DNA from: a virus
Direction: 5' to 3' (one strand)
DNA length: 64,000 bases
IMG/VR virus record: IMGVR_UViG_3300035670_000044
Coordinates: 1 to 64,000 of that record
The first letter of the stretch is position 1, and each line of letters starts with the position of its first letter. The notes under the pieces are model-generated. The model did no database searches and had not been told where the DNA came from. It was given only the letters and a program-made list of their open reading frames with translations. Of this stretch, positions 1 through 64,000 are shown one piece after another. The translations under genes were made by a program, and so were the position numbers.

Positions 1-138
1 GGTGAGGATGATCGGGAGGATGGAGCTGGCGGGGGTTTCCTGGTGGTTTTCTCGGTACTCCGAGATGTGGGAGATGATGGGGTCGAAGGAGGTGCCGCCG
101 CCGCCGATCAGGCGGAAGGATGTGGCAGTAGGTGAAAG
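1..138 (-). pseudogene. VWA-domain (DUF2201-like metallopeptidase) fragment
   Basis: Read on the minus strand, 138 down to 1 encodes SFRLIGGGGTSFDPIISHIS and runs on off the window. The GGGGTSFDP stretch is typical of the C-terminal VWA domain of DUF2201/COG3864 putative metallopeptidases. The frame is closed by a TAG at 141-139 immediately upstream, with no ATG, GTG or TTG between it and the conserved motif. The N-terminal half, including the MIDAS DxSxS region, is therefore missing. It may be a broken gene, a rearrangement junction, or a downstream exon, since this phage carries self-splicing introns. The family call is from the motif only. Confidence 0.45.
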
Positions 139-224
139 CTATGTGTATAGTAGAACAGTTGACGGCCCCAGGGTGTGCGTGAAAAACCGAGCCGAGGTAA
201 GTACAGATCTGATACGAGGTCCTC

Positions 225-242
225 TCCCCTTAAGCTTTCAAC
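225..242 (-). promoter_or_regulatory. GTTGAAAGC late-type promoter, minus strand
   Basis: GTTGAAAGC is read on the minus strand from 242, followed by TTAAGGGG rather than a clean TAGA. It points toward the VWA fragment. It is weaker than the copies before virion genes. Confidence 0.35.
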
Positions 243-285
243 AAAGGGGGTATGATAATATGGTGAGGTATATGTTGGGATGGTA

Positions 286-483
286 ATGACCCCCGAAAGA
301 GTTAAAGAAATCTGTATACCTTACGGTCTTAAGTTAATGCCTCAGTGGCGATCGGACTCTTATATTGTTTATAATAAAACTGAGTACGGAGTGAGGTATG
401 CCTTTAAAGTAATCAAGGGTACGTCCGAGGAAGAGTTGGAGAGGATGGCGATTGCCTGGTCCTTGAAAAACTCGTTCCAGTAA
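286..483 (+). CDS. Small array paralogue 1 (YGL family)
   Basis: A 65-residue protein that opens a run of about 16 related small genes. It shows the family layout: an N-terminal helix ending in ICIPYGLKL, a variable beta-rich middle, and a C-terminal acidic helix EEELERMAIAWSLKNSF. I recognise no characterised family. A start at 280 (MVM) is also possible; 286 was chosen because it puts the family helix near the N terminus, as in the other copies. Function is unknown. Position at an early-promoter-driven end of the genome and fast divergence suggest a host-takeover or counter-defence role, which is inference. Confidence 0.6.
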   Translation: MTPERVKEICIPYGLKLMPQWRSDSYIVYNKTEYGVRYAFKVIKGTSEEELERMAIAWSLKNSFQ

Positions 484-513
484 GGGGTGGGCTATGTGCG
501 CCTAACGGCGCGA

Positions 514-538
514 GCCGGCCCGGCTTCGCCGGGACCGG
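514..538 (+). terminator. GC hairpin between array genes 1 and 2
   Basis: CCCGGC-TTC-GCCGGG at 519-533 is flanked by an outer CCGG/CCGG pair. There is no T-run, so it may be a weak terminator or an RNA stabiliser rather than a full intrinsic terminator. Confidence 0.35.
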
Positions 539-556
539 GAACGGATCGGGACGGGT

Positions 557-566
557 GTGCTAGGGT
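557..566 (+). promoter_or_regulatory. Host-type extended -10 promoter
   Basis: GTGCTAGGGT matches the extended -10 pattern TGnTAnnnT that recurs before early genes here. It sits just upstream of array gene 2, which would have a very short leader. Confidence 0.45.
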
Positions 567-569
567 GAT

Positions 570-809
570 GTGGTATACGTCGGTGAAGTGGTGGATTTAG
601 ACCAAGCCAGAGAAATCTGTGAACCTTACGGTCTTAGGGTCGAACGTGGGTATCCTTTTTCATTCATCTACTTCGAATATGTGGCTTATGGTCCTCATGA
701 CTTAGGAGGTACCTATTCCTTTCTCATTCACGAAGACATGTCTGCAGAAGAGTTAGATAAGCTAGCACTAACCTGGTCTATAGAAAACTCCTTTGCCCCG
801 TCAACCTGA
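570..809 (+). CDS. Small array paralogue 2 (YGL family)
   Basis: 79 residues with a GTG start. The helix QAREICEPYGLRV is followed by an aromatic-rich middle and the C-terminal helix AEELDKLALTWSIENSF. It is the copy most like paralogue 1 in its conserved ends. Later GTG codons at 585 and 588 are alternative starts. No known function. Confidence 0.6.
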   Translation: MVYVGEVVDLDQAREICEPYGLRVERGYPFSFIYFEYVAYGPHDLGGTYSFLIHEDMSAEELDKLALTWSIENSFAPST

Positions 810-813
810 AATC

Positions 814-1047
814 ATGCAACACTCCGACCTAAAAGAAATGTGCGGTAGGTATGGGTTACACGTATCATTGGATATGATGGGCATAAATTTAGCATACTCT
901 ATCAGGTATCCGGGTAGTGGAACCTGGACACTAGACGGGCCGCCACTCGCAACTATTACCACTACGGAGCTTTACGAGATGTCTGACAACGAGCTGGAAG
1001 AACTGGTGGTAGACTGCAGTGTGAGGTCGATGGAGGGGTTGTGCTAG
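814..1047 (+). CDS. Small array paralogue 3 (YGL family)
   Basis: 77 residues from the ATG at 814; the in-frame TTG at 793 would overlap the previous gene. It contains LKEMCGRYGLHV near the N terminus and DNELEELVVDCSVRSM near the C terminus. The stop codon lies inside the next GTGCTAGGGT promoter, so the protein ends in Cys-stop. Function unknown. Confidence 0.6.
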   Translation: MQHSDLKEMCGRYGLHVSLDMMGINLAYSIRYPGSGTWTLDGPPLATITTTELYEMSDNELEELVVDCSVRSMEGLC

Positions 1048-1050
1048 GGT
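1041..1050 (+). promoter_or_regulatory. Host-type extended -10 promoter embedded in a stop codon
   Basis: GTGCTAGGGT spans the TGC-TAG end of array gene 3 and precedes array gene 4 at 1074, giving a plausible leader of about 15-20 nt. Confidence 0.5.
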
Positions 1051-1073
1051 GGTAATAGTTTACCGGTGGGTCC

Positions 1074-1343
1074 ATGGCTTCTGAATCCAGGCTCAGGGAG
1101 GTTTGTAGGAGATACGGCTTAAGGGCAGGGTTATTACAGTACGGACGAGTTTTCGTTAGGTCCAATTCAAACTATAGCTATTTCATCGAGGAGTTGGATT
1201 GGCTATCTCTAACTGATGAGGAGTTAGAGGAAATAGCTGTCTCCTGGTCACTAAGGTTATCTTTTGAGGACAACCCGACTTACCATACTAATCTCTGTCA
1301 AGAAATTTTTTTACCCGATGGACCTAAAACCTGTACTCTTTAA
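1074..1343 (+). CDS. Small array paralogue 4 (YGL family)
   Basis: 89 residues. LREVCRRYGLRAG and DEELEEIAVSWSLRLSF mark the family ends. About 23 extra residues follow the usual C-terminal helix and overlap the next gene by 26 nt, which suggests a lost stop codon or read-through of the original end. No characterised relatives recognised. Confidence 0.6.
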   Translation: MASESRLREVCRRYGLRAGLLQYGRVFVRSNSNYSYFIEELDWLSLTDEELEEIAVSWSLRLSFEDNPTYHTNLCQEIFLPDGPKTCTL

Positions 1344-1542
1344 GTATAACTTACGTGTTGTTGTAAGTAACTCTCGCCACTATTTTTTCCCAAGAGATTG
1401 TGGATACTCCGACGATTGGTTATACTTTTTTGGGGAGAATTTGGGATGCCTACGCACGGATGAGCTACTGTCCATGTCGGATGAGGAGCTGGAGGAGTTT
1501 GCAGTCGGCTGCAGCATACGGTCCATGTGCCCGGAGTGCTAG
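1318..1542 (+). CDS. Small array paralogue 5 (YGL family)
   Basis: 74 residues from the ATG at 1318. The in-frame TTG at 1264 would lie deep in the previous gene. The N-terminal helix is reduced (MDLKPVLFKYNLRV), but the C-terminal DEELEEFAVGCSIRSM closely matches paralogue 3. It ends Cys-stop in a promoter, as paralogue 3 does. Function unknown. Confidence 0.55.
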   Translation: MDLKPVLFKYNLRVVVSNSRHYFFPRDCGYSDDWLYFFGENLGCLRTDELLSMSDEELEEFAVGCSIRSMCPEC

Positions 1543-1545
1543 GAT
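1536..1545 (+). promoter_or_regulatory. Host-type extended -10 promoter embedded in a stop codon
   Basis: GTGCTAGGAT overlaps the TGC-TAG stop of array gene 5 and leads into array gene 6. It has the same arrangement as the copy at 1041. Confidence 0.5.
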
Positions 1546-1566
1546 GGTGTGGAACTTGGGTTTAAA

Positions 1567-1797
1567 ATGGCCAGTATAGAGGAAGTTAGAAAGGCTTGCG
1601 AGACTCACGGGTTGACAGTGAGTTGGAGAATGTCCCTCTACTGGGCAGTATTTCGACCTATGACAGGGGGCACAATCTTTCTTTTCAATCCCTGGGACGT
1701 GGTAGACCCTGAATTGGCCGCCATGGAGTGGTCCGTGGAAGAAATTTTTACAGATCCCGAGAGCAGGGTTTTCCCTAAGATTTGGAAACCATCATGA
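1567..1797 (+). CDS. Small array paralogue 6 (YGL family)
   Basis: 76 residues from the ATG at 1567; a GTG at 1549 is possible. VRKACETHGLTVSW replaces the usual YGL with HGL, and the C-terminal helix is ELAAMEWSVEEIF followed by a short tail. The stop overlaps the next start (ATGA), indicating translational coupling. Confidence 0.6.
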   Translation: MASIEEVRKACETHGLTVSWRMSLYWAVFRPMTGGTIFLFNPWDVVDPELAAMEWSVEEIFTDPESRVFPKIWKPS

Positions 1798-2012
1798 CCC
1801 TCCGTATCGACCAAAAGGAGGAACTTATTCGGGAGCTGTGCGAGCAATACGGGTTATCGTTTATGTACACTTGGGGGAGGTATTACATCTCAGTGAATGG
1901 TAAAGAGGAGTCGTGGATTATTGATTTTACCCGGGTGGATCTGTCCTTGTGGGACTCTGATCAGATTGAGGAAAAAGTGTTAAGCTTGGTTCTGAGGTAC
2001 GGGTTGTGGTGA
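1794..2012 (+). CDS. Small array paralogue 7 (YGL family)
   Basis: 72 residues. The start shares ATGA with the previous stop. IRELCEQYGLSFMY is the family helix and QIEEKVLSLVLRYGLW the C-terminal helix. The stop is fused to the next start as TGATG. Function unknown. Confidence 0.6.
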   Translation: MTLRIDQKEELIRELCEQYGLSFMYTWGRYYISVNGKEESWIIDFTRVDLSLWDSDQIEEKVLSLVLRYGLW

Positions 2013-2281
2013 TGGACAATTGTCGTCTAAACTGTATGTGCGTGAGCAGTAGGGCTTTGGCTCACGATATCGCATACGAGTACGGATTATTGTTTGAGTT
2101 TACGCGCCAGAAGGCATCGGATAAATGTACGGGGCTGGTAGTAAGTGCGTATAGGGGGGGCATTTCCCTGGATACTAAGCTTGAAACCCTCTCGGCTGAA
2201 CAATTCAATGCGATGACAATACACGAACTGAGAGAAATGTGCGAGTATTGGAAAATGCTGAAGGTATTTAGCTGTGGCTGA
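2012..2281 (+). CDS. Small array paralogue 8 (YGL family)
   Basis: 89 residues from the ATG at 2012, sharing its A with the previous stop. AHDIAYEYGLLFEF is the family helix; the C-terminal helix HELREMCEYWKMLKVF is more diverged. Overlaps the start of the next, frameshifted, copy. Confidence 0.55.
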   Translation: MDNCRLNCMCVSSRALAHDIAYEYGLLFEFTRQKASDKCTGLVVSAYRGGISLDTKLETLSAEQFNAMTIHELREMCEYWKMLKVFSCG

Positions 2282-2502
2282 TTTAAACCCATTTGAGAAA
2301 GTAATTAGTGTCCTGGTTTCGGTCCCGGGGGTGGAATGGGACATCGTTGATTATGAACTCCCCGGGGGCAAAATTTTTGTATTGGTGTAAAGGTAATTAT
2401 GATAAGATAGAATGCCTCTCGGAGGCAGATGCTCTGATTTTGACAAGTAATGAACTGGAAATACTCTCCTTGGAGTTGACGTTCGGATCGAATCGGGTAT
2501 GA
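2274..2502 (+). pseudogene. Small array paralogue 9, frameshifted
   Basis: A GTG at 2274 opens a frame reading NPFEKVISVLVSVPGVEWD, which aligns with FSRIIEVLDSVPGVHHD in the copy at 2740. It stops at a TAA soon after an AAAATTTTT tract near 2370. The C-terminal family half, ending LTSNELEILSLELTFG, continues in the +1 frame to 2502. One base lost or gained in the G5 or A4T5 tract would explain it; recoding or a sequencing error are alternatives. Written as a broken gene. Confidence 0.5.
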
Positions 2503-2747
2503 TGAGTAAACTGTCAATTTTCAGAGCCATGTACCAAAGATTTTACGAGTTCACAAGGCTCTTAGATAACCTGGGAGTGGCCTGGGGATTCTATCCCTCT
2601 GAAGAATGGGAAAGTTTGAAAGATTACTGCGTCTGGGTCGGCAAACACGGGGTCAACGGAAACCACTACGGGGTTGGTGAAATTGACTCAATGTCCGATG
2701 AGGAGTTTACTTACTTAACCCTGGAGCTTACCTTCACCCATGAGTAA
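2499..2747 (+). CDS. Small array paralogue 10
   Basis: 82 residues, start overlapping the previous stop (ATGATG). It belongs to a second sub-branch with LLDNLGVAWGFY in place of the CxxYGL helix and DEEFTYLTLELTF at the C terminus. Tightly coupled to the next gene through an 8-nt overlap. Function unknown. Confidence 0.6.
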   Translation: MMSKLSIFRAMYQRFYEFTRLLDNLGVAWGFYPSEEWESLKDYCVWVGKHGVNGNHYGVGEIDSMSDEEFTYLTLELTFTHE

Positions 2748-2973
2748 CAGACACGATTCTTTCTCCAGAATAATCGAGGTCCTGGACTCTGTCCCGGGGG
2801 TACATCACGACTTCACGGTTCAACCTTTCATTCCACTCTGTGTTGATCTGGTGTTCTGGAGGATGAGCTCCACGGGCACTATATACACAGTGGTGACTGA
2901 AAAGCAAGCCGAGGAGATCACCGACGAGGAGCTGGCCAGTCTGGCTATCGAGTTGACTTTCGGCCAGGGTTAG
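2740..2973 (+). CDS. Small array paralogue 11
   Basis: 77 residues, sub-branch with IIEVLDSVPGVHHDF and DEELASLAIELTFGQG. It is the intact counterpart of the frameshifted copy at 2274. Starts inside the end of paralogue 10. Confidence 0.6.
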   Translation: MSNRHDSFSRIIEVLDSVPGVHHDFTVQPFIPLCVDLVFWRMSSTGTIYTVVTEKQAEEITDEELASLAIELTFGQG

Positions 2974-3002
2974 GGTAAAATCGGGACTGGTCAGAGAAGA
3001 AC

Positions 3003-3206
3003 GTGACACGTCCATCCAAAGACAAGATTGACACCGTCAAAAAGTTGTGCTCGGGGTACGGTTTTGAGGCGATACCCGGTCACTTTTTCTTCTACCTTCG
3101 TTCCGAAGGTAGACGCATAGTAGGTTACCTGGATTACCAGTACAATGACTGGAATCAAATGGAAGAGATCATTGCTGAACTGGCCGTTAGAGGGGCGTTT
3201 AAGTAA
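3003..3206 (+). CDS. Small array paralogue 12 (YGL family)
   Basis: 67 residues, GTG start preceded by GAGAAG. It returns to the YGF/YGL type with VKKLCSGYGFEAIPG and the C-terminal helix EEIIAELAVRGAFK. The stop is fused to the next start as TAATG. Confidence 0.6.
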   Translation: MTRPSKDKIDTVKKLCSGYGFEAIPGHFFFYLRSEGRRIVGYLDYQYNDWNQMEEIIAELAVRGAFK

Positions 3207-3466
3207 TGAACTGGATGTACCAGAGGGGGTTAGTTTGGGAAGAGACTACGCGTCAGTTAGATAGTGTTTGTGACCGTTTGGGTCTTAGATGGTACTGCAA
3301 GATAAGCACTGCCGAGGTGATATTTCACCGGTCAAACCCTGTTGAGCATAATCTCGCGGTGTGTTTTGGAAGCCCGGATTACAGTATAATGAGGGAATCA
3401 GCAATGTGGATGACCAGTAGTCAGATAGAAAGTATCCTTAGAGGGTGGTTGGATCATGGGGTTTAA
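3206..3466 (+). CDS. Small array paralogue 13 (YGL family)
   Basis: 86 residues. QLDSVCDRLGLRWYCK is recognisable as the family helix, and the C-terminal end QIESILRGWLDHGV is diverged. Overlaps the next gene by 11 nt. Function unknown. Confidence 0.55.
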   Translation: MNWMYQRGLVWEETTRQLDSVCDRLGLRWYCKISTAEVIFHRSNPVEHNLAVCFGSPDYSIMRESAMWMTSSQIESILRGWLDHGV

Positions 3467-3722
3467 TCAAAATAGGTTAACACGATGGGTGTGGCGAATC
3501 ATGCCCACGGCCCTTCGCTACTATTTTCTGGAAAAGTTGTGCGAGAGAAACAGTTGTACAATATTCAAAAGCGAGCGCAGAAGATACGAACACGAAGTTG
3601 ACGTATGGTATATATCTGGGGGGGACATTGTGGGGTATGTCGGATCGATAAACCCCTTCGACGACTGGGAAAACATCGAGAAGTCTGTGCTAGAATACTC
3701 CGTAATCAGTACTTTTAGGTAG
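3456..3722 (+). CDS. Small array paralogue 14
   Basis: 88 residues, start inside the end of paralogue 13; an internal ATG at 3501 is an alternative. EKLCERNSCTIF is a degenerate family helix and WENIEKSVLEYSVISTF resembles the C-terminal helix of paralogue 12. A promoter-like GTGCTAGAAT lies in its 3' end. Confidence 0.55.
   Translation: MGFNQNRLTRWVWRIMPTALRYYFLEKLCERNSCTIFKSERRRYEHEVDVWYISGGDIVGYVGSINPFDDWENIEKSVLEYSVISTFR
3687..3696 (+). promoter_or_regulatory. Host-type extended -10 promoter
   Basis: GTGCTAGAAT lies inside the end of array gene 14 and would drive array genes 15 and 16. Confidence 0.45.
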
Positions 3723-3967
3723 TGGGAGACGGTGATATCGGCAACTACGACCGGTTGCGCGAATTGTGCAAAGAGTATGGGCTAGTGGCTATCCGGGATG
3801 ATAATTCGGCAAAGTGGGTGTTGGGGACATTAGCCCCTGGCTCGGACTGGGAGTATGTTCGGGTCGCTCAGGTGTCAGACATGGACTTGCACTACACGCC
3901 GTGGAGACTAGTAGAAAAACGCACCGTTACGGCCATTCTGGATCGGAGTTTTACCGAACATGTTTAA
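3722..3967 (+). CDS. Small array paralogue 15 (YGL family)
   Basis: 81 residues, GTG start sharing the G of the previous TAG. LRELCKEYGLVAIRD is a near-consensus family helix. The C-terminal helix is replaced by LVEKRTVTAILDRSFTEHV. Overlaps the next gene by 8 nt. Confidence 0.55.
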   Translation: MGDGDIGNYDRLRELCKEYGLVAIRDDNSAKWVLGTLAPGSDWEYVRVAQVSDMDLHYTPWRLVEKRTVTAILDRSFTEHV

Positions 3968-4205
3968 TTGGGAGGACTGGGTATTCCGGTCGGTATATAA
4001 ACATTCCCCACTGCCCAACCCCCGGGTTGCCCAGGAGTGCGAGAAATATGGCATGCGGGCAGTCTTCGACAGGAGTAGCCGAAGGTATCTGATCGGTAGC
4101 GGAGACACCCTGTACGGGTCAGTCGGTGACAGGCTTAGCGAGACGGACCTGGAAGACGCCATCGCCGAGTTATTTGTCACCGGGCCGTTCAGAAGTATCC
4201 CATAA
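3960..4205 (+). CDS. Small array paralogue 16 (YGL family), end of array
   Basis: 81 residues. AQECEKYGMRAVFD is the family helix and DLEDAIAELFVTGPF the C-terminal helix, close to paralogue 12. Last copy; its 3' end overlaps the convergent minus-strand gene by 36 nt. Confidence 0.55.
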   Translation: MFNWEDWVFRSVYKHSPLPNPRVAQECEKYGMRAVFDRSSRRYLIGSGDTLYGSVGDRLSETDLEDAIAELFVTGPFRSIP

Positions 4206-4358
4206 CCAATTCGGTAGCAAACCCCCCACCGCCCCATCGAGTTGTCGCACCAGCAAGCGCCCTAGCCGGATCGCTATGGGCTTTACCACCACCTCAGCCA
4301 GCATTACTCCGGCGAATGAAGCCAGGGCCGTATGGACGTCGGATACAACCGGTGTCAC
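4170..4358 (-). CDS. Small membrane-like protein, unknown
   Basis: 62 residues, GTG start overlapping the previous stop (GTGA). The N-terminal half ALASFAGVMLAEVVV is hydrophobic enough for a short membrane segment. Convergent with the paralogue array. No family recognised; short length and overlap with a + strand gene lower the confidence. Confidence 0.4.
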   Translation of the reverse strand: MTPVVSDVHTALASFAGVMLAEVVVKPIAIRLGRLLVRQLDGAVGGLLPNWLWDTSERPGDK

Positions 4359-4567
4359 TTGACCAGGCCGGCAGGTGCGTGGCAGTCCGTAAGCCTGTAT
4401 ATGAGCTCGTAGCCCGGCTCTAGGGATCGGTGGCTCTTAGGGCGTGTAGGAAGGGCTAGCAGGTCCTCGTACACGTCGGTACGGGTCGTATACACAACAA
4501 CCTCGGCGGCGTCGTAGTCGTACGAGATAGCGGTTTCGGCGTAAAGCTCGGGTGCGGGAGTCTCCAT
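4355..4567 (-). CDS. Hypothetical acidic small protein
   Basis: 70 residues, ATG start with AGGGG just upstream. Acidic and tyrosine-rich N terminus, translationally coupled to the gene at 4170-4358. A GTGAAAGC element upstream is a one-base variant of the late promoter. Function unknown. Confidence 0.45.
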   Translation of the reverse strand: METPAPELYAETAISYDYDAAEVVVYTTRTDVYEDLLALPTRPKSHRSLEPGYELIYRLTDCHAPAGLVK

Positions 4568-4715
4568 CCCCTGCTTTCACCGGATTCGCCCCGCCCCCGT
4601 ATCACCACCTGGATTGTGTCAAAACAGCCCCTTAGCCAAACCCAAAGGAAAAGTCCCCGCAACCTCCCATACGCCCATTATTAATCTTTACTAAATAAAA
4701 AGGATATATATATAC

Positions 4716-4961
4716 ATGGGTTTAGGGGGAGCGGCGACTTGGGTGAGGGTTGATTTCTGGGAAAATTTCAACCCAGTCATAGCAAGCGATCTGGGGGAAG
4801 CATTTTACCCAGACACCCGATACAGGGGGTTGTCTCACGCTCTACCTGGGGGGGGCGAGATTTTCTATCAAAACACCCCAAAGAAAACTACGACCGATTG
4901 GGGTCAGAATTTTGAGAATTCCGGGGTAAACCGGCCCGCTAGCGATATAAAAAAGTCTTAA
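4716..4961 (+). CDS. Possible small protein, unknown
   Basis: 81-residue open frame with AAGGA 13 nt upstream of its ATG and aromatic-rich content (RVDFWENFNPV). Codon composition differs from neighbours and nothing is recognisable. It may be chance in a G-rich spacer. Confidence 0.25.
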   Translation: MGLGGAATWVRVDFWENFNPVIASDLGEAFYPDTRYRGLSHALPGGGEIFYQNTPKKTTTDWGQNFENSGVNRPASDIKKS

Positions 4962-5243
4962 CCTCAGTTAGGTCATCTTTGGGATACAGATGATGGTCAA
5001 ATTGGGGTCTAAAGGTGGGGTAAATATCCATGTTTTGATACTAAATTTCACTTTTTGATAATTATAATGTTTTGCTACCAGCCCCATTTTCCGACCATTT
5101 CCCCAAACCCCTTGCACCATGGTGTATTTCAGCCATCTGACCCCCCTGCTGGGTTTGGGGTCTCCTCATGCCGTCTGTTTGCGTTTAATTGAGAAAAAAA
5201 ATCCCCCACAGGTTTTGGTGATAGCTTATCAGAGGGGGTTATC

Positions 5244-5253
5244 GTGCTATACT
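5244..5253 (+). promoter_or_regulatory. Host-type extended -10 promoter
   Basis: GTGCTATACT lies about 30 nt before the 368-residue gene, the best -10 match of the class (TATACT). The palindrome GATAGCTTATC just upstream could be an operator. Confidence 0.55.
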
Positions 5254-5284
5254 GACCCCGGAGCCATTTTTCTATCATTTCACT

Positions 5285-6391
5285 ATGACCCTGCCCAGAC
5301 ACGCCAAACAGATTTTTGATGAGCCCTACCCCAGCATCACCTGGCTCAGATCCATGACCAAGGAGAATTTGCTCCTGGCCCTTCTGGAGATGAAACGAAC
5401 GTACTCCGAGGATTCGATGAGGGTGAAGGAGATGGAGCACACCCTGGCGATGGCCGAGATCGACATTAGAAAGCTCGAGCTTCAGTCCAAGCTGGAGGCC
5501 ACCAACAAAATGATCCAGTACGGGGTAGAGATCAAAGAGCACCAGTATGGACCTAAGGCCATCGGTGACTTTGCATCGATCTGGAACGGGGAGAGCGTTA
5601 AGAACACAGTCAAACCCCTTTCCGACTCCGACCTCTCCGAGCGGGCTAACTTGGCCGAGGAGCAGGGGATTGTCTGGAACCTGCAGAACAAACGACCGGG
5701 GCGGGAGTCTACTATCCGAAAGAAAGTGGAGGAGTGGGAGAAAGGATTGGATCGAGGGTTGAATGCCAACCTCACTATCTACGCTGCCAGAAGTGCGGAG
5801 GCGATCAGGTCATCAGGATCGGATTACCGGGCCTTTATGACTGGCCTATGTATGCAAATGGAGCAGCGGTTGGGTAAGGGACCTCAGCACAAGTACCTAG
5901 TGCCGAGGTTCAAGAATATATCCAAACAGTACCGTCAGACACTGCCGGTCGTACAAGACCCGCCTGAGGCTGCCAAACCCGCCGAGGATACGTCTCGATC
6001 CGTTATCGAGCTCATTTACACCGAGTGGCTTGGCAAAGGTTACAAGCAGGAGCTCAGGGACTTTGATGACCGCGAGGGCACTTTCTCCCAGGAGCAGTTC
6101 TCCAACTACCTGGAGAAACACGCCGAAATTCTACGCAATCTCGACCCAGACGAAAGCGTCCGAGACCTTAAATTTTCGTCCCGAGTACTCTGGGACACAT
6201 TCCAAAGATCAACATATCACCTCATCAAAGACCGTATCGACTGGCACATCCCCTGCAGGAGGAGCGAAGAGCTTTGCATGTTCAGAGATGTGTACCAGGA
6301 GTATAAAAAGGTCGAGGAATCCCGCAAGGCGTACAACGAAATGATGCACGCCTGGTGGATTCAAATGTGCGACAGGTTGGGGTTGAAGTAG
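5285..6391 (+). CDS. Hypothetical protein with N-terminal coiled coil
   Basis: 368 residues, ATG start shortly after a promoter. Residues about 35-85 are a charged amphipathic helix likely to form a coiled coil; the C-terminal two thirds are mixed helical with a Trp- and Cys-containing end (HAWWIQMCDRLGLK). No signal peptide or membrane segment. No domain recognised. Stands alone between a spacer and a strong convergent terminator, so it is its own transcription unit and probably early. Confidence 0.75.
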   Translation: MTLPRHAKQIFDEPYPSITWLRSMTKENLLLALLEMKRTYSEDSMRVKEMEHTLAMAEIDIRKLELQSKLEATNKMIQYGVEIKEHQYGPKAIGDFASIWNGESVKNTVKPLSDSDLSERANLAEEQGIVWNLQNKRPGRESTIRKKVEEWEKGLDRGLNANLTIYAARSAEAIRSSGSDYRAFMTGLCMQMEQRLGKGPQHKYLVPRFKNISKQYRQTLPVVQDPPEAAKPAEDTSRSVIELIYTEWLGKGYKQELRDFDDREGTFSQEQFSNYLEKHAEILRNLDPDESVRDLKFSSRVLWDTFQRSTYHLIKDRIDWHIPCRRSEELCMFRDVYQEYKKVEESRKAYNEMMHAWWIQMCDRLGLK

Positions 6392-6393
6392 AC

Positions 6394-6426
6394 CGAGGGG
6401 GGGGGGAAGGTTAACCCCCCCCCCTT
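6394..6426. terminator. Bidirectional G10/C10 hairpin terminator
   Basis: Ten G at 6397-6406 and ten C at 6415-6424 enclose AAGGTTAA. It lies between the converging stop codons at 6391 and 6431 and forms a very stable stem in either transcript. Confidence 0.65.
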
Positions 6427-6430
6427 CTCA

Positions 6431-7867
6431 CTAATCACCAATCCCCCTGACCGCCATCTCAGCAATTACCTCCGGTTCAATTTTTCCGGAGACGGTCGGA
6501 ACCTTCCGATCCACACTCTCATCACAGAAATAGTAATCAGGGTTGTACTCAGTACCGTTACTCTTCGAGATCTTAATGGTAGGAAAATTGTCCAGGTATG
6601 ACAATTTGCATAGGGGTTCCAAGCCAGACTTAAACAGGTCTTCGTTAATACGGTGGAACCTGCTAAGCACTTGGGACTCCAGAGTCCCCTCGACAGTTTT
6701 TCCATACCACTCCCTCCAGATTATTCCGCTAGAGAGAAAGAACATAAACGCCCTGTCATCCTCCAGTTCCAGAAGCTTCTTGCACATCCCGAGCCTGCTA
6801 GTAATCGTCTTATAGACTTTTTCAAGCTCAATTTGACATTTATACGGGCCGAAGTCACGGTCAAGTCCTGTCCGTGAGATGTCTCGGTACAAAGCGGACA
6901 AATCGAGATCGTCTAGGGTCTGAATCTTGGAGATATTCCTGGAAGCAATTACCGTCCAGAGTAAGTCGGACAAGTAGTAGCTAAAGTCACTGCTACCTAA
7001 GTTAACCCTATTGGACCACCCATACTTCCGATTGTTTCGAGAAGTTTGGGCTCGAGCTCTGATTACGTCATGGGCAAGGAAGTCCCTGTATAGGGCAGCG
7101 TACGCGTCAAGACAATCATCAGATTGCAGATCAGGATCACCCTTAACCGATTTGATTACGTCCCGTACGTTTGAAGGACGGTTAACGTAAATAAACCGGT
7201 AGAGTAACTGGTAATCCGGTACAGAAGTTTTCACAAACTTCGCATACTGTCCCTTCGGAGTGTAGTACTGGCAAGGGGCAGGAGACTTGGATAGAGCCTT
7301 AGTAACCTGGGAGTCGTTGATCAGGTCGTGGGCCCTAAAGGATATCAGAAGGGGAAGCCTGAAATAGACTAAATTACCCGAAATGATTTTCTTTACATTA
7401 GCCTTTACATCAACATCTTTGAGCTCACGAGAAAGTTCTGCTCCGCTTAGAGTAGTCCAGATGGTCTCCAAAATCTTGGCACTGCAAAGATTAGGGGACG
7501 TTAGCAGAGCCCTAGACGTATTGATTCGGTTACCGCTCTTGTTGCTGATAGTGTGTAATTTGGAGGTTTTGCAGAATAGCTGCGGGTCTGAGTAAGCATC
7601 GTAGATTTGCTTAACGAACTTGTCCTCATTAAATAGATTCAACAACTCAAAGCTGGGGTTGGCTATCACCTCCTTGAGGTAAAGGCGAGCCGCCATGCAC
7701 ATGGTGGTTGAATCACAATTCGGATTGGAGGCTACTGCTTTCCTGACCCTGGTGGATTTAGTGGAGTCCCAGGCATCCCTCAACTGTTTTTGCGTGGAGG
7801 AGGGATCGATCGCGATCCGGTACAGGTCTTCCACCCCCATCGACGGATTACTTACGGTTGCTTCCAT
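6431..7867 (-). CDS. LRV-type repeat protein, unknown function
   Basis: 478 residues from the ATG at 7867; the longer frame upstream is a shadow of the zinc-binding gene. Residues about 10-90 carry units such as VRKAVASNPNC and KEVIANPSFELL, typical of leucine-rich-repeat-variant (LRV) alpha solenoids. The remaining 390 residues are helical with no recognised motif. Cotranscribed with the zinc protein, overlapping it by 20 nt. Likely a protein-binding scaffold; target unknown. Confidence 0.7.
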   Translation of the reverse strand: MEATVSNPSMGVEDLYRIAIDPSSTQKQLRDAWDSTKSTRVRKAVASNPNCDSTTMCMAARLYLKEVIANPSFELLNLFNEDKFVKQIYDAYSDPQLFCKTSKLHTISNKSGNRINTSRALLTSPNLCSAKILETIWTTLSGAELSRELKDVDVKANVKKIISGNLVYFRLPLLISFRAHDLINDSQVTKALSKSPAPCQYYTPKGQYAKFVKTSVPDYQLLYRFIYVNRPSNVRDVIKSVKGDPDLQSDDCLDAYAALYRDFLAHDVIRARAQTSRNNRKYGWSNRVNLGSSDFSYYLSDLLWTVIASRNISKIQTLDDLDLSALYRDISRTGLDRDFGPYKCQIELEKVYKTITSRLGMCKKLLELEDDRAFMFFLSSGIIWREWYGKTVEGTLESQVLSRFHRINEDLFKSGLEPLCKLSYLDNFPTIKISKSNGTEYNPDYYFCDESVDRKVPTVSGKIEPEVIAEMAVRGIGD

Positions 7868-8123
7868 TTTTCTGACGACGACGATGGGTTGAAGAGGTGG
7901 CGATGCGTTCGGTGATATCGCACCAGAGTTCATTTGAGCACTCATAGCTGCAGCAGTACTCGGCGGAGTAGAGAGACTTGTAACTGGTTCGTTTACCACA
8001 TACACCGCAGTACCCGTGGGATTCCTGCTTGTGGTAGGTATCGTCGTGGACTTGGATAAACGGGTCGTGGGGGCCGAAATAGGATTTTCGGGCCTGGTTC
8101 GGACTGGACTTGGGGTCAGCCAT
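7848..8123 (-). CDS. Small zinc-binding protein
   Basis: 91 residues. A CxxC pair (CGVCGKRT) followed by YCCSYECS forms a likely treble-clef or zinc-ribbon site at about residues 38-63; the C terminus is basic. Start ATG at 8123, 27 nt downstream of a good minus-strand -10. Overlaps the LRV gene in another frame. It may bind nucleic acid or host RNA polymerase, but that is only inferred from size and zinc motif. Confidence 0.65.
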   Translation of the reverse strand: MADPKSSPNQARKSYFGPHDPFIQVHDDTYHKQESHGYCGVCGKRTSYKSLYSAEYCCSYECSNELWCDITERIATSSTHRRRQKNGSNRK

Positions 8124-8149
8124 CAGTGGGACTGATATACAACTTATGT

Positions 8150-8158
8150 ACTATAGCA
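8150..8158 (-). promoter_or_regulatory. Host-type extended -10 promoter, minus strand
   Basis: TGCTATAGT reads leftward into the zinc-protein/LRV operon, 27 nt before its start. Confidence 0.6.
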
Positions 8159-8182
8159 GGAACTTATGGTTCGTGTCAATTC

Positions 8183-8208
8183 GTGCTAAGGTTGAAAGCA
8201 GAGCAGCA
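8183..8208 (+). promoter_or_regulatory. Composite early/late promoter
   Basis: GTGCTAAGGT (8183-8192) runs directly into GTTGAAAGC (8191-8199) followed by AGAG-CAGCA. The host-type extended -10 and the phage late element share two bases, so the downstream operon could be read in both phases. Confidence 0.55.
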
Positions 8209-8221
8209 ACTCCACCCGATT

Positions 8222-8593
8222 ATGAAGCAAATCAGACGGTATCCCGAGATTTTTGTTGAGGCCGATTACCTCACCGTCCGTGACGACCTGATTCGGGGAG
8301 TCATCAAGGTCCGGTCTGACACGTACAAGGTCATTTTGGACCACCCTGTATTCGGCATGACCATCGAGATTATGGAACTAGATCCGGAGGATAACACCCT
8401 GTGCCTACGGAGCATTTTCCCTACAGAAATGCAGAGCGAGGAGGAGATGGAGTCGGTAAAGGACTACTATAGGTATTTGCTAGACGGTGAAGACACCTAT
8501 ATCGATTACTACAATCCGGAGTTTGGTTACTTTCTCCTGAGCCGGAACATCGGAATGTATCCGGCCAGCACCTACTCCCGAGAAAATGACTAA
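8222..8593 (+). CDS. Hypothetical acidic protein
   Basis: 123 residues starting at ATG 8222, just after the composite promoter; the upstream GTG at 8126 would precede the promoter. Strongly acidic C-terminal half rich in Tyr. The end overlaps the topoisomerase start (8586) in another frame, indicating coupling. No family recognised. Confidence 0.65.
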   Translation: MKQIRRYPEIFVEADYLTVRDDLIRGVIKVRSDTYKVILDHPVFGMTIEIMELDPEDNTLCLRSIFPTEMQSEEEMESVKDYYRYLLDGEDTYIDYYNPEFGYFLLSRNIGMYPASTYSREND

Positions 8594-10604
8594 TACCCCT
8601 CAACCCGTATCAATTTTATCAGAGCTGTCAACGGACTTTTTGGCGTATTCAACTGCCATCTTCAATCGGTCTTTACCGGATGTAGTAGACGGTTTGAAGG
8701 TGGCTCAGCGCCGCGTGCTCCTGTCTTTGCACGATCTGCACCTGAAACCGGGTTCGGGTTACTGCAAGGTCACCCGGGTTGAAGGACACACGTTGGGCTC
8801 ATATCACCCCCAGGGAGGGTGTGCCGGAACCATAATCAACCTGGGCCAGGAGAGCTCTTTGCGTTACACTCTGACAGAGATCCATGGGAACGCCGGGGGC
8901 TCCATCCAGACCGGAAACTACATCGGTCAAATGGTCTCCGATGACTCACCCGCCGCCCCCAGGTACCTGGAAGTACGTGCTACCCCCTTCTGCCAAAAAC
9001 TGTACCTGGACGAGATCCGGAAGGGGTTGGGGGAATGGCGGGAAAACTACGATGGCACCAACACCGAACCTATCCGAATCGTTCCGTCTCTACCCGCTCT
9101 GCTTCTCACCGGGTCTGTAGGGATCGCAAGCGGATACGCATGCAACCACATCCCGTGGAACTTGCGGGATGTGGTAAGCGCTACCACAGCTCTTATCAAA
9201 AACCCGAAGATAACCGACGCAGCTCTGGCTTCAAAGTTCTCCAATCCCCCCGAGCCACCTGCTGGCGGTCGAGTGGTTCGTGACGAGGGGGTCCGGTCAG
9301 CTTTACTGACCGGGAAAGGACAAGTTGTGGTGTACGGGAGCTGGGAGTTGGAAGACTCCCTTTCGTGGGGAAAACGGTCCACCAGGGCAGCCATCATCGT
9401 AACCCGGCTCGCTTCGGGCTCTAGTGAGAAATTTCTAGGACGAGTCAGGGAGTTGGCTGATGCCGAGAAATTGCCCGGGCTACTGGACGCTGCTGATTAC
9501 TCGAGTCGGGACGGGATCCGGATCGTCCTGGTGGCAAAGACTGTGGAGGACCGAAACAGGTTGCTGGGCACGTTAATTCACAATGGGACCGGACTCCGGC
9601 ACACCCACAGCGTTAACGCTACTGCAGTGGGGTGCGACGGAAAACCCAGGACTGTGGGTGTTCGTGAATCCATCCGGACATGGTACGAATCTCGGGTTGC
9701 TTACCTAATAGAGTCGAATAAGTCCGCTGTCAATCTCCTTCGCACTGATACTGACCGTTTACAGGCCACACTAGCTATTTTAAAAGACCTGGACAAGTTC
9801 CTCAAAACTGTAAGATCGGCAAAGGATAAACCTGACGCTGTTGTCAAAGTCTCCGGGATTTGGAAAATCTCTCCTGATCTCGCTAGATACGTAATCGGTA
9901 TCCCTGTCTCAACCCTGATCTCTACGGAGGAGCAGGACATCCTTAATCGTCACACCAAACTATCAGGGGAGATCGATAACCTCACCAAGTTGTGTACCCT
10001 CGGTCCCGCCCTGGACGCGCATATCTGTTCCGAGATTGCTTCCCTGAGGGGTCTGTGCGGCCCGGCAAGGGCTGTTTGGATGGAGGATGATGTACCGACT
10101 CAACAACAGCCGGTAAGGGCCCTTACAGAGCGGGATAGGATGGTTGTAGAGGCTAAATCCCTGGGCATTAGTTCTAAGGTGGTGAACCAGTGGATACGGG
10201 ATAATACCGGGTCCGGGAAACTCTCTGAGAAATGGTCTGAGTACAAGCTCGAGCATCTGCATCGCTTGCAAATGACCACGCGAGAGGGCAAAAAACAACG
10301 CAAGCTGGAGCTGGATAAAATCCGTGCCGAGGCGGAAAAGAAAGGTCTTCCTCGTCGAGGTCAATACGCCTGGAATGCTTTTATTTCCACATGCCCTACT
10401 TCCCGTATCGATGTAATACGTGCTAGGGTTGGTGAGTGGCTATCAAAGCTGCCTAAACCCACTTCATCACGTGCCCAATCCGATCCAGGTAAATCTAAGC
10501 CCTCAACACCTCGAGCTAGCGGAAGTAGAGGCTCAAAGAAGACAGGGGAGCAACGAGTCAGCGGGGTTGAGGGGGAGAAACCGAGCTCCGGCAAGGGGAA
10601 ATAA
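8586..10604 (+). CDS. Type IIA DNA topoisomerase subunit A (GyrA/ParC/gp52-like)
   Basis: 672 residues. The DNA breakage-rejoining subunit: RSLPDVVDGLKVAQRRVL near residue 29, GSYHPQGG near 71-78, and AAPRYLEVR with the catalytic tyrosine at about residue 127. It forms a transient covalent bond to the cut strand to pass another duplex, relieving replication supercoils. The GyrA beta-pinwheel domain is absent; instead there is a helical arm and a 45-residue Ser/Pro/Lys-rich disordered tail, as in phage or ParC-type enzymes. The ATPase (B) subunit is not in the window, so it is either elsewhere or borrowed from the host. Coupled to the preceding gene. Confidence 0.92.
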   Translation: MTNTPQPVSILSELSTDFLAYSTAIFNRSLPDVVDGLKVAQRRVLLSLHDLHLKPGSGYCKVTRVEGHTLGSYHPQGGCAGTIINLGQESSLRYTLTEIHGNAGGSIQTGNYIGQMVSDDSPAAPRYLEVRATPFCQKLYLDEIRKGLGEWRENYDGTNTEPIRIVPSLPALLLTGSVGIASGYACNHIPWNLRDVVSATTALIKNPKITDAALASKFSNPPEPPAGGRVVRDEGVRSALLTGKGQVVVYGSWELEDSLSWGKRSTRAAIIVTRLASGSSEKFLGRVRELADAEKLPGLLDAADYSSRDGIRIVLVAKTVEDRNRLLGTLIHNGTGLRHTHSVNATAVGCDGKPRTVGVRESIRTWYESRVAYLIESNKSAVNLLRTDTDRLQATLAILKDLDKFLKTVRSAKDKPDAVVKVSGIWKISPDLARYVIGIPVSTLISTEEQDILNRHTKLSGEIDNLTKLCTLGPALDAHICSEIASLRGLCGPARAVWMEDDVPTQQQPVRALTERDRMVVEAKSLGISSKVVNQWIRDNTGSGKLSEKWSEYKLEHLHRLQMTTREGKKQRKLELDKIRAEAEKKGLPRRGQYAWNAFISTCPTSRIDVIRARVGEWLSKLPKPTSSRAQSDPGKSKPSTPRASGSRGSKKTGEQRVSGVEGEKPSSGKGK

Positions 10605-10614
10605 AGCTCTGGAC

Positions 10615-10989
10615 ATGCACCGGCTTGGTGCTACGGGTGAGGTGGCCGCAGCCGTACACCTGGGACTTGAAGCTCACCTGTTCAGCGAGCAAACAGCCCG
10701 ACAGGGTTCTTCAGATTTGCCAGGGGACATTGAAGTAAAAACCCGGAGCCGCCACAAATACGACCTGATCGTCCAAAAGGATGAGCGTCCGGATAAACGG
10801 ATCGTTTTGGTGACAATTGAGCGGGATAAGGTTATGTTGCAGGGCTGGTGCGTAGCCGGAGATGTGATGGATAAGGAGTTTTGGGCAGATCCGGCTGGGG
10901 GACGTCCGGCTTACTTTGTTCCTAAGGACAAATTGAGGGACATCTCAGAACTCATGGAAGAACTTAACACGGTTGAAAGCACAGTATAG
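10615..10989 (+). CDS. PD-(D/E)XK-type nuclease
   Basis: 124 residues; ATG at 10615 follows the topoisomerase stop by 10 nt. MHRLGATGEVAAAVHLGLEA resembles the N-terminal helix of Holliday-junction-resolvase-like folds, and SSDLPGDIEVKTRS supplies the acidic-x-EVK core typical of PD-(D/E)XK nucleases. Probably acts on phage or host DNA in recombination or recycling; exact substrate unknown. Its 3' end contains a late promoter in its VES codons. Confidence 0.6.
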   Translation: MHRLGATGEVAAAVHLGLEAHLFSEQTARQGSSDLPGDIEVKTRSRHKYDLIVQKDERPDKRIVLVTIERDKVMLQGWCVAGDVMDKEFWADPAGGRPAYFVPKDKLRDISELMEELNTVESTV

Positions 10990-10991
10990 AC
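10972..10991 (+). promoter_or_regulatory. GTTGAAAGC late promoter
   Basis: GTTGAAAGC ACAG TATAGAC inside the last codons of the nuclease gene (Val-Glu-Ser), 15 nt before the next start. One of the best matches to the motif. Confidence 0.65.
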
Positions 10992-11005
10992 GTGACATTT
11001 CCTAC

Positions 11006-11257
11006 ATGGATTACCTGTATCTCGGCCCTTTGTTCATTATCCTGTACATGGTGTCTTCGGACAAAAACTTAGGGGAATATCTGTACCTCAAGTTATTTGA
11101 CCAACCCGCTTTGATGTTCCGTACCTCTCTTTTGAAATATAAGCTCTTGCTGTCCCTCCGCTATGACCGTTTCTTGCTTAAGCGTGGCATTGTTCCCCGA
11201 AGGTTTTATGACATGGCTGGTCAGGTCCGTGAAGATGCCGGAGCAAACTCAAAGTGA
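11006..11257 (+). CDS. Small membrane protein
   Basis: 83 residues, MDYLYLGPLFIILYMVSS giving one N-terminal membrane segment followed by a basic helical tail. Starts right after a late promoter. A holin or lysis-timing role is possible but unproved. Confidence 0.55.
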   Translation: MDYLYLGPLFIILYMVSSDKNLGEYLYLKLFDQPALMFRTSLLKYKLLLSLRYDRFLLKRGIVPRRFYDMAGQVREDAGANSK

Positions 11258-11375
11258 AAGAGAATCAACACCTTGGTACGAGTTTAACAGCTATGTCGAC
11301 TCATGCTCATCCCTTAACAGACCAGTCAGCGTTACCGGATGGTGCAGGTATCTCCTTTACTACGGGTCTAATTGA
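11235..11375 (+). CDS. Hypothetical 46-residue protein
   Basis: Frame from ATG 11235 overlapping the membrane protein end by 23 nt; polar N terminus then aromatic-rich VTGWCRYLLYYGSN. No recognised family and only weak start context. Confidence 0.35.
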   Translation: MPEQTQSERESTPWYEFNSYVDSCSSLNRPVSVTGWCRYLLYYGSN

Positions 11376-11391
11376 GTCGAGCAGGGTGAAC

Positions 11392-11413
11392 AGTGACGAG
11401 ACGTTGCGTCACT
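11392..11413 (+). terminator. Inverted repeat upstream of AbrB-like gene
   Basis: AGTGACG-N8-CGTCACT is a perfect 7-bp stem just upstream of a host-type promoter. With no strong T-run it could be a terminator or an operator. Confidence 0.4.
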
Positions 11414-11426
11414 ACTCTCTAGGTCC

Positions 11427-11436
11427 GTGCTAAGAT
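11427..11436 (+). promoter_or_regulatory. Host-type extended -10 promoter
   Basis: GTGCTAAGAT, 28 nt upstream of the AbrB-like gene; heads the bilin reductase/SpeD operon. Confidence 0.6.
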
Positions 11437-11463
11437 GGAGTTGTAACCCTTAAACTCACCGTT

Positions 11464-11847
11464 ATGAACCCTTGGGACGAGCTAGAGCAACGCTTTTTGA
11501 GGTTTACTACTACTGTGAAGGAGATGGTCGACTCTATTATGTTGTCCGTAGATGACGATAGGGTGTCGGCAGAGATTGCGGACAATGTCTCTAACCTGGC
11601 TGTCGGACTTAAGCAGTACGTTATCACTTGCGAGGATGAAATTTCCAATGCAATGGAGTCCAAAATTGCGCATGACTACTCCAAGAATCCGTTCCAACAG
11701 ACCACCGGGGTACTTGCAATCGATGAGGATTACACTGTTCAGCTACCTCAGTACGTTATCGACCTGCTGGGATGGAAACCCGGAGACAATTTACAGTGGG
11801 AGATAGGGAGTGATAACACAGCAACCATCAGAAACCTGGATAAATGA
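11464..11847 (+). CDS. AbrB/SpoVT-like C-terminal domain protein
   Basis: 127 residues. The N-terminal 75 residues are an acidic helical region. The C-terminal 45 (YTVQLPQYVIDLLGWKPGDN then WEIGSDNTATIRN) match the swapped-hairpin AbrB/MazE fold. Such domains bind DNA as dimers, so a regulator is likely, possibly of this operon. Overlaps the bilin reductase start by 38 nt. Confidence 0.6.
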   Translation: MNPWDELEQRFLRFTTTVKEMVDSIMLSVDDDRVSAEIADNVSNLAVGLKQYVITCEDEISNAMESKIAHDYSKNPFQQTTGVLAIDEDYTVQLPQYVIDLLGWKPGDNLQWEIGSDNTATIRNLDK

Positions 11848-12445
11848 GGTCTTGGGAACGGATTGGGTGACGGAATCCCGTGCAAACGGGCCTGTTACCC
11901 TCCGATCCAGGAGTTTTTCAGACCAGTCCAGGGGGGTATGGCTCTCCCGCGAGTGCGTTTTGGACGTACCTGGGAAGTTTTTTGCTGAAACTTTGTTGGT
12001 TTACCCTTATACCGATGAAATTTTCCCTATTTTCGGATCTGAGTACATCGGTATGGGGAGGGGATGCTTCGGAGCGGTCGATTTTCACCCCGTACAGGCC
12101 GAAAACAACCTGATACCGGCTATTTTCGACTGTTTCCCCCCCCGAATTGTCTCCCAATCGCCCCACTATGACCTCGATCGGCACTTTTCCCCCGTCTTGT
12201 GGCATCACAAGTCCCCAGATGACTTCTATGGGGAGTTTGCGGACGTGGCCAGCACACGTCTACGCCACTATCTGAGGGTTTTGACTCCCAGTACGCCCCC
12301 CGAACCGGGGAGATTTTCCCCATTCGACACCTACATGGCCCTCAACGACCCGGCTCGCGGTATACTGAAAGCTTACTTTGGTGCCGAGTTCTCCGATGAC
12401 TACATCAGACGCTTCCTCTTCCCGCACTGTCGATGTGACAGTTGA
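11810..12445 (+). CDS. Ferredoxin-dependent bilin reductase (PebS/PebA/PcyA family)
   Basis: 211 residues. These enzymes reduce biliverdin with electrons from host ferredoxin to make phycobilin chromophores. Diagnostic features are FGAVDFHPVQ near residue 87, matching the MDFQP-type core strand, and the C-terminal block YMALNDPARGILKAYFGAEF, which mirrors the NAERDPAHGLFTAYFGKEW-type block of phycoerythrobilin synthases, with its conserved Asp present. Slightly shorter than usual (about 230), mainly at the N terminus; the GTG start is the only one retaining the leading helix. Product (phycoerythrobilin, phycocyanobilin or other) cannot be told from sequence alone. Strong sign of a cyanobacterial host. 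Confidence 0.85.
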   Translation: MITQQPSETWINEVLGTDWVTESRANGPVTLRSRSFSDQSRGVWLSRECVLDVPGKFFAETLLVYPYTDEIFPIFGSEYIGMGRGCFGAVDFHPVQAENNLIPAIFDCFPPRIVSQSPHYDLDRHFSPVLWHHKSPDDFYGEFADVASTRLRHYLRVLTPSTPPEPGRFSPFDTYMALNDPARGILKAYFGAEFSDDYIRRFLFPHCRCDS

Positions 12446-12824
12446 TTCCGAGAATTATATGCAGATCAGACCGGAAGATGTAGGTATGTATAGCAGAGTA
12501 AACCCGGATCAGACTCTCCTAACACCGTATCCGAGGAGATTTGCACACAAAAACGACACTACGGGCGAGGTAACACCGGGGTCAATGTCCACCCTGTCCA
12601 TTACCACCGGGGATATTGTAAGGATAATGGCTAAGATTGAAAAGCTTGTTATGGGGAGCCCGGAAGGTGTTAACCACAGGCTAAACGAGCTGTTTTTAGA
12701 TGAGAAAAAGCAGGCAAGACGTTCCATCACACCCGGAACCCTCAGGATCTTCGCAAACAACATGGCCTGCTACTACACAGGACGCAGTTGGCGCAAGATT
12801 CGTCTTACTAGGGGTGAAAACTAA
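12396..12824 (+). CDS. Hypothetical protein
   Basis: 142 residues from ATG 12396, overlapping the bilin reductase end by 50 nt; an ATG at 12459 is a more conservative start. Polar N terminus, helical centre, basic C-terminal end (GRSWRKIRLTRGEN). Fused stop/start (TAATG) with the next gene. No family recognised. Confidence 0.55.
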   Translation: MTTSDASSSRTVDVTVDSENYMQIRPEDVGMYSRVNPDQTLLTPYPRRFAHKNDTTGEVTPGSMSTLSITTGDIVRIMAKIEKLVMGSPEGVNHRLNELFLDEKKQARRSITPGTLRIFANNMACYYTGRSWRKIRLTRGEN

Positions 12825-13642
12825 TGGTCTTGTATTGTCCTGGACGTACTACTTTCACCCACAACCAGTTCTTGGCCGATTTTACCGGCTTGAGCGAGAT
12901 GAAATTTATGGTCCTGGATACTGCATCGGCAGATCTGGCGTACGCTAGTGGCTCACAAAACCTCATTTTGTGCTCCAATGAGAGGTTTAACCTTGAGCTT
13001 CACAAGTTTTTAACGATAGCCCCGGCCCATCGGTATGTCAGAGAGAGTTGGGAGAATAAATTTGAAGGGGGGAGGGGTTGGAAACAAAGAGGGAAGTTTT
13101 TAGCAGCCTTTAACAATACGTATCGCCCCAAAGTGATGAGGACATGGGACGATATATCCCAGTACTACTGTGTTTTAGCCATGAGCGGGTTCAGCACCTC
13201 GTATCAAAGGTGGAGATTGATCGGTGAGCACACCCCCGTAACTCCTAACTACGACGCAATTCGTAAATGGTCTCAATCTCACAAGGGAAAAACCATACGA
13301 TACTACAGACGCAACATATACAACTACCCGACTTCGGAAGTTGATGAAAATACCGTAATTTACTTCCACATGCCTAATAACTTCGCCCCGTATGGATGTG
13401 GGTATGTGTGGACCAGAAGAAAACTGGACAGAATCTCCAAAGAGCTTTGCGATTTGTCCGATTCCGGTCAAAAAATCATTGTAAGTATGTCCCATAGTCG
13501 GTGGGACAAGAGAAACTCTGAGATCCAGGAATTATTCCCCCCTGACCTGTTCAAAATCACTCACTACACCGAGTTGAAAGCTCAGAAGTTGGGATTTACC
13601 CCACAACCTGTTACGGAGGCCTATTTAGTTGCGAATCTCTGA
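12824..13642 (+). CDS. Possible degenerate D12-class adenine methylase-like protein
   Basis: 272 residues. The layout resembles Dam/D12 methyltransferases: NLILCSNERFNLEL like the motif preceding AdoMet-binding, then VIYFHMPNNFAPYGCGY where active enzymes carry the DPPY catalytic motif, then a downstream KIIVSMSHSRW strand like the KFALSNS strand. The DPPY position reads HMPN, so methylation activity is unlikely. It may be a decoy or an unrelated fold; the resemblance is by eye only. Confidence 0.35.
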   Translation: MVLYCPGRTTFTHNQFLADFTGLSEMKFMVLDTASADLAYASGSQNLILCSNERFNLELHKFLTIAPAHRYVRESWENKFEGGRGWKQRGKFLAAFNNTYRPKVMRTWDDISQYYCVLAMSGFSTSYQRWRLIGEHTPVTPNYDAIRKWSQSHKGKTIRYYRRNIYNYPTSEVDENTVIYFHMPNNFAPYGCGYVWTRRKLDRISKELCDLSDSGQKIIVSMSHSRWDKRNSEIQELFPPDLFKITHYTELKAQKLGFTPQPVTEAYLVANL

Positions 13643-13658
13643 CCCCGATGCCCCAGAT

Positions 13659-14000
13659 ATGGGGAGCCATATCTTGCTGAACGTGTACGGTTGCGGAGAG
13701 GTCGATAGATTGAGATCTTTAGCCCTGTTTAGGGTCTGGGCGGGACCCATGTTGGCCCGGTGCGGCGCCGAAGTGGTCGATGTGTCGGGATATCAGTTCC
13801 AGCCGTTCGGAGAAGCCGGCTACACGTACCTTGCCTTGTTGACCACTTCCCATTTCTCGATCCACACGTGGCCGGAGCATGGATCGGCTGCCATCGACGT
13901 GTTCACGTGCGGGACCTCAGTTGACATGGACCGAATCGTCTCTGAACTGGCCGAGTTCTTCGCTCCATCCTCGCAAACCGTCAAGTCTGTGCTAAGGTAA
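13659..14000 (+). CDS. speD: S-adenosylmethionine decarboxylase-like pyruvoyl enzyme (SpeD family)
   Basis: 113 residues from ATG 13659. Normally makes decarboxylated AdoMet for spermidine synthesis. The family core SHFSIHTWPEHGSAAIDVFT is present with the Ser that becomes the pyruvoyl group, the His for processing, and the CGT motif. The Glu normally just before the processing Ser is Thr here (TTSHFS), so cleavage or substrate may be altered. Polyamine genes are common in cyanophages. Last protein-coding gene of the metabolic run before the tRNAs apart from a 49-residue protein. Confidence 0.85.
   Translation: MGSHILLNVYGCGEVDRLRSLALFRVWAGPMLARCGAEVVDVSGYQFQPFGEAGYTYLALLTTSHFSIHTWPEHGSAAIDVFTCGTSVDMDRIVSELAEFFAPSSQTVKSVLR
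13989..13998 (+). promoter_or_regulatory. Host-type extended -10 promoter
   Basis: GTGCTAAGGT overlapping the last codons of speD, 22 nt before the small basic protein and upstream of the tRNA cluster. Confidence 0.55.
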
Positions 14001-14019
14001 AGGGGCATTAAACCGATCC

Positions 14020-14169
14020 ATGGCCAAAAAGCCCTCTTTGACCAACGTCAGCGCGTTGATTTTTGCTGGTAAACCCAAACGGACCCGGCAGGGGTCAAGC
14101 ATCAACACCAAACTCTCAGCTACTAGCCGGAATGGGAGGAAAAAACGCAACCAGGGTCAGGGTACGTAG
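14020..14169 (+). CDS. Small basic protein (49 residues)
   Basis: A very basic protein with GKPKRTRQGSS, KLSATSRNGRKKRNQGQG. It resembles a short basic protein I recall as recurrent in cyanophages with the pattern SRQG...ATSRN...KK; that recall is not verified here. Likely binds RNA or DNA. Own promoter immediately upstream; tRNA genes follow 17 nt downstream. Confidence 0.6.
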   Translation: MAKKPSLTNVSALIFAGKPKRTRQGSSINTKLSATSRNGRKKRNQGQGT

Positions 14170-14186
14170 GGCGAGAGCCCCCTCTT

Positions 14187-14259
14187 GCGGGTTTAGCAAT
14201 CTGGTGAATGCAGCGAACTCATAATTCGCCGAAGGTGGGTTCAATCCCCTCAACCCGCA
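14187..14259 (+). tRNA. tRNA-Met (CAT)
   Basis: GCGGGTT/AACCCGC acceptor stem, anticodon stem GCGAA/TTCGC with loop CTCATAA, T-loop GTTCAAT. No encoded CCA. The CAT anticodon could also be an Ile2 tRNA after lysidine modification. Confidence 0.85.
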
Positions 14260-14268
14260 TGAGATTTA

Positions 14269-14350
14269 CGGAACGTGGTGGAACTGGTAGACACACCGGA
14301 CTTAAAATCCGGTGCCGAAAGGCGTGAGAGTTCGACCCTCTCCGTTTCGA
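14269..14350 (+). tRNA. tRNA-Leu (TAA)
   Basis: Acceptor CGGAACG/CGTTTCG, anticodon stem CCGGA/TCCGG with loop CTTAAAA, long variable arm TGCCGAAAGGCG, T-arm GAGAG/CTCTC. Uninterrupted, whereas the cyanobacterial chromosomal Leu(UAA) tRNA usually has a group I intron. Confidence 0.9.
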
Positions 14351-14380
14351 TTGGGTTGGTATTTTTTCAACCCTTACATT

Positions 14381-14454
14381 GTCCGCTTAGCTCAGTTGAA
14401 TAGAGCAGCGAACTTCTAATTCGTAGGTCGGGGGTTTGAGTCCCTCAGCGGACG
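14381..14454 (+). tRNA. tRNA-Arg (TCT)
   Basis: Acceptor GTCCGCT/AGCGGAC, D-arm TAGCTCAGTTGAATAGAGCA, anticodon loop CTTCTAA, T-arm GGGGGTTTGAGTCCCTC. Reads AGA codons. Confidence 0.9.
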
Positions 14455-14457
14455 CCA

Positions 14458-14528
14458 GCGGGTATGGTGTAGTGGTAACATCCGAGTTTTCCAAACTCTA
14501 GTCATCGGTTCAAATCCGTTTACCCGCT
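14458..14528 (+). tRNA. tRNA-Gly (TCC)
   Basis: Acceptor GCGGGTA/TACCCGC, D-arm with GTGGTAAC, anticodon loop TTTCCAA, T-loop GTTCAAATC. Only 3 nt after tRNA-Arg. Reads GGA/GGG. Confidence 0.88.
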
Positions 14529-14540
14529 CTGACAAAACTA

Positions 14541-14549
14541 TGCTATAGT
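14541..14549 (+). promoter_or_regulatory. Extended -10 promoter before structured RNA
   Basis: TGCTATAGT about 10 nt upstream of the pseudoknot-rich region; it is preceded by tRNA-Gly. Confidence 0.45.
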
Positions 14550-14559
14550 AGTTAGTGAC

Positions 14560-14990
14560 AGAGGGCAGGCCTCTGGACGTGCCTCATGAGTACGTATCAC
14601 GCCTGCTCCTTCGTCTATCCCAGGGTGCCATTTGCTGGTTTCCGTAGCCCTGGGTGGTATAAGGGGAAACCAGCCCAGCGGGTACAGGACCCGCATATTA
14701 CCCCACGCTGCTCTGTCGGCGTGGAGCAGCCAGATGTCTGGTTTGCGTAACGAGGTTGAGTAGCAAGTAAGGAACGGTGCTTAGAAAGGAAGCTATTTGA
14801 TACTCCCGTTCACCTCCACCCTCCGCTCTGTACCGAATGGGGACGCCCGACCGGATGCATCGGATCTAAGTCCTGCTTCGGCAGGCCAGAGGGATGGCCT
14901 CCTCTGCCAATACGGTCGGCCAACCGCCAAGGACTCTCGAGCCTCTGATGGGAAGGTACCCCTCTGGATCGCAGGTTAGATCCACCTTTC
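14560..14990 (+). ncRNA. Candidate large pseudoknotted RNA
   Basis: No coding frame explains this stretch, yet it is dense with exact complementarity. CCCAGGG 14619-14625 pairs CCCTGGG 14648-14654 while GCTGGTTTCC 14634-14643 pairs GGAAACCAGC 14665-14674: an interleaved H-type pseudoknot. GCGGGT/ACCCGC forms a hairpin at 14678-14694. CACG 14704 pairs CGTG 14720 while CTGCTC 14708 pairs GAGCAG 14724: a second pseudoknot. Upstream CAGAGG/CCTCTG encloses GCAGGC, complementary to GCCTGC further on. GGATCTAA near 14872 pairs TTAGATCC near 14976, closing the 3' domain. Own promoter, next to tRNAs. Comparable in setting to phage-borne ornate RNAs such as GOLLD and ROOL, but I see no specific match. 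Confidence 0.5.
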
Positions 14991-15004
14991 TCTTACCATG
15001 TTCC

Positions 15005-15124
15005 ATGAAACAGCCCAGCCCCGCATCCATCGAACTCTGGAATTCCCGTCTCTCCCTCCTTGGCCTCGTAGCCGCTATCGGAGCCTACTCTCTTACCGGA
15101 CAGGTTATCCCGGGAGTTTGGTAG
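15005..15124 (+). CDS. hli: High-light-inducible-type protein (HLIP)
   Basis: 39 residues. ELWNSRLSLLGLVAAIGAYS followed by LTGQVIPG is the single chlorophyll-binding helix of Hli/LHC-like proteins, with the ExxNxR signature. In infected cyanobacteria such proteins bind pigment and protect photosystem II. It is near the minimum size for the family. A longer in-frame start at 14894 would run through the structured RNA and is not used. Confidence 0.7.
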   Translation: MKQPSPASIELWNSRLSLLGLVAAIGAYSLTGQVIPGVW

Positions 15125-15131
15125 ACGTGGA

Positions 15132-15158
15132 GTGGGGGGACTAAAAATCTCCCCCCAC
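15132..15158 (+). terminator. Hairpin terminator after hli
   Basis: GTGGGGGGA (15132-15140) and TCCCCCCAC (15150-15158) around a loop with AAAAA; follows the hli stop by 7 nt. Confidence 0.55.
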
Positions 15159-15182
15159 CTATACAATTTTCCCAAGACATTT

Positions 15183-15212
15183 GTTGAAAGCTAATTGACA
15201 GTAGTAGCTTTC
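15183..15212 (+). promoter_or_regulatory. GTTGAAAGC element inside a dyad
   Basis: GTTGAAAGC at 15183-15191 is followed by a spacer with TAG at 15202-15204. GAAAGCTA (15186-15193) is also the left arm of a perfect inverted repeat with TAGCTTTC (15205-15212), so the promoter may be bound symmetrically or form an RNA hairpin. Precedes the coiled-coil membrane protein. Confidence 0.5.
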
Positions 15213-15222
15213 TTGATTTGTC

Positions 15223-15681
15223 GTGTCTATTTTTAGCTCCCCGGGCGTCCCCTTCCGTACAAGAGTTTCTTTGCTGGAGGAGCGTCTCTCTTCCTATGAC
15301 GAGATTAGTAAGCAAATGCTCAGCAAGCTTGAGGAAGCTGTAAAAGAGATTTCTGAGTCTAATAGGAATATTTCGCAGATCCTGATTCGTCACGAGGAGC
15401 GTATTGACAGGGCTTCCGAAAATAACGCTGCTATAGTTCAGCTCATGAGTAAAACTGAGGCGGAATTAAAGGAGAAAATTGAGAAGTCTATAGGTGATAT
15501 AGAGGTCCGGGTGGGAACTAATTCGAAGAGTATAGAGGAGTTAAAAAAAGGTAAATGGATTTGGGTTGGAGTAGTGGCTGCTTCTTCATTTTTTCTAGGA
15601 CAATCAAAATTGCTAGAAAGAATCCATATCCCCCCTGTCCAGAACAATAACGTGGAATACACTGTCCCCAACAAAAATTAA
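15223..15681 (+). CDS. Coiled-coil protein with C-terminal membrane anchor
   Basis: 152 residues, GTG start 10 nt after the promoter dyad. Residues about 15-108 are a long heptad-rich coiled coil; WIWVGVVAASSFFLG at about 112-126 is one membrane segment, followed by a short polar tail. The layout resembles XhlA-like or spanin/holin-accessory proteins. A lysis role is plausible; not proven. Confidence 0.6.
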   Translation: MSIFSSPGVPFRTRVSLLEERLSSYDEISKQMLSKLEEAVKEISESNRNISQILIRHEERIDRASENNAAIVQLMSKTEAELKEKIEKSIGDIEVRVGTNSKSIEELKKGKWIWVGVVAASSFFLGQSKLLERIHIPPVQNNNVEYTVPNKN

Positions 15682-15686
15682 TCCAG

Positions 15687-15806
15687 ATGTCGGTGTTAAT
15701 CTCAAGACATCTTTGCCGGGACCTCCTGGGTGACGTGAATATGCTGTACAGTACGGGGGTGGAATCCATGCATTCGTCCACCCGGGCGAGCAAATCCCTA
15801 ACATGA
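15687..15806 (+). CDS. Hypothetical 39-residue protein
   Basis: ATG at 15687; MSVLISRHLCRDLLGDVNML then a Ser/Thr-rich end. Its TGA overlaps the next ATG (ATGA), which argues for real coupled genes. No family. Confidence 0.4.
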   Translation: MSVLISRHLCRDLLGDVNMLYSTGVESMHSSTRASKSLT

Positions 15807-15940
15807 CCCTTTATCTTCCCTCACTCCTGGGGCGCATTGTTGCTATGATGGTTAAAACCACGCACAGCCCGTCTGCGGCGTTTCAAAAGTACTTGAACGA
15901 AAACCCATGGAGCTTGGCAGCGAGAGTGTACGACACGTAA
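15803..15940 (+). CDS. Hypothetical 45-residue protein
   Basis: MTLYLPSLLGRIVAMMVKT, then FQKYLNENPWSLAARVYDT. Well-formed amphipathic ends and ATGA coupling on its 5' side; overlaps the phosphoesterase start by 34 nt. No family recognised. Confidence 0.5.
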   Translation: MTLYLPSLLGRIVAMMVKTTHSPSAAFQKYLNENPWSLAARVYDT

Positions 15941-16587
15941 CCGAACGCCCCTACGCGTTCGTGGGTGACCTCCACGGGCGCGTTAACCTGCTCCGAACAA
16001 TACTGGAGCGCGATCCGGGTAAACGCTACCATTACGTGTTCTTGGGGGACACTATCCACCACAAGCCGTTTTTTAAACACAACAAACGCTGTTCTCCTGT
16101 AAAAATTCTGCGCATTATCGATGCGTTGATGTCAGAAAAACGCTGCAGTTTGGTGTTGGGCAATAATGAGAACTATGTTCTTAATGCCCTGGTGATGCCT
16201 GGCCAGAACATTAAGAAAAAAGAACTTAGGTACACACTGGAGTGTTTGAGGGAACTACCTCTCGACGAGCGTTTGCGTTACATATCAATCCTTTCGAACG
16301 CTCCTACACATCTCGAGCTAATGGGTAAATACCGTCTTGCCCATGCCTATTATCCCCACACCGATCAAAACGTACCGAGAGATACAGTACTGTTCGGTCC
16401 AGGTTATGTGTGGTTCCGTGACCTGGATCTGGAGACACGTCACATGATTGACCCCCAGTACATGTATTTTTTCGGGCATTACGGCCTGCCGTATCGTCGT
16501 AACAATGTGAATATCCTGGACGCTACAAATCTTGAGGCGACTGGGGTATATTACACAGATCGAGACGAGTCTGTGGTATACTACTGA
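15907..16587 (+). CDS. Calcineurin-like metallophosphoesterase
   Basis: 226 residues. The bimetal motif set is present in order: GDLHGR (about residue 20), GDTIHH (about 47), GNNEN (about 81, in place of GNHE), and a late GHYG. PPP-type phage phosphatases hydrolyse phosphoproteins or dinucleotide polyphosphates. His-to-Asn in the third motif is compatible with metal binding, as in many PPPs. Precedes the DNA polymerase in the same direction. Confidence 0.8.
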   Translation: MELGSESVRHVTERPYAFVGDLHGRVNLLRTILERDPGKRYHYVFLGDTIHHKPFFKHNKRCSPVKILRIIDALMSEKRCSLVLGNNENYVLNALVMPGQNIKKKELRYTLECLRELPLDERLRYISILSNAPTHLELMGKYRLAHAYYPHTDQNVPRDTVLFGPGYVWFRDLDLETRHMIDPQYMYFFGHYGLPYRRNNVNILDATNLEATGVYYTDRDESVVYY

Positions 16588-16612
16588 TTAAGTCCGTGCC
16601 GTCCCCAGCGAG

Positions 16613-19390
16613 ATGTCCCACCTAAACCCGATCGGGTACTCCATTCTTCCTCCGAATATGGCCAAAGCTTGTTTCGGGGAGGAGGCTGTGGCGGAGTATG
16701 AGCTAGGGTATTACACAAAAGTACTGCGAGATTCAAGCCTATCGTTCGTAAACGATATCAAAGAGGAGATGGAGAAATTTGGGGTTGAGTTCCCCATCAA
16801 AAATCCGGAGTCTTTTACCAATCTACCGGAGTTTTACATTCCCCCCCTCCGTGGAAAAAACATTGCTGAGCACTTTGACAACATCGGGAAAGAGATACTT
16901 TTAGGGAAGGTTCAGTTACTTAAGTCATTTGCTAACTGCGAAATACCCGAACCCCCGGGGGCGTCAGATCTCGTTTATTCCCCGGGCTGGACACGTTACC
17001 GTTGGGATCCAAACTCCCCCTGGGTGTGGACCGCAGAGGGTGTTGGTGGATCCGGATTGCGCGACGTGCCGATCGCCGTTTTTGACTGCGAAACCTTTGT
17101 CAAAGGTTCTGATTTCGGGCATCCTATACTTGCGACAGCCGTATCCCCCGACTCGTACTGGGTCTGGATGCACGAAAGTTTTGTGGACGAGACAATACCT
17201 TACAAGCCGGAATTGGTACCTTTGGGGACAGTCAATTCCCTCCTGATCGCCCACAACGTCGGATTTGACCGTCAACGTACCCAGGAAGCATACTATCTGG
17301 AGCACGACCCGTTCCACCCCACCAAACCCTTCGGAAACTTGTGGTTTGACACCATGTCCGCCCACATCAACGTTTCTGGGTTGGCGTCCGAACAGAGGTT
17401 CATGTTCACCCAAAATGACCCATCGTTTGCTGGGGTAACCCGTCCCGTTTGGGCCGAAAAAGGTTCCATGAACAACCTGGTGGACGCGTATAACTTCCAC
17501 TGCCAGCCCACTATCCCCCTGGAGAAAGAGTCCAAGAATACTCGAAACCTCTTTGTTACAGCGGAGTCGATGGGGGATTTTGTTCCGAATCGGGATGAGC
17601 TGGTAACCTACGCCCTTCGGGACGTCAAAACTACATACGACCTGTATTCCGTATTGGTTCTGAAGTATCTTCAGTCCAATCCCTCTCTCACCACTCTGTA
17701 CGGACATTTTGCCCAGACAGGATCGGTGTTGCCGGTAACGTCGGGTTGGACTGACTGGGTGGATAACTGCGAGAAGGTGTGGGAAGAGTCTATATCTAGA
17801 CAAGATGAGCTGTTGGGGGAAATGGCTGAACAGTTGCTGAAGGATTGGCGTGAAGACGAAGTAGACGTCGAATCGGATCCCTGGTTGTCTCAACTGGATT
17901 GGGAAGCCAACTACGCACTGAAGAAAGATGGTAAACCTAAATCGGTGTGGTACGGAATACCCATGTGGTACAGAAAAAACGCTAAGAACAGCAAAGAGCT
18001 AGGTCGTATTGTCCTCGAGCCTATTACCACAAAGAGCAGGGTCAGCCACATCCTATTGAGGTTGAAGTGGAAAGGACAACCGTTGGTGTACAACAGCTCG
18101 TTGGGTTGGACTTACTGGGATGACGAGAAGTCTCAGTACGAAAGAATCCCACACCCCGACGGGGACGGAGTCAATGTGGGAGGGGTTTTGAGCAAAGATT
18201 ACCTGGATGATTTTGAGTCAGGCACCTTGTCCAGCGATTTGCCTCAGGCTCAAGAACTAATTAAACTCTCGATCAAGGTTTCTTATTGGACTTCAGTCCG
18301 TAGTCGTGTCAAGGAACAATTGCCTGTAATGGCAAATGACTCCCCAGATATGACCATCATTATCCCCCAAACTGTACCCCACAACACCGCCACTAATAGG
18401 GCCGGAGAACGCCTCTGGTTAACTGTCCCGGACCCCAAGCCCGACAAAATTGGGACGGAGGTAAAGACTAGAGTGCAAGTAGAGTCACCCTGGACTTTTG
18501 TTTCCTCCGACTATGACGGTCAAGAATCCGTGGTGGCTTCAATCTTTGCGGATTCTTATTACAAGATAGCTGGCAGCACCCAATTTGGCCATAGTGTCTT
18601 GGCAGGATCAAAAGAAGACGGAACAGATATGCACAGTATGACTGCTAAAACCATCAGTATTTCAAGAACTATTGCTAAAAACTGCAACTACGGGATGCAA
18701 TATGGATCTGGAGCTAAAACTCTGGCGGCCACTATCCGAAAGGGTAATAAGTCAATTTCTCAAGAGCAGGCTTTGTCAATGGCCAGAATCCTGTTATCTA
18801 GGAAAAAGGGAAAAAAAGCTTCAGCCATGTCCCCCAATTATATCGGCGGTAGTGATTCATACTCTTATAACGAGATGGCCAGAATTGCCAATACCCCCGT
18901 CCCTGTTAATCCACTATCCGGAACCAGAATGTCCACAGCCTTCAGGCCACAAGTTGTCGGCAAAGACTTCTTCACTATGAGAAATAACTGGGTCATTCAA
19001 TCCACCGGAAGTGCTATGCTCCACGCATTTCTTACGGCCATGGAGCATCTGACTCGTCGTTTTGGAGTACCAGCTAGATTCTGCATGTCCGTACACGACA
19101 GCGTGTTGTTTATGTGCCGAGAGGAGGATGCCGACCTGGTCAGTGCTTTGTACCAGATCGCTCACTTGTGGTCGTGGGCCTGGCTTCGCTACAACTACGG
19201 TATCTGCGAGATGCCACATGCCAATGCGTGGTTCAGCAGCATCGAGGTGGATAAGATTTTCCGCAAGTCGGCCACAGCCAGCACCGTCACTGTGTCACAG
19301 CCCATCAGCGAGCCGGATGGTCGCGCCCATACGATTACAACCCTGGTTCCCGTGCTAAACTCTCTTCGTACCCTAGAACAAGTCACATGA
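16613..19390 (+). CDS. Family A DNA polymerase resembling mitochondrial Pol gamma
   Basis: 925 residues with proofreading and polymerase domains. Exonuclease motifs: FDCETF (about 158), IAHNVGFD (about 213), and YALRDVKTTYD (about 334). Polymerase motifs: SSDYDGQES (motif A), IAKNCNYGMQYGSGAKTL (motif B), SVHDSVLF (motif C, catalytic HD). The stretch GSTQFGHSVLAGSKEDGTD then HSMTAKTISISR follows mitochondrial Pol gamma (GCTAFGWMTLQGTK...GTDLHSKTA) more closely than bacterial Pol I. Pol-gamma-like polymerases have been described in a few cyanophages. It replicates the phage genome; the helicase and primase lie outside the window. Confidence 0.93.
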   Translation: MSHLNPIGYSILPPNMAKACFGEEAVAEYELGYYTKVLRDSSLSFVNDIKEEMEKFGVEFPIKNPESFTNLPEFYIPPLRGKNIAEHFDNIGKEILLGKVQLLKSFANCEIPEPPGASDLVYSPGWTRYRWDPNSPWVWTAEGVGGSGLRDVPIAVFDCETFVKGSDFGHPILATAVSPDSYWVWMHESFVDETIPYKPELVPLGTVNSLLIAHNVGFDRQRTQEAYYLEHDPFHPTKPFGNLWFDTMSAHINVSGLASEQRFMFTQNDPSFAGVTRPVWAEKGSMNNLVDAYNFHCQPTIPLEKESKNTRNLFVTAESMGDFVPNRDELVTYALRDVKTTYDLYSVLVLKYLQSNPSLTTLYGHFAQTGSVLPVTSGWTDWVDNCEKVWEESISRQDELLGEMAEQLLKDWREDEVDVESDPWLSQLDWEANYALKKDGKPKSVWYGIPMWYRKNAKNSKELGRIVLEPITTKSRVSHILLRLKWKGQPLVYNSSLGWTYWDDEKSQYERIPHPDGDGVNVGGVLSKDYLDDFESGTLSSDLPQAQELIKLSIKVSYWTSVRSRVKEQLPVMANDSPDMTIIIPQTVPHNTATNRAGERLWLTVPDPKPDKIGTEVKTRVQVESPWTFVSSDYDGQESVVASIFADSYYKIAGSTQFGHSVLAGSKEDGTDMHSMTAKTISISRTIAKNCNYGMQYGSGAKTLAATIRKGNKSISQEQALSMARILLSRKKGKKASAMSPNYIGGSDSYSYNEMARIANTPVPVNPLSGTRMSTAFRPQVVGKDFFTMRNNWVIQSTGSAMLHAFLTAMEHLTRRFGVPARFCMSVHDSVLFMCREEDADLVSALYQIAHLWSWAWLRYNYGICEMPHANAWFSSIEVDKIFRKSATASTVTVSQPISEPDGRAHTITTLVPVLNSLRTLEQVT
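19352..19361 (+). promoter_or_regulatory. Host-type extended -10 promoter
   Basis: GTGCTAAACT in the last codons of the polymerase gene, 26 nt before the next start. Confidence 0.5.
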
Positions 19391-19686
19391 CGGAACTTCT
19401 CGACGACGCTATCGCCCAAGAATGCCTAACAGAGCGCGAATTCATTGGTGAGTTTGTCTCAGTTTGTGATGAATCCGACACGGATTACGTCTCAGGCCTC
19501 TTGGTCATGAACAGCCTCGACCCTAATAGTGAACTCTACAATCCCCTTTACTTTCTGCATGCCATTTTAACCGAAAAAGGTGAGCTCAGCAGTCGCGAGG
19601 CCATCACCCTCATCGATAATGCGTTTTACTCCCTTATCAGTGGGATGTCGGACGTGGTTGAGGGAGAGACCGACCCCGTGGTATAG
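19387..19686 (+). CDS. Hypothetical acidic protein
   Basis: 99 residues, start overlapping the polymerase stop by 4 nt (ATGA). Strongly acidic and helical throughout, with no Arg/Lys-rich patch. An acidic protein coupled to the polymerase could be an accessory factor or DNA mimic; no homology recognised. Confidence 0.65.
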   Translation: MTELLDDAIAQECLTEREFIGEFVSVCDESDTDYVSGLLVMNSLDPNSELYNPLYFLHAILTEKGELSSREAITLIDNAFYSLISGMSDVVEGETDPVV

Positions 19687-19757
19687 TTTTACCGGAAGCG
19701 GAATCCTGTCAAGGGGCGAGCGAGGATTCATGTCCTTACCCGTCCCTTTTTACTGAC

Positions 19758-19787
19758 TTGACTGGAACCAGAGTCCAGTGCTAATCT
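19758..19787 (+). promoter_or_regulatory. Complete sigma-70-type promoter for the RlpA-like gene
   Basis: TTGACT at 19758-19763, 18-nt spacer, and extended -10 GTGCTAATCT ending at 19787. The best -35/-10 pair in the window. The leader of about 150 nt before the gene includes CCGTACGG and CCGTAC, which may fold. Confidence 0.6.
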
Positions 19788-19942
19788 CTCCCGTACGGGA
19801 TCGGTTTACCAGTCCCTAACCGTACAGTTTCTCGGTTTTTCCTTGTCGCTGTATGTCGCGATTCTATCCGAGCGGGGGCAAATGGGGGCGTTAGCTCCTA
19901 CCTCGCCACCGAGATGAAATCGTTGCCCTTTGCAAAAGCCCT

Positions 19943-20308
19943 ATGCTCATCAAATCTCTCGCATTAGCTGCACTGACCATGGCTACCGTCTCGGTAGCAG
20001 ACCCAGTCGAAGCCTCCACCCGTTGTGGTGGTACCAGTCACTACGGAGTCGGAGACGGCTATGCCTGGCGTACAACCGCCAGCGGTCGTCCTATGGACCC
20101 GTATGCCAATATCACCGCACACCGTTCTCTCCCCTTCGGTACCCGTCTCAGGGTCACGAACCAGTCCAATGGCAAGTCGGTGGTGGTGACTGTGCTCGAC
20201 CGTGGGCCATTTGTTGCTGGTCGCGTTCTGGACCTCTCCTACGGAGCATTTTCCAGGATCGCATCGCCATCATCAGGTGTGGCCAGCGTGTGCTATTCGA
20301 GAATCTAA
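19943..20308 (+). CDS. RlpA-like double-psi beta-barrel protein with signal peptide
   Basis: 121 residues. Signal peptide of about 24 residues (MLIKSLALAALTMATVSVA) followed by a compact double-psi barrel: YAWRTTASGRPMDPYANITA, LPFGTRLRVTNQ, VTVLDRGPF, GRVLDLSYGAF. RlpA-type barrels bind or cleave naked glycan strands of peptidoglycan; the Asp in DRGPF is the family catalytic position. Exported to the periplasm, so a role in cell-wall weakening at lysis is likely. Has its own promoter and a terminator behind it. Confidence 0.8.
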   Translation: MLIKSLALAALTMATVSVADPVEASTRCGGTSHYGVGDGYAWRTTASGRPMDPYANITAHRSLPFGTRLRVTNQSNGKSVVVTVLDRGPFVAGRVLDLSYGAFSRIASPSSGVASVCYSRI

Positions 20309-20335
20309 GACAGATACTCTTGCATTTTTTGGATT

Positions 20336-20369
20336 CCTCCTCTATAATCCGTAGAGGAGGTTTTCTTTT
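20336..20369 (+). terminator. Intrinsic terminator that also holds a Shine-Dalgarno
   Basis: CCTCCTCTA (20336-20344) pairs TAGAGGAGG (20352-20360), followed by TTTTCTTTT. It terminates rlpA-like transcription. The 3' arm GGAGG is also the ribosome-binding site of the next gene (ATG 20370), so read-through transcripts would have that site hidden. Confidence 0.75.
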
Positions 20370-21578
20370 ATGGCCAGGCGTGTTACAGAGCAAGAGTACG
20401 ATATGAGAATTGCTGTACACAATAAAGTAGCACGTGTTGAAAAATTTATAGACACACAAACTAGAATTTTGCATAGGTGCTTGATCCATAATTACGAATG
20501 TATGGCATACCCTAGCAACATGATTAAAGGGCATGGTTTATACTGTTGCGGTAAAACAAAAAATAAAAGTTTGCAAAATAAAAATACTTACTCTGAAAAA
20601 GTTTTAAAGCTAGGTAAAATGGAGGTAGTAGACGAGTACGTAGGCCTAAATAAGGAAATAAGACACAGGTGCTTAAAACACGGACACGTTGAATTGGCTA
20701 AACCCTTGAGCGTTTTAAACGGTGCTTACTTGTCATGCTGTGGAACTTCTACATCAAATGCTTTATTAAGGGATACTTACAAAGAAAGAGTAAAATCCAT
20801 AGGAAGAGTAGAATGCTTAGAGGACTATGTTGACTCTGAAATCCCATTGTTGCACAGGTGTCCAACTCATAACTACACTGGCTACTGTTTACCAAAGAGT
20901 ATTTTGTCCGGGTATGGGCTATCCTGTTGTGGGTCAAGGGGTAGAAATTGGACCTGCAGGGATTCTTACGTACAAAGGGTAAACGAGATAGGCAAAGTTG
21001 AAGTCCTTGGCAGTTACGTAAATAGCACTACCCCTATTTTACACAGATGCTTGGAGCATAACCATGTAGCATTGGCACAACCTTCTAGTATTTTATCCGG
21101 GAAAAGTCTAGAGTGTTGCAAGTATAGGCTTGAGTCTATTTTAAATCTGTTAAATAAAGATGACAGGAGGGACACATGCGTTTACCTCTACAAACTATCT
21201 AATTTTAGCGGGTTTGTAAAATTAGGTATTAGTAACAATGTTAAATTTAGGGCCAAAGATCCGCACTACGGGGATTTTATTTGCTCTTGGCATTCTAATT
21301 CCAGACTAGAGTGCTACTGTGTAGAACAAGCATCCTTAAAGGATGTAGCTTTAACTAAAAATTGCCCAGAAAAATTGCAAAAGAACAAATGGATAGGGTG
21401 TTCTGAGGTTCTAAACTGCCCAGAAGACTTAGCGGTACAAGTTGTTCAGTATTATTGGGATTATATGCAAAAAGTTGGACCATACCAGTTCATACTAGAA
21501 TACCTCTCTCCTGGCAAAAAAGAGAGGCAAATATGTCTAATTAGGACAATGGAGCTGTTAAATTTTGTCAATAGTTGA
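20370..21578 (+). CDS. GIY-YIG-like homing nuclease with four zinc modules
   Basis: 402 residues. Four near-identical modules of about 60 residues (roughly 1-250), each HRCxxH...P...(G)...CC, look like Cys/His zinc-binding DNA-recognition units. The C-terminal domain has VYLYKLSNFSGFVKLGISNN, typical of the T5orf172/MUG113 branch of GIY-YIG nucleases. AT-rich codon use differs from flanking genes, pointing to transfer. Inserted between rlpA-like and dps-like genes; translation is probably repressed by the upstream hairpin. A free-standing homing endonuclease is the best reading. Confidence 0.7.
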   Translation: MARRVTEQEYDMRIAVHNKVARVEKFIDTQTRILHRCLIHNYECMAYPSNMIKGHGLYCCGKTKNKSLQNKNTYSEKVLKLGKMEVVDEYVGLNKEIRHRCLKHGHVELAKPLSVLNGAYLSCCGTSTSNALLRDTYKERVKSIGRVECLEDYVDSEIPLLHRCPTHNYTGYCLPKSILSGYGLSCCGSRGRNWTCRDSYVQRVNEIGKVEVLGSYVNSTTPILHRCLEHNHVALAQPSSILSGKSLECCKYRLESILNLLNKDDRRDTCVYLYKLSNFSGFVKLGISNNVKFRAKDPHYGDFICSWHSNSRLECYCVEQASLKDVALTKNCPEKLQKNKWIGCSEVLNCPEDLAVQVVQYYWDYMQKVGPYQFILEYLSPGKKERQICLIRTMELLNFVNS

Positions 21579-21971
21579 TCCTAACAGGTAAAGCAAAGTT
21601 CTTGACTCGGTCATCATACCCTCCACGATATTTAGGATCCCGTACTCATCCCCCTTATCAGCCTCTTTGTGGGCCTCATCTAGCGCATCGCAGTACTCTT
21701 CCACAACACCGTAGAGTTCTTTTACCAGTTCTGTTGCCGTGCTCCACTCGAGCTCGGGAACGTCATGGAAGATTTTAGCCGGGATCTCAATACCGTTACC
21801 ACGAGTCTGCTCAGCTACAGGGTCCAGGTTGGCACTGGCCATGCCGTAAATCCGGGCGAATAGTTCGTGGTACTGAGGGAACTCAGGGCCGGTCACATTC
21901 CAATGCGCGAGTTGAGCGGCTCCGCTGAGGTTGTTGATGGCGGTAAGGAGGTTTAGTAGTGCGGTTTCCAT
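21558..21971 (-). CDS. Dps-like ferritin-family protein
   Basis: 137 residues from ATG 21971. LAHWNVTGPEFPQYHELF, then LDPVAEQTRGNG matches the Dps ferroxidase motif (H...D..AE). A four-helix bundle of this type stores iron and protects DNA from oxidation; phage copies may buffer oxidative stress in a photosynthetic host. The upstream frame passes through a C13 tract and is not used. 3' end overlaps the homing nuclease by 21 nt in convergence. Confidence 0.75.
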   Translation of the reverse strand: METALLNLLTAINNLSGAAQLAHWNVTGPEFPQYHELFARIYGMASANLDPVAEQTRGNGIEIPAKIFHDVPELEWSTATELVKELYGVVEEYCDALDEAHKEADKGDEYGILNIVEGMMTESRTLLYLLGSTIDKI

Positions 21972-21979
21972 GGGGGTTA

Positions 21980-21992
21980 GGGGGGGGGGGGG
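21980..21992 (+). repeat. G13 homopolymer tract
   Basis: Thirteen G in a row on the + strand just upstream of the dps-like start, within a G-rich stretch that could form a quadruplex. Length is likely to vary between genomes. Confidence 0.6.
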
Positions 21993-22016
21993 TGAGGGGT
22001 TGGTTAACAAGCGCGG

Positions 22017-22964
22017 CTAGGTGACCGACCGCTCATTGTACACCGGATTGGGTTTAATAGATAGGGTCTGGTACGAGCTGGTCTGTGGTTCAGTGTTGGG
22101 GACTGTATCCACAGAGTTACGCCACAATCCCGCCTCGATATTCAACTTGAACCAATCAGGATACTCACTCCCTAAATCTATCCCCTTCCTGCTGCACTTC
22201 CACACGTCGGTCAACGTTCCGGTAACCACCTTGTTGTTGTCTATCGTCCCATTGGCGCGAATTGCGGTGATCGGGGTAAACGTGTAAGTGGCGTTACCGT
22301 CTCCAGGGTTAGTGCAGGTCACGGAGAGGTTGTCCCCAATTAATCTCCCGCATCTCACGTCTTCAACAACATACCTCTGGACGGTACCTGGCCCAATTGT
22401 ACGACGCCACACCGCTAGCCCTGTTTGTCGACTTTCAGCCCCCGGAGTTACCAGGCATTTTCTGACTGGCAGAAAATCTCCAACCTTGACTGGGTCGAAA
22501 GCGGCGCATGGTTGGCTGTAGAACCGGCCGTCCGCAATCAGGACATCGATAGTGTAGGTTTGTTCGTAGACGAACTGGCTAGCGTCCTTCGTGACCTGGA
22601 CAAATCTCTCCGGACCCAGCTCAAAGCCAGTTTGAAACTCCAGACCGGGGACTTCAGGAACCCACCCCGTTACCGCGTCAGCCAAAAGGTCCAGGATAGG
22701 TAAACAGAAGGAGTGTCCCTCCCTCTGCACTTGCTTCTGCACTAATGTAAGTGTGTAATTAATCGATCTGGAACGAACAGTGGGTATGTAAGCTCCTTTA
22801 TTCGGGTTGTTCGTTGTGGCTGCTGTAAATGACACCACGATCATGGCCTGCTCAGCCACGCGTCCTGATTGATCAAGCTCCTCCGCTAGCCTCAGCACTA
22901 CTGCGCTTTGGCCCAAGGTCTCGTGGACCTTCTTGTAGAGTTGATTTTCGATTTCAAGAAGCAT
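22017..22964 (-). CDS. Gp37-like (DUF1834) tail-completion protein with extra C-terminal domain
   Basis: 315 residues from ATG 22964. The N-terminal 140 residues (MLLEIENQLYKKV, then LTLVQKQVQREGHSF, LLADAVTGWVPEVPG) resemble Mu-type Gp37/DUF1834 tail proteins, which act at the head-tail junction. The C-terminal 170 residues are beta-rich with several Cys and are not recognised. Late promoter 38 nt upstream. Confidence 0.6.
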   Translation of the reverse strand: MLLEIENQLYKKVHETLGQSAVVLRLAEELDQSGRVAEQAMIVVSFTAATTNNPNKGAYIPTVRSRSINYTLTLVQKQVQREGHSFCLPILDLLADAVTGWVPEVPGLEFQTGFELGPERFVQVTKDASQFVYEQTYTIDVLIADGRFYSQPCAAFDPVKVGDFLPVRKCLVTPGAESRQTGLAVWRRTIGPGTVQRYVVEDVRCGRLIGDNLSVTCTNPGDGNATYTFTPITAIRANGTIDNNKVVTGTLTDVWKCSRKGIDLGSEYPDWFKLNIEAGLWRNSVDTVPNTEPQTSSYQTLSIKPNPVYNERSVT

Positions 22965-22977
22965 GGACAGCCCAGGC

Positions 22978-22987
22978 GTGCTACAGT
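22978..22987 (+). promoter_or_regulatory. Host-type extended -10 promoter, divergent
   Basis: GTGCTACAGT directed rightward toward the small membrane protein, back-to-back with a late promoter reading left. Confidence 0.5.
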
Positions 22988-23001
22988 GGATTGGTACACC
23001 C

Positions 23002-23019
23002 CACCATACTGCTTTCAAC
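23002..23019 (-). promoter_or_regulatory. GTTGAAAGC late promoter, minus strand
   Basis: GTTGAAAGC AGTA TGGTG, reading left into the Gp37-like gene. Confidence 0.55.
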
Positions 23020-23023
23020 AGTA

Positions 23024-23161
23024 ATGTCTTTTGAGACTGCCTTGACTACAGTAATAGTGACACTAGTTCTTACGATTGTAACTATTTCAATTGTGTACGG
23101 AATTGCTATCACTATTTTTACGTTGAAGGGGATTATGGAGGGGAATAAAAAACCGCTATGA
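23024..23161 (+). CDS. Single-span membrane protein
   Basis: 45 residues; one long hydrophobic helix LTTVIVTLVLTIVTISIVYG with a short basic tail. Its stop overlaps the next start (ATGA). Holin-like size and topology, but function is unproved. Confidence 0.55.
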   Translation: MSFETALTTVIVTLVLTIVTISIVYGIAITIFTLKGIMEGNKKPL

Positions 23162-23388
23162 ACACCATTATCAGGCCCAAAGTCCCAGATTTGGTCTGGG
23201 ATAACCTCCTCGATAACACTTACCACTGTTACGTTATTGCTCAAACTGACACTTACGGGTATTTGCGTATGGAAAGGCTCGACACGGGTGAACGTATTCT
23301 CGACCTAAAAGTACCGATTTCCCGGTATTTCTCAGAGCAGGATATCCTGTCCTGGGGAGACACTTGCATGGGGCGGATCGATGGGTAA
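23158..23388 (+). CDS. Hypothetical protein
   Basis: 76 residues, beta-rich (YHCYVIAQTDTYGYLRMERL). Coupled on both sides by overlaps. Possibly a small early regulator; no family recognised. Confidence 0.55.
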   Translation: MNTIIRPKVPDLVWDNLLDNTYHCYVIAQTDTYGYLRMERLDTGERILDLKVPISRYFSEQDILSWGDTCMGRIDG

Positions 23389-23551
23389 GGGTATTCGCCA
23401 CCACGAGCGTCGTCTACTGGCCCGAATGGTACAAGCCGAAACTGTGACGGATCGGTCCACGGCTCAACGCATTTTGAAGAAAGTAGACAAGCATAGGCGT
23501 AAGATCTCCCGTCTCCGACAACTAGTCAGGAAACTATTTGGTGGGATCTGA
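23381..23551 (+). CDS. Small highly basic protein
   Basis: 56 residues, MGKGIRHHERRLLARMVQAE then KKVDKHRRKISRLRQLVRKL. Almost entirely an Arg/Lys-rich helix, overlapping the previous gene by 8 nt. Likely binds nucleic acid. Confidence 0.5.
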   Translation: MGKGIRHHERRLLARMVQAETVTDRSTAQRILKKVDKHRRKISRLRQLVRKLFGGI

Positions 23552-23554
23552 ACT

Positions 23555-23779
23555 ATGGCCAATCATGTAACAACAGAGGCCGGATTAAGACGATTAATCA
23601 ACAAGAGCAAAGAGATCTTGAGCAAAGAAACAGAGATCTTGAGCAAAGAAACAGAGATCTTAAGCGGACAAAACAGTCGGATCTCATCCTTGATCTACTT
23701 AATGAGAGTAGCAAGGGGAGGGGTCCGTAAATTAGGGCAAAAGGTGCTGACGCCAACCGACTCAGAACTCCCCTCCTGA
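23555..23779 (+). CDS. Small protein with internal 7-residue repeat
   Basis: 74 residues. Contains three near-perfect units of a 21-bp repeat (encoding LSKETEI) at about 23610-23665, giving a heptad-like helix. The repeat is probably length-variable. Converges with and overlaps the gene at 23762. Confidence 0.5.
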   Translation: MANHVTTEAGLRRLINKSKEILSKETEILSKETEILSGQNSRISSLIYLMRVARGGVRKLGQKVLTPTDSELPS

Positions 23780-24121
23780 TACGAACTCCAGAAGCTCCCA
23801 CAGACCCGTGGTATAGTTGTATGCGAGGATGTCCCCGGGCTGAGGGGAACGCTGGAAATTGACATCGGCCAGGTCGCGTAACTTCCTTGTCGCCTCGAGA
23901 TTAATAATGTACTGGCGAAGTTCGCTAGACGATTGTTTGTACAGGGTCGAGTCAGGGAACACCCCGAAGTTCGATACGTTCAACCCCTGCAATCCGCTGT
24001 TGTTGTATCCGCAACCGGTGGTTCCGGAGGACGGAACAATCGTCAACAGACTGGAGCCCCCAGGCATTCCTGGGTTGAGCGGGTCGTACCCGTAAGTTTG
24101 ATTCTCGTCAGAGCTCCACAT
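23762..24121 (-). CDS. Virion-associated protein, probable
   Basis: 119 residues. Gly/Ser-rich N terminus, then RKLRDLADVNFQRSPQPGDI, LAYNYTTGLWELLEF: the LADV...GD.L.Y....W pattern is common in phage fibre and neck proteins. Downstream of the DUF1320-like gene in the same operon. Confidence 0.5.
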   Translation of the reverse strand: MWSSDENQTYGYDPLNPGMPGGSSLLTIVPSSGTTGCGYNNSGLQGLNVSNFGVFPDSTLYKQSSSELRQYIINLEATRKLRDLADVNFQRSPQPGDILAYNYTTGLWELLEFVSGGEF

Positions 24122-24133
24122 GGCGGTAAGGGG

Positions 24134-24922
24134 TTAGAAGGTGTCGGCCTCTTGGAGGCCGCCGGAGATGGTGATATCCCCGTCGGTGTTCTCAACAACC
24201 AGGACATCTCCATCACCTGGTGTGACAGCACCCTGGGAATCAGCGAAGGATGCGATATCTCGGGTCGTCTCCAACTCATCGAACAGTCTGTTCACCTCGA
24301 GAGTGCTGTTTCCGATGAGGGTCGGATTCTGCCGGTCCAGTGATCCGCTGAGCCTCCGGGGGGAGACATGATCGATAACAGGTGCCGGTTTCCGCTTGTA
24401 GGGGTTCCAACGGTTGTTGGTGCCCCACCGCATCTCCCAACGGGCCAGGGAGGCATCGGTGAACGCCCGGTCACGCTGAGTGTTGGACATTACCATCGCG
24501 CAGGAGCTATTCCAGTACCGGTAGGCCTCCTGCCACTTAAGTCCAGATGAGGGGGATTCCTTAGAGGCCCATAGGTCTAGCTGTTTCATCGCGGCTTCTG
24601 CGGCGTCTACGACCTGCTGCCGAGGGCGTAGGGTATCCAGGTACCAGCGAGCCAGGGTGGCCTGGGTCCGGCGGTACGATCCCGCAATCAGGAGCTTTCC
24701 CTGGGGAGGGGCTGTCTCGATAAAATTGTTTATAAGTACGGCGGCATCGTGAAGAGCAACCTGGATACGCTGGTAGTTGATTGTGTTGGCGGTCGGATCC
24801 TCAAGACGGGATAGTTCCAGGGCCTCGTTAAACCCAAATACCTCGATAAAGTAGTCTACGGTGGCCGGGTTGCAGTTGTTGGCAACACCGTAGGCGTCAG
24901 GGGGCGGAGTGTATGGGGACAC
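24134..24922 (-). CDS. DUF1320-like (Mu gp36) head-tail connector with extra domain
   Basis: 262 residues. Residues 10-120 (FIEVFGFNEALELSRLEDPT, ALHDAAVLINNFIE, LLIAGSYRRTQATLARWYLD) follow the helical gp36/DUF1320 connector pattern. The C-terminal 60 residues repeat the ASFADSQGAVTPGDGDVLVV type of module seen in the neighbouring 119-residue protein. Late promoter 20 nt upstream. Confidence 0.6.
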   Translation of the reverse strand: MSPYTPPPDAYGVANNCNPATVDYFIEVFGFNEALELSRLEDPTANTINYQRIQVALHDAAVLINNFIETAPPQGKLLIAGSYRRTQATLARWYLDTLRPRQQVVDAAEAAMKQLDLWASKESPSSGLKWQEAYRYWNSSCAMVMSNTQRDRAFTDASLARWEMRWGTNNRWNPYKRKPAPVIDHVSPRRLSGSLDRQNPTLIGNSTLEVNRLFDELETTRDIASFADSQGAVTPGDGDVLVVENTDGDITISGGLQEADTF

Positions 24923-24941
24923 AGGAGTTTGGCGTTACTAC

Positions 24942-24959
24942 TTCTATATAGCTTTCAAC
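24942..24959 (-). promoter_or_regulatory. GTTGAAAGC late promoter, minus strand
   Basis: GTTGAAAGC TATA TAGAAG, a full match; drives the DUF1320-like gene. Confidence 0.7.
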
Positions 24960-24970
24960 GCGGGGTGGTG

Positions 24971-24990
24971 GTTGAAAGTATGTTAGGATG
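24971..24990 (+). promoter_or_regulatory. Late-type promoter variant for the homing nuclease
   Basis: GTTGAAAGT ATGT TAGGATG, one mismatch in the core. Back-to-back with the minus-strand copy at 24942-24959. Confidence 0.5.
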
Positions 24991-25015
24991 GGTGTATAAG
25001 CTACTAGCTGTCGCT

Positions 25016-26204
25016 ATGCCTGATAACAACTTCGTGGTTTATGCGTATGTCCGGAGTGGTCCAGATAGGTTCGGCAGGGTCGGGACGTTTTATTACATTG
25101 GAAAAGGTAACCTTAAACGACCGTATAAGTGTGGGAAGGGGAATAGAAGGGTAAACTGCCCTAGAGATAGAAAAAATAATATCATTATTTTGCACAAAAA
25201 CTTAAAAGAAGAAACGGCTTTTGACTACGAAAAGAAATTAATTGAGTTCTACGGAAGGATAGGCACCACCGATTTTGGAATTTTAAGGAATTCTACAGAC
25301 GGGGGAGAGGGGGCATCAGGCGCTTACCAGAGTTCTGCCGACTGGTGGCACCCTTTACATGGGGAATTTTTACAAAAATCTTGCACAGAGATAGCAAAAA
25401 TTAGTAAAGACAAGAGCACAATATTGAGCGGTTTATCCCAGGTAATTAACGGAAAGTCTTTTTCTTACAAGGGCTGGAGACTGTTAAAAAATAAACCTAA
25501 AAGTATGCCGATTCAATATGTAAGAATTGACTGGTACCATAAAGATTTTGGTTACCAGTACAGTAAAACATGCAAAGAGATAAGGGCTGTGGATACAAGA
25601 TTAAAAACTTATTCTGAACTATACCGTGTAGTTCTTAAGGAACATGTTGAGGCCTGGGGTTGGTGTAGGGCTGATAGAATACCAGTTCATTACATGAAAC
25701 ACAACTGGTTTAATGAAAAATTTGGGCAGATTTACAATAAAACCGCCACTGAAATCATAGATATTGCAAAAGATCCTAACCTCAGAATAGAACGTTTACA
25801 TGGGATAATAGCCGGAAATGTGAAAACAACTTTAGGCTGGTGCAGTCTAGAAAATATATCAATAAAGTCTAAAAAAATGTGACTGGTATCATCCAGATTT
25901 TGGTATACTTGTTGGGAAAACTTCTCTAGAAATTTTAGAGATAAGCGGAGAGAATTTCAGGGTTAGCAGGTTATACGATGTTATTAACAAAAAATCTAAT
26001 GAGTATAATAAGTGGTGCAGAGCAGATAGTATACCTAGACGACACTGGAAGTTTAATTGGTACCACCCTTTTCACGGAAAAATACTGCAAAAAACAGCAC
26101 ATCAAGTAAATGTTATGTATAACATAACATACAGATTAGACTATTTGCACGATGTTACAACAGGAGTTAGGCTTAGTTATCTTGGCTGGACTGTTTTTAA
26201 ATAA
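25016..26204 (+). pseudogene. GIY-YIG homing nuclease with five DNA-binding repeats, frameshifted
   Basis: From ATG 25016: VVYAYVRSGPDRFGRVGTFY YIGKG is a GIY-YIG core, then five repeats of about 52 residues of the form (D/N)W(Y/W/F)HPxFG...KT..EI...L..V..G....GW. The frame stops at 25882 after an A7 tract (25869-25875), between repeats 3 and 4; repeats 4 and 5 continue in the +1 frame to the TAA at 26204. One extra A, or transcript slippage on the A7, would restore a protein of about 395 residues. AT-rich, free-standing, antisense to the surrounding head genes. Confidence 0.6.
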
Positions 26205-26230
26205 AAAAAAAGCCCACCTTTAGGGTGGGC
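26203..26230 (-). terminator. Intrinsic terminator of the capsid operon
   Basis: GCCCACC-N5-GGTGGGC (26212-26230) followed on the minus strand by nine T. A textbook terminator 20 nt after the capsid stop; it also lies at the end of the convergent homing-nuclease gene. Confidence 0.85.
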
Positions 26231-26249
26231 AATCAGGTTTTAACCCTTT

Positions 26250-28803
26250 TTAGACATTAGTTGAAACAGGATTCAGGAAGAGGGCGCCAGCGCCAACTCG
26301 ACCAGTTTCACCCATGCCAACGAGCTCAAAAGAGCGCTCGACAAGGATGTCGCCTTCGAAAACACGACGGTCCATATTGAAGCGCTCGGGGGTAGAGATC
26401 GGATAGCCAGACAGCGTATAGGTATACGCAAATGCCGGGGTACCGTAGTTAGCATCCAGAGCGGGGGTAAAACCGTCAGTGCTGTTGCTAGGATGGTAGA
26501 ACATAATAGCAACGTTGTTGTAGACGTTCTCCAGAGCACCAGTTTCCTGGTTCAGCTTGAGACGGCGAGCAACGCGAATCTCGTCGAGACCAAAGATCTC
26601 AGCGAGGCTCTTCTCGTTCACCAAAATACCGCGCTGCATGAAGTCACGGATTCGTTTGTTCAGTGTTGTTACCGTAGAGGCTCTTTATCCTCTACTTCTG
26701 CATGTTACCATGCAGCTCAGACTATATCATCACCGAGAAAAATTATTATTCTCGGGCTGGGCGCTCGTGGACAGGTTATTGTTGGGACTCACTGTCTAGT
26801 CGTTGAACCTTTCGGAGGAACTAAGCCCGCCTCCGGCTTGGCTTCTGATTGCCCCGTAGAACGGGGGTTTCCAGAAATTCACCCAGTTTTCTAGCATTAA
26901 GACAAGCAGCACCCTATTACTCTCCAACCCTTGTGTTGGAAATGTTTATCAGGGTGGTTTATTAGGTTACAAATAGCAGATTTGGTCAAACCGTAATTTT
27001 TTACGTCTGACAGATAAATTTGTACTTGGTTACCATTGGGGTCTAAAAATAGGTATTTTCTTTCCCCCTCTCGTCTATAGCCGTTCTTTTTCCTATCTTG
27101 AAAGGCCTTGAACCTTCTCAGTCTTCCCTCTTCAGTAACTTTTCTCTTCGAAAAGCTATGAATCATTCTTTCTTTGAACTTAGGGTCAGACCATCTCTCT
27201 TTGGACTGTTGTCCTATGAGATTTTTTGTACTATCAGATCTAACTTTGCCTACATTTTTACCGATATTTCCTTGCCTGATGTTTTTTACAGCATCTTGGG
27301 TATGTTTATACCCTTTGGAGAAGCTACACCCGCCCTTGGTAGCGATGCTCTTATTGGCAAAACTAGGGTTAATGTCAACTCTCAGTGACTTATGTAAAAA
27401 ATATTCAAACTCAGACGCCTTTTTTCTCGTATCAAAAAGGCACAAAATGTGCTTTTCTTTCGGCATAAAGGTCTCGTCGGTAGAACTACCCATGTAGGGG
27501 TCCTCCCATGGATTTTCATGGGACCTACACCCAATGTAGTGTCTGTTATCTTCACCAACTACATCATACACGTAGTGGATGTAGTCAGAGTCAGATCTTT
27601 TCAGGTTCATGGCTGTTCAGGGAAAATCTATTGGCTTATCTAGGCGCTACTATTTTAACGCTTAAGGTTGTTGAACGCATCGGGAGACAGAACGAGCTTG
27701 TTAGGATAGCAGCCGATTTGGCCACGAACCTGCTCCTTCATCTCGTCAAACAGCACTTCGACGTCAGAGGTCGGGCTGTTAAACTGGTCAGCACCACCGT
27801 TGTAGGTAGCCAGGTCCAGAACGTTGCCGGATTCGTATTGGGTTACGTCCAGAATTTTCTGGCTGACTTGGATCTCCCAACTCTGCATGAGGCGGTTAGC
27901 AGCATCCTTAGCGGCATATGCGCGAAGGTCAATGGCGGCGGCGCCATTTTTTGCTTCTGCGGCCACTTCTTCAGCAATCTGCCAGCTAATGGCTTCTTGG
28001 CGAAGAGCAAAGCTCCGGGTACCGAATTCATTAGAGATCTTCTGAATGTTGGTACCAGGTGCACGCAGGAAGGACTGAGCGGCGAATGCCTCTTTGCCGA
28101 ACACCAGGCTGCGGCCAGCCCTGACGCTCATAGAGACGGCAGGGGCGAAGAAGGTAGCAACACCTTCTGTATTCTTGTACAAATTGTTAACGCGAGGGTA
28201 TTTAACCTCTCGCTTCTTACACTTTCATGTAAGTTCGGACTATATCTTCGGCCCAATGGGCCGGAGGGCGCTCGTGGAGAAATCATTACCCGGTCTGGGT
28301 AGTTCCTCTAGTCTCTGAACCTTCTGTTCCGTTCCCGAAACAGCTTGGCTGCTGATTGCCTTAGGGAACGTGTTCCCCTTAGGTTTCCCAGCAATTCACC
28401 CCCTAATCATACCACGAATTACTCCGAGGCACGGCTACAAAATTAACCTTGTGCGAGTTGCGTGAGGATCGGATCGATCACCAAAGTGTTTCACTGGGCG
28501 TTTTAATTCCCAGCTCTCCAACTTTCGTGTGAACAGCGATTGTTGTTGTTAAATTGTCGAGGTTCACGAGCCCTAAGGCTCTGGAGTATCGGACTATATC
28601 ATCACGGAACTATCACCGTGTCGGGCGCTCGTGGACAGGTTATTGTTGGGACTCACTGTCTAGTCTCTGAACGTTACTGGGAACCTGAGCCCTCCCAGTC
28701 TTCGCTGCTGATTGCCGTATCGAAATAATCCGAGTTAGGTTTCCAGCAATTCACCCGATTTTAAAGGCGCGAATCAGTCACGCACTTGATCTAAATTCAT
28801 CAT
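26250..28803 (-). CDS. Major capsid protein, split by three group I introns
   Basis: Four exons on the minus strand: 28803-28780 (MMNLDQVR), about 28481-28446 (VIDPILTQLAQG), 28179-27658, and 26660-26250; about 330 residues after splicing. Joined, the start reads DPILTQLAQG-YKNTEGVATF, the conserved opening of this capsid family, then SLVFGKEAF...LRAPGTN. Every junction keeps frame, follows a U and ends the intron with G. The third exon joins the fourth as NNLKR-NKRIRDFMQRG. The exon 1/2 junction is the least certain; an alternative (exon 1 to 28784, exon 2 from 28491) would give QVNTLVIDP. Shell-forming protein of the head; terminator right after. Confidence 0.8.
26661..27657 (-). mobile_element. 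Group I intron C with homing endonuclease gene
   Basis: 997 nt. Core elements on the minus strand: GTTCAACGACTAG (26808-26796) and GATGATATAGTCT (26732-26719), the two sides of P7. Preceding exon ends GCGT and the intron has GCGC 12 nt in as the likely guide. The core stretch ACTAGACAGTGAGTCCC is nearly identical to that of intron A, so the two share recent ancestry. It hosts the GIY-YIG gene. Confidence 0.85.
26897..27610 (-). CDS. Intron-encoded GIY-YIG homing endonuclease
   Basis: 237 residues. YIHYVYDVV...HYIGCRS is the GIY-YIG core at the N terminus; the middle has NUMOD3-like repeats (DAVKNIRQGNIGKNVGK, TKNLIGQQSKERW) and the C terminus a NUMOD1-like helix-turn-helix (LSDVKNYGLTKSAICNLIN). 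Cleaves intronless capsid alleles to spread the intron. Entirely inside intron C. AT-rich relative to the capsid exons. Confidence 0.85.
   Translation of the reverse strand: MNLKRSDSDYIHYVYDVVGEDNRHYIGCRSHENPWEDPYMGSSTDETFMPKEKHILCLFDTRKKASEFEYFLHKSLRVDINPSFANKSIATKGGCSFSKGYKHTQDAVKNIRQGNIGKNVGKVRSDSTKNLIGQQSKERWSDPKFKERMIHSFSKRKVTEEGRLRRFKAFQDRKKNGYRREGERKYLFLDPNGNQVQIYLSDVKNYGLTKSAICNLINHPDKHFQHKGWRVIGCCLS
28180..28445 (-). ncRNA. Group I intron B in the capsid gene
   Basis: 266 nt. Contains the exact canonical strings GTTCAGAGACTAG (28320-28308) and AAGATATAGTCC (28248-28237). The exon ends AGGT; GCCT 15 nt into the intron can pair with it as P1. Ends in G before TAC AAG. No open reading frame. 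Its P7 region matches T4-type introns better than introns A and C do. Confidence 0.85.
28482..28779 (-). ncRNA. Group I intron A in the capsid gene
   Basis: About 298 nt, after only eight codons of the capsid gene. GTTCAGAGACTAG (28672-28660) and GATATAGTCC (28600-28591) form P7; the core is nearly identical to intron C. The exon ends GCGT and GCGC lies 10 nt in. Ends at TTTG before GTG ATC; the 3' site is inferred from frame and could shift by a few nt. No reading frame. Confidence 0.75.
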
Positions 28804-28824
28804 GATAGTTAGTCTCCTTTAGGA

Positions 28825-29541
28825 TTAAGCGCCAGCTTCGTTGCCAAGTTTCACCCGAACGTACTGACCAGCACCAGCGGTACCGATCACATCGAGTACA
28901 CGACCCAGAATCACACCAGCACCAGCAGTACTAGAAGCAGTACCGGCGGTAGTGGAATACACAGCGTCGTCAACAGCAAAGGTAGAAGTGGCGTCCACTT
29001 CGACAATTGCAATACCAGTGGTTACAATGGACAGCAGGGACTGGTATGGGAATACACCAGGCTTGCGAGGGGTGGTAGAAGGATTAGACTGACCTTCATA
29101 CGTGCCGGGCCAGATGTACGCAGTAGCGCCAGTGATGGCGGTAGCGGGGGCTGGGAGCACGGTGGCGGCGGTATCGCTGGTACGTGCCATGACACGGAAA
29201 AGCTGAGCACCGACCTTGATGGTGTCACCGACTTTGAGTTGGGGGTCAAAGTTGGTTCCGGTACCGGTCACAACGCCGGCAGTCGAGATTGCCAGGGTGC
29301 CAGTCAGGGCGGTCATGTCCGCATCTTCGACCTGATAGCCTTTGTCGGTGAGTTCGCCTTGGCCGTAAAGCTTATAGACGTTCACACCAGCCGCGTAGGA
29401 GCCAGCGGAGGCGGGATATGCACCGCTTCGTTTCACAAAGCGGCAGCGCTCGATACCATTAGCAAGAGCGGTCGCGTCAGTGACGGTCACGGTCTCTACA
29501 TACTTATGGTCGAACGACATGTAACGGGGATCAGTTGCCAT
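28825..29541 (-). CDS. Capsid decoration protein (DUF2190-like) with inserted beta domain
   Basis: 238 residues. The N and C parts resemble small head-decoration proteins that sit before the capsid gene; Gly/Ala/Thr-rich with an RVLDVIGTAGAGQYVRVKL end. Residues about 74-143 (TGTLAISTAGVVTGTGTNF and following) are an inserted beta module that recurs in the tail sheath. Located between protease/scaffold and capsid gene, as in Mu-like head clusters. Confidence 0.65.
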   Translation of the reverse strand: MATDPRYMSFDHKYVETVTVTDATALANGIERCRFVKRSGAYPASAGSYAAGVNVYKLYGQGELTDKGYQVEDADMTALTGTLAISTAGVVTGTGTNFDPQLKVGDTIKVGAQLFRVMARTSDTAATVLPAPATAITGATAYIWPGTYEGQSNPSTTPRKPGVFPYQSLLSIVTTGIAIVEVDATSTFAVDDAVYSTTAGTASSTAGAGVILGRVLDVIGTAGAGQYVRVKLGNEAGA

Positions 29542-29652
29542 AGGACAATTGTCGTAAGTTGTCGTTGTGGCGTACGGAGACGTATCTTTCGTACACCGGG
29601 TTTGGAAGTTAATTCCACCTTTTATGTAACCGGAACGAATAGCGTGCTTGCA

Positions 29653-29700
29653 GATAACTTTAGGTTATCGGTCTATTCGCCGGGGAGCTTACGCTCCCCG
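29653..29700. terminator. Paired hairpins between scaffold and decoration genes
   Basis: GATAAC/GTTATC at 29653-29669 and CGGGGAGC/GCTCCCCG at 29681-29700 sit in a 189-nt gap. Without a T-run they may be an attenuator or RNA-processing site, letting decoration and capsid be expressed more than the protease. Confidence 0.4.
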
Positions 29701-29730
29701 TTGTTACAAGGCGTTCAATTAACTACCCTG

Positions 29731-31320
29731 TCAGATGTCTTCACTCAACACGAGTTTGAGGGCCGACATGTAGTCAACACCTTTCTCCTCGGAGTAAGAA
29801 ATGGCTTTGGCATGGACTTCCGCATTGCGTTCGTCATACACGTAGCCGTCTGCACTAGGTGCCTGAGTCTTAGCCTTTTTGGGGGCTGATGCCGGTGTGG
29901 CCTGCTCGGTAAAGCTCACCATGGAGGGGAGATTACTCAGGACTCCCTTCATGAAGTCGAACTGGCTAGCCTTACCGCCCTCACTAAAGTTCACAGAGTT
30001 TTTCGCATTCAGCGTCTCCATGAACCGAACCAGATCAGCGATAGGAGCAACTTGCTCGGTCAGCTTACCTCCGTCATAGAGCTTCTCGCAGAAATCGGTG
30101 ATCTCCTTCTGGCGCATAAGGCGGCGCTGGCTGGCCAGCTCTTCCTCGAGTTCGGCGACCTTGGCGGCGAGGGGGTCGGGGGCAACCTGCTCCGAGAATT
30201 CGACGGCCTCAGGGGCCGGCTCGCTATAGCCCATCGTCCCCTGCTCACCCATCTCGCTAGAGCCCTGGGCGAGCTGGTACAGGGCCATAATCAACTGTTC
30301 TTCGGTGTATTGAGACGCTAGGTCGGACGCAACCTGCTCATCATCCGAGCCTGACACGTCATCGACTTCACCCTCACCCTCAGGAGCTCCACCCATATCA
30401 TCGGGAGCAGCTTCATCCTCTCCCTCCATTCCATCCGGGCCCGCACCAGACTCGTCTACAGGAGCGCCATCGCCACCGTCCTCGTCACCCATTTCCTCAC
30501 CATCGGGCCCCTCAACCATCGAGGTCGAGTCCATCGTCGGGTCTGGAGTGGCGATGTCCTGATTAGGATCCATCCCCATGTCATCGCCGTATTCGGCTTC
30601 GTAGGGAGCGGAGGACCCGGTCTCCCCGATGAGTTGACCTTCCTCATCGGTAGCCTTAACACCGTTAATGTTCACGTTGATGGTCATGCCCCGCCCGTCA
30701 GCGTGATCGACAACCTGGGGGACTTCGGTTTTTCTTTTAGCCATAGTTGGTAAAGTTTCTTGGAATGAAATAGAAGACTCCCTTGGAGTTATTGTGATCG
30801 AGCCTTCGGGGTGGTTTTCGGAAAAGGCCGTAAGACCTTTTACCGCAGGAATCGATACAAGGCCGAGGTGGCGTAATGCCAACTGACCCGGTGTCGGATT
30901 GGTGTCTGCGTCAGGTAAGTAGAACGAGCTACTAACCTTTTTGAAGACACCGTCGCGTACCAGACGCTCAGCTTTAGGGGTTAGTTCAACTTTCCCCCAA
31001 AGAGATTTGCCTTTGCGCCAAACTTCGCGTACCCAGCCCAAGGCCGGAGTACCGTCGTCCTGATCATGACCAATGATTAACGGGGCCTCGTGACGATTCG
31101 TGTCGTAGCTTGTAACTACCTGGTCGAGGTCAGCCTCCTCAAAGACCATTTTCTGGCCTGTGGAACTAATCTGCGGACCAGATCGGAACAGCTCGATGTA
31201 CACGGTTCGCTTGGGCTGTTGTTCTGTCAAAGGACCGTCCGAGTTAAGGACGAGCTCGTCAGGGGAGGGGGGAATCCCCCCACCCTGATCTATAGTTTGC
31301 TTGCGAAGTCGACGTGCCAT
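29731..31320 (-). CDS. Prohead protease/scaffold fusion (Mu I-type protease)
   Basis: 529 residues from ATG 31320. Residues about 30-165 match the Mu gpI-type serine protease: APLIIGHDQDDGTPALGWV, LWGKVELTPKAERLVRDG, RHLGLVSIPAVKGL. Then MAKRKTEVPQVV at about residue 193 is a possible internal start, followed by a very acidic Asp/Glu/Gly-rich region (about 230-355) and a coiled-coil C terminus typical of scaffolds. Cleaves scaffold and capsid during head maturation. Upstream of decoration and capsid genes, the usual order. Confidence 0.75.
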   Translation of the reverse strand: MARRLRKQTIDQGGGIPPSPDELVLNSDGPLTEQQPKRTVYIELFRSGPQISSTGQKMVFEEADLDQVVTSYDTNRHEAPLIIGHDQDDGTPALGWVREVWRKGKSLWGKVELTPKAERLVRDGVFKKVSSSFYLPDADTNPTPGQLALRHLGLVSIPAVKGLTAFSENHPEGSITITPRESSISFQETLPTMAKRKTEVPQVVDHADGRGMTINVNINGVKATDEEGQLIGETGSSAPYEAEYGDDMGMDPNQDIATPDPTMDSTSMVEGPDGEEMGDEDGGDGAPVDESGAGPDGMEGEDEAAPDDMGGAPEGEGEVDDVSGSDDEQVASDLASQYTEEQLIMALYQLAQGSSEMGEQGTMGYSEPAPEAVEFSEQVAPDPLAAKVAELEEELASQRRLMRQKEITDFCEKLYDGGKLTEQVAPIADLVRFMETLNAKNSVNFSEGGKASQFDFMKGVLSNLPSMVSFTEQATPASAPKKAKTQAPSADGYVYDERNAEVHAKAISYSEEKGVDYMSALKLVLSEDI

Positions 31321-31335
31321 AAGCCTCAATATGCT

Positions 31336-34155
31336 TTACACAGAAAGGTTGGTAGCGTCCAGGAAAGCGGTAAACCGCTCTTCGTTGCGGGAGAAACTAT
31401 CGCTCAGCAGAGAGACTTGTCCAACCGGAGTGCGAACAATCGTGATTGCAAGACGCTCGAGGGTCGGGCTAGTCGCCACGTACGCATCCATCCGAACCGT
31501 GCCCTGTTCGAGAAGGGCGGAGGAGTTGTTGGAAGCGCCGCACACCACCAGGTAGGCTTGCTCAGGACGATTCCCAAACAGAGCACCTTGGCGGTAGAAC
31601 TGGTTCAGAACTTGGCTAGCAATAGACTTAACACGACTGAAGATAGTGTTGCCCGAATCGATAGACTCGAAGAGGATGTCGTCGAAGCTACGATTCATAA
31701 CATCGATGAGGACGTTAAGAATGACCCGAGTGTTCACAAAGCGGAACAGCGGGGAGCTGGACAGGGTCCGTGAACCCCACACAACGATTCCGCGATTAGG
31801 CAAGGACCGGATTGGGTTAAGTCCCAGGGCATAAGTCACTTCCTGCTGTTGAGCAGTAATGTTGAACTTAAGGCCCACCACCCCCCGAAGCGGATAGCGA
31901 GATCCGGCAGGAGGCTGTTGGAACCCTTCGTTCACGAACCGACTACATGCAGTGCCGGCCACAAACGAGCTGGGGGGAACAAAACGATCGGAGAGGTTTT
32001 TGACGTAGGGCGCGTAGTATGCCGCGTGACCGTAGGGAACACCGACAACTCTCTTAATCAGGTTGAGCTCGTCTTGAGCTTGAGAGAGATTTTCAATGTC
32101 CCCACCACAATCAATCAGGGCTACGTGCTGGGTACCAGACACACCCTCAGTCACCCCAAAGCGACCTTCGGCCGCAGACACCAGGGTCTGAGTGACCTTA
32201 AGGCGCTCAGTGGATGCCTCATTGCGAGATGCGAGGTCGGAATCGGCCGAGTATGCGAGTGTGGCATACGCCTCTGGCGCCATCAAGAATCCAGGAGCGT
32301 AGTAATCACCACCCATACCCTTTTCGATTCCGTACACAAAATCCTGTGCTTTGGCGGATGAAGTCAGCTTGTAACTTTCATACCCAATCTGCTCAACAAC
32401 CGAAGTCAGTTTGACAACGTTGTCGTCCAGGAGTCCTTGACGATTGATTCCGGGAAGAACAGGGCTGACCAGGCCGTTTTTGGCAGTGATCCGCACCTGG
32501 AGGACGTAGTCGAAGGACTGGAAACCATTCGCGACGGATTTATCCAGTCTGGCTGTAGCCCCGGCAGCGATAGCGACGGTGGGAGAAGGAGATACGGTGG
32601 CGGCAGTGTCGGTAGTACGAGCAGTCACGGTGTACCGGACTCCGTTCACAACGATTACACTACCAACGCCAATTTCGGAATTAAACAAGGTGCCGGTTCC
32701 GGTCACAACACCACCAGTGGTGATGGCAACAGTCCCAGTCAGAACAATGTCTTCAATGTCCGGTCGAATGAAAGGACTACCGGCAGCCGACACAAGGTTC
32801 GATACTGCGTATCCGTTATTCGGAGCGTAGTTGGTACCGGAATAGTTAGTACCTGTCGGGACAGCTTCGACGGTGTAGTACTGGGCAAGATCTTTCTCGG
32901 TCAGGATCGAAACAATCTCGTCCCGCAGACCCTCAGCCAACTCGTCAGGCGTGGCGCCATTCACAATGATGGCGCGGTTCTCACCCGCCACCGATACATA
33001 AAACACTTGCACGGAGTCGGGCAGGAACCCGGTACGGGTCATACCATCCACGCTTACTGTTCCGGTAGGAACGGTAGGAGTAGCTCCTCCAATTTTGGCG
33101 AAGGTAGTCGTTCCGAGGTCGTAACGCCAGTACGCGGCGTCAGCATCAGGCCATTTGTTACCAGAGCTAACTCCAGAGCTAAAATCCTTGCTAACGGCGA
33201 CAATCTTGTCATCGGCGATAGAGGTTACGCCATTCGCGGCCAGGAAATCTTCGAGGATTTCGGACTGGTCGGTAGCGGGGGCGTAGGTGCCGGCGCTAGC
33301 CGCATTAGCCGCTGCGATGAACAGGCTGACAGCCGATCCATCCACATACAGCACGGTCTCACCAGTAGAGATTTCACGGCTGTTGCAACGGAAATTAATC
33401 TCCTTCACCGAGGTGAACAACCGGACAACACCGGGGGTATTGATATTCAGGGGTGACGCATAACCACTGTCGCTAAAGTTGTAGGCAACGAACCGGTCGA
33501 TTTCGGGAAGGAGCGAGTTGTCCCGAGCAAAAATGCGGAACTTACCCTGGGTAGCCTCAGTAGCGGTCTGTTCTACTTTGTAGAAGTCGGAGAAACCGTC
33601 CGAGTTGCTGCTAGACAGGTAGTTGTACAGGTCGCGAGCGTTATCGATTGCGTCGATGGCCGTGGTCGTAATGACCCGAATCTCGTCACCGTCCGAATCC
33701 ATCACGTTAATCGGAGTACCGAAATAACGTCCGTTAACTTTCAGAGCAAACGCGTTGTAACCGGATCCGGCGCTACTTGCGTTAAGGTCGATAACGGTTT
33801 CGGGGGTGGGGGTAACCCGGGTGAAGTACAGGATACCATTAACACCGACGTTGTCGAAAAATCCTTTGACGGCATCGTAAGTGGTAAGAGCTCCCACCGA
33901 TCCGCTGGGGGTGCTACCACCAATCCGCTGCAGGTAATCCTCGGGTGAGGCTACTTGGGTGGGTGTATAGGGGAGAAAGTTAGAGTAGATGCCCTCGCTT
34001 TCATCACCGTAGTACTCATCAGCGGGAGTAGTCCCGAAGAGATAACCAACGGCGTGACTCGCCAGGGGTTGGGGAAGGCCGCCAGTAGCCGACTGAGTAA
34101 CAAATACTCCTGGTCTGGTTAGGGGGGCGGCGTTGACTGTAATCGATGATGCCAA
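31336..34155 (-). CDS. Tail sheath protein
   Basis: 939 residues, long for the family (usually 350-700). The N terminus TRPGVFVTQSATGGLPQPLA and the DAVKGFFDNVGVNGILYFTRV segment, plus a C-terminal GIVVWGSRTLSS...FVNTRVILNVLIDV and FDSF-type helix, identify a contractile sheath. Residues about 465-530 are the same beta module as in the decoration protein (TGTVAITTGGVVTGTGTLF). Inserted domains probably decorate the outer tail surface. Late promoter 30-50 nt upstream. Confidence 0.88.
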   Translation of the reverse strand: MASSITVNAAPLTRPGVFVTQSATGGLPQPLASHAVGYLFGTTPADEYYGDESEGIYSNFLPYTPTQVASPEDYLQRIGGSTPSGSVGALTTYDAVKGFFDNVGVNGILYFTRVTPTPETVIDLNASSAGSGYNAFALKVNGRYFGTPINVMDSDGDEIRVITTTAIDAIDNARDLYNYLSSSNSDGFSDFYKVEQTATEATQGKFRIFARDNSLLPEIDRFVAYNFSDSGYASPLNINTPGVVRLFTSVKEINFRCNSREISTGETVLYVDGSAVSLFIAAANAASAGTYAPATDQSEILEDFLAANGVTSIADDKIVAVSKDFSSGVSSGNKWPDADAAYWRYDLGTTTFAKIGGATPTVPTGTVSVDGMTRTGFLPDSVQVFYVSVAGENRAIIVNGATPDELAEGLRDEIVSILTEKDLAQYYTVEAVPTGTNYSGTNYAPNNGYAVSNLVSAAGSPFIRPDIEDIVLTGTVAITTGGVVTGTGTLFNSEIGVGSVIVVNGVRYTVTARTTDTAATVSPSPTVAIAAGATARLDKSVANGFQSFDYVLQVRITAKNGLVSPVLPGINRQGLLDDNVVKLTSVVEQIGYESYKLTSSAKAQDFVYGIEKGMGGDYYAPGFLMAPEAYATLAYSADSDLASRNEASTERLKVTQTLVSAAEGRFGVTEGVSGTQHVALIDCGGDIENLSQAQDELNLIKRVVGVPYGHAAYYAPYVKNLSDRFVPPSSFVAGTACSRFVNEGFQQPPAGSRYPLRGVVGLKFNITAQQQEVTYALGLNPIRSLPNRGIVVWGSRTLSSSPLFRFVNTRVILNVLIDVMNRSFDDILFESIDSGNTIFSRVKSIASQVLNQFYRQGALFGNRPEQAYLVVCGASNNSSALLEQGTVRMDAYVATSPTLERLAITIVRTPVGQVSLLSDSFSRNEERFTAFLDATNLSV

Positions 34156-34185
34156 GGCAAAATCTCCGTGTTAGTCGACAGACCT

Positions 34186-34203
34186 TTCACTAGAGCTTTC
34201 AAC
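34186..34203 (-). promoter_or_regulatory. GTTGAAAGC late promoter, minus strand
   Basis: GTTGAAAGC TCTA GTGAAAGG before the sheath gene; the TAGA half is imperfect. Two near-copies of TAGTCGACAGAC (34172 and 34304) flank the area. Confidence 0.55.
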
Positions 34204-34318
34204 GGGTCGGGGACCGGAATTACAAGAGTTGAAAGACTAAGGTGAAAATTCTCCGCTCTTGCTAGAGATTCTTTACCCCTCTGAGATTAACGTGGGTGCC
34301 GTGCTAGTCGACAGACTT

Positions 34319-34460
34319 TTGACATCCACCTACCCGTAAACGGGGAGGATTCCTAGCTTCACAGCTAGGATTTTCTGCTTCAATTCCTCAAGCTCAAACA
34401 TGGCTCTTAGATCCACAGACACTACCCGCCAGCCCGGCGGTGAGAATATTCTTTGCTGCG
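34319..34460 (-). ncRNA. Predicted omega RNA (reRNA) of tnpB
   Basis: TnpB guide RNAs start within the 3' part of tnpB and end at the right end, with the guide taken from flanking DNA. Here the scaffold would end at GATGTCAA, and the guide would begin AAGTCTGTCGACTAGCACGG from the flank. Inferred from family knowledge; the 5' limit is approximate. Confidence 0.4.
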
Positions 34461-35536
34461 TTAACGTCTCGGTCTAGAACCTCTCCGCAAGACGGACAAG
34501 TCCAGACCCGGTCGTTAAGAGATAGTTTCGTTTGGCGTTGAGTACCACAGCAGCTACAGATCTGGCTGCTAGGGAAATACTGGTTAACTTTAACCAGATT
34601 TCTTCCATACCAGCTAGCCTTGTACTCTAACTGCCTGACAAACTCAAACCAGCTAGCATCGGAGATAGACTTGCTCAGACCTTTACTAGCATTTGCTAGC
34701 ATGTCTTTAACGCACAGATCTTCTACAATTACCGTTTGGTTTTCACGGATCAAGGTAGTAGATAACTTATGCAAGAAGTCTAGCCGATTGTTAGCTATGT
34801 CTTCGTGAACTCTGGCAACCTTTCTCCTCTGCTTGTGATAGTTATTACTATCTCTCTGCTTACGGGAAAGCTTTCGTTGTTTACGAGCTAGCTTAGCTTG
34901 ATACTTACGGTAGAAACGGGGGTTAGGGGCTTTAATACCATCACTGTTTGTCAAGTAGCTCTCAAGCCCAAGATCTATACCTAGAACTTTGTTATTCGCA
35001 GGTAGGGCTAGGTTTGAGTTAGGGTCTTCGTAACTAAAAGATACGAACCATTTTCCACTAGATTTCTTAGTTATAGAGATAGAAGTAGGCTTTAGATTTT
35101 CAGGCAAAGGTCTGGAGAATATTACACGCAAAGGTTGTTTAACCTTGGCAATGTAAAGCTCTCCGTTCTTCAGCCTAAAGCTTCCACGAGTTAGCCTCAT
35201 TCCGTTAACCGGGGCCTTTCTACTTTTAAACCTAGGCTTCCTTGCATTACCCCTAAACATGTTTCTAAACGCCCTATCAAGGTTTAAAACAGATTGTTGG
35301 AGGACTACGTTAGAAACTTCGGACAGGTAGAAAAGATCCGGGTCTTTCTTCCAAACCGTAATACGCTTTACATACTCATAACCATTCCATTTAGCTTTAG
35401 GGTTCGAGGCTCTCTTCTGCTCATGTTCAGCCAACGAAAGGTTAAACACCTTCCTAGCACAACCCGAGCTCCGGTTCAGGAAAACTTCCTGCTCCGGGCT
35501 GGGGTAGGACCTGAACTTGAGAGAGTAGTTTCTCAT
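34394..35536 (-). CDS. tnpB: TnpB RNA-guided nuclease
   Basis: 380 residues from ATG 35536 with AGAGGT upstream. RuvC-like residues are intact: [10 protein letters not shown] (Asp), [10 protein letters not shown] (Glu) and [10 protein letters not shown] (Asp), with a CxxC...CxxC zinc ribbon (CSCCG, CPSCG). Full length for the family, so active RNA-guided cleavage at the transposon-adjacent motif is likely. It keeps the element at excised sites and may also act as a homing-like nuclease against related phages. Confidence 0.92.
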
Positions 35537-35705
35537 ACCTCTACTATACACTATTTTTCGCAAGGCTGGGGATCACGTGCTATGCTTGTGAAAACCGTCC
35601 TAAATGCCGGGGTTTCAGACCCCAACAGACTTATCATTAAAGCCTTCAACTGGACGGGAAGAAAAATTACAAACGTTGAAGGGTCTTTAATGGGGGGGGG
35701 TCGAC

Positions 35706-36002
35706 TCACATCGCTACCGACTCGGTACCATACGCACTATACAACTCATACAAGGATGTCATAAGCCAATCCGAGCACAACGAATCTCCACACTTATCAG
35801 TCCCCATCATCCGGACAACCCGTCTGACCAGGTTGTTGAAATCCTCCGGGCTAATAACCTTCGACACGTACTTCAGGTAACGGTTAAGCTCGTTGACATC
35901 CTGATCCTTAACAACCCGATACAGGATCACCATGTATTGAAGTATCTCAGTAGATTCCATTTCATCGCTAAACCTCTGTAGTTGCGGGGCAGACGGGGAC
36001 AT
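35706..36002 (-). CDS. Hypothetical tail-region protein
   Basis: 98 residues, all helical (EILQYMVILYRVVKDQDVNE, VRRVVRMMGTDKCG). Follows the chaperone pair in the same operon, 6 nt after its stop; a small tail-assembly or neck factor is plausible. G9 tract lies just past its stop. Confidence 0.6.
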   Translation of the reverse strand: MSPSAPQLQRFSDEMESTEILQYMVILYRVVKDQDVNELNRYLKYVSKVISPEDFNNLVRRVVRMMGTDKCGDSLCSDWLMTSLYELYSAYGTESVAM

Positions 36003-36008
36003 AATCAG

Positions 36009-36524
36009 TTAGTTAGTAGGGGGTGAAGATTCACTACCGAACCCATTTGATCCAGTAATACCTTTGACGTTTTTGTCCATCTGGTCCATTGCCTCTCTGT
36101 GTATTTGGCACATGGCGACAAATTTTGACATAGGGACACACTCCATGTTAAAAACATCCTGAAACGATCCGTTTTGAATGGCGTAGCAATTTTTAAGCCA
36201 TGCCTCTTTTGACATATACGACTTCAGGATGTTTTCTTGCACAGCCATGTACAGAGAACGGATAGTCAACGGAACCAGTCCCCCGAAGTTAACTCCGGGG
36301 CGAACAGACAGTGTCCCTAGCAATTCGATCACATCACGGCTCGAGAGAGTGGGTTTGTCCCCAGACAGGAGGGAGTCCAGGTACTCCAAATCCCTTCCAG
36401 TGATGTCCCTAAAAGATGCCTGATTACCCCGAGCATCCGTACACGTTATGGTGTAATCGGAATTAATCCTCGTCTTCAGCTTGGCTTTTGGAGTCGTCTT
36501 CCTTCTCCTCCTCTCCGGTGTCAT
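36009..36524 (-). CDS. Tail assembly chaperone, downstream (frameshift) partner
   Basis: 171 residues if started at ATG 36524, which lies in the A7 tract of the upstream gene. Basic N terminus (TPERRRRKTTPKAKLKTR) then helical. It lies in the +1/-2 frame relative to the upstream chaperone, which it overlaps by 62 nt. In Mu-like phages the two halves are fused by a programmed -2 frameshift; see the slippery site. It may therefore be made mostly as a fusion. Confidence 0.6.
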   Translation of the reverse strand: MTPERRRRKTTPKAKLKTRINSDYTITCTDARGNQASFRDITGRDLEYLDSLLSGDKPTLSSRDVIELLGTLSVRPGVNFGGLVPLTIRSLYMAVQENILKSYMSKEAWLKNCYAIQNGSFQDVFNMECVPMSKFVAMCQIHREAMDQMDKNVKGITGSNGFGSESSPPTN

Positions 36525-36867
36525 TTTTTTCTTCGGACCCCAGCAACTCGTTAATAGCGTCACCAAGCATCTTGATTTGCTTAGACCGTAAACGCCTCGC
36601 ATCTCTGAGGGTTAACTTTCTGCCGCCCGGTTCAGGGCTATGCAAGATGCAGATCACCTTAAGGGTGGCAGGAATCTCATCAAGGGTTTTGTCATTGCTG
36701 ATTTTAGTGATTTCGATCAGGTCGTCGGCGCTGGGTTCCTGCAAGGAGAGAAATTTACCAGGAGCGATCTCGACAGAAATAATTTCCGGATCTCCAAAGT
36801 CAAAATCGGATACTGAGTTAGTAGCTACGGTTTCCAGCTCACGCATGGATTTAGAAGACAGGGCCAT
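36463..36867 (-). CDS. Tail assembly chaperone (gp41/E/14 type)
   Basis: 134 residues. VEIAPGKFLSLQEPSADDLI then helical segments with KVICILHSPE and LTLRDARRL follow the pattern of tail assembly chaperones (E/41/14 family); a very acidic C-terminal tail (EEKNDTGEEEKEDDSKS) lies after the slippery tract. Binds the tape measure during tail assembly. First gene of the minus operon, 49 nt after a host-type -10. Confidence 0.65.
   Translation of the reverse strand: MALSSKSMRELETVATNSVSDFDFGDPEIISVEIAPGKFLSLQEPSADDLIEITKISNDKTLDEIPATLKVICILHSPEPGGRKLTLRDARRLRSKQIKMLGDAINELLGSEEKNDTGEEEKEDDSKSQAEDED
36524..36530 (-). promoter_or_regulatory. A7 slippery tract, chaperone frameshift site
   Basis: Minus strand reads GAA GAA AAA AAT. 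A -2 (or +1) shift on the A7 enters the frame of the downstream chaperone. Transcript slippage is an alternative mechanism. Confidence 0.5.
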
Positions 36868-36915
36868 AGGGTTAATGGGTGACTGGTGGGGGTATTTCCT
36901 CCACTATACATATGT

Positions 36916-36925
36916 ACTATAGCAC
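36916..36925 (-). promoter_or_regulatory. Host-type extended -10 promoter, minus strand
   Basis: GTGCTATAGT directed into the chaperone operon; a late element points the other way at 36943. Confidence 0.55.
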
Positions 36926-36942
36926 ACTTTGTCGGATAGTAA

Positions 36943-36960
36943 GTTGAAAGCCATATGTAA
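36943..36960 (+). promoter_or_regulatory. GTTGAAAGC late promoter
   Basis: GTTGAAAGC CATA TGTAAG, 27 nt before the next + strand structural gene; the second half is imperfect. Confidence 0.5.
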
Positions 36961-36977
36961 GAGTTGCTAGTATCGCT

Positions 36978-37565
36978 GTGGCTGTCCAAACCAACCCGTA
37001 TCAGCATTGGGAGGACGGACGAGAAAACTCTGATTACCGGGGTCGTGAGACTCAGGCCAGCTCATTGACACGTCAAATGTTGAGGCAGCCTGAGTACTTG
37101 ACCAGTAGCAACAGGGTCAACCCGGGGCCCTTGAGAAACACCCGGGCTTCAGCAGCGGACAGAGTAAACCAGGTTCCGCATGAGACCCGCAGCGAGGATA
37201 TGTGGGGATGGCAGAGGTGGACAGAAAGGGATTACTACTTGGTTGAGTCTGAAACATCTAGCAATCTTCTGGAGGAAACAGATTCTGGTACCAGGGTGGA
37301 CAACGGGGTTGTATACCCGGACTACAGCAAACCGAACGACTGTCCGACTATTATATCTCCTCCTGTTGTGTTGAAAACCTTTGATTTTACCCAGGAACAA
37401 CCATCAGATGAGTGGCTGATTGTCCACAACTTGGGGTTCTATCCCTCCGTAGAGCTATTTAGTAGTTCTAGGGCAGAGATCGACGGGGACGTGGTCCATG
37501 TAAACGTGAATTCCCTCCGGGTGTTCTTCAACCTGCCAATTACCGGCTTTGCCAGACTGAACTAA
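36978..37565 (+). CDS. Fibre- or neck-associated structural protein
   Basis: 195 residues, GTG start. Polar N-terminal half; residues about 135-195 (FDFTQEQPSDEWLIVHNLGF, YPSVELF..., NSLRVFFNLPITGFARLN) match the beta-sandwich module found in many phage fibre and hinge proteins (W.I.HNLG..PSV). Leads the fibre operon. Confidence 0.65.
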   Translation: MAVQTNPYQHWEDGRENSDYRGRETQASSLTRQMLRQPEYLTSSNRVNPGPLRNTRASAADRVNQVPHETRSEDMWGWQRWTERDYYLVESETSSNLLEETDSGTRVDNGVVYPDYSKPNDCPTIISPPVVLKTFDFTQEQPSDEWLIVHNLGFYPSVELFSSSRAEIDGDVVHVNVNSLRVFFNLPITGFARLN

Positions 37566-37568
37566 ACT

Positions 37569-37835
37569 ATGGCCAGAGAAATACTTACAGACTACGATTT
37601 CAAAAATGTGAGCAGGGTGGTTAACTTGCCCCCTGCCGTAGAGGATGCGGATCCGGTCATACTGTCTCAGTTGAAAGATTATACGGGGGGACCTATTATT
37701 GAGTCGCAGCAGGTGATTTCTGAAAACTACTCGATAGGAGTTGGCAAAAACGGAATTTCTCTGGGACCTGTTAGTGTGTCCGAAGGGGTTTCTGTGACTA
37801 TACCTGCCGGGTCTGTCTGGAGAATTTTGACATGA
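37569..37835 (+). CDS. Small fibre-associated protein
   Basis: 88 residues. C-terminal GKNGISLGPVSVSEGVSVTI, PAGSVWRIL resembles the terminal domain of short tail-fibre subunits. Overlaps the following fibre start (ATGA). Confidence 0.6.
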   Translation: MAREILTDYDFKNVSRVVNLPPAVEDADPVILSQLKDYTGGPIIESQQVISENYSIGVGKNGISLGPVSVSEGVSVTIPAGSVWRILT

Positions 37836-39670
37836 CATTCGGGAAATTACAAGTGGATCAGATTGAATCGTCGACAAGAGTTTTGAACGTCGACGACTTA
37901 CTTTCTGGTACTGAAGACTTAGTAACCAGCGTAGGATTGTCCGCACCTACAGGATTTACTGTATTGGAATCCCCAGTTACGGGAAGCGGAGTTATTTCAT
38001 TAACCTACTCCCAGGGGTACAGTCTCCCCTCTAACACCAGTCAGTCTAACTGGGATACCGCTTATCTCGAAAGGAGGTATTGGGATGGAGGTAGTTCCGG
38101 ACTGAATGCTTCTACTGCTCGTACTAGTCTCGGACTGGGTAATAGCTCTACGTTAAATATCGGCACTATTGCTGGAACGGTAGCAGCGGGAGACGATGCA
38201 AGATTCACCACAAACCTGTCTTACACCCCCTCAACTAGGCTTTTATCAAGCAGTACTGGTAGCGATGTAACTATTCCTGAGGCTACTACAACGGTTCCAG
38301 GTTTTCAAAGCGCAGCGGATAAGGTAAAACTGGACAGTATTGCTACCGGAGCTCAAGTCAATGTTCCTACAAATTTAACCTATACACAGTCTACAAGGTT
38401 GCTCGGGTCGAGTACAGGAGATGACGTAACGCTCCCCGACGCAACTACGTCATTTTCGGGCTTAATGAGTGCGACGGACAAAGGGAAGCTGGATGGCATT
38501 GCGTCTGGTGCTGAGGTTAATGTCAATGCGGATTGGGACTCGGTCAGTGGGGATTCCCTGATTCTGAACAAGCCGGCAATTCCAGCCGCAGCCACGGCCA
38601 CTCCCCAACCACTGGGCACGGCAGCAGCGGGCAACGGGACCAATTACGCGCGCGATAACCACGTCCACGCCATGCCGAACGCGGCGAACGTGGGCGCAGA
38701 TCCATCAGGGACTGCTGCCAGTGCGGTGAGCGCACACATTGGGGACGTAGATCCACACCCCAACAAATACGCATCAGCGGCACAGGGTGTCACCAACGGC
38801 AACAGCCACGACCACAGCGGCGGTGATGGCGCCCAGATCTCCTACAACAGCCTCAGCGACCTGCCGACGTTAGGAGGCGCTGCAGCGCTGAATGTAGGCA
38901 CTACGATCGGCACCGTAGCATCTGGCGACGATGCACGTTTTCACGATGATGTAACACTAAACGCCAGTGTCGCAGACATCCTAGGGCTTTCAGGTCAAGA
39001 GCTTACCGCAGATAATCCCGGCGCTGATCGGCTAATCTTCTGGGATCACAGTGCAGGTAAACTTACTCACCTTGCGCTAGGCGCTAACCTATCAATTACC
39101 GGCACCACGTTATCGGCAGCAAGCACCCTATCTGAGCAAGGCCTGCCGAAGTGGAATGCCGGTACCGGCACCATGCTGGCTCCTGGTAACTGCACCAGCA
39201 GCTTGGCGTCAGCTACGGCAACAGTGGGCACTGTCGTTTATCACCAGATTGGAGTACCGGTAAGCGTGATAAACCCGGCACTGATCTGCCGTGCGTCTGG
39301 TTTGCACACTGGTAGCACAGACGTGAGTCTAGGAATATTTTCTAGTATCAACAATAGGCCGGCAATACTGCTGGCGTCTGTAGCGTTATCGTTTTCAGCT
39401 ATAAACTTAACTCAAGGCGCAACTGCTACCGTGACGCTCCAACCGGACTTTTATTGGCTGGCATTCCTAGCCACGGCAGCTACAGGGGTTCCCTCTTTTG
39501 TGGGCAGCGTTACAAATGCTCCGGGGGTCGGCGCAGGCCTTTTTGCAGAGTTCACTAATGCCACAGGTCCTATTTCAACGCTTCTTGAAACTTCTGAGAT
39601 ATTGCCTGCGACTGCTACACCCACCCTGGGCGGCGGTAACTCTCGTCCCGTAGTATTCCTGGGAGTGTAG
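37832..39670 (+). CDS. Tail fibre protein, mosaic
   Basis: 612 residues. The N-terminal 245 residues have phage-typical repeats of about 54 residues (TPSTRLLSSSTGSDVTIPEA...AADKVKLDSIATGAQVN). From about 38560 the DNA turns GC-rich with different codon use (AADAATPQPLGTAAAGNGT, NHDH-type His repeats GNSHDHSGGD), ending in a beta-rich receptor-binding region. The switch suggests the distal fibre was acquired from another phage. Receptor recognition is the likely role. Confidence 0.75.
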   Translation: MTFGKLQVDQIESSTRVLNVDDLLSGTEDLVTSVGLSAPTGFTVLESPVTGSGVISLTYSQGYSLPSNTSQSNWDTAYLERRYWDGGSSGLNASTARTSLGLGNSSTLNIGTIAGTVAAGDDARFTTNLSYTPSTRLLSSSTGSDVTIPEATTTVPGFQSAADKVKLDSIATGAQVNVPTNLTYTQSTRLLGSSTGDDVTLPDATTSFSGLMSATDKGKLDGIASGAEVNVNADWDSVSGDSLILNKPAIPAAATATPQPLGTAAAGNGTNYARDNHVHAMPNAANVGADPSGTAASAVSAHIGDVDPHPNKYASAAQGVTNGNSHDHSGGDGAQISYNSLSDLPTLGGAAALNVGTTIGTVASGDDARFHDDVTLNASVADILGLSGQELTADNPGADRLIFWDHSAGKLTHLALGANLSITGTTLSAASTLSEQGLPKWNAGTGTMLAPGNCTSSLASATATVGTVVYHQIGVPVSVINPALICRASGLHTGSTDVSLGIFSSINNRPAILLASVALSFSAINLTQGATATVTLQPDFYWLAFLATAATGVPSFVGSVTNAPGVGAGLFAEFTNATGPISTLLETSEILPATATPTLGGGNSRPVVFLGV

Positions 39671-39675
39671 CAATT

Positions 39676-40020
39676 ATGAATCAAGTTGTCTTTATTGATG
39701 CCGCAGGGCAACAACATATAACCGAAATCACTAGCCCCCAGTCTCCCGATTACCTGGGGTTCTACAACGGCCTGCTCGACAGCATGACGTATCAGGCATT
39801 GCTGCAGATACCCGCCACAGCAGAGCAGGCCAAAGCGTTGGCGATTTTTGTTTCTGCAATTCAAGATTCAATGGCAGGTCGTGCAAATCCCAGGGCAATG
39901 CAGGCCGCCATCTGGAAATTACTGGGCGAGGTGGAGCTGACGGAGGCCCATGCCGTTGAGCTGTCGGCGCTGATGACCACGCACCACCTGAGCAGCGTGT
40001 ATCTGCTGTCGCCGCCATGA
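39676..40020 (+). CDS. Fibre-linked hypothetical protein, foreign block
   Basis: 114 residues, helical (YQALLQIPATAEQAKALAIF, VELTEAHAVELSALMT). Same GC-rich style as the distal fibre it follows, so it probably moved with it. May be a fibre chaperone; no recognised motif. Confidence 0.5.
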   Translation: MNQVVFIDAAGQQHITEITSPQSPDYLGFYNGLLDSMTYQALLQIPATAEQAKALAIFVSAIQDSMAGRANPRAMQAAIWKLLGEVELTEAHAVELSALMTTHHLSSVYLLSPP

Positions 40021-40176
40021 CCACCAAACGCGAACAGATCCTCGCCGCTGTAGACACCCTGCTGGCTGCCACTGCAGGCGCTACAGGCCGCGTGTACCGC
40101 TCCAGGCAGAGCGATGCTGGCTGCCGGTCAACAATGCAACCTGCCGCCTGAGTTTCTGCAGGCGCTTGGTGGATAG
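40017..40176 (+). pseudogene. Chimeric remnant of two foreign tail genes
   Basis: ATG 40017 begins TTKREQILAAVDTLLAATAG, ATGRVYRSR, the opening of a tail-terminator-like protein, but stops at 40151. From 40114 another frame reads MLAAGQQCNLPPEFLQALGG-stop at 40176, an apparent C terminus of a second gene. The junction near 40108 looks like illegitimate recombination at the edge of the fibre block. Confidence 0.45.
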
Positions 40177-40267
40177 CCATAGGCACCACCAAATTCTAAC
40201 AGGGGTGCGAGGGAATAACAGATCAGGGATTTATACAGACCTTTTGCTGAACCAGGGTTTTGTTTTC

Positions 40268-40285
40268 GTTGAAAGCACAATAGGA
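40268..40285 (+). promoter_or_regulatory. GTTGAAAGC late promoter
   Basis: GTTGAAAGC ACAA TAGGAC, 19 nt before the next gene start. Confidence 0.65.
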
Positions 40286-40303
40286 CTGTGTTTACCATTT
40301 TCT

Positions 40304-40687
40304 ATGGAAATTCGTTTGTATCGGGCGTTGCGGGAGAACCCTGGTCCCCCCGTTCAACCCCCGGACTCTGACAAGTACGGAAATCCTACTGTGATCACGG
40401 TTTGCCTAGAACGCTCTACTGATCCGGATTCCAACAATCACACTGGATACGATTACTGGGGGGCATACGGAGAATCTAGCGAAAATTTAGACGACTGGGA
40501 GCTCAAAAATTCCGACGTTCTGTCACCCATAGAGTACTCCGAGCTCCCTGACCCTGTCACATTTTATCCCCCTCAGTTCAGTGATGCTACAGTTCTGGTT
40601 AGAGCACGAGATGAAAGTGGAAGGTTTATCCCAGATGACCCTACCACCACAGACGTGAACGAAGCCTGGACCAAAGTGGTCCTGTAA
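40304..40687 (+). CDS. Hypothetical virion protein
   Basis: 127 residues from ATG 40304, after the late promoter; upstream frame extension precedes the promoter and is rejected. Pro/Asp-rich, with SDATVLVRARDESGRFIPDD. Lies in the fibre cluster; no family recognised. Confidence 0.6.
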   Translation: MEIRLYRALRENPGPPVQPPDSDKYGNPTVITVCLERSTDPDSNNHTGYDYWGAYGESSENLDDWELKNSDVLSPIEYSELPDPVTFYPPQFSDATVLVRARDESGRFIPDDPTTTDVNEAWTKVVL

Positions 40688-40714
40688 CAGGATATACTAA
40701 CTCACCCGCACACT

Positions 40715-42235
40715 ATGTCTGCTATGTCTCCGCTACTTCGAGTCAAGGAACGTATTATCGGTCCCAGGGGTTTGTGGGATATCGATAACTCGTGGTACGG
40801 GTACATCGACGAGTTCAGGTATACGATTGGGCTTCCAGGACTCACCGGTTTCGGTGTTGGTTGTTGCCCACCTGATCTGTTGCCGGAGGACATGGCTACC
40901 ATGTCCGGGACCTACGACCGGTTCAGCCCGAATTATGGGAACTACGTGCATGTCCCCAGCGCCAGCATTGTTTGTTTCATACCCTCCCACCAGATTGACC
41001 TTCAGGCCCCCGGATCCGGGAACGGTGCCTTTCTCACCCGGGTGGTGATCAGCAGCACCCAGTCCGGCAACTCGGTACTCGCTAAGACTTTCCGGAATGG
41101 CGGAGGCAGTCTGGCTGGTGTGTTCGTAGACAAATACCAGGGGTCGAACTGCAGGCCGGATGGTTCCGGACGTCCTAATAGTACGGATGGCCTCCCGGGG
41201 ACCCTGCCTTCTACCGGAGGGATTTTCGCCTCGCGCCCCCTTCACTGGCCGGTGAGTGCGATAGGATTGAGCGGTACACTTCGGAGTCCATTTAGCAGAT
41301 GCAATAGCACCGCTTTGAATGGTGCGGCGACTACGCCAGCAGATAGTTACGGTGGGGTCTGGGCCTTATGCAAATCCCGTGGTGCCGATTGGTATCCCAT
41401 CCCGATCTGGACCCGCATCCACCTCGGTTATCTGTCCCTGGCTCACGCTCAAGCCTTATTGACAACTGGAGGTGTCCCGGTTACCGGCGCAACATCCAAC
41501 TCAGCGTGGATGGATATGGCTCCATACGCCCCCAAAGGTAACAACAACATCGGAGCGGATGTTAACAAAACCAGCTTGGTGTTTTCCCGCACCGACGTTG
41601 GTGGGGCTAACGTGGTCAGCGGATTTTCCGGCGAATCAGCCCGGGCGTTTACCGGCGCAGCCAGGATCGGCACCATGTCTGCCATTGAGCAGACTACCCA
41701 CAACGGACAACTGTGCGGTATTGTTGATGTTAATGGTAATCAATGGGATGTCACCCCCGGACTTACAAATAACACCGGTACGAATTCTGGGTATAAGGCT
41801 TTCAGCGATCTAGACGATTACACTGCTGTATCGAGCAATTCTGGTATTACGGGAGCGGCAAACGTAATCTCGTTGGCGGTTAACTCCTCTGATAATGGGG
41901 TGTGGTGGACTGAGGCTAATGCGTATACGTACCTTGTGCCCAATGCCGGTGGTACGTATCACCCATCTTCAACCTGGGCGGCCAACGCCACCCGCAAGGC
42001 CATGGCCGAGCTCGGCTTACCCCGTGAAGCCGGCACCAGCCTCACTCAGACATCCACCAATATATTAGGTGGAGACGGTCTGTTCCGGGCCCACACTAAT
42101 AACTTGCTCCCTGTCTGCGGTGGGACCTGGAGCGACGGGTCCACTGCTGGACCTCTTTCGGTCGGCCTCAATCCCTCGGAGGCGAGCACAGGCCAGTTTG
42201 TGGGGGTTAGGGGTGTTCGCTTCCTCCCCTCCTAG
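40715..42235 (+). CDS. Receptor-binding/tail structural protein with C-type-lectin-like end
   Basis: 506 residues. The C-terminal 60 residues (LFRAHTNNLLPVCGGTWSDG, GPLSVGLNP...VGVRGVRFLPS) match the CLec/FGE-like fold used by phage receptor-binding tips and retroelement target proteins. Residues 230-450 are Gly/Asn/Thr-rich. No reverse transcriptase in the window, so no evidence of hypermutation. Ends at a late promoter. Confidence 0.65.
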   Translation: MSAMSPLLRVKERIIGPRGLWDIDNSWYGYIDEFRYTIGLPGLTGFGVGCCPPDLLPEDMATMSGTYDRFSPNYGNYVHVPSASIVCFIPSHQIDLQAPGSGNGAFLTRVVISSTQSGNSVLAKTFRNGGGSLAGVFVDKYQGSNCRPDGSGRPNSTDGLPGTLPSTGGIFASRPLHWPVSAIGLSGTLRSPFSRCNSTALNGAATTPADSYGGVWALCKSRGADWYPIPIWTRIHLGYLSLAHAQALLTTGGVPVTGATSNSAWMDMAPYAPKGNNNIGADVNKTSLVFSRTDVGGANVVSGFSGESARAFTGAARIGTMSAIEQTTHNGQLCGIVDVNGNQWDVTPGLTNNTGTNSGYKAFSDLDDYTAVSSNSGITGAANVISLAVNSSDNGVWWTEANAYTYLVPNAGGTYHPSSTWAANATRKAMAELGLPREAGTSLTQTSTNILGGDGLFRAHTNNLLPVCGGTWSDGSTAGPLSVGLNPSEASTGQFVGVRGVRFLPS

Positions 42236-42252
42236 TTGAAAGCACAGCAGAG
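42235..42252 (+). promoter_or_regulatory. GTTGAAAGC late promoter
   Basis: GTTGAAAGC ACAG CAGAG, overlapping the TAG stop of the receptor-binding gene. Confidence 0.6.
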
Positions 42253-42273
42253 TACAATCAAATCGGATGTCTA

Positions 42274-42573
42274 ATGCCAACCACTCCTTTAGCAAAGACC
42301 AAATCTCCGCATGGCAGCAATGGGCCAGAAGACAACAACCAAGTGGAGATGGACAACCCCGGGTATCAGGAGGAGAAGGTGGAGCTGGCAGCGGACTGCG
42401 AGAAGTCCCCTACCCTAGAATCCGAGCAACCGGATGCAATAGTTGCCGTCGATTCCGGTGATACAGTAGTCTCGGCCATGTCCGAGTCCGACCGCAAGCT
42501 CGCAACCAAAATGACCAGGGCCATTTCGGACCACCTGGGCCTCAGTGGCCGGTCCCGTTCGGTGAAAATGTAA
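42274..42573 (+). CDS. Hypothetical protein with two possible overlapping frames
   Basis: 99 residues ending SESDRKLATKMTRAISDHLG, LSGRSRSVKM. The alternative frame from ATG 42267 begins MSNANHSFSKDQISAWQQWA, a more natural start, but ends at 42461. Either overlapping genes or a small frameshift. Function unknown. Confidence 0.45.
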   Translation: MPTTPLAKTKSPHGSNGPEDNNQVEMDNPGYQEEKVELAADCEKSPTLESEQPDAIVAVDSGDTVVSAMSESDRKLATKMTRAISDHLGLSGRSRSVKM

Positions 42574-42581
42574 TACTAGCC

Positions 42582-42941
42582 ATGTTTAACACAGAACACG
42601 AAAGGGACGTACTAGCGCAGTCTTTGAAGAATTCCGGGGACATCGATGTCGTAATTGAGTCCCTGTACCACGTGGCCCAAAATCACACCCCGTTCGCTCT
42701 CTATATCGCTACAGCAGATCGCTCCAACTGCATGTGGATCTTCGATTCTGATACAGTGTGTGAGATGTTGGGTGGGGAGGATATCCACGACAAAACATTC
42801 CGGAGCGTGTTCGTTAATGATGCCGAGCGCAAGCAAGGTATTCTGTTTTACGTATTACGCAAAATAGGTCCGATCGTTACGATCCGGTTGAGCGAAGATA
42901 CTATCAGATCCATCATACATGCTCTTGAGACTACCAACTAG
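42582..42941 (+). CDS. Hypothetical protein
   Basis: 119 residues, alternating beta and helix (DIDVVIESLYHVAQNHTPFA, IVTIRLSEDTIRSIIHAL). Convergent with the gene at 42938; stops share bases. No family recognised. Confidence 0.6.
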   Translation: MFNTEHERDVLAQSLKNSGDIDVVIESLYHVAQNHTPFALYIATADRSNCMWIFDSDTVCEMLGGEDIHDKTFRSVFVNDAERKQGILFYVLRKIGPIVTIRLSEDTIRSIIHALETTN

Positions 42942-43846
42942 AGTGGTATATATTTGACCCAGACAGTGACTGCTATCGGGACTCCTGATTTATTCACAGC
43001 TCTTACGTACATTTTGCCGTCAACGCTAAGCCCACACACCAAAGGTAATGTTTTGAGCACTAGGTCCCCAACGCTTGTGACTACGTCAATTACCACACCG
43101 CCATTCCTTACGGCAGGATCTCCTTCATCCCTTTGCTCACCACCTCTTGAAACCGAGTCGGTGTAGATTGTGACCCAGGCCGGTACGTCAGTCCTGACAG
43201 ACGTAATCGCGTAATACCTGGTCGCCTCGAGATTAACAGTACCGGCATCAAGAGCGGCTAAAACTGTCGTTGATCCCGATACTTCAATCTCCTCAGTGAC
43301 TACTTGAACTTGGGACAGAGTGGCCTCTACAGACGTAACTCGATCTGATATATTTTGTACACCTGACTCAATACTTCCGACCGAGGAGTCAATGTTATTT
43401 ACCCTTGAGGTTAAATTCCCAACCCCCAAGTCAGTGCTATCAATCAGCTCAGTGAGCTGTGTACGGTAGGTTTCGACATCGGTCTCCAGTGATTCAAACG
43501 CCCCCTCGAGATTCGTTAGCGATGTCGCTACCGAGTCGGATAGGGCCCCTTGGGCCGACGCCACGGCAGTAGCAAACGCCTTCAGGTCTCGGGTCTTCGC
43601 GTAAGTTCGATCAGCAGTGCGGACATTCAATAGGCCAGTTTCGGTGATGGGGTCGATACATTCTGCTAAGGAACTCCCCAACCGCAAGCCGCTTTTTACC
43701 CCGCGACCGTCTTCAACAAATAGGGTTGTGGCGTCCACAAACCCATCCTGAGCCAACACCTCCCCCGTACTCGACAGCTCCTGACGAGCAATGTTAAGCA
43801 AACCGCCAGCATAGTCCTCGATAAACCTTGTTCGTAGATCGGCCAC
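42938..43846 (-). CDS. Virion structural protein with coiled coil and C-terminal beta domain
   Basis: 302 residues. Residues about 85-185 are a heptad-rich coiled coil (LTNLEGAFESLETDVETYRT, IDSSVGSIESGVQNIS). Residues 200-302 (YYAITSVRTDVPAWVTIYTD, YVRAVNKSGVPIAVTVWVKY) are a beta-sandwich seen in cyanophage structural proteins. Probably a fibre or baseplate part. Late promoter immediately upstream. Confidence 0.6.
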   Translation of the reverse strand: MADLRTRFIEDYAGGLLNIARQELSSTGEVLAQDGFVDATTLFVEDGRGVKSGLRLGSSLAECIDPITETGLLNVRTADRTYAKTRDLKAFATAVASAQGALSDSVATSLTNLEGAFESLETDVETYRTQLTELIDSTDLGVGNLTSRVNNIDSSVGSIESGVQNISDRVTSVEATLSQVQVVTEEIEVSGSTTVLAALDAGTVNLEATRYYAITSVRTDVPAWVTIYTDSVSRGGEQRDEGDPAVRNGGVVIDVVTSVGDLVLKTLPLVCGLSVDGKMYVRAVNKSGVPIAVTVWVKYIPL

Positions 43847-43864
43847 AAACTCCCCGTAGCTAAA

Positions 43865-44641
43865 TTACCTGTCTATTTGGCTTTCAACAAAAAAACCGTA
43901 GAGTTGCGGAGGCACAATATCGTAGGGAGGGTTGTTGTCCCATTTCACGACCCAGTTATTGGTCAACAATACCCGGATCTTACTAGCAATCCTCCGATTC
44001 GACCACACTATCTCGTTACCACGTAGATCTAAAACCGTACTGTGTTGTTTTCGGAAAGCCCCTATGCCACGGACATTAGCGCTTGCACAAACTGTCGGGG
44101 TAAAGTCTCTCAACAACTGTTCCATGACCGACTCTGTCATCCTGCAATCTTTGGCAACTAATTCTTGGATGTTTCGGTTAATCCCTAAAGCTACATACTC
44201 CAGCGATACACATCCGCTAATGTCAAGCCTTGACAGTTTTGGGGTTTCGTGAATGTACAGGTGCACGAGATCTTTATTCCCTTCGAGGTTTAACTCAATC
44301 AGTTCCGGCCTGGGAGTGTTGATATTAACATACACAAGCCTGTTTCGCTGGAGATTTAGCTTTAAAATCTTGGGGTCGATGATGAGATTCCTCTCGGGAT
44401 CAATCCAATGGTCGTCCCAAGTAGTCAGGGATTGGTTGGTTAATTTGAACTCGGATATGGGATTTAGCCCCAGACCGTTTTTCTCAATAACTACCTCTAG
44501 CGAGTCGGTCAACTGTTTCCGAACCGACGCACGGTAAATGTCTACCCCTACAGCATGATTAAAGTAACGCTGCTCCGGTCCAAACTCCAGCACAGGGTGG
44601 TTCTCAACATACTTGCAATACCCGTGCAACGTGCTGCTCAT
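43865..44641 (-). CDS. Leucine-rich-repeat protein in the tail cluster
   Basis: 258 residues from ATG 44641 (ATGA overlap with the large gene). Repeats: PKILKLNLQRNRLVYVNINT, PELIELNLEGNKDLVHLYIH, PKLSRLDISGCVSLEYVALG, TVLDLRGNEIVW, an LRR pattern of about 20-23 residues. LRR in a phage tail cluster is unusual and may mediate host-surface contact. The last codons GTT GAA AGC contain the next gene's promoter. Confidence 0.65.
   Translation of the reverse strand: MSSTLHGYCKYVENHPVLEFGPEQRYFNHAVGVDIYRASVRKQLTDSLEVVIEKNGLGLNPISEFKLTNQSLTTWDDHWIDPERNLIIDPKILKLNLQRNRLVYVNINTPRPELIELNLEGNKDLVHLYIHETPKLSRLDISGCVSLEYVALGINRNIQELVAKDCRMTESVMEQLLRDFTPTVCASANVRGIGAFRKQHSTVLDLRGNEIVWSNRRIASKIRVLLTNNWVVKWDNNPPYDIVPPQLYGFFVESQIDR
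43871..43888 (-). promoter_or_regulatory. GTTGAAAGC late promoter, minus strand
   Basis: GTTGAAAGC CAAA TAGACAGG, a full match, written within the last nine codons of the LRR gene. Confidence 0.7.
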
Positions 44642-47600
44642 TGCTTTAACCTCCCACCATGTAATGTACTGGGGCAAAACGCAAATGAGTACTTGCCTTC
44701 ATAGGGAGGATCAAACTTTTTACACTTTAGCATCGAAATACAAGCACTGTACTGGTAGGGGTCTTTAAGGCTTGCGCACAGCATTTCACTGCTCTTTAAA
44801 ACCCCGGTTCGCGATAATTTACTCAGTCCGTCAGAGCTAAAGACTATCTGCGGGTGAGCATCAGGGACTGAATTATAAGAGATTCTTTGCCCGAGTTGAG
44901 ACCCGAGCGGACGATCGATTGGGACATTTGTGACTACTGTCGCACCAGATGTCCCGTACCCCATCTCTGGAAACAGAGCTTTGCTGAAGTTGTTTTGACA
45001 CAACTGATCAGGGTCGTACCCTAGATCGCTACACCCTGTCCCACCAAACTTCCGACATGATGCTACTGGATTAAATGCCGGTATGCTAGACAATGGGTCA
45101 GGGGTTCCCGTACTCTCCGAAGTGTCCTGATACGAGACATTGTAATCTCTAACCGGATTGATAATGGAATCGGTGGGGAATTCAGACATCATCGATCCCG
45201 CGACATTTACTCCACTAGCCAACAAATTAGATACTGCAATGCGAATGTAACTTCCAGAGTCTGTAGAATTTTTGGCTGACTTGGTAAAAACTCCCAAGTT
45301 TGTACCGGCCTTTGAAATAGTGGACGCTTCCTCGGGGGTTAATGAATTACTGACCCGCACACTGTTCGGAATTCTGGAGTTGCCGATACCCGGTGATTCG
45401 GCAATGGGTGAAGATCCTACACCAGAAGTTTCACCTTTTACCAGGCTGGTAAAAGCAGTAAACTCTTTGTTCTGTGCTTGGACAATAGGTTCGGAGTATA
45501 TTGTCGGGGGTGATTCAGTGCTTCCTAATTCACCCAAAATAATGCTGGCGATCCTCAATCTCTCTGATAAAGTTTCTAAGGTATCCAACATCTCCATAAT
45601 CAAAGTGTACTGATCCGCAGATTCATTTACAAGTTGACCGGAGTTTCTGTATCCGGACAGTGTGTAGAGTAACCCGAACAGGTTGCAGTATCGAATCAGC
45701 GAGGTCATTTGCCCTCCTCTTACGCCGTCCAGGATCTTTCCGAGGGGGGACGTGGCGCTAGGCCCTCCCAGGGCTGCGTACAGTTCGGTGGGGGTGATGC
45801 CTTCGGTTTTCTCGTACAAACCTGAAACTCCTTCACCAACATTCCCTGCCGACTTCTCAATAAGATCGTTCCATAGGGGTTTTTGACTCTCGTATCCGGA
45901 GTTGTCCGAGGTAACCATCTGCGCAACCATTCCGGACAACAAAGACACCGAGTCACGGTCTTTGATAACTGTCGGCAATCCTCTTTCAACCAACTGCGTA
46001 ATTGACTGAAACAGGTCGAGATTGTTGCTCTTAAGGATCGCGTCGAAGTTTGTAAGCTGGTTGGGGTCGACTGCGTAGGTTAGGGTAACCACGTACCCTA
46101 TCAGGCGGGAAAATTCGCTGCCACGAACCCGGGACGCCAAAGACCTGTTCTTATTGAGAATCTCTAGCAACCTTAATACGGCAGTATCAGGATTTACTCC
46201 GTATAGAAAGTCTGTGTATTGGTCGATTGCCTCTTGTCCTCCAAACTCGTACAGGAGCTTAGTTAGATCATATGCCCGAAAGAAACTGATGACGTCTTGA
46301 GAGTCCGTCATCGGAGCAAAACGAGAAACCAGATCTGTCATCGATTCGATGGACATGATTTCCTGAACCTCTGCGCCATTAAATCCGATGGATTTCAAAC
46401 GCTTAGTTATTAGATCTCGGTCCGGCTCGTACACGGTGAGAGCTAGGGATGGGACATAACCCCCAGGATTAAACCCAACTGACCGTAGGGTACCTGTCAG
46501 GGAACCTACCAACCCGGACATATCTTTTAATTTGTCCCCAATGTTGTGGAGTTTGGGCTCATACCCGAGCAAAGCGTAAAGAGACCGATTAGAGCTGAGT
46601 AGAGATCCGATGGCACCTGTAAACCCTGTACCCCGTTCCCTGACATCGGAGGATTGAGGGAACACTTTACCCAGAGCATCTAGATGTAAGGAAGTGTTTC
46701 CTATGTTAGCTGGGGGACGGTTTAGCAATGACCGGATAGAGTCGCCTACCCTAAGGCATAACAAATACACAGACTCAAGAGTCAAAGACACAAAGTCCGG
46801 TTTGTTTGACGAAAGAGTCGGAGAAATATACCGGTCCGTCAATCCGCTACCGTATTTAACCGCAACCGGATTTGATTTCACACTGGATTGATTACCCGAC
46901 CTTGTGGCGTAGATCGACTCGAGAAACTTCAGTCCAGGTATGGTAGTTTCGGTGACCTTGTGTTCGTAAATCTCTTCAAACTGTCCAAATTTTCCTCCCA
47001 CCAGACCTCCCGGCAACCTCTTACCATACGACATGGCCATCAAGTACTCATAGTACCTGGATTGATAGTCTACCGACCCAACTAGGGATCCCTGGTACCC
47101 CCCAAACTCCATCGAAAATTTGTATAATCTCTTGATATCAGCGTATACCTTGCCCCCTTCACCCGCAAAAGTCGCTGTCAACAACGATTCGTCTACTGGG
47201 GGCAACTCCCCATCTAGTTTTGAATCCGATGTAATCGCATTGATGTCAGGTGATGCTCCGGAGATAACATCTGCTCGGGATGTGACTTCCTGGTCAAACA
47301 CTTCTACAAAGCGAGTTCTGAGCCTGGAGCGATACGTGAATCCGGATTCGTCGGGAACTACCCTGTTACGCTTCAACAGTCGGGATTGGGTAGGAAGCAG
47401 CTCAACCTGTGTACCAGACAGTGCGTACTCAGGAATATTGGAAAGGTATTCCGAAACTCCTCCTTTAAGGAGACTGGAGATGTCAGAAAGTGCTTCGAAC
47501 AACAACTCCTCGTACTTTCTGTACACCCTGACAGTGTCTGGATCAATCAGACCCGACTCGTCAACTTCAACGTACAGGCTGTCAAAAACCAGCTTGAGAA

Positions 47601-47844
47601 GAGTTTGTGTCAGGTCTTTGTCAAAACCAAGAGTAAATACGCCAGACGCCAGTTCATCCCTTAGAGGGGCAAAGGTGTCTATTTCTCCTCTCTCTATTCT
47701 ACCAGTTATCGACAAGACTAAATCTACTGCTACCCTGTAGAAGAGTTTTTTGTCCTCTTCAACAGGAAAATAGCCATACGAGTCGAGACCCCGGGTGACA
47801 ATGATACCGACCCGTTCCCTTACTAGTTCGGTTACCTCGTTCAC
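44638..47844 (-). CDS. Large virion structural protein, possibly baseplate or tape-measure related
   Basis: 1068 residues. Mostly helical and Ser/Gly-rich, no membrane segment, with a Cys-containing C-terminal 130 residues (CRKFGGTGCSDLGYDPDQLC, and CxxxxxCISMLKCKK). No domain recognised. Position before the LRR and coiled-coil proteins in one late operon fits a baseplate hub or wedge; length also fits a tape measure, but the hydrophobic segments usual in those are absent. Confidence 0.6.
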   Translation of the reverse strand: MNEVTELVRERVGIIVTRGLDSYGYFPVEEDKKLFYRVAVDLVLSITGRIERGEIDTFAPLRDELASGVFTLGFDKDLTQTLLKLVFDSLYVEVDESGLIDPDTVRVYRKYEELLFEALSDISSLLKGGVSEYLSNIPEYALSGTQVELLPTQSRLLKRNRVVPDESGFTYRSRLRTRFVEVFDQEVTSRADVISGASPDINAITSDSKLDGELPPVDESLLTATFAGEGGKVYADIKRLYKFSMEFGGYQGSLVGSVDYQSRYYEYLMAMSYGKRLPGGLVGGKFGQFEEIYEHKVTETTIPGLKFLESIYATRSGNQSSVKSNPVAVKYGSGLTDRYISPTLSSNKPDFVSLTLESVYLLCLRVGDSIRSLLNRPPANIGNTSLHLDALGKVFPQSSDVRERGTGFTGAIGSLLSSNRSLYALLGYEPKLHNIGDKLKDMSGLVGSLTGTLRSVGFNPGGYVPSLALTVYEPDRDLITKRLKSIGFNGAEVQEIMSIESMTDLVSRFAPMTDSQDVISFFRAYDLTKLLYEFGGQEAIDQYTDFLYGVNPDTAVLRLLEILNKNRSLASRVRGSEFSRLIGYVVTLTYAVDPNQLTNFDAILKSNNLDLFQSITQLVERGLPTVIKDRDSVSLLSGMVAQMVTSDNSGYESQKPLWNDLIEKSAGNVGEGVSGLYEKTEGITPTELYAALGGPSATSPLGKILDGVRGGQMTSLIRYCNLFGLLYTLSGYRNSGQLVNESADQYTLIMEMLDTLETLSERLRIASIILGELGSTESPPTIYSEPIVQAQNKEFTAFTSLVKGETSGVGSSPIAESPGIGNSRIPNSVRVSNSLTPEEASTISKAGTNLGVFTKSAKNSTDSGSYIRIAVSNLLASGVNVAGSMMSEFPTDSIINPVRDYNVSYQDTSESTGTPDPLSSIPAFNPVASCRKFGGTGCSDLGYDPDQLCQNNFSKALFPEMGYGTSGATVVTNVPIDRPLGSQLGQRISYNSVPDAHPQIVFSSDGLSKLSRTGVLKSSEMLCASLKDPYQYSACISMLKCKKFDPPYEGKYSFAFCPSTLHGGRLKQ

Positions 47845-47852
47845 AGAATCTC

Positions 47853-47862
47853 GTGCTACAAT
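47853..47862 (+). promoter_or_regulatory. Host-type extended -10 promoter, divergent
   Basis: GTGCTACAAT reading right, overlapping the leader of the leftward late gene; the same arrangement as at 22978. Confidence 0.5.
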
Positions 47863-47864
47863 AT

Positions 47865-47882
47865 CTCTAACTGGCTTTCAAC
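47865..47882 (-). promoter_or_regulatory. GTTGAAAGC late promoter, minus strand
   Basis: GTTGAAAGC CAGT TAGAGA, a full match, 21-38 nt before the 1068-residue gene. Confidence 0.7.
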
Positions 47883-47908
47883 TAGGCAGAGGGTTGAGAG
47901 CTAATCAC

Positions 47909-48535
47909 ATGCCTGTAACCATGAGTAAACATTCCATTGCCTTGCTGTACACCGAACGCTCTGAGTCAGAGAAAGACCTGACGGTAATGATCGGTCACTT
48001 GAAGTCAGTATTATCTGAGATCGAAGGGGTCGATGTGACCGCTGAGGTCCTGACCCACGAACGACCTGTCCCTTATGAGGACTACCAGCACCTTGTGTTC
48101 TGTGGCTACGACCATGTAACCCTGGGACATATCCACCTCGCCATGGCGAGCACAGATCCAGGCAGTGTCCGGATCACAATGTATGACGAGCCTGGTGCTG
48201 CCATCGACAGAGAGCTCGGTGCTATTATGTTCAGAGCTATTGATTTGCGGCGAGCACCTGGAACATCAGCGACTCGCCTTGTATCCTCATGGTCTCACCG
48301 AGACATTGTATCCATGGCCCGCCAAGATGTGTTAAGATTGAGCAATGGAACAGACGGACCTAATCAACCGGCTGCTGGCCCTGTCGACTCTTCACCTCGA
48401 TCAGGAAGCTCTGGACGCAGTTCTAGAACACGAAAAGTGGAAGCTAAGGGAAACGCACAGACACGAAAAGGAGATGCGTCAGCTCGAGTTGAGGATGGGG
48501 GTGGCAGTAGCTCCGACACCGTCAGCCCAGAGTAA
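47909..48535 (+). CDS. Rossmann-like protein with disordered basic tail
   Basis: 208 residues from ATG 47909 (47921 also possible). Residues 5-145 look like an alpha/beta fold with strands HSIALLYTERS, YQHLVFCGYDHVT and SVRITMYDEPG, recalling SLOG or deoxyribosyltransferase-type nucleotide-binding folds, though no catalytic motif is certain. The final 60 residues are Ser/Arg/Gly-rich, overlap the next gene entirely and may be weakly constrained. Confidence 0.5.
   Translation: MPVTMSKHSIALLYTERSESEKDLTVMIGHLKSVLSEIEGVDVTAEVLTHERPVPYEDYQHLVFCGYDHVTLGHIHLAMASTDPGSVRITMYDEPGAAIDRELGAIMFRAIDLRRAPGTSATRLVSSWSHRDIVSMARQDVLRLSNGTDGPNQPAAGPVDSSPRSGSSGRSSRTRKVEAKGNAQTRKGDASARVEDGGGSSSDTVSPE
48329..48338 (+). 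promoter_or_regulatory. Host-type -10 inside coding sequence
   Basis: GTGTTAAGAT, 7 nt before the ATG of the 291-residue gene. Close enough that it may drive a leaderless transcript or simply be coincidental. Confidence 0.3.
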
Positions 48536-49220
48536 CGTTGATTCCGATTTTAACTCGGAAACTTCCCATAACCAGTGTGGCCCGGAGCACATAGGCTTGA
48601 TTGCCAAAACTAAAGTCGGGTTGGGCGCTTCCCTCCGGGCAAAAGAACTTCAGAATCCGGATAAACTGCCGGTTCAGTTGTTAGCACTTGCTATCACGAT
48701 TTCCTGGTGCGGAGAGCGTATGGGCAAGTGGCCAAGCGCTAAAGACACCAAGGTAGCTCTGGGTCTACGGAACGACCTGACCAAATCTGTTGAAGAGTTC
48801 GGACCGGTTAAGGTCATAAAAGCAGTAGACCTAGTTTCCGAGTCTTTGATTGTGTGGGATCCGAGGATTGTATCGGAGCAACTGGACAATATCCGTGTAG
48901 AGTCTGACCGAATCCGCAGCATGATGGTATCCGGATCCCCCCTATTTGCCGAATTTCGCAAGAATCACCCGCAAATAGATCCAGAACTATTCGATTCGTG
49001 TTATAATCAGAACAACGGCAATTTCACAGAAGCTGCCTTATACCTGTTGCGTCGGCAATTTAAAACCCTGCCCCCAAAGGAGCTCGAGCATATCGACGGT
49101 TGGGGTCAGCGCTGGCAGCAATATCTACCCTCATACCTACAGAAATGGCGAAGCGATTTAAAGAGCATGGAAAACAGGATGAGAACCGCGCAAAGGGCGT
49201 GGAAGGAGTCAATGTCCTAA
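48345..49220 (+). CDS. Hypothetical protein upstream of portal
   Basis: 291 residues, overlapping the previous gene by 191 nt. N-terminal charged helix (LEHEKWKLRETHRHEKEMRQ), central helical region, C-terminal QQYLPSYLQKWRSDLKSMEN. Position two genes before the portal fits a small-terminase or packaging role, but no helix-turn-helix is clear. Unknown. Confidence 0.6.
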   Translation: MEQTDLINRLLALSTLHLDQEALDAVLEHEKWKLRETHRHEKEMRQLELRMGVAVAPTPSAQSNVDSDFNSETSHNQCGPEHIGLIAKTKVGLGASLRAKELQNPDKLPVQLLALAITISWCGERMGKWPSAKDTKVALGLRNDLTKSVEEFGPVKVIKAVDLVSESLIVWDPRIVSEQLDNIRVESDRIRSMMVSGSPLFAEFRKNHPQIDPELFDSCYNQNNGNFTEAALYLLRRQFKTLPPKELEHIDGWGQRWQQYLPSYLQKWRSDLKSMENRMRTAQRAWKESMS

Positions 49221-49390
49221 CCAACACGGAGTTTGGGGTGTACGTCGATGGTGCTGAAGAGACCATCGAGATGTACGAGAGGGGTGAGATGACCAGGGAG
49301 GATTTGTACAACACCATCTTGGACCTTGATGTAGTGTATAAGTCCAAGGCAGGTCAGGGAGTTGAAAGCAAGGAAGAAGAGCGAATGTAA
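49145..49390 (+). CDS. Hypothetical acidic protein before portal
   Basis: 81 residues from ATG 49145, overlapping the previous gene by 76 nt. Acidic and helical (DGAEETIEMYERGEMTREDL). Ends with VESKEEERM, whose VES codons are the portal's late promoter. Confidence 0.55.
   Translation: MAKRFKEHGKQDENRAKGVEGVNVLTNTEFGVYVDGAEETIEMYERGEMTREDLYNTILDLDVVYKSKAGQGVESKEEERM
49361..49378 (+). promoter_or_regulatory. GTTGAAAGC late promoter
   Basis: GTTGAAAGC AAGG AAGAAG, core exact but TAGA half altered; 25 nt before the portal gene. Confidence 0.5.
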
Positions 49391-49402
49391 CCGTCCATCC
49401 CC

Positions 49403-51313
49403 ATGTCCGAGGATAAAAACACCCCTAAACGTCTTGTAAAGACGGGATACAACGACCGTCTTTACTCATTGGGGGTGAGTCAAGGGCAGCTAGGGGGATA
49501 TAAGTCAGACCCGTACACCTGGGGAGGACTTCCTACCGTCCTCACAGGGGCAATACTCCCCCGTCGCGATGACATCCTCATCGAGGAGGCCGGAGGGGGC
49601 CCCAGGGCGATCGAGCACTATACACGGCTGTTTAACGACTCGGCCGTCATGTCGGCCTGGGAAAAACTGGTGGGTGAAATAATTCAGAGGGAGTGGGAGG
49701 TATATCCGGCTAGCGATTCGGACAGAGACGAAGAAGTTGCCGAGTTTGTTCGTCAATCCATATACCATCTAGGGACTAACGGTCGTCAAAGCCGTGGCCG
49801 GGACATGCTCGTTAACTCCAACAGCGGGTTTAACTCTTTTGTCAAGGGCATGTGCGAAGCATTGATCCTGGGGATCAGTATTGGCGAGGTTGCTTGGGTT
49901 AGGCAGGGGGGATATGTGGTCCCTAGTGAGATAAAAATCCGCGACCCACGCAGGTTCCAGTTTGTACTGAATGACGACGGCTCGATCAGCCCGAGGCTTA
50001 TCACCGTCCAATCACCGGTAGAGGGGTTGCCCATCCCCCTCCGTTCCATGGTGATACATCGCCACTGGTCCTACAGCAACAACATGGATCCGTACGGAAC
50101 GGGCTTAGGGCGTCAGCTTTACAGCTTAGTGGAGTTCCGTCGTACGCTGATGTCATTCTGGCTCCAGTACGCAGACAAGCATACCACACCGACAGCGGTG
50201 GGAAAGTTTAGCCTGGGAACTCCTGACGAGGAAGTAGCGTCATTATTCACAGCTCTGCAGAGACTGGGCCAAGAAACGGCAATCGTAATCCCTAACGAGA
50301 TGGATGTCGACTTACTCACAGCGGACTCCAGGGCTGATGTTTATCAGAATTTGATTGGATATATCGACCAGCAGATCTCATTTCTCATTAACGGTGAGTC
50401 GACGGTGGGCCAGGACACCGGATCGACAGGATCGTACGCCAGGGACCAGGTCGCTGATTCGGTTCGGATGCGGAAGGCCAAAGCCCTATCAGAACAACTT
50501 GACGAAACAATCAACGGGACGCTGATCCGGTGGATCGTGGAGCTCAACTACCCGGGCTCATCGGTCCCCCGACTCAAGCGGAACTTCACCGACCTTGAGC
50601 AGCGCGAAGACCCTGTCAAGACTGTTCAAATTCTGACACAGCTTCAGGCGGTGGGGTATCGACCCAGCGATCTGGATTGGCTGCGCGACAAACTCCAGAT
50701 TCCTTCGCTCGAGAGGGTCGAGATGCCTACGGAGATGTCAGAACCGCAGACCGCTGATGCCGGGGAATCCGACGCCAAGCCGGTTGTAGGCGAAAGCATG
50801 ATTGGACGTATGCTCACAGACGCGTCTGCGGTATCAACAGATAATCTCGACTTTAGCGAGTTCGATGAGTCCGGTGACCTCAAAGACGAAACGGTTCGGG
50901 ATAAAGTTGCCAAACGTATCGCAGAGCGTTTCAATAGTGGGGGGATGGACGAGGTCGGTTGGGATCGCCTATCCGCCGGTATATCTTCAACCGACTCTGA
51001 GAATTCTAAACTCAATATCGATGAGTTCACAACCCCTGGAGACATTATATATACTGCCAAACGCCTCCTCGATGAGATAAGGTCCATACCAGTTACTGTT
51101 CCACCTGAGCATGACAGATTACGAATGGATTTAGTTAGATTTGAAAACATAGCACTGCGTGAGGATGATATGGACGAGAAGGAGGTAGCGGAGTTAGTGA
51201 AAATTTACACCTTGACATATCGTCTTAACCGGAGCCACGTTCACCGTGAATTAGTCAATTTGGATCCGGATAAGGTGGGATATTGGCAATCTTTCTCTCC
51301 GTATTTCCTCTAG
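49403..51313 (+). CDS. Portal protein (Mu gp29/DUF935 type)
   Basis: 636 residues. Core features of DUF935 portals: DSAVMSAWEKLVGEIIQREW, GISIGEVAWVRQGG, YGTGLGRQLYSLVEFRRTLM, FLINGESTVGQDTGSTGSYA. The dodecameric portal is the DNA gateway and head-tail connector. The C-terminal 230 residues are acidic and not typical of the core; they may be an added domain. Contractile Mu-like morphogenesis is supported by the neighbouring sheath and DUF1320 genes. Confidence 0.85.
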   Translation: MSEDKNTPKRLVKTGYNDRLYSLGVSQGQLGGYKSDPYTWGGLPTVLTGAILPRRDDILIEEAGGGPRAIEHYTRLFNDSAVMSAWEKLVGEIIQREWEVYPASDSDRDEEVAEFVRQSIYHLGTNGRQSRGRDMLVNSNSGFNSFVKGMCEALILGISIGEVAWVRQGGYVVPSEIKIRDPRRFQFVLNDDGSISPRLITVQSPVEGLPIPLRSMVIHRHWSYSNNMDPYGTGLGRQLYSLVEFRRTLMSFWLQYADKHTTPTAVGKFSLGTPDEEVASLFTALQRLGQETAIVIPNEMDVDLLTADSRADVYQNLIGYIDQQISFLINGESTVGQDTGSTGSYARDQVADSVRMRKAKALSEQLDETINGTLIRWIVELNYPGSSVPRLKRNFTDLEQREDPVKTVQILTQLQAVGYRPSDLDWLRDKLQIPSLERVEMPTEMSEPQTADAGESDAKPVVGESMIGRMLTDASAVSTDNLDFSEFDESGDLKDETVRDKVAKRIAERFNSGGMDEVGWDRLSAGISSTDSENSKLNIDEFTTPGDIIYTAKRLLDEIRSIPVTVPPEHDRLRMDLVRFENIALREDDMDEKEVAELVKIYTLTYRLNRSHVHRELVNLDPDKVGYWQSFSPYFL

Positions 51314-51317
51314 TCTC

Positions 51318-51335
51318 GTTGAAAGCTGTGTAGGA
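51318..51335 (+). promoter_or_regulatory. GTTGAAAGC late promoter
   Basis: GTTGAAAGC TGTG TAGGACGG, 5 nt after the portal stop and about 45 nt before the next gene. Confidence 0.65.
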
Positions 51336-51379
51336 CGGAGCCCCCTTACCGCTCTACAACTTTCCCAGACATATCTGTC

Positions 51380-51808
51380 ATGATCCAAATTCGACCCGTA
51401 ACCCAGAGCCAATTCCTGGTCTCTATGTCCCCTTTCTCCCATTACTTCACCTCGTTCTCTGGTATTCGCGACACCGCTGCCGCATCCAGCTACCCTGATG
51501 GTGTGAGGCAGCGTATCTTCCAGCTCCGTGGTCCGAAGACCCTCGCTGAGGCAACCTTTAGCACCCCCTTCGATCCAGAGAAGCATGCGGACATAGTGGA
51601 CTTCTGGAAATCAAGCTCCTGCGACTTTCTCTCTGCCACTGTACAGCCTGTAACATGTAGCGAAGATCCCCAACCCCTTGGCTCTCGCACTCTTATCATT
51701 CTGGATGCCCAAATGTCCAGTCTGAACTTCGGCTCTGTGGACAAGTCTAGCGGAAACCCCAGCACTCTGGAAATCACCCTGATCTGTAACGACTTTACCT
51801 ACGCCTAG
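51380..51808 (+). CDS. Probable tail tube protein
   Basis: 142 residues, beta-rich with RIFQLRGPKTLAEATFSTPF, FWKSSSCDFLSATVQPVTCS, LEITLICNDFTYA. Size and strand pattern fit a tail tube monomer, which stacks inside the sheath. No motif is specific; it could be a tube-like baseplate protein. Confidence 0.45.
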   Translation: MIQIRPVTQSQFLVSMSPFSHYFTSFSGIRDTAAASSYPDGVRQRIFQLRGPKTLAEATFSTPFDPEKHADIVDFWKSSSCDFLSATVQPVTCSEDPQPLGSRTLIILDAQMSSLNFGSVDKSSGNPSTLEITLICNDFTYA

Positions 51809-51811
51809 TCC

Positions 51812-52570
51812 ATGGCCGCCCGGACATTCGGCTCGTTACCAATTAGCTGCGTCACTCCGGCGCAGCTACAGGCCCTAGCGGAAAAAAACATTGGGGTGGA
51901 GGGCATTAGTGGCGTGGGTTGTAATAATCCGTTACTTAATACGTGTGAGCGGGACGCCAATGACTTGCTAGCTCAGTACCAGGTGTACGATAGCACGAAA
52001 GGGGTTTATACTACCTGGGGTAATATCTCCCTGTCCTGGGATTTTGAGAATACGGGCAGCGATGAGAGGTGGGGATCGGCCCGATATGTGGACGAAAATG
52101 GATACAGAACAGGTGATCGAGTACTAGTCATCACGAATAACGGCCTTTTGGTGACATTATACGAGTCTACAGTAGACGGTCCGTCCCCATCAGGCCCGTT
52201 TGACCCCAATTTGTGGGTTGAGGTGTGTCATGTTGCCACAGCAGAGCCTGTAGGCCTTAGGGACATCAGGGAATATGAGTACTATGCCCCAAATAAGGTC
52301 TATTCCGTTGGAGATGTAGTCCTTCGGGACACCCGGTGTGGCGATGATACATGCGTGTATATTGCTAAGAGTACCGTACCGACCAATACCAGTCCTCCCG
52401 CACTGGTATGGAGCTTATCCTACTGTTCTTCCAATGGGAAAGCGAACACATGCGCGAAGCAGGTGGTCTGCGGTCCGGGTCGGGTCGTTGTCGACCTATC
52501 ATCCGGAGACCTCGATCAAATCTGTGTACCGGTTGAAAGCACAAACTCCGTAGGTCCTAGTTTTAGTTGA
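51812..52570 (+). CDS. Tail protein with carbohydrate-binding-like modules
   Basis: 252 residues. YQVYDSTKGVYTTWGN and YAPNKVYSVGDVVLRDT, then VYIAKSTVPTNTSPPALVWS resembles CBM5/12-type glycan-binding modules (Y..GDvV...lY.A). Several Cys pairs. Ends PVESTNSVGPSFS, containing another GTTGAAAGC (52532) and abutting the promoter at 52566. May attach the phage to a glycan on the host surface. Confidence 0.6.
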   Translation: MAARTFGSLPISCVTPAQLQALAEKNIGVEGISGVGCNNPLLNTCERDANDLLAQYQVYDSTKGVYTTWGNISLSWDFENTGSDERWGSARYVDENGYRTGDRVLVITNNGLLVTLYESTVDGPSPSGPFDPNLWVEVCHVATAEPVGLRDIREYEYYAPNKVYSVGDVVLRDTRCGDDTCVYIAKSTVPTNTSPPALVWSLSYCSSNGKANTCAKQVVCGPGRVVVDLSSGDLDQICVPVESTNSVGPSFS

Positions 52571-52583
52571 AAGCAGTATAGAA
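52566..52583 (+). promoter_or_regulatory. GTTGAAAGC late promoter
   Basis: GTTGAAAGC AGTA TAGAAAC, a full match across the previous stop codon. Confidence 0.7.
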
Positions 52584-52602
52584 ACTCGCTTCACACACTA
52601 CC

Positions 52603-53013
52603 GTGGCAACTAATCTTTTTAGGGGGTCGTGTACTCCCAATCTCGGTGGAGTTCAGGATTATTACACTAAAGACGAGATAAATCAGTTATTCAGAAAAAG
52701 AACAGGGTCAGATAGTCTGTTTCTCGAGACTAACCACATCTGGGTTGGTAATCTGTCCAATGTTCAGAGCCAGTACAGGCTTGACCCTAATCACTATATT
52801 GTAGACCATGCTACAGGGTCGGTAGCAAATTTGTCCACGGAGAGAGATATTGAAGAATCTAAACTCATTCGTCGTAATGCAACTGTGTCTATTGGAGTTC
52901 CTGGGACAGTGCCGTTTGGAGTCGGACCAATTATTCCCCCGGGCATGTCGTTGGTCGGTATAGGTCCCGACTCCTATAACGTAATAGACACCCGAAGCGG
53001 ATCAGTCTGTTGA
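52603..53013 (+). CDS. Hypothetical virion protein
   Basis: 136 residues, GTG start. YYTKDEINQLFRKRTGSDSL is a typical fibre-associated N-terminal helix; the C-terminal end is beta-rich (GVPGTVPFGVGPIIPPGMSL). Late promoters on both sides. Confidence 0.55.
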   Translation: MATNLFRGSCTPNLGGVQDYYTKDEINQLFRKRTGSDSLFLETNHIWVGNLSNVQSQYRLDPNHYIVDHATGSVANLSTERDIEESKLIRRNATVSIGVPGTVPFGVGPIIPPGMSLVGIGPDSYNVIDTRSGSVC

Positions 53014-53026
53014 AAGCAGGGTAGAA
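53009..53026 (+). promoter_or_regulatory. GTTGAAAGC late promoter
   Basis: GTTGAAAGC AGGG TAGAAG, a full match overlapping the previous stop. Confidence 0.7.
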
Positions 53027-53043
53027 GTTACACCGCTACCTCC

Positions 53044-54387
53044 GTGCCGTACTACGAAAATCCTCTAGAGACCCATTCCATTGACGAGGCGATCAGTATC
53101 GCCAACAACAAAGCGTTCAATGTCATCCAAATCGCGGATACTCGCGGGGTGATTGTCGATCCGTTTTCTGGCTCAGCGATAGATGCCTTCTCCCGTCTCC
53201 GAACCTCCGAGGCATTTACTCTAGCCGACTACAAGCACGTATATGGGATAAATACCGAACTGCTGGATGAGTTATCAAATGGCGGAACCGTTACCCACGT
53301 GGCCAACAGTGCTTGTGTTCGATTGAGCACTACTTCGAATACCTCCAGCCGATCAGTACACCAGTCTCGCATGTACCACAATTACATGCCAGGAAAATCC
53401 CAGCTAGTGTTGTCATCGTTTGTGTTTTATGGGGCCACTGCCAACGTAACAAAACGAACCGGGTACTTCGATGACCGGGACGGAATCTTTTTTGAACAAG
53501 ACGGAAACGGAGTATTGTCAATGAACGTCCGTTCGTATGTGACCGGTAGTCCTGTGACCGTAAAGATCCCACAATTCGACTGGAATGGGGATCGGTGTGA
53601 TGGTACGGGGGATAGCAGTTGGAATATCGATATCACAAAGTCCCAACTATGGTGGTGTGATTTTCAGTGGTTGGGCGTTGGTCGTGTCAGAGTGGGATTT
53701 GTTCACAAAGACAGCTACGTTGTTGCGCATACCTTTTATCACAGCGACGTCTTAAATACTGTATATATCAGTAATCCTAACCTTCCGATCCGGTGCGAGA
53801 TCAGTAATACCGGTACCACTACCGGGGGGTATTTCGATCAGATCTGCTCTACTGTTATCTCGGAGGGGGGATACACCGAATCGGGAATAAACTTTGGAGC
53901 AAACTCAGGGACGACATTGAAGGAGATTAATGCCGCGAGTGGCGTTGTCCCCATCATGGCAATCCGGTTAAAAAACACGTTCCAGACGTATCCCAACCGT
54001 GTGTTTGTGAGGGCGGAATCGTTGACAATGTACGCGTCGGGCAATCCCGTGTACTGGAGACTGATTAAGTTGCCTGGATTGTCCAGTATTACCTTGTCCT
54101 CACCCACATGGACTAGCGTCGATAGTGGGTCGGCTGTTGAGTATAACCTTACCGCTACTGCGTTTACGGATGGGTATCCGGTGGCTGGCGGTATCGTTGG
54201 TACTGAATCCCCAGGAGGTAGTACGAAGGGTACGGGGGCCGGTACTGGGGCCCTAGGGGGCCCCAAGAAGAGCTTTATTGCGCAGAATTACAGCTCGACT
54301 GACAGTGAAATATATCTTGTGTGTGCTCAGGCAATTGGGGGAAATGCTACTGCGGTTGTTGATTTGACTTGGCGAGAAATTAGTTGA
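53044..54387 (+). CDS. Phage structural protein, first of three related
   Basis: 447 residues, GTG start. The common phage structural module is clear: DAFSRLRTSEAFTLADYKHV, YNYMPGKSQLVLSSFVFYGA (YHNYMPG), KRTGYFDDRDGIFFEQDGNG, WWCDFQWLGVGRVRVGFVHK, GGYFDQICSTVISEGGY. The proteins at 59781 and 62829 carry diverged versions. It is a tail-fibre or tail-lateral protein of unknown precise position. Confidence 0.7.
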   Translation: MPYYENPLETHSIDEAISIANNKAFNVIQIADTRGVIVDPFSGSAIDAFSRLRTSEAFTLADYKHVYGINTELLDELSNGGTVTHVANSACVRLSTTSNTSSRSVHQSRMYHNYMPGKSQLVLSSFVFYGATANVTKRTGYFDDRDGIFFEQDGNGVLSMNVRSYVTGSPVTVKIPQFDWNGDRCDGTGDSSWNIDITKSQLWWCDFQWLGVGRVRVGFVHKDSYVVAHTFYHSDVLNTVYISNPNLPIRCEISNTGTTTGGYFDQICSTVISEGGYTESGINFGANSGTTLKEINAASGVVPIMAIRLKNTFQTYPNRVFVRAESLTMYASGNPVYWRLIKLPGLSSITLSSPTWTSVDSGSAVEYNLTATAFTDGYPVAGGIVGTESPGGSTKGTGAGTGALGGPKKSFIAQNYSSTDSEIYLVCAQAIGGNATAVVDLTWREIS

Positions 54388-54400
54388 AAGCCCAGTAGAC
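54383..54400 (+). promoter_or_regulatory. GTTGAAAGC late promoter
   Basis: GTTGAAAGC CCAG TAGACG, a full match overlapping the previous stop. Confidence 0.7.
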
Positions 54401-54413
54401 GTATTTAACGCGC

Positions 54414-55457
54414 ATGACATATTCCGCCACAGCGCCGGTAAAATTATTGTCCGGGACAGCCTCTGCCCCGTCGTTAACATTTGCCGGTGGCCCCGGACTG
54501 TTCAGTCCGGGACCCAACCAGCTAGCAGTTACCACTGGCGGAGTACAACGTCTTTTGATTGGGTCTGATGGGTCAATTGCCTCCAGCGGCTCTTTGTCCG
54601 GATCTTCTCTTTCTATTTCTGGTCAAAGTGCCAGGACAACAGCGTTACAAGAGACTTCTCTGCCTATCGCGCTAGACGCCACTGCAATGCCGGGGGCGTC
54701 GGTGTTGGGGAATGACGGACAGGTTTACACGTCCATCAAGATTGGAGAATCTTATGAGTGGTCCAAGGCACCTTCAGCGTTGTCAACGGGTGAGATATTT
54801 CTAGGGGTCAGCGAGCCACGCGTAAATTTTAACCATGCCATCGCTTCGGGTGGATATAGTTTTGCGCCTGCTATTCAAACCGAAGGCGCTGAGGCATCAG
54901 GCGCTTCAATCGGCATAACAAGGTATGTCGCAGGTAACGGACCATCTTATTTAATCTTGGCAAAGGTCAATAACGATAATCCATTAGAAAATACTGCTCT
55001 TGTTACGAGCCAAGACGTAGGCACTATTTTATTTATGGGCGCCGATGGCACAGAACTGATACCAGGGGCCGCAATTACAGCAACTGTTAGCGGAACCGTA
55101 GGCACGCGGTCCGTGCCCATGTTTCTTAATTTTCGGACCAAACCCGAGGGCGCAGTTGACGGAGTGCCCATCACGGGCCGAATGCGCGTCATGCCCAACG
55201 GCAACGTGTTGATCAACAACACAACCGGCACCGAGCGCTTGTCCGTTGCCGGCAACATCCAAACCACAGACGCTGCCAACGGCTTCATGGTCGGCAGCAA
55301 TCAGGTTGTCGGCTCTCGCAAAACTGGATGGGCCGCGCCAACCGGCACTACCACTCGAACCGCGTTTGACACCGCCACTGCCACCGCTACTGATGTGGCT
55401 GAACGCGTCAAGGCGCTCATTGATGATCTAGCCGCCCACGGCCTTATTGGAGCCTGA
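54414..55457 (+). CDS. Tail fibre protein, mosaic C terminus
   Basis: 347 residues. N-terminal 120 residues are local in style. From about 54.8-55.1 kb the DNA becomes GC-rich and the C terminus (GSRKTGWAAPTGTTTRTAFD, AERVKALIDDLAAHGLIGA) is the end found on fibres of many proteobacterial phages. Suggests an imported distal fibre, as at 38.5-40.2 kb. Confidence 0.7.
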   Translation: MTYSATAPVKLLSGTASAPSLTFAGGPGLFSPGPNQLAVTTGGVQRLLIGSDGSIASSGSLSGSSLSISGQSARTTALQETSLPIALDATAMPGASVLGNDGQVYTSIKIGESYEWSKAPSALSTGEIFLGVSEPRVNFNHAIASGGYSFAPAIQTEGAEASGASIGITRYVAGNGPSYLILAKVNNDNPLENTALVTSQDVGTILFMGADGTELIPGAAITATVSGTVGTRSVPMFLNFRTKPEGAVDGVPITGRMRVMPNGNVLINNTTGTERLSVAGNIQTTDAANGFMVGSNQVVGSRKTGWAAPTGTTTRTAFDTATATATDVAERVKALIDDLAAHGLIGA

Positions 55458-55459
55458 CC

Positions 55460-55615
55460 ATGAAAGACCAGCTCATCACCATCATCAATTCCTATGCCGC
55501 TGCTCGTGCCAGCGGTGACACCATCCTGCAGCAGTTCGCCGCGCAACAGCTCGGCGCCTTCCTGGAGAGTGTCGAAATTACCGCCAACCCCACTGCAAAA
55601 ACTACCGATGACTGA
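55460..55615 (+). CDS. Small fibre-linked protein, foreign block
   Basis: 51 residues, MKDQLITIINSYAAARASGD, AAQQLGAFLESVEITA. GC-rich, immediately behind the imported fibre end and overlapping the next gene (ATGACTGA). Probably came with the fibre. Confidence 0.55.
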   Translation: MKDQLITIINSYAAARASGDTILQQFAAQQLGAFLESVEITANPTAKTTDD

Positions 55616-55958
55616 CCCCGCAATCACGTATAACTGGAAAATCGAGCGCCTTGACTGCGCTCCTTCCGTGAATGAACTCAGCAACGTAGTTCGCAAGATT
55701 CACTGGAGACTGTTCGCCAGTGATGGGATCAACACTAGCGATTTGTACGGAGACATTCTTCTTGGTGACGCCGACCCGGAGGATTTCACAGCTTATGAAT
55801 CACTGACCGAAGCCGAGGTAGTCGCCTGGTTGGAGGCCGCGATCGACGCCCGTGCCGACGAGGAGGAACCGTCCGTTCCCCAAATGCGCAGCGGCCTGGC
55901 TGGCATTCTGGCCGCCATGAGGACACCAGCGGTAGTAGCAACTCCGTTGCCCTGGTAG
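55608..55958 (+). CDS. DUF7936-like small phage protein
   Basis: 116 residues. ITYNWKIERLDCAPSVNELS, VRKIHWRLFASDG, then an acidic helix TEAEVVAWLEAAIDA resembles a small beta-sandwich protein common beside phage fibre genes (ITYNW...). Exact role unknown. Coupled to the previous gene; part of the imported block. Confidence 0.6.
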   Translation: MTDPAITYNWKIERLDCAPSVNELSNVVRKIHWRLFASDGINTSDLYGDILLGDADPEDFTAYESLTEAEVVAWLEAAIDARADEEEPSVPQMRSGLAGILAAMRTPAVVATPLPW

Positions 55959-56294
55959 TCAAAAACTCTCTTGGGTTGAGTCGTTAGAGGGTTGTTTCAC
56001 CCCGTTCAATTTGGATAACGTAGTCAACATCCGGTCAAGAAACTTTGGTGGGATACGTCCCTCCAAATCCTCCCTGGCTACATCAACGCTATCCGGCCAG
56101 CCAGACGAAACATATCCAATAAACTCCTTCAGCTCCTCGATCGTAATAAGACGCCCGGGGAGAAGGTCCCAAGAGTATCCTGTAAACACCAGGACATCCG
56201 CGCTATTCAGGACAACAATATCACCCCGAGAGCAATTTTCTCGATCAGGTATTTTGTCGTTATTTTTTCTAAGGATGTAGATAGACGGTCTCAT
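55959..56294 (-). CDS. Hypothetical protein
   Basis: 111 residues from ATG 56294, after a hairpin and G10 tract. RPSIYILRKNNDKIPDRENC, then NSADVLVFTGYSWDLLPGR, a beta-strand pattern common in fibre-associated proteins. The frame upstream through the poly-C is not used. Confidence 0.5.
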   Translation of the reverse strand: MRPSIYILRKNNDKIPDRENCSRGDIVVLNSADVLVFTGYSWDLLPGRLITIEELKEFIGYVSSGWPDSVDVAREDLEGRIPPKFLDRMLTTLSKLNGVKQPSNDSTQESF

Positions 56295-56304
56295 TGGAAA
56301 GAAA

Positions 56305-56341
56305 GGGGGGGGGGAAGAGGAGAGGGGAGCTTGAGCTCCCC
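56305..56341 (-). terminator. Hairpin plus oligo-G/C tract
   Basis: G10 at 56305-56314 and GGGGAGCT/AGCTCCCC at 56324-56341, between two minus-strand genes. Probable terminator or RNA-stability element. Confidence 0.45.
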
Positions 56342-56350
56342 CCAGATGCA

Positions 56351-56518
56351 TCAGAACTCTTGTTTTACAACCTCAGGATCGACGGCGGCTTCAGCGGGAA
56401 AAACCAAATCAAGGGCTTGTTCCAACTGGGTCACCATGCTGTTAATTAGGTACTGGTTTCGGGAAGCCTTAGCGTCAGCGTAAGCTTCTATAAGTTGAGC
56501 AAGGGTGCGTTTATCCAT
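56351..56518 (-). CDS. Small helical protein
   Basis: 55 residues from ATG 56518: MDKRTLAQLIEAYADAKASR, NQYLINSMVTQLEQALDLVF. A single helical hairpin with an acidic tail. The start at 56560 is an alternative. Similar small proteins occur in cyanophages, from memory only. Confidence 0.5.
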   Translation of the reverse strand: MDKRTLAQLIEAYADAKASRNQYLINSMVTQLEQALDLVFPAEAAVDPEVVKQEF

Positions 56519-56570
56519 GGGTAAATGGTCTAGTTGACCTCGATCTGAGGTTACCTTCATATTCTAGCAC

Positions 56571-56588
56571 GTTGAAAGCACTATAGAC
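56571..56588 (+). promoter_or_regulatory. GTTGAAAGC late promoter
   Basis: GTTGAAAGC ACTA TAGACAC, a full match 16 nt before the next gene; best example of the motif. Confidence 0.75.
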
Positions 56589-56603
56589 ACGTAAACCGAT
56601 TGC

Positions 56604-56912
56604 ATGGCCCAGGATATTCACGAGTTTGATATCTCTAAGACATTCAGCAATGTCGTCCTGACAACCATAACCCCTCAGCCCGACACCGACGGGGTTCCAG
56701 AGACCTATCTCCCACTGCGCCGGACCGGAAATCTCGCCCTACGCAACCAAGGCCGTCTTCAGGATGGATCTGGAGTAGAAATTCCCCTCGTCTTAGCTCG
56801 CAACGCGATTGAGATTGAGTCAGATCCGGTTACAGCTTACTCCCCTATCCGCCGAGCTGACCTGGTAGGTCTCCAGGCCTCCGCCTTTATTTCTTCTATT
56901 CTCTGGTCCTAA
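56604..56912 (+). CDS. Hypothetical virion protein
   Basis: 102 residues; DISKTFSNVVLTTITPQPDT, RADLVGLQASAFISSILWS. Starts the last late operon of the window. No family recognised. Confidence 0.6.
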   Translation: MAQDIHEFDISKTFSNVVLTTITPQPDTDGVPETYLPLRRTGNLALRNQGRLQDGSGVEIPLVLARNAIEIESDPVTAYSPIRRADLVGLQASAFISSILWS

Positions 56913-56918
56913 TCCGCC

Positions 56919-57314
56919 ATGCTTCTCCCATCCAACACCAGCACCAATGTTTTTAATTCCCCGACCAATGTAGAGGGGGCCGAAGCCGGACGCCTAATAA
57001 CTGTTCCGGTAAATTCTAGTGCTGAGGGGGATTGGCAAAAGAATTTCGTGCTGGTGACCTCTTTGATGTTGTGTAACCGGACTACCACCTCCTTAGCGGT
57101 GTCAGCGAAAATAGTCAACACCACCACGTCCGCACGAATCCTTTCAGGGTTAAATCTCCCCCCTAACACCTCCTACGACGTAATCAGCGGGAACAAATTT
57201 GTACTGAAAGAGGGGGATGTTTTATCGGTTTGGCATAATAGCACAATATCCGGTGCTTTGGATACTGTCTTGTCTTACACCTTGCACCGTCCCCTCACTA
57301 CTTACGACATCTGA
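56919..57314 (+). CDS. Small beta-sandwich virion protein
   Basis: 131 residues. NFVLVTSLMLCNRTTTSLAV, GLNLPPNTSYDVISGNKFVL, KEGDVLSVWHN is the module common in cyanophage structural proteins (N....v...i.L..GD.L.V). Coupled to the next gene by ATGATG. Confidence 0.6.
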   Translation: MLLPSNTSTNVFNSPTNVEGAEAGRLITVPVNSSAEGDWQKNFVLVTSLMLCNRTTTSLAVSAKIVNTTTSARILSGLNLPPNTSYDVISGNKFVLKEGDVLSVWHNSTISGALDTVLSYTLHRPLTTYDI

Positions 57315-57496
57315 TGATTAACGAAGTTTATAAGGTTGATGGTAAGTACCCTGATCCCTATGAGATAGAAAACAAACTTAAACAGTTAAAGGAGTCCTTG
57401 GATTCCGAGCGAGAGTATAGATCCGCTGTCTCTGAACTTCGTGAAGCTGGATTGGGCACTCACCCCCTCCTCGGGCAATTTTTCGTTGAAAGCTAG
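57314..57496 (+). CDS. Small helical protein
   Basis: 60 residues: EIENKLKQLKESLDSEREYR, GLGTHPLLGQFFVES. Ends in Val-Glu-Ser-stop because the next promoter is encoded in those codons. Possibly a chaperone for the following tail spike. Confidence 0.55.
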   Translation: MINEVYKVDGKYPDPYEIENKLKQLKESLDSEREYRSAVSELREAGLGTHPLLGQFFVES

Positions 57497-57503
57497 AGTA
57501 GAG
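57485..57503 (+). promoter_or_regulatory. GTTGAAAGC late promoter
   Basis: GTTGAAAGC TAGAG TAGAGGG (spacer 5), in the last codons of the preceding gene. Confidence 0.65.
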
Positions 57504-57513
57504 GGAAATTTAC

Positions 57514-59775
57514 ATGCCTTACATCCCGGATCTAGCAACAAGAGCCATTGTCCAAGTTCCGGAGGACAAGAACTCATATACCAATATTCTCAACATTGGG
57601 GCGAGTGGTAAGGGAGACATAAAGTTTTCAGGGAGTATAAGCGATGTCCAAGGGGATATTGTCACGATTAGTGGGGTAACAGACGGAGCAGGAGGGGGGT
57701 TATCCCAATACCAAGAGACGCTAACTCCTCTCACCGACCTGGTCGTGTTTGGGTACGATCTAGCAACTACTCCTGAACCCTCTGTACTTTCCGTCTCGTC
57801 ACAGACCTCAGTCTCGGTAAATTTCTCTTCCAGCATAGCTACCAACTCCAACCTCGCACCGCTGAAATATATCGTTTTTGGATTTGATCCGATCACCGGG
57901 AGACTCCCCAACTTCCGCTCGGTAATCGAGATTGGTACGAAGGTTCTTAATCCCGATCTTTGGAACACATCGCAATACGTTCAACTTAATTTTTCTCGTA
58001 CAAGTCAATACGCGTTGCCTGTAATTTTTAGGGTCTGGGGGAACAGAGTAGATTTCCTTGGTATTGTGGGAAACAATAAAGTTGGCTATCCGGGGTCTGG
58101 GAGTATCGTATTTAGAGATTTCGGTCTGACAGAACTACCTTCCTGGGACACCGACCCTGCCTTGCCCTGGTTTATGTCTGACGTGTTCTCCGTATCCGGT
58201 CTTGACGTAAACCTGGTACGTCGAATTACCGGTAAACTCAAAGTAACTATACAACCCAACTTGCTTGGAAGTCAACCCAATTACATCCAGTGCGACATGG
58301 GTTCGATTAACACATCGTTTGTGACTGGCGGCACAGCTCGATTCGTCATCGACGACACGCAACACATCCAGACCGCAGTCAATCTTGCTGCGACAACTAA
58401 TGTCAAAGAAGTATTTTTTCCCGCTGGTACATACAACATCTCCGATTCATATTTCTTAAACAGTAGTCAAAACAACTACTCCGGGATTACTTTGAGGGGG
58501 ACAGGTTCCGCATCCGTAGTCAAACGCCTCCCTTGCACGTTGGGAAATCCCCTGTACCCTGGATTAATCAACTTTACCGGACAGTCCGTATCCCCACGAA
58601 TATCAGGACTTACGTTTCGCACTCTCTCCTTTGACGGCAGCAAAACCGAGTCTTATTCACTTGTATCCCCCATAACGACAGAACTGGGGGTGAGAATACA
58701 ACACGCGGACAATGTCGTTATAGACGAGTGCGGTGTAGTAGAGTGTGGGGGTGGTGGCATAGGGCTATACAACACCAAAGGCATCACGTTTACGTCAAAT
58801 ACCATCCGGTCTACCGGTCGAGCCTACGAGCAATCCGTCTCCCCGCTAGTCATCGACACAAGCGAGAACGTTGTCGCCCAAGGAAACCTGATGGAGTTTG
58901 CAACCACCGGCCCCCGGGTAATCAGCACAGATTACAGCACCATTAACGGTAACATCATCCGGTCGTGTGGGGATTCCGGCCTTACCCTAGAGACTTCGTT
59001 CCAATGGAGTGCGCAGAACAATCTGGCGTATAGCGACAACGACTCAATAATTCGGTCAATCGACACTTACAACAATGAGTACAGTAAGGCGTCAATTGAG
59101 GTTCGGGCCGGTGTCGCACTCGATCCAGTGTTCATGACCGTCACGTACGGTGGTGAATCCGTTAGTATCGTCAAAAATTCCGTTGTTGCGGATATATTCC
59201 CACTTAACTCTGCTGGAGTCAAGACTACCCCCTCCGTCGGTGCGTTCCGGGTCCTCGAAACCTCCGCACAGCTCGAGGCGGGAATTTTCTCCGTCACACT
59301 TCCAGGAACCACATCGACAACGTTCGGAGGTAAAACCATCCCAGCAACAGGTTCGTTGACAAACGCCAACGGCTACATGTACGAGGTCAAAGCCACCGTC
59401 CGGATCGGTCAGGGGAGCAGGGGGTTTACGCCTCTTTCCATCCGCAGCACGACTGTTGGGTCTACTCCCTACCTCGCCATAGCCTTGCGGAATCCTAGCG
59501 ACCTCCTGGGTTTCCAGATCTACTCCGAGTCTAGCCCAGAAAACGACCGTATCCAAATCAGCGGGTTTTCGAACACCGGCTTAAGCTCTTGGGACCAAAA
59601 CTCTGCTTACACTGTTGTCGGTATCGACACCGACACCAATTCCCTCCTGATCAATCCTATCCCCGGACTCAGTGTATCAACTACCCCAGTTGATTTTACT
59701 GGCTCACCCCGCCTGTTCATCCTACGCTCTAATTACTTCGTCGCTGACGGAAACCTCATCGTTCACACCTTCTGA
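57514..59775 (+). CDS. Right-handed beta-helix tail spike (pectate-lyase-like)
   Basis: 753 residues. Residues about 270-480 have the pectate-lyase-like opening RFVIDDTQHIQTAVNLAATT, VKEVFFPAGTYNIS, ITLRGTG, and helix-forming coils with VIDECGVVECGGGGIGLYNT and TINGNIIRSCGDSGL. Such spikes bind and often hydrolyse surface polysaccharide. Catalytic residues cannot be placed by eye. N-terminal 250 residues probably attach it to the tail. Confidence 0.75.
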   Translation: MPYIPDLATRAIVQVPEDKNSYTNILNIGASGKGDIKFSGSISDVQGDIVTISGVTDGAGGGLSQYQETLTPLTDLVVFGYDLATTPEPSVLSVSSQTSVSVNFSSSIATNSNLAPLKYIVFGFDPITGRLPNFRSVIEIGTKVLNPDLWNTSQYVQLNFSRTSQYALPVIFRVWGNRVDFLGIVGNNKVGYPGSGSIVFRDFGLTELPSWDTDPALPWFMSDVFSVSGLDVNLVRRITGKLKVTIQPNLLGSQPNYIQCDMGSINTSFVTGGTARFVIDDTQHIQTAVNLAATTNVKEVFFPAGTYNISDSYFLNSSQNNYSGITLRGTGSASVVKRLPCTLGNPLYPGLINFTGQSVSPRISGLTFRTLSFDGSKTESYSLVSPITTELGVRIQHADNVVIDECGVVECGGGGIGLYNTKGITFTSNTIRSTGRAYEQSVSPLVIDTSENVVAQGNLMEFATTGPRVISTDYSTINGNIIRSCGDSGLTLETSFQWSAQNNLAYSDNDSIIRSIDTYNNEYSKASIEVRAGVALDPVFMTVTYGGESVSIVKNSVVADIFPLNSAGVKTTPSVGAFRVLETSAQLEAGIFSVTLPGTTSTTFGGKTIPATGSLTNANGYMYEVKATVRIGQGSRGFTPLSIRSTTVGSTPYLAIALRNPSDLLGFQIYSESSPENDRIQISGFSNTGLSSWDQNSAYTVVGIDTDTNSLLINPIPGLSVSTTPVDFTGSPRLFILRSNYFVADGNLIVHTF

Positions 59776-59780
59776 TCACC

Positions 59781-62700
59781 ATGGCCAACAAACAAACTAT
59801 TATTGGAAAAACCGCTCCGGTACCCCTTGGCCAGCAAAAGGCGGTGAACTCGTTGCCGGTCGTATTTGCGGAAGACCAGCCGCCAATTCCGGTTGAGGAG
59901 CAAAATAAGGTTCAGTCGGAGGTAGCGTTATCTCTGCTGGGTATTCCCCGGGCCGAAGTCTCACTCGGTATCTTCGCCGACGTCAATACTTACGACATCA
60001 ACCCGTCTGAGTGGTCCCAGGTCCCTCTGGAGAACGATCCGGACACCGGCACTGGTGTTAATCACCTGGCGGCTGAAGCCGGAGCTGAGCTGGTCGCATC
60101 GGCCGGTCGGACGACCATCCTGACCTCGAAGCGGTTTTTCCGGTACCAGCCCGGCCGCGTATCGTCTTCTACGATGGGTGTCAAGATGAACAGGACACTA
60201 TCCACCTACGATCCGGCCACCCCCGCCCGGAACATTATGAAAGGTGCTCCGACTATCAAGAAGTGGGGAATTTTTGATAAGTTTGATGGATATTACTACG
60301 AGATTGCGAATGGAGGAGACCGTAACGACTTTCGGTGTGTACGCCGGACACAAGCACTTACACCTACTCAGCCGGCTGGCATCGAATCGACCGGGGACGC
60401 ATGGAACAAAGTCGCAGCGTTAAGCGGTACAAGCAATATCAAGGCGGGTAACTGGGGCGTAGTAGGGGTAGATCCGGTCATTTTCCGCAACGGCTTGTGC
60501 TACGTCGCAGCGGCGATTCACGACCCGAGCTTGTGCTATGCACCGGCCGACGTCCGGGCGGTTGAAGCCTCACCTAACACCCTGTCCGACTACACGTATA
60601 ATGAGGGATACGCCGTTCGCCTCGCTTATCGGGACGGGTCCGGGAGTTTTGTCGAGCATCTCTCCGGCCGCCAGTTCGCTTTTCCATTCGACCAGCGCGA
60701 ATCAAACACATATACGACTCAGGAGTATGAGACATGGAGAACCAATGGAGAGTTTCTAAAACCCGCATCAGAGTACATCCGCCTCGACGCACATTGCCGG
60801 TGGGAGGATTTGGTCACTAACCTTAGCCGTGGTGGCGGCACGGTCTTCAGCAGCCAGATCGGGTTATCTGGTGACGCGTTAGACGTGGCTGTCAATAGCG
60901 CCAGATTTGGGTACGATACGACACCCAGCGAAACCGCTAGCGGTGTTAAGGTTTGGAATCTTTTGGTGACAGTTCAGGGTAGTACGCAAATTTCTAACTC
61001 TCAGTACTCCGCCGCGTTCCCTGCCCCCCACCGGACTAGTTCCTACGATGTTGACAACGCTAATATCGGCCGAAAAAATGTCACGTTAAAGGAGTGGTTC
61101 AAGATTTGTGTTCCGCCACAATACCGGACAGTATACGAGTGGAGGCCGGTCCGAGCCATGTTCTCCGGTGATCAACTAAACGGACTTGCTGACAACACTG
61201 TCCGCTGGAGTGATGTTTCCACGGCTAATGTAGATCCGACGATCATCGGGGTGAAGCGTCCTGGCGACCCCGTCGAACTGAACGGCCAGACTCTAACCGA
61301 CTCCTCAGTATACAATATCGATTTTACCAAAGTCACCATGTGGAAGATTGAATTCTCATGGTACGGAGCGGTTGGTGCGTTATTCCTTTGCTATGTACCT
61401 GTGGGGAATGGTGAGGCCCGGTGGGTTCGAGTTCACCACATGAGGGCGTCTAACCAGCTCGATGTAGCTTCGCTGGGTAACGCGACCTTGCCGATTACCT
61501 ACCTCACTCACTCAGGACTTAGCAACGGACTACCAAACAACCATAGCACGTTGGTGAAGTACGGTGCGTCGTACTATATCGATGGTGGTGACAAGGGCAC
61601 GGTCAAGCTTCTGTCTAAGTCATCCGATTACGGGAAGGAAGTATCGTACAGTGGGATTAAGACCACCGTAGCTACCGCTCCTGTTTCGAACTACTTCAGC
61701 ATCTTGAGCAGTACTGTAGCTCAGGCTGATAAAGATCAGTTGATCGGTGCGTATTTGAAGTCCGACACGACTATGCGGGTAATCTGGGTTGAGAACGACA
61801 GCACTAATATGGTTAGGCTGTATTTTAACCAATCTACGACTAACCTGTCAAACGGTCAGTCTATCGAACTTATTGTCCCACGTCGTCAACGGGCCATGAT
61901 GGCACTGAGAGCGAAGGATGAGGTGACGAATACGACCGGAACCCCCATAAGAAACCGCATCCAGTTGTACCCAATTAAGTACGGGATTGGTGTGATGGAT
62001 TCTAGCAGTGACAGCAATATCTTGACCGTTAACTTTATCAAAAATCCCCTGCTTATTACGAATAATCTTAATAACTCTACTTTGTCTCAGAGTTACCCCA
62101 TCGCCTTGTTCTCCGTTTCCGGGTCCCCCCAATTCGGTCTAGAGGTCGGATCAGGGACGGTACCCCGGGAAATCATCTCCGGTACTAATATCCCCAGTGG
62201 TGATTTCGCTATTCTGACCGGCCTGCTAGCTTCAGATGGTTCGTATCTGCACTGCTACATGCGCGGCATCGCCACCGGATCTGTTCAGGTCGGTGGTTTC
62301 CCAGCCTCCCCGTCCGTGTCTGAGTTTCCGGTTCTCGTCAGGTTCTTCCGCAAAGGTACCAAATATTACGTGCAGAACTACTCAGCTCAGTCTGCTCCCG
62401 TATCGGTCTACGGCTCGCTACTTCCTGTCCGAATGTATACGTTTAACACCCAGGGGACGATAACTCCATTTACCGGTGACTTCACCCACTCCAAGTACGA
62501 GGACCAGAAAAAGTGGAACGAGTCGGGATTTGTTGGTAGCTTTGAGTCCATCGCACAGCTTTCTGGAGCTTCGGTATCTCAAGATTTTCGCCTTTCACCT
62601 GTCGCCGACACCGGTAACACGATCTTCTCCCTATACACTAACAGTGGCGGCTCTCAGTACGACCTGACCGACTACTTCTCCTACAACAAAGAGTACATCT

Positions 62701-62825
62701 CGTATCCGTTAACAAATGAGGTAGATATTCTGTGTGCTTACGCTATGTGGGAGTCGACATCGGCAAACTTACAGCCTTCCAGTACCGTCTCAATCGTCAA
62801 TTCTCTGACTTGGGAGGAGCAGTAA
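59781..62825 (+). CDS. Phage structural protein, second of three related
   Basis: 1014 residues. Opens LLGIPRAEVSLGIFADVNTY, DINPSEWSQVPLE and carries FFRYQPGRVSSSTMGVKMNR, DKFDGYYYEIANGGDRNDFR, WKIEFSWYGAVGALFLCYVP, RWVRVHHMRASN, VASLGNATLPITY, a longer version of the module in 53044-54387. C-terminal half holds further beta domains. Probable large tail fibre or tail-associated protein. Confidence 0.7.
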   Translation: MANKQTIIGKTAPVPLGQQKAVNSLPVVFAEDQPPIPVEEQNKVQSEVALSLLGIPRAEVSLGIFADVNTYDINPSEWSQVPLENDPDTGTGVNHLAAEAGAELVASAGRTTILTSKRFFRYQPGRVSSSTMGVKMNRTLSTYDPATPARNIMKGAPTIKKWGIFDKFDGYYYEIANGGDRNDFRCVRRTQALTPTQPAGIESTGDAWNKVAALSGTSNIKAGNWGVVGVDPVIFRNGLCYVAAAIHDPSLCYAPADVRAVEASPNTLSDYTYNEGYAVRLAYRDGSGSFVEHLSGRQFAFPFDQRESNTYTTQEYETWRTNGEFLKPASEYIRLDAHCRWEDLVTNLSRGGGTVFSSQIGLSGDALDVAVNSARFGYDTTPSETASGVKVWNLLVTVQGSTQISNSQYSAAFPAPHRTSSYDVDNANIGRKNVTLKEWFKICVPPQYRTVYEWRPVRAMFSGDQLNGLADNTVRWSDVSTANVDPTIIGVKRPGDPVELNGQTLTDSSVYNIDFTKVTMWKIEFSWYGAVGALFLCYVPVGNGEARWVRVHHMRASNQLDVASLGNATLPITYLTHSGLSNGLPNNHSTLVKYGASYYIDGGDKGTVKLLSKSSDYGKEVSYSGIKTTVATAPVSNYFSILSSTVAQADKDQLIGAYLKSDTTMRVIWVENDSTNMVRLYFNQSTTNLSNGQSIELIVPRRQRAMMALRAKDEVTNTTGTPIRNRIQLYPIKYGIGVMDSSSDSNILTVNFIKNPLLITNNLNNSTLSQSYPIALFSVSGSPQFGLEVGSGTVPREIISGTNIPSGDFAILTGLLASDGSYLHCYMRGIATGSVQVGGFPASPSVSEFPVLVRFFRKGTKYYVQNYSAQSAPVSVYGSLLPVRMYTFNTQGTITPFTGDFTHSKYEDQKKWNESGFVGSFESIAQLSGASVSQDFRLSPVADTGNTIFSLYTNSGGSQYDLTDYFSYNKEYISYPLTNEVDILCAYAMWESTSANLQPSSTVSIVNSLTWEEQ

Positions 62826-62828
62826 ACC

Positions 62829-64000
62829 ATGGCTGGCAAACAATCGATCCGGGCGGATAAAACACCCCCCCGGCGCAGCCAAGGTGTTAAACAGATGGTG
62901 GATACTGGGGGATTTGCCCTCTCCACAGAGCTAGGTGCCCCGCTGGTAACAGAAAAGGACGAATATAGGAGGAGTGAGTATGGGAAAGATACGGCGCCTA
63001 GCGTTGTCCTGAACTCCGAATCATATCAATCTGATGCTCTAAGTACCGCCAACAACTTCAGCAAGGGTAGTCCGGCCGCTTTACCTATAGTTGAGAGGTT
63101 CGCCGAGCAAAGTGAGGTATCCCGATCGTTGCTCGGGATCAACCGCGAAACTTCCCAGCAAGGCCTGTTCGGTAACGTGTCAACCTACGGTCTAGACCCC
63201 AAAGACTGGAGAGTTGACACACCGGACACCCGTTTCAGTGGAGATATGTGGTGGTGGATTCGTCGTCCCAGTTCCACAGGGAGTTATTACGAGGCTAAGG
63301 TTACTGAAGACGATAAAAACGCAGCGATTGTACTATCGGCAAGCCCTACACCGTTCCTAGAGCCCCCACGGCCGGGTATCCAGGACCAACTGATTAATCC
63401 GGGGGGTGCAGAGCGGTATACTGGATGGGGGCAATATATTAACTCAGTAGTAGCATTGTATTTGTTCCGGTACATGGTAGAAAAAACAACACCGTCTCAA
63501 TGGGAACAATTCAATCTTGGGTATCTGCTGTCAACCTATCCTCCGATCCAAAACAACAACGGCACATATAGTTTTAACGAACTGTACTGGGATAAGATCT
63601 GGCTGGACATCAAACAAAACAGATTTGGCCCGATTAGTAACTATCCGGTCATCCCAAGCGGCCGAGCATACAATTTTAACACGGCCACCATACCAAACTG
63701 GAGAGATAATCCTGGCCTGTGGGGCAGTAGCAGCGTCATAATTTCCGAGGCTACTAGCCGTCTACCACAAGATCTCGATATCTCCTGGGACTCATTCTTC
63801 TTTAGCTCAACACGGGTGTATTACCCATCCGATCGCCCGGAGGACCGTGGTCACTACCGGATCCAGACCAATCCCCAGGCGGACTTGTGGGAAAAGTACT
63901 TCGGGTTAAGGTACGACCAGCTTCGTAGCGACCTAAGGAATTGGGAGTTCACCGTACACCCGAACGAATCTAGTGTCACCCAACTTGAAAAAGATCTGAA
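62829..64000 (+). CDS. Phage structural protein, third of three related (partial)
   Basis: At least 390 residues, open to the window end. LLGINRETSQQGLFGNVSTY, GLDPKDWRVDTPDT aligns with LLGIPRAEVSLGIFADVNTY, DINPSEWSQVPLEN of the previous protein, so the two are tandem paralogues. The middle has WWWIRRPSSTGSYYEAKVTE and aromatic-rich segments. C-terminal part lies outside the window. Confidence 0.65.
   Translation, partial: MAGKQSIRADKTPPRRSQGVKQMVDTGGFALSTELGAPLVTEKDEYRRSEYGKDTAPSVVLNSESYQSDALSTANNFSKGSPAALPIVERFAEQSEVSRSLLGINRETSQQGLFGNVSTYGLDPKDWRVDTPDTRFSGDMWWWIRRPSSTGSYYEAKVTEDDKNAAIVLSASPTPFLEPPRPGIQDQLINPGGAERYTGWGQYINSVVALYLFRYMVEKTTPSQWEQFNLGYLLSTYPPIQNNNGTYSFNELYWDKIWLDIKQNRFGPISNYPVIPSGRAYNFNTATIPNWRDNPGLWGSSSVIISEATSRLPQDLDISWDSFFFSSTRVYYPSDRPEDRGHYRIQTNPQADLWEKYFGLRYDQLRSDLRNWEFTVHPNESSVTQLEKDL

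Follow-up and report, generated by a model that had tools for sequence, protein, structure and literature searches.

A tandem array of small, diverging genes beside an apparent inverted repeat in an uncultured relative of cyanomyophages S-TIM5 and S-TIM54, with a possible role in counter-defence

We analysed a stretch of phage DNA, hereafter the window, that comprises the first 64,000 bases of virus record G000 (127,396 bp). Close to its left end, at positions 280-4205, the ORF listing gives 16 consecutive small genes on the plus strand, 15 intact (65-89 codons each) and one frameshifted, which bears out the tandem array of about 16 genes proposed in an earlier note on this DNA. Sequence comparison with the same locus in related phages leaves gene birth and death within the array well supported. 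Tentatively, at somewhat less than an even chance, we read the array as a diversifying set of small host-interaction proteins, directed most likely against effectors or toxins of host defence.

Direct reading indicated that about 10 of the 15 junctions within the array overlap, by 1-26 nt (ATGA, TGATG, TAATG and TAGTG types), in keeping with the earlier description of mostly coupled or overlapping genes, and the non-overlapping junctions leave gaps of 4-86 nt. Ahead of the genes lies a leader (226..249, plus strand) containing CTCCCCTTAAGCTTTCAAC, which is common to the relative G006 and could form a hairpin (CCCCTT/AAGGGG) whose stability in the window is not above that of shuffled sequences. 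The first member, m01 (286..483, with an alternative start at 280), is separated from m02 (570..809) by a gap that holds a GC-rich hairpin-forming element (515..549, plus strand), at least 27 bases of which are identical in G006. The G006 copy (L103:6785-6817) lies ahead of the first array member, and G006 was the sole match in an exact search of viral contigs. Next come m03 (814..1047), m04 (1074..1343), whose C-terminal extension overlaps m05 (1318..1542), m06 (1567..1797), m07 (1794..2012), m08 (2012..2281), m09 (2274..2502), m10 (2499..2747), m11 (2740..2973), m12 (3003..3206), m13 (3206..3466), m14 (3456..3722), m15 (3722..3967) and m16 (3960..4205). The frameshifted copy is m09, with one part (2274-2390) in frame 3 and the other (2305-2502) in frame 1. 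A programmed frameshift was set aside in favour of decay or an assembly error, because the shift falls among homopolymer runs. Within G000 the family is confined to the array locus.

Leave-one-out HMMs were built for the array genes from the remaining members plus two related arrays, and 414 sequences were ranked. Twelve of the 16 genes (m01-m07 and m12-m16) ranked first, with E values from 4e-11 to 8e-3 at a database size of 1000. Both m10 and m11 also ranked first, with E values that were not significant, and the small gene m08 ranked third, its placement in the family not being reached. The all-against-all comparison that the earlier note had proposed connects most members by BLAST: m01 pairs with m02 (E 2e-13), m05 has m03 as its nearest relative (8e-9), and m09, m10 and m11 join one another (2e-4 to 7e-4) as a separate second branch, so that at least two sub-branches are present as had been described. 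The N-terminal C..YGL motif described in the earlier note, widened to C..[YH]G[LMFV], is carried by nine members and by not one of 413 decoy ORFs. Mutual recognition and motif enrichment of the array genes are far above chance. Many members are acidic (pI 4.2-5.3); a DNA-mimic reading of these was dropped because m01, m12 and m14 are near neutral or basic.

Searches of the family against Pfam, NCBIfam, PHROGs, PADLOC and PDB sequences gave no convincing match. The profile searches returned a few weak matches to single members only (best E 0.013), and PDB matches to the N-terminal motif (Ku70 and others) were rejected as short and limited to one helix. Phage records gave no convincing match to m15 or to one G019 member. 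A scan of viral contigs with m02 as a single protein found no relative; an alignment of m15 found none among genome contigs and, among viral contigs, only G006, G031 and G033. The broad family alignment, A6, was too diverse for scanning.

Across roughly 90% of its length, the tail sheath encoded by G000 shares 54-56% identity with those of S-TIM54 and S-TIM5; for the topoisomerase the figure is about 43%, and three flanking genes are ordered as in these phages. Sheath, topoisomerase and left-end gene order agree on a TIM5-like phage, one that is uncultured and related to the cyanomyophages S-TIM5 and S-TIM54 (genus Aurunvirus). A gene for a ferredoxin-dependent bilin reductase (PF05996; window 11810-12445) fits a cyanobacterial host.

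Two convergent small genes follow the array on the minus strand, one with a hydrophobic stretch (4170..4358), conserved at the same place in relatives, and one (4355..4567) conserved in several relatives. Beyond them are a flanking gene of 368 aa (5285..6391, plus strand) and an anchor gene of 524 aa (6431..8005, minus strand), both syntenic in S-TIM5 and all relatives, and a further syntenic anchor, the gene for topoisomerase IV/gyrase subunit A (8586..10604, plus strand). A long stretch before the 368-aa gene (4570-5284) is without a clear gene, and its equivalent in G033/G031 (L091:548-961; L092:557-958) is full of short repeats; this stretch could be a replication or packaging site. Farther into the window, three group I introns lie inside about 2.1 kb on the minus strand (26698-28789).

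The window opens at the boundary of an apparent inverted repeat. Positions 1..127 (minus strand), which fall in the C-terminal half of a VWA-like gene, are an exact reverse complement of the final 127 bases of the record (G000:127,270-127,396). A De Bruijn assembler run with k=127 leaves a 127-base overlap at a repeat boundary, and this exact overlap suggests that the 127-kb segment runs into one and the same inverted repeat at either end. At the right end of the record the VWA-like gene comes after a MoxR-like ATPase. A GIY-YIG homing endonuclease-like gene, recognized by inspection (G000:125,440-126,216; L102:13441-14217, minus strand), sits between the two; the Rfam search found no intron there and no group I intron near the array or the VWA-like gene.

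Inverted matches were also seen in the related phages. In S-TIM5 (JQ245707.2), the first 90 bases recur as their reverse complement at 161,513-161,602, and the last 60 nt do so at 167,178-167,237. In S-TIM54 (OP053362.1) the inverted pairs are 1-37 with 167,915-167,951 and the last 98 nt with 174,260-174,357. S-TIM5 and S-TIM54 further differ by the inversion of a 5-kb block, and S-TIM61 has the gene order of S-TIM54. These sequence records suggest a map in which two inverted repeat copies flank a small unique segment, which is unusual for a tailed phage. In G000, G001, G006 and G018, about 130-290 bp separate the start of the array from the boundary. For this lineage we rejected a natural genome end at the record start because G006 runs about 6 kb further and the ends of G000 overlap as inverted copies.

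Using the flanking genes as anchors, we located the syntenic loci in uncultured relatives. The array has at least 14 genes in G001 (L002:402-4212), 8 in G006 (L103:6831-8848), 19 in G018 and 15 in G019; the G030 locus (L064) holds at least three array-type genes, and G031 and G033 have one m15-like gene each. S-TIM5 and S-TIM54, although like G000 in flanking gene order, in sheath and topoisomerase and in the inverted signature at the record ends, are without an array, and only 0.7-0.85 kb lie between the record start and their flanking gene. Of the eight genes in G006, six find their best match among the window members, with 35-75% identity and in nearly the same order (n1 matches m06 best, n5 matches m13 and n8 matches m16; n3 and m07 are 56% identical), and the genes adjoining the two arrays are 57-64% identical. 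The most conserved member is m15, with 75% identity in G006. G006 has a second group of small paralogous genes to the left of its array (L103:3090-5163, minus strand), adjoining an AAA ATPase-like gene; two members of the group end in the similar sequence RKLHKLE[WR]LFG.

The G018 and G019 arrays look unlike that of the window in sequence, and hhalign comparison with the window family was not significant. A weak rank enrichment was seen. A Phe near the C-terminus was found in 57 of 75 array genes versus 12 of 52 background ORFs, a count that takes orthologues and paralogues separately and so makes the p-value optimistic. Position, layout and this Phe suggest that the G018 and G019 arrays are homologous to the window family; alternatively, these 19- and 15-gene arrays may be non-homologous to it.

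Turnover takes several forms in the relatives. In G001, a unit of about 530 bp spanning two genes is duplicated (80-94% identity), and gene fragments are left between array genes. G018 holds two copies of one gene 2 kb apart (81-86% identity), and one of the copies is a chimera whose last 55 nt match a third gene at 95%. Comparing G018 with G019, five genes are found only in the former and one only in the latter, and three of their 14 orthologous pairs have a dS of 0.43-2.4 while the others are near 0.05, which points to replacement by recombination. The birth-and-death expansion that the earlier note had inferred is well supported by differing syntenic arrays, duplicated units, relics, a chimera, the frameshifted copy and differences in gene presence.

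For the other eleven G018/G019 array pairs, the pooled dN/dS was 0.82, compared to 0.13 for nine flanking genes (p 6e-16). The array value is not different from 1 and, coming from one close pair of relatives, may not hold for the window's own array. The 134 substitutions in the G018/G019 array include no stop, where neutrality predicts 6.2 (p 0.002). Each of the five indels is a multiple of three, and changes in the last 20 residues affect 3.7% of sites versus about 10.5% elsewhere. The lack of stops, the in-frame indels and the C-terminal conservation indicate that the genes are kept as proteins with fast-changing N-terminal and middle parts. The selection for diversity inferred in the earlier note is plausible, but the pooled dN/dS is not above 1.

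We infer that the array products face host defences and have a counter-defence role; PADLOC and the other profile databases searched gave no match between array members and known counter-defence families. In the mechanism that we propose, the array, placed at the edge of the apparent inverted repeat and at one end of a large unique segment, is probably expressed as one translationally coupled transcript. As documented in the relatives, copies are born by duplication of single genes or pairs, trade parts, diverge fast and decay, which leaves related phages with different gene sets at one spot. Each protein would adopt a short alpha-beta fold, perhaps of an alpha-beta-beta-beta-alpha, dsRBD-like topology, with a C-terminal helix that may be kept for folding or for a common partner and with N-terminal and middle parts that would vary to bind different host proteins. 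Since the likely targets are defence effectors or toxins, the array would then serve as a store of small inhibitors acting stoichiometrically.

There are two main rivals to this proposal. Under the first, which we regard as unlikely but still to be reckoned with, the members are early host-takeover factors that bind core machinery of the host (RNA polymerase, ribosome, nucleases, photosystem) and redirect it, as SPO1-like takeover genes do, and their diversification tracks host species rather than defences. Small, mostly soluble-looking proteins from a coupled cluster near a genome end would suit such factors, and diversification is also compatible with a change in host range; however, the conservation of core machines makes 8-19 fast-changing paralogues per genome a less expected outcome.

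The second, to which we give a lower probability, is that a recombination-prone repeat boundary yields duplicated and shuffled small genes under weak selection, most copies having little function. A dN/dS near 1, the relics, the frameshifted copy and the chimera, and the position of the array beside the repeat boundary are all consistent with such a nursery. Counting against it are the 134 substitutions without a stop, the five in-frame indels and the conserved C-termini, and the retention of m15, both in G006 and in lineages where it is the single copy.

We consider it improbable that the proteins block co-infecting relatives (superinfection exclusion or an immunity-like function) and diversify with competitors; fast diversification and turnover suit any arms race, but the members look, by inspection, small and soluble, without an export or membrane segment, and no cognate target gene was found. 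Most improbable of all is that they are variable copies of a virion protein or of a structural accessory; nothing specific favours this beyond the fact that tail genes also diversify, and against it stand a location away from the sheath and capsid genes and no match to a virion family.

A set of inhibitors directed at host defences, as favoured here, has a partial parallel in T4, where tifA encodes a ToxN inhibitor and is amplified under toxIN selection (PMC9391042), and TifA acts through binding ToxN and RNA (PMC10853763). Like the array, tifA is a small phage gene multiplied in tandem through recombination; what it encodes is a small protein that inhibits a defence toxin. The tifA copies are recent, identical and laboratory-selected, whereas the cyanophage copies are diverged, and no sequence relation is claimed; the tifA amplification serves as a laboratory model of the first step in the mechanism proposed above.

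The host-takeover modules of SPO1-type phages resemble the array as clusters of small genes near a genome end, but their genes are mostly unrelated to one another and lie in direct terminal repeats, whereas the cyanophage genes are paralogues beside an apparent inverted repeat. In poxviruses and African swine fever virus, terminal multigene families consist of tandem diverged paralogues near an inverted repeat and vary in copy number between relatives, and in these respects the array would be like them. The viruses and proteins are unrelated, without homology, and the cyanophage inverted repeat is an apparent one, deduced from sequence records. More doubtful than the counter-defence role itself is the wider idea that TIM5-like genomes are quadripartite, two inverted repeat copies separating a large from a small unique segment, the latter in either orientation, and that recombination at the repeat boundary drives a diversifying counter-defence multigene family. 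If true, tailed phages would have arrived independently at a counterpart to the poxvirus and African swine fever virus families just described.

Whatever its function, the array family is undescribed in the databases searched. If our reading is correct, this phage lineage would reserve one site in its genome for producing and trying out small inhibitors, and each such locus would offer many natural variants. The array would then be a source of candidates for counter-defence proteins of a new kind in cyanobacteria, and it could serve as a model of how viral gene families arise beside inverted repeats.

Follow-up and report, generated by a model that had tools for sequence, protein, structure and literature searches.

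It is already known that one phage virion gene can hold three group I introns with a tiny exon between them. The closest described case is orf142 of the Staphylococcus phage Twort, where the small exon is 23 nt long (PMC10136302, PMC11878797). It differs from the locus presented here in being a tail tube gene of a phage with a Gram-positive host, and in that exon skipping has been observed there, whereas our locus is known from sequence alone. With the Rfam group I covariance model (RF00028) we recover three neighbouring matches in Twort at 16606-17506, and the intron cores described below are about 41-65% identical to the Twort cores. Three-intron genes that exchange endonucleases are known as well. 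In the available portion of the report on the Vibrio phage ICP1, the tape measure gene has four exons and three introns, as here, and endonuclease genes come and go in these fixed introns between isolates; that gene belongs to the tail, however, and the same portion describes no tiny exon (PMC10448857). Finally, introns in capsid genes are not new: the mycobacteriophage LittleE and the lactococcal phage Tuc2009 have a probable group I intron in the major capsid gene, and for LittleE both the spliced RNA and the protein have been demonstrated. These are other introns, one per gene and in other hosts, and in LittleE the endonuclease is encoded on the opposite strand, unlike the intron ORF found here (PMC3706429). 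Cyanophages S-PM2 and S-CBWM1 also carry group I introns, but in psbA, a metabolic gene; the two annotated introns of S-CBWM1 psbA are 55-66% identical to our cores. In the literature we found no account of S-TIM5-like cyanophages in which introns repeatedly target the capsid gene and leave a series of alleles around it. What we report is an ordinary mechanism at unusual density, and we consider the observation sound.

The locus comes from an uncultured cyanophage, IMG/VR virus record IMGVR_UViG_3300035670_000044 (127,396 bp); its bases 1-64000 form the 64,000-nt stretch that we call the window. The features are listed in Table 1, where, as in the text, L numbers of two or more digits denote IMG/VR contigs. 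The original prediction was that three group I introns interrupt one minus-strand capsid gene, that a protein of about 330 residues reads through once they are removed, and that the second exon is only about 36 nt. All of this is borne out: the spliced exons (24 + 36 + 522 + 411 nt) encode exactly 330 residues with no internal stop, the second exon is exactly 36 nt, and the full frame is present only when introns A, B and C are taken out. The product matches the major head protein profile phrog_1005 (E 1.4e-63), its residues 1-322 covering positions 3-310 of 315. Synechococcus phages S-TIM5, S-TIM61 and S-TIM66 have an unsplit capsid protein that is 79.5% identical to it over 327 residues. The surroundings are those expected in a head module: a head maturation protease is encoded two genes upstream, and past the 3′ side there is a head-tail adaptor. 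Elsewhere in the window, four tRNA genes are clustered at 14187-14528 (+).

Table 1. Features of the interrupted capsid gene, in window coordinates.
Feature	Position	Strand	Description
Exon 1	28780..28803	-	24 nt, codons 1-8 (MMNLDQVR); codon 8/9 continuous in unsplit alleles
Intron A, group I	28482..28779	-	298 nt, without ORF; RF00028 67.6 bits; distinct 110-nt 3′ domain
Exon 2	28446..28481	-	36 nt, codons 9-20 (VIDPILTQLAQG); also intron-flanked in L158/L159
Intron B, group I	28180..28445	-	266 nt, without ORF; RF00028 82.9 bits; in-frame TAA at start
Exon 3	27658..28179	-	522 nt, codons 21-194
Intron C, group I	26661..27657	-	997 nt; guide GCGC; in-frame TAA at start; RF00028 93.3 bits
Predicted homing endonuclease ORF within intron C	26897..27610	-	237 aa, ahead of P3; phrog_314
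Exon 4	26250..26660	-	411 nt including stop, codons 195-330
Intrinsic-terminator-like hairpin and T run, 3′ of the capsid gene	26203..26230	-	GCCCACCCTAAAGGTGGGC then T9, read directly

Just downstream of the capsid gene, on the opposite strand, there is also a free-standing ORF of 317 aa (window 24929-25882, +) that resembles cyanophage Seg-like endonucleases, some of them with a NUMOD3 motif. Its relatives sit at the same place and in the same orientation beside many unsplit capsid genes, a layout reminiscent of segD in T4, a gene that runs in the opposite direction to genes 23 and 24 (PMC2988022). A further similar piece in another frame, at 25875-26189, suggests a frameshifted or repeated DNA-binding module.

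The covariance-model search named as a check in the original prediction gives three matches above the RF00028 gathering score of 50 bits (93, 83 and 68 bits for C, B and A), all in the capsid gene: 26698-26928 minus for intron C (E 1e-22), 28216-28455 minus for intron B (E 1.4e-19) and 28571-28789 minus for intron A (E 5.5e-15). A scan of the entire 127,396-bp record returned nothing beyond these three. To evaluate covariation, 30 named pairs in P3, P4, P5, P6, P6a and P7 were followed across 15 introns in a plain sequence alignment. We observe that 98.2% of the cells are paired and that both sides have changed in 17 of the 30 pairs, which none of 500 shuffles equalled; sliding the partners, as a control, brings pairing down to 24-45%. 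As an example, the P7 pair 109-206 switches from G-C to A-U. Covariation thus strongly supports the predicted P3-P7 core, with its P7 pseudoknot, in these introns. In all of them the exon end pairs with the guide to form P1, with a U.G pair at the splice site, and introns A, B and C all have the U at the 5′ splice site and the terminal G, in agreement with the original prediction. In intron A the guide GCGC pairs with the exon end GCGT. At this site, three introns combine an exon end GTGCGT with the guide GCGC and four combine GTCCGT with GCGG; guide and exon base, the latter synonymous, change together, a compensating change between exon and intron. In subgroup IA of the group I introns, the 5′ strand of P7 is separated from the 3′ strand of P3 by an additional segment, P7.1/P7.2; introns A, B and C have about 30-45 nt at that place, a candidate for such a segment.

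Intron A has the lowest RF00028 score of the three and fits the model poorly in its P9 region. Together with the lack of endonuclease genes in A and B, as relics would show, this is what one would point to if one or more of the introns had decayed and could not splice, so that no capsid protein came from this copy. We judge this very improbable. The core pairs are kept in all three introns, with compensating changes; the unusual 3′ domain of A is itself conserved with compensating changes in two other phages; and the exons retain an open capsid frame.

The junctions can be fixed because unsplit alleles read through them: 52 distinct IMG/VR alleles run gap-free across codons 8/9, 20/21 and 194/195 (sites A, B and C). 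The empty site C reads AAGCGT|AAC in 40 of these 52. A covariance model built from 15 of the introns and run over 75 unsplit or truncated relatives found a sole match, in a contig that begins inside an intron, and an RF00028 scan of the 172 kb of S-TIM5, whose capsid gene is unsplit, gave no match. On the other side of the comparison are the filled sites. Site A is occupied in L023, L026-L030, L033, L052, L158/L159 and L196/L198, and site B in L018/L019, L031/L032/L136, L065, L097, L151, L164, L195 and L158/L159. Among the relatives compared, site C is filled in this record only; L097, with 99% capsid identity over 158 columns, has it empty. The pair L158/L159, from the same phage group, has introns at A and B around the same 36-nt exon; it differs in the third intron, which is not C but an intron D at codon 51/52 with a GIY-YIG ORF (E 2e-8), and splicing in silico gives a full capsid protein. 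The 36-nt exon is therefore found between two predicted introns in at least two phages.

On a tree of the capsid proteins, introns A and B are patchy, with at least five changes each; L158, with A, B and D, adjoins the unsplit L162/L163. The base at -1 of site A is T in 7 of 7 intron alleles vs. 5 of 52 unsplit ones (p 2e-6), and at site B in 6 of 6 vs. 11 of 52 (p 3e-4), both p values being optimistic because the alleles are related. Either flanking exon has been copied along with the intron or this base is selected by pairing.

The combination of three introns is known from one metagenome record, and one could ask whether the three segments are not introns at all, but products of assembly or mosaic insertions in a broken gene. 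A chimera is unlikely because the A and B layout recurs in L158/L159. In addition, each of the three segments is a group I model match, their removal leaves an exact frame, and other phages have these sites occupied while more than 50 have them empty. We give this explanation next to no weight.

The comparisons establish the gene, its junctions, the ribozyme architecture, the related alleles and their patchy spread. We consider it very probable that the late capsid transcript of this S-TIM5-like cyanophage contains three predicted autocatalytic group I introns and, by their splicing, would yield one intact capsid mRNA. Each intron would fold separately, and its internal guide would pair with the end of the preceding exon, placing the U.G pair at the splice site. 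External guanosine would then be used, and the joined exons would form the mRNA for the 330-residue major capsid protein. In unspliced RNA, translation would end no more than two codons from each 5′ splice site.

Splicing might also be used to make more than one product. If the 36-nt exon were partly skipped, or if A and C mis-paired through their interchangeable guides, the result could be a second form of the capsid protein or a control of its amount. Exon 2 has 12 whole codons, so that skipping it would keep the frame, and the guides of A and C both begin GCGCC and both target GCGT. Skipping is known for the 23-nt exon of Twort orf142 (PMC10136302) and for one exon of the SIOphi terminase (PMC11878797). 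On the other hand, every full-length relative keeps the 12 residues, the end of exon 1 is no match for the guide of B, and in engineered tandem introns distinct splice-site sequences suppress skipping (PMC10136302). Alternative splicing thus seems unlikely to us, and a single intact mRNA remains the preferred reading.

How the three introns are related is a separate question, and here the original prediction fared less well. The cores of A and C, described there as nearly identical, agree in 78.8% of 165 aligned columns and share one block of 43 identical nt. These cores do share ancestry. It had further been proposed that A is a relic of C or vice versa. However, A and the site-A intron of L052 are alike over their full length (about 80% identity), and the structured 110-nt 3′ domain of A (window 28482-28590) is common to the site-A introns of L052 and L158, with compensating changes, and occurs in no other locus compared, C included. 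A is therefore not a deletion derivative of C; it has a lineage of its own at site A. In trees of 171 columns, approximately unbiased (AU) tests reject A and C as a sister pair, weakly (p 0.033), and reject A, B and C as one clade (p 0.013), but do not reject site A plus C as one clade (p 0.335). A sister relation between C and intron D, for which a shared hexamer AAGCGT and similar 3′ hairpins had been considered, is rejected as well (p 0.02); the 3′ hairpin of C and D is widespread in phage introns. Introns at different sites seem to have swapped modules, since L031 at site B and L023 at site A have the same P7.1/P7.2 segment. Given this apparent exchange and trees of 171 columns, the fine branching is unsure.

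With regard to B, a separate arrival had been suggested. This is right insofar as its nearest kin are site-B introns of other phages (L158 and L065), but all three introns fall within one sublineage. Nor is B the one closer to T4-type introns: compared with the one of three T4 introns that aligns well, B is the least similar of the three, with 52% identity vs. 58.5% for A and 60% for C. The closest capsid relative, L097, has a different type of intron at site B, which amounts to replacement of introns at a fixed site.

The likeness of A and C could still have arisen within one gene, if guide-directed reverse splicing turned an A-type intron into C or the other way round. The shared core with its identical block, the common guide start and target and the unrejected clade of site A plus C would all fit such a move, and for rDNA introns of fungi a case has been made for reverse splicing that relies on short matches to the guide (PMC1299323). 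Yet the guide must fit any landing site, which makes the shared GCGT weak evidence; module exchange between sites would give the same likeness; and A and C differ in their 3′ domains and 5′ ends and are rejected as a sister pair. We would call a within-gene move possible, and rather doubtful.

As had been noted, a homing gene is present only in C. Its 237-aa ORF belongs to the homing endonuclease family phrog_314 (E 2.8e-20) and is a predicted homing endonuclease. Pfam gives no match at E<1 except a chance one to Uma2, with no GIY-YIG domain matched, PDB sequences give chance matches only, and a scan of viral_contigs for relatives found none. A single-sequence structure prediction (pLDDT 40) was not used. 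Distant relatives do occur in the phage collection, in cyanophages, including one beside psbA in S-PM2. With a pLDDT of 40 and no Pfam match, the activity assigned to this ORF rests on the PHROG family and these distant relatives. If active, the enzyme would copy C into unsplit alleles.

The other sites present a different picture of endonuclease content. Site-A relatives have a GIY-YIG ORF ahead of P3 (E 3.1e-16), those of site B have one that is HNH-like in loop L5 (E 0.0012, short of the Pfam cut-off), and the second introns of L096 and L116 an HNH-like ORF in loop L8, judged by eye. That both the families and the loops differ points to one ribozyme sublineage having acquired such genes repeatedly. 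Because relatives carry endonuclease genes at sites A and B, introns A and B of the window have probably lost theirs, and we take them to be endonuclease-free alleles of the introns that bear GIY-YIG and HNH-like genes elsewhere.

We had considered that only this phage has an intron-rich capsid gene, and dropped the idea, as relatives also carry capsid introns. In the ten intron-bearing records of the phage group, all 16 introns are in the capsid gene, 3 here and 13 in the nine others (14 listed matches, the third G008 match being the distal part of the second G008 intron); five long relatives (39-159 kb) have no introns. The insertion points lie after codons 3, 12, 24, 8, 20, ~51, ~68 and 194, eight sites in all, of which those at codons 3, 12 and 24 are found in a divergent capsid lineage (L096, L116) and that at ~68 in the truncated L186. 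Seven of the eight lie within the first 68 codons, with the caveat that the searches would place introns from later parts of the gene further down. Exons can be even smaller than in the window: L096 (2300-3950) has a first exon of 9 nt (ATGATGAAT) and a second, between group I introns, of 27 nt, and L116 (reverse strand) a first exon of 9 nt (ATGATGAAT) and a second of 66 nt.

Beyond the phage group, a search with an intron-internal motif returned 46 contigs, 37 of them with the intron in capsid genes of phrog_1005, 1328, 14242, 9953 and 267, a count obtained from tested representatives together with those contigs whose introns and exons are identical or similar to theirs. The remaining introns are in or near tail or other virion genes, or unassigned. 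With a broader group I motif, 77 contigs had model matches, at least 22 in capsid genes and 7 in psbA; the apparent capsid preference is thus partly general to environmental phage introns or due to the choice of contigs in IMG/VR. As this choice favours hallmark genes and many of the motif contigs are nearly copies of one another, the preference of the sublineage is a lead rather than something measured. Tentatively, one may imagine a group I sublineage specialised on phage major capsid genes, reaching at least five protein families and several places per gene, mostly near the start, perhaps by guide-directed reverse splicing into the most abundant late mRNA; we hold this to be possible without expecting it. 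In the same material, L203 has six group I cores within a few kb (3034-7695), L251, L265, L272 and L208 have four to six within a few kb each, and L091, L107, L112 and L115 have near-identical cores beside virion structural genes.

Hundreds of capsid copies are needed per particle, so three introns in the mRNA would demand near-complete splicing. The related loci form a natural series, with sites empty, filled with or without an endonuclease, and one to three introns combined, in which endonuclease loss, replacement of introns at a fixed site and movement between sites become testable, as does the question of how small an exon can be and still work (L096 has 9 and 27 nt). In Bastille-type phages the reported intron hosts are DNA polymerase, terminase and reductase genes (PMC11878797); unlike there, capsid genes are strong among the intron hosts of environmental phages. 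With its repeated insertions near the start of the capsid gene, this phage group may be a useful system for how group I introns spread.
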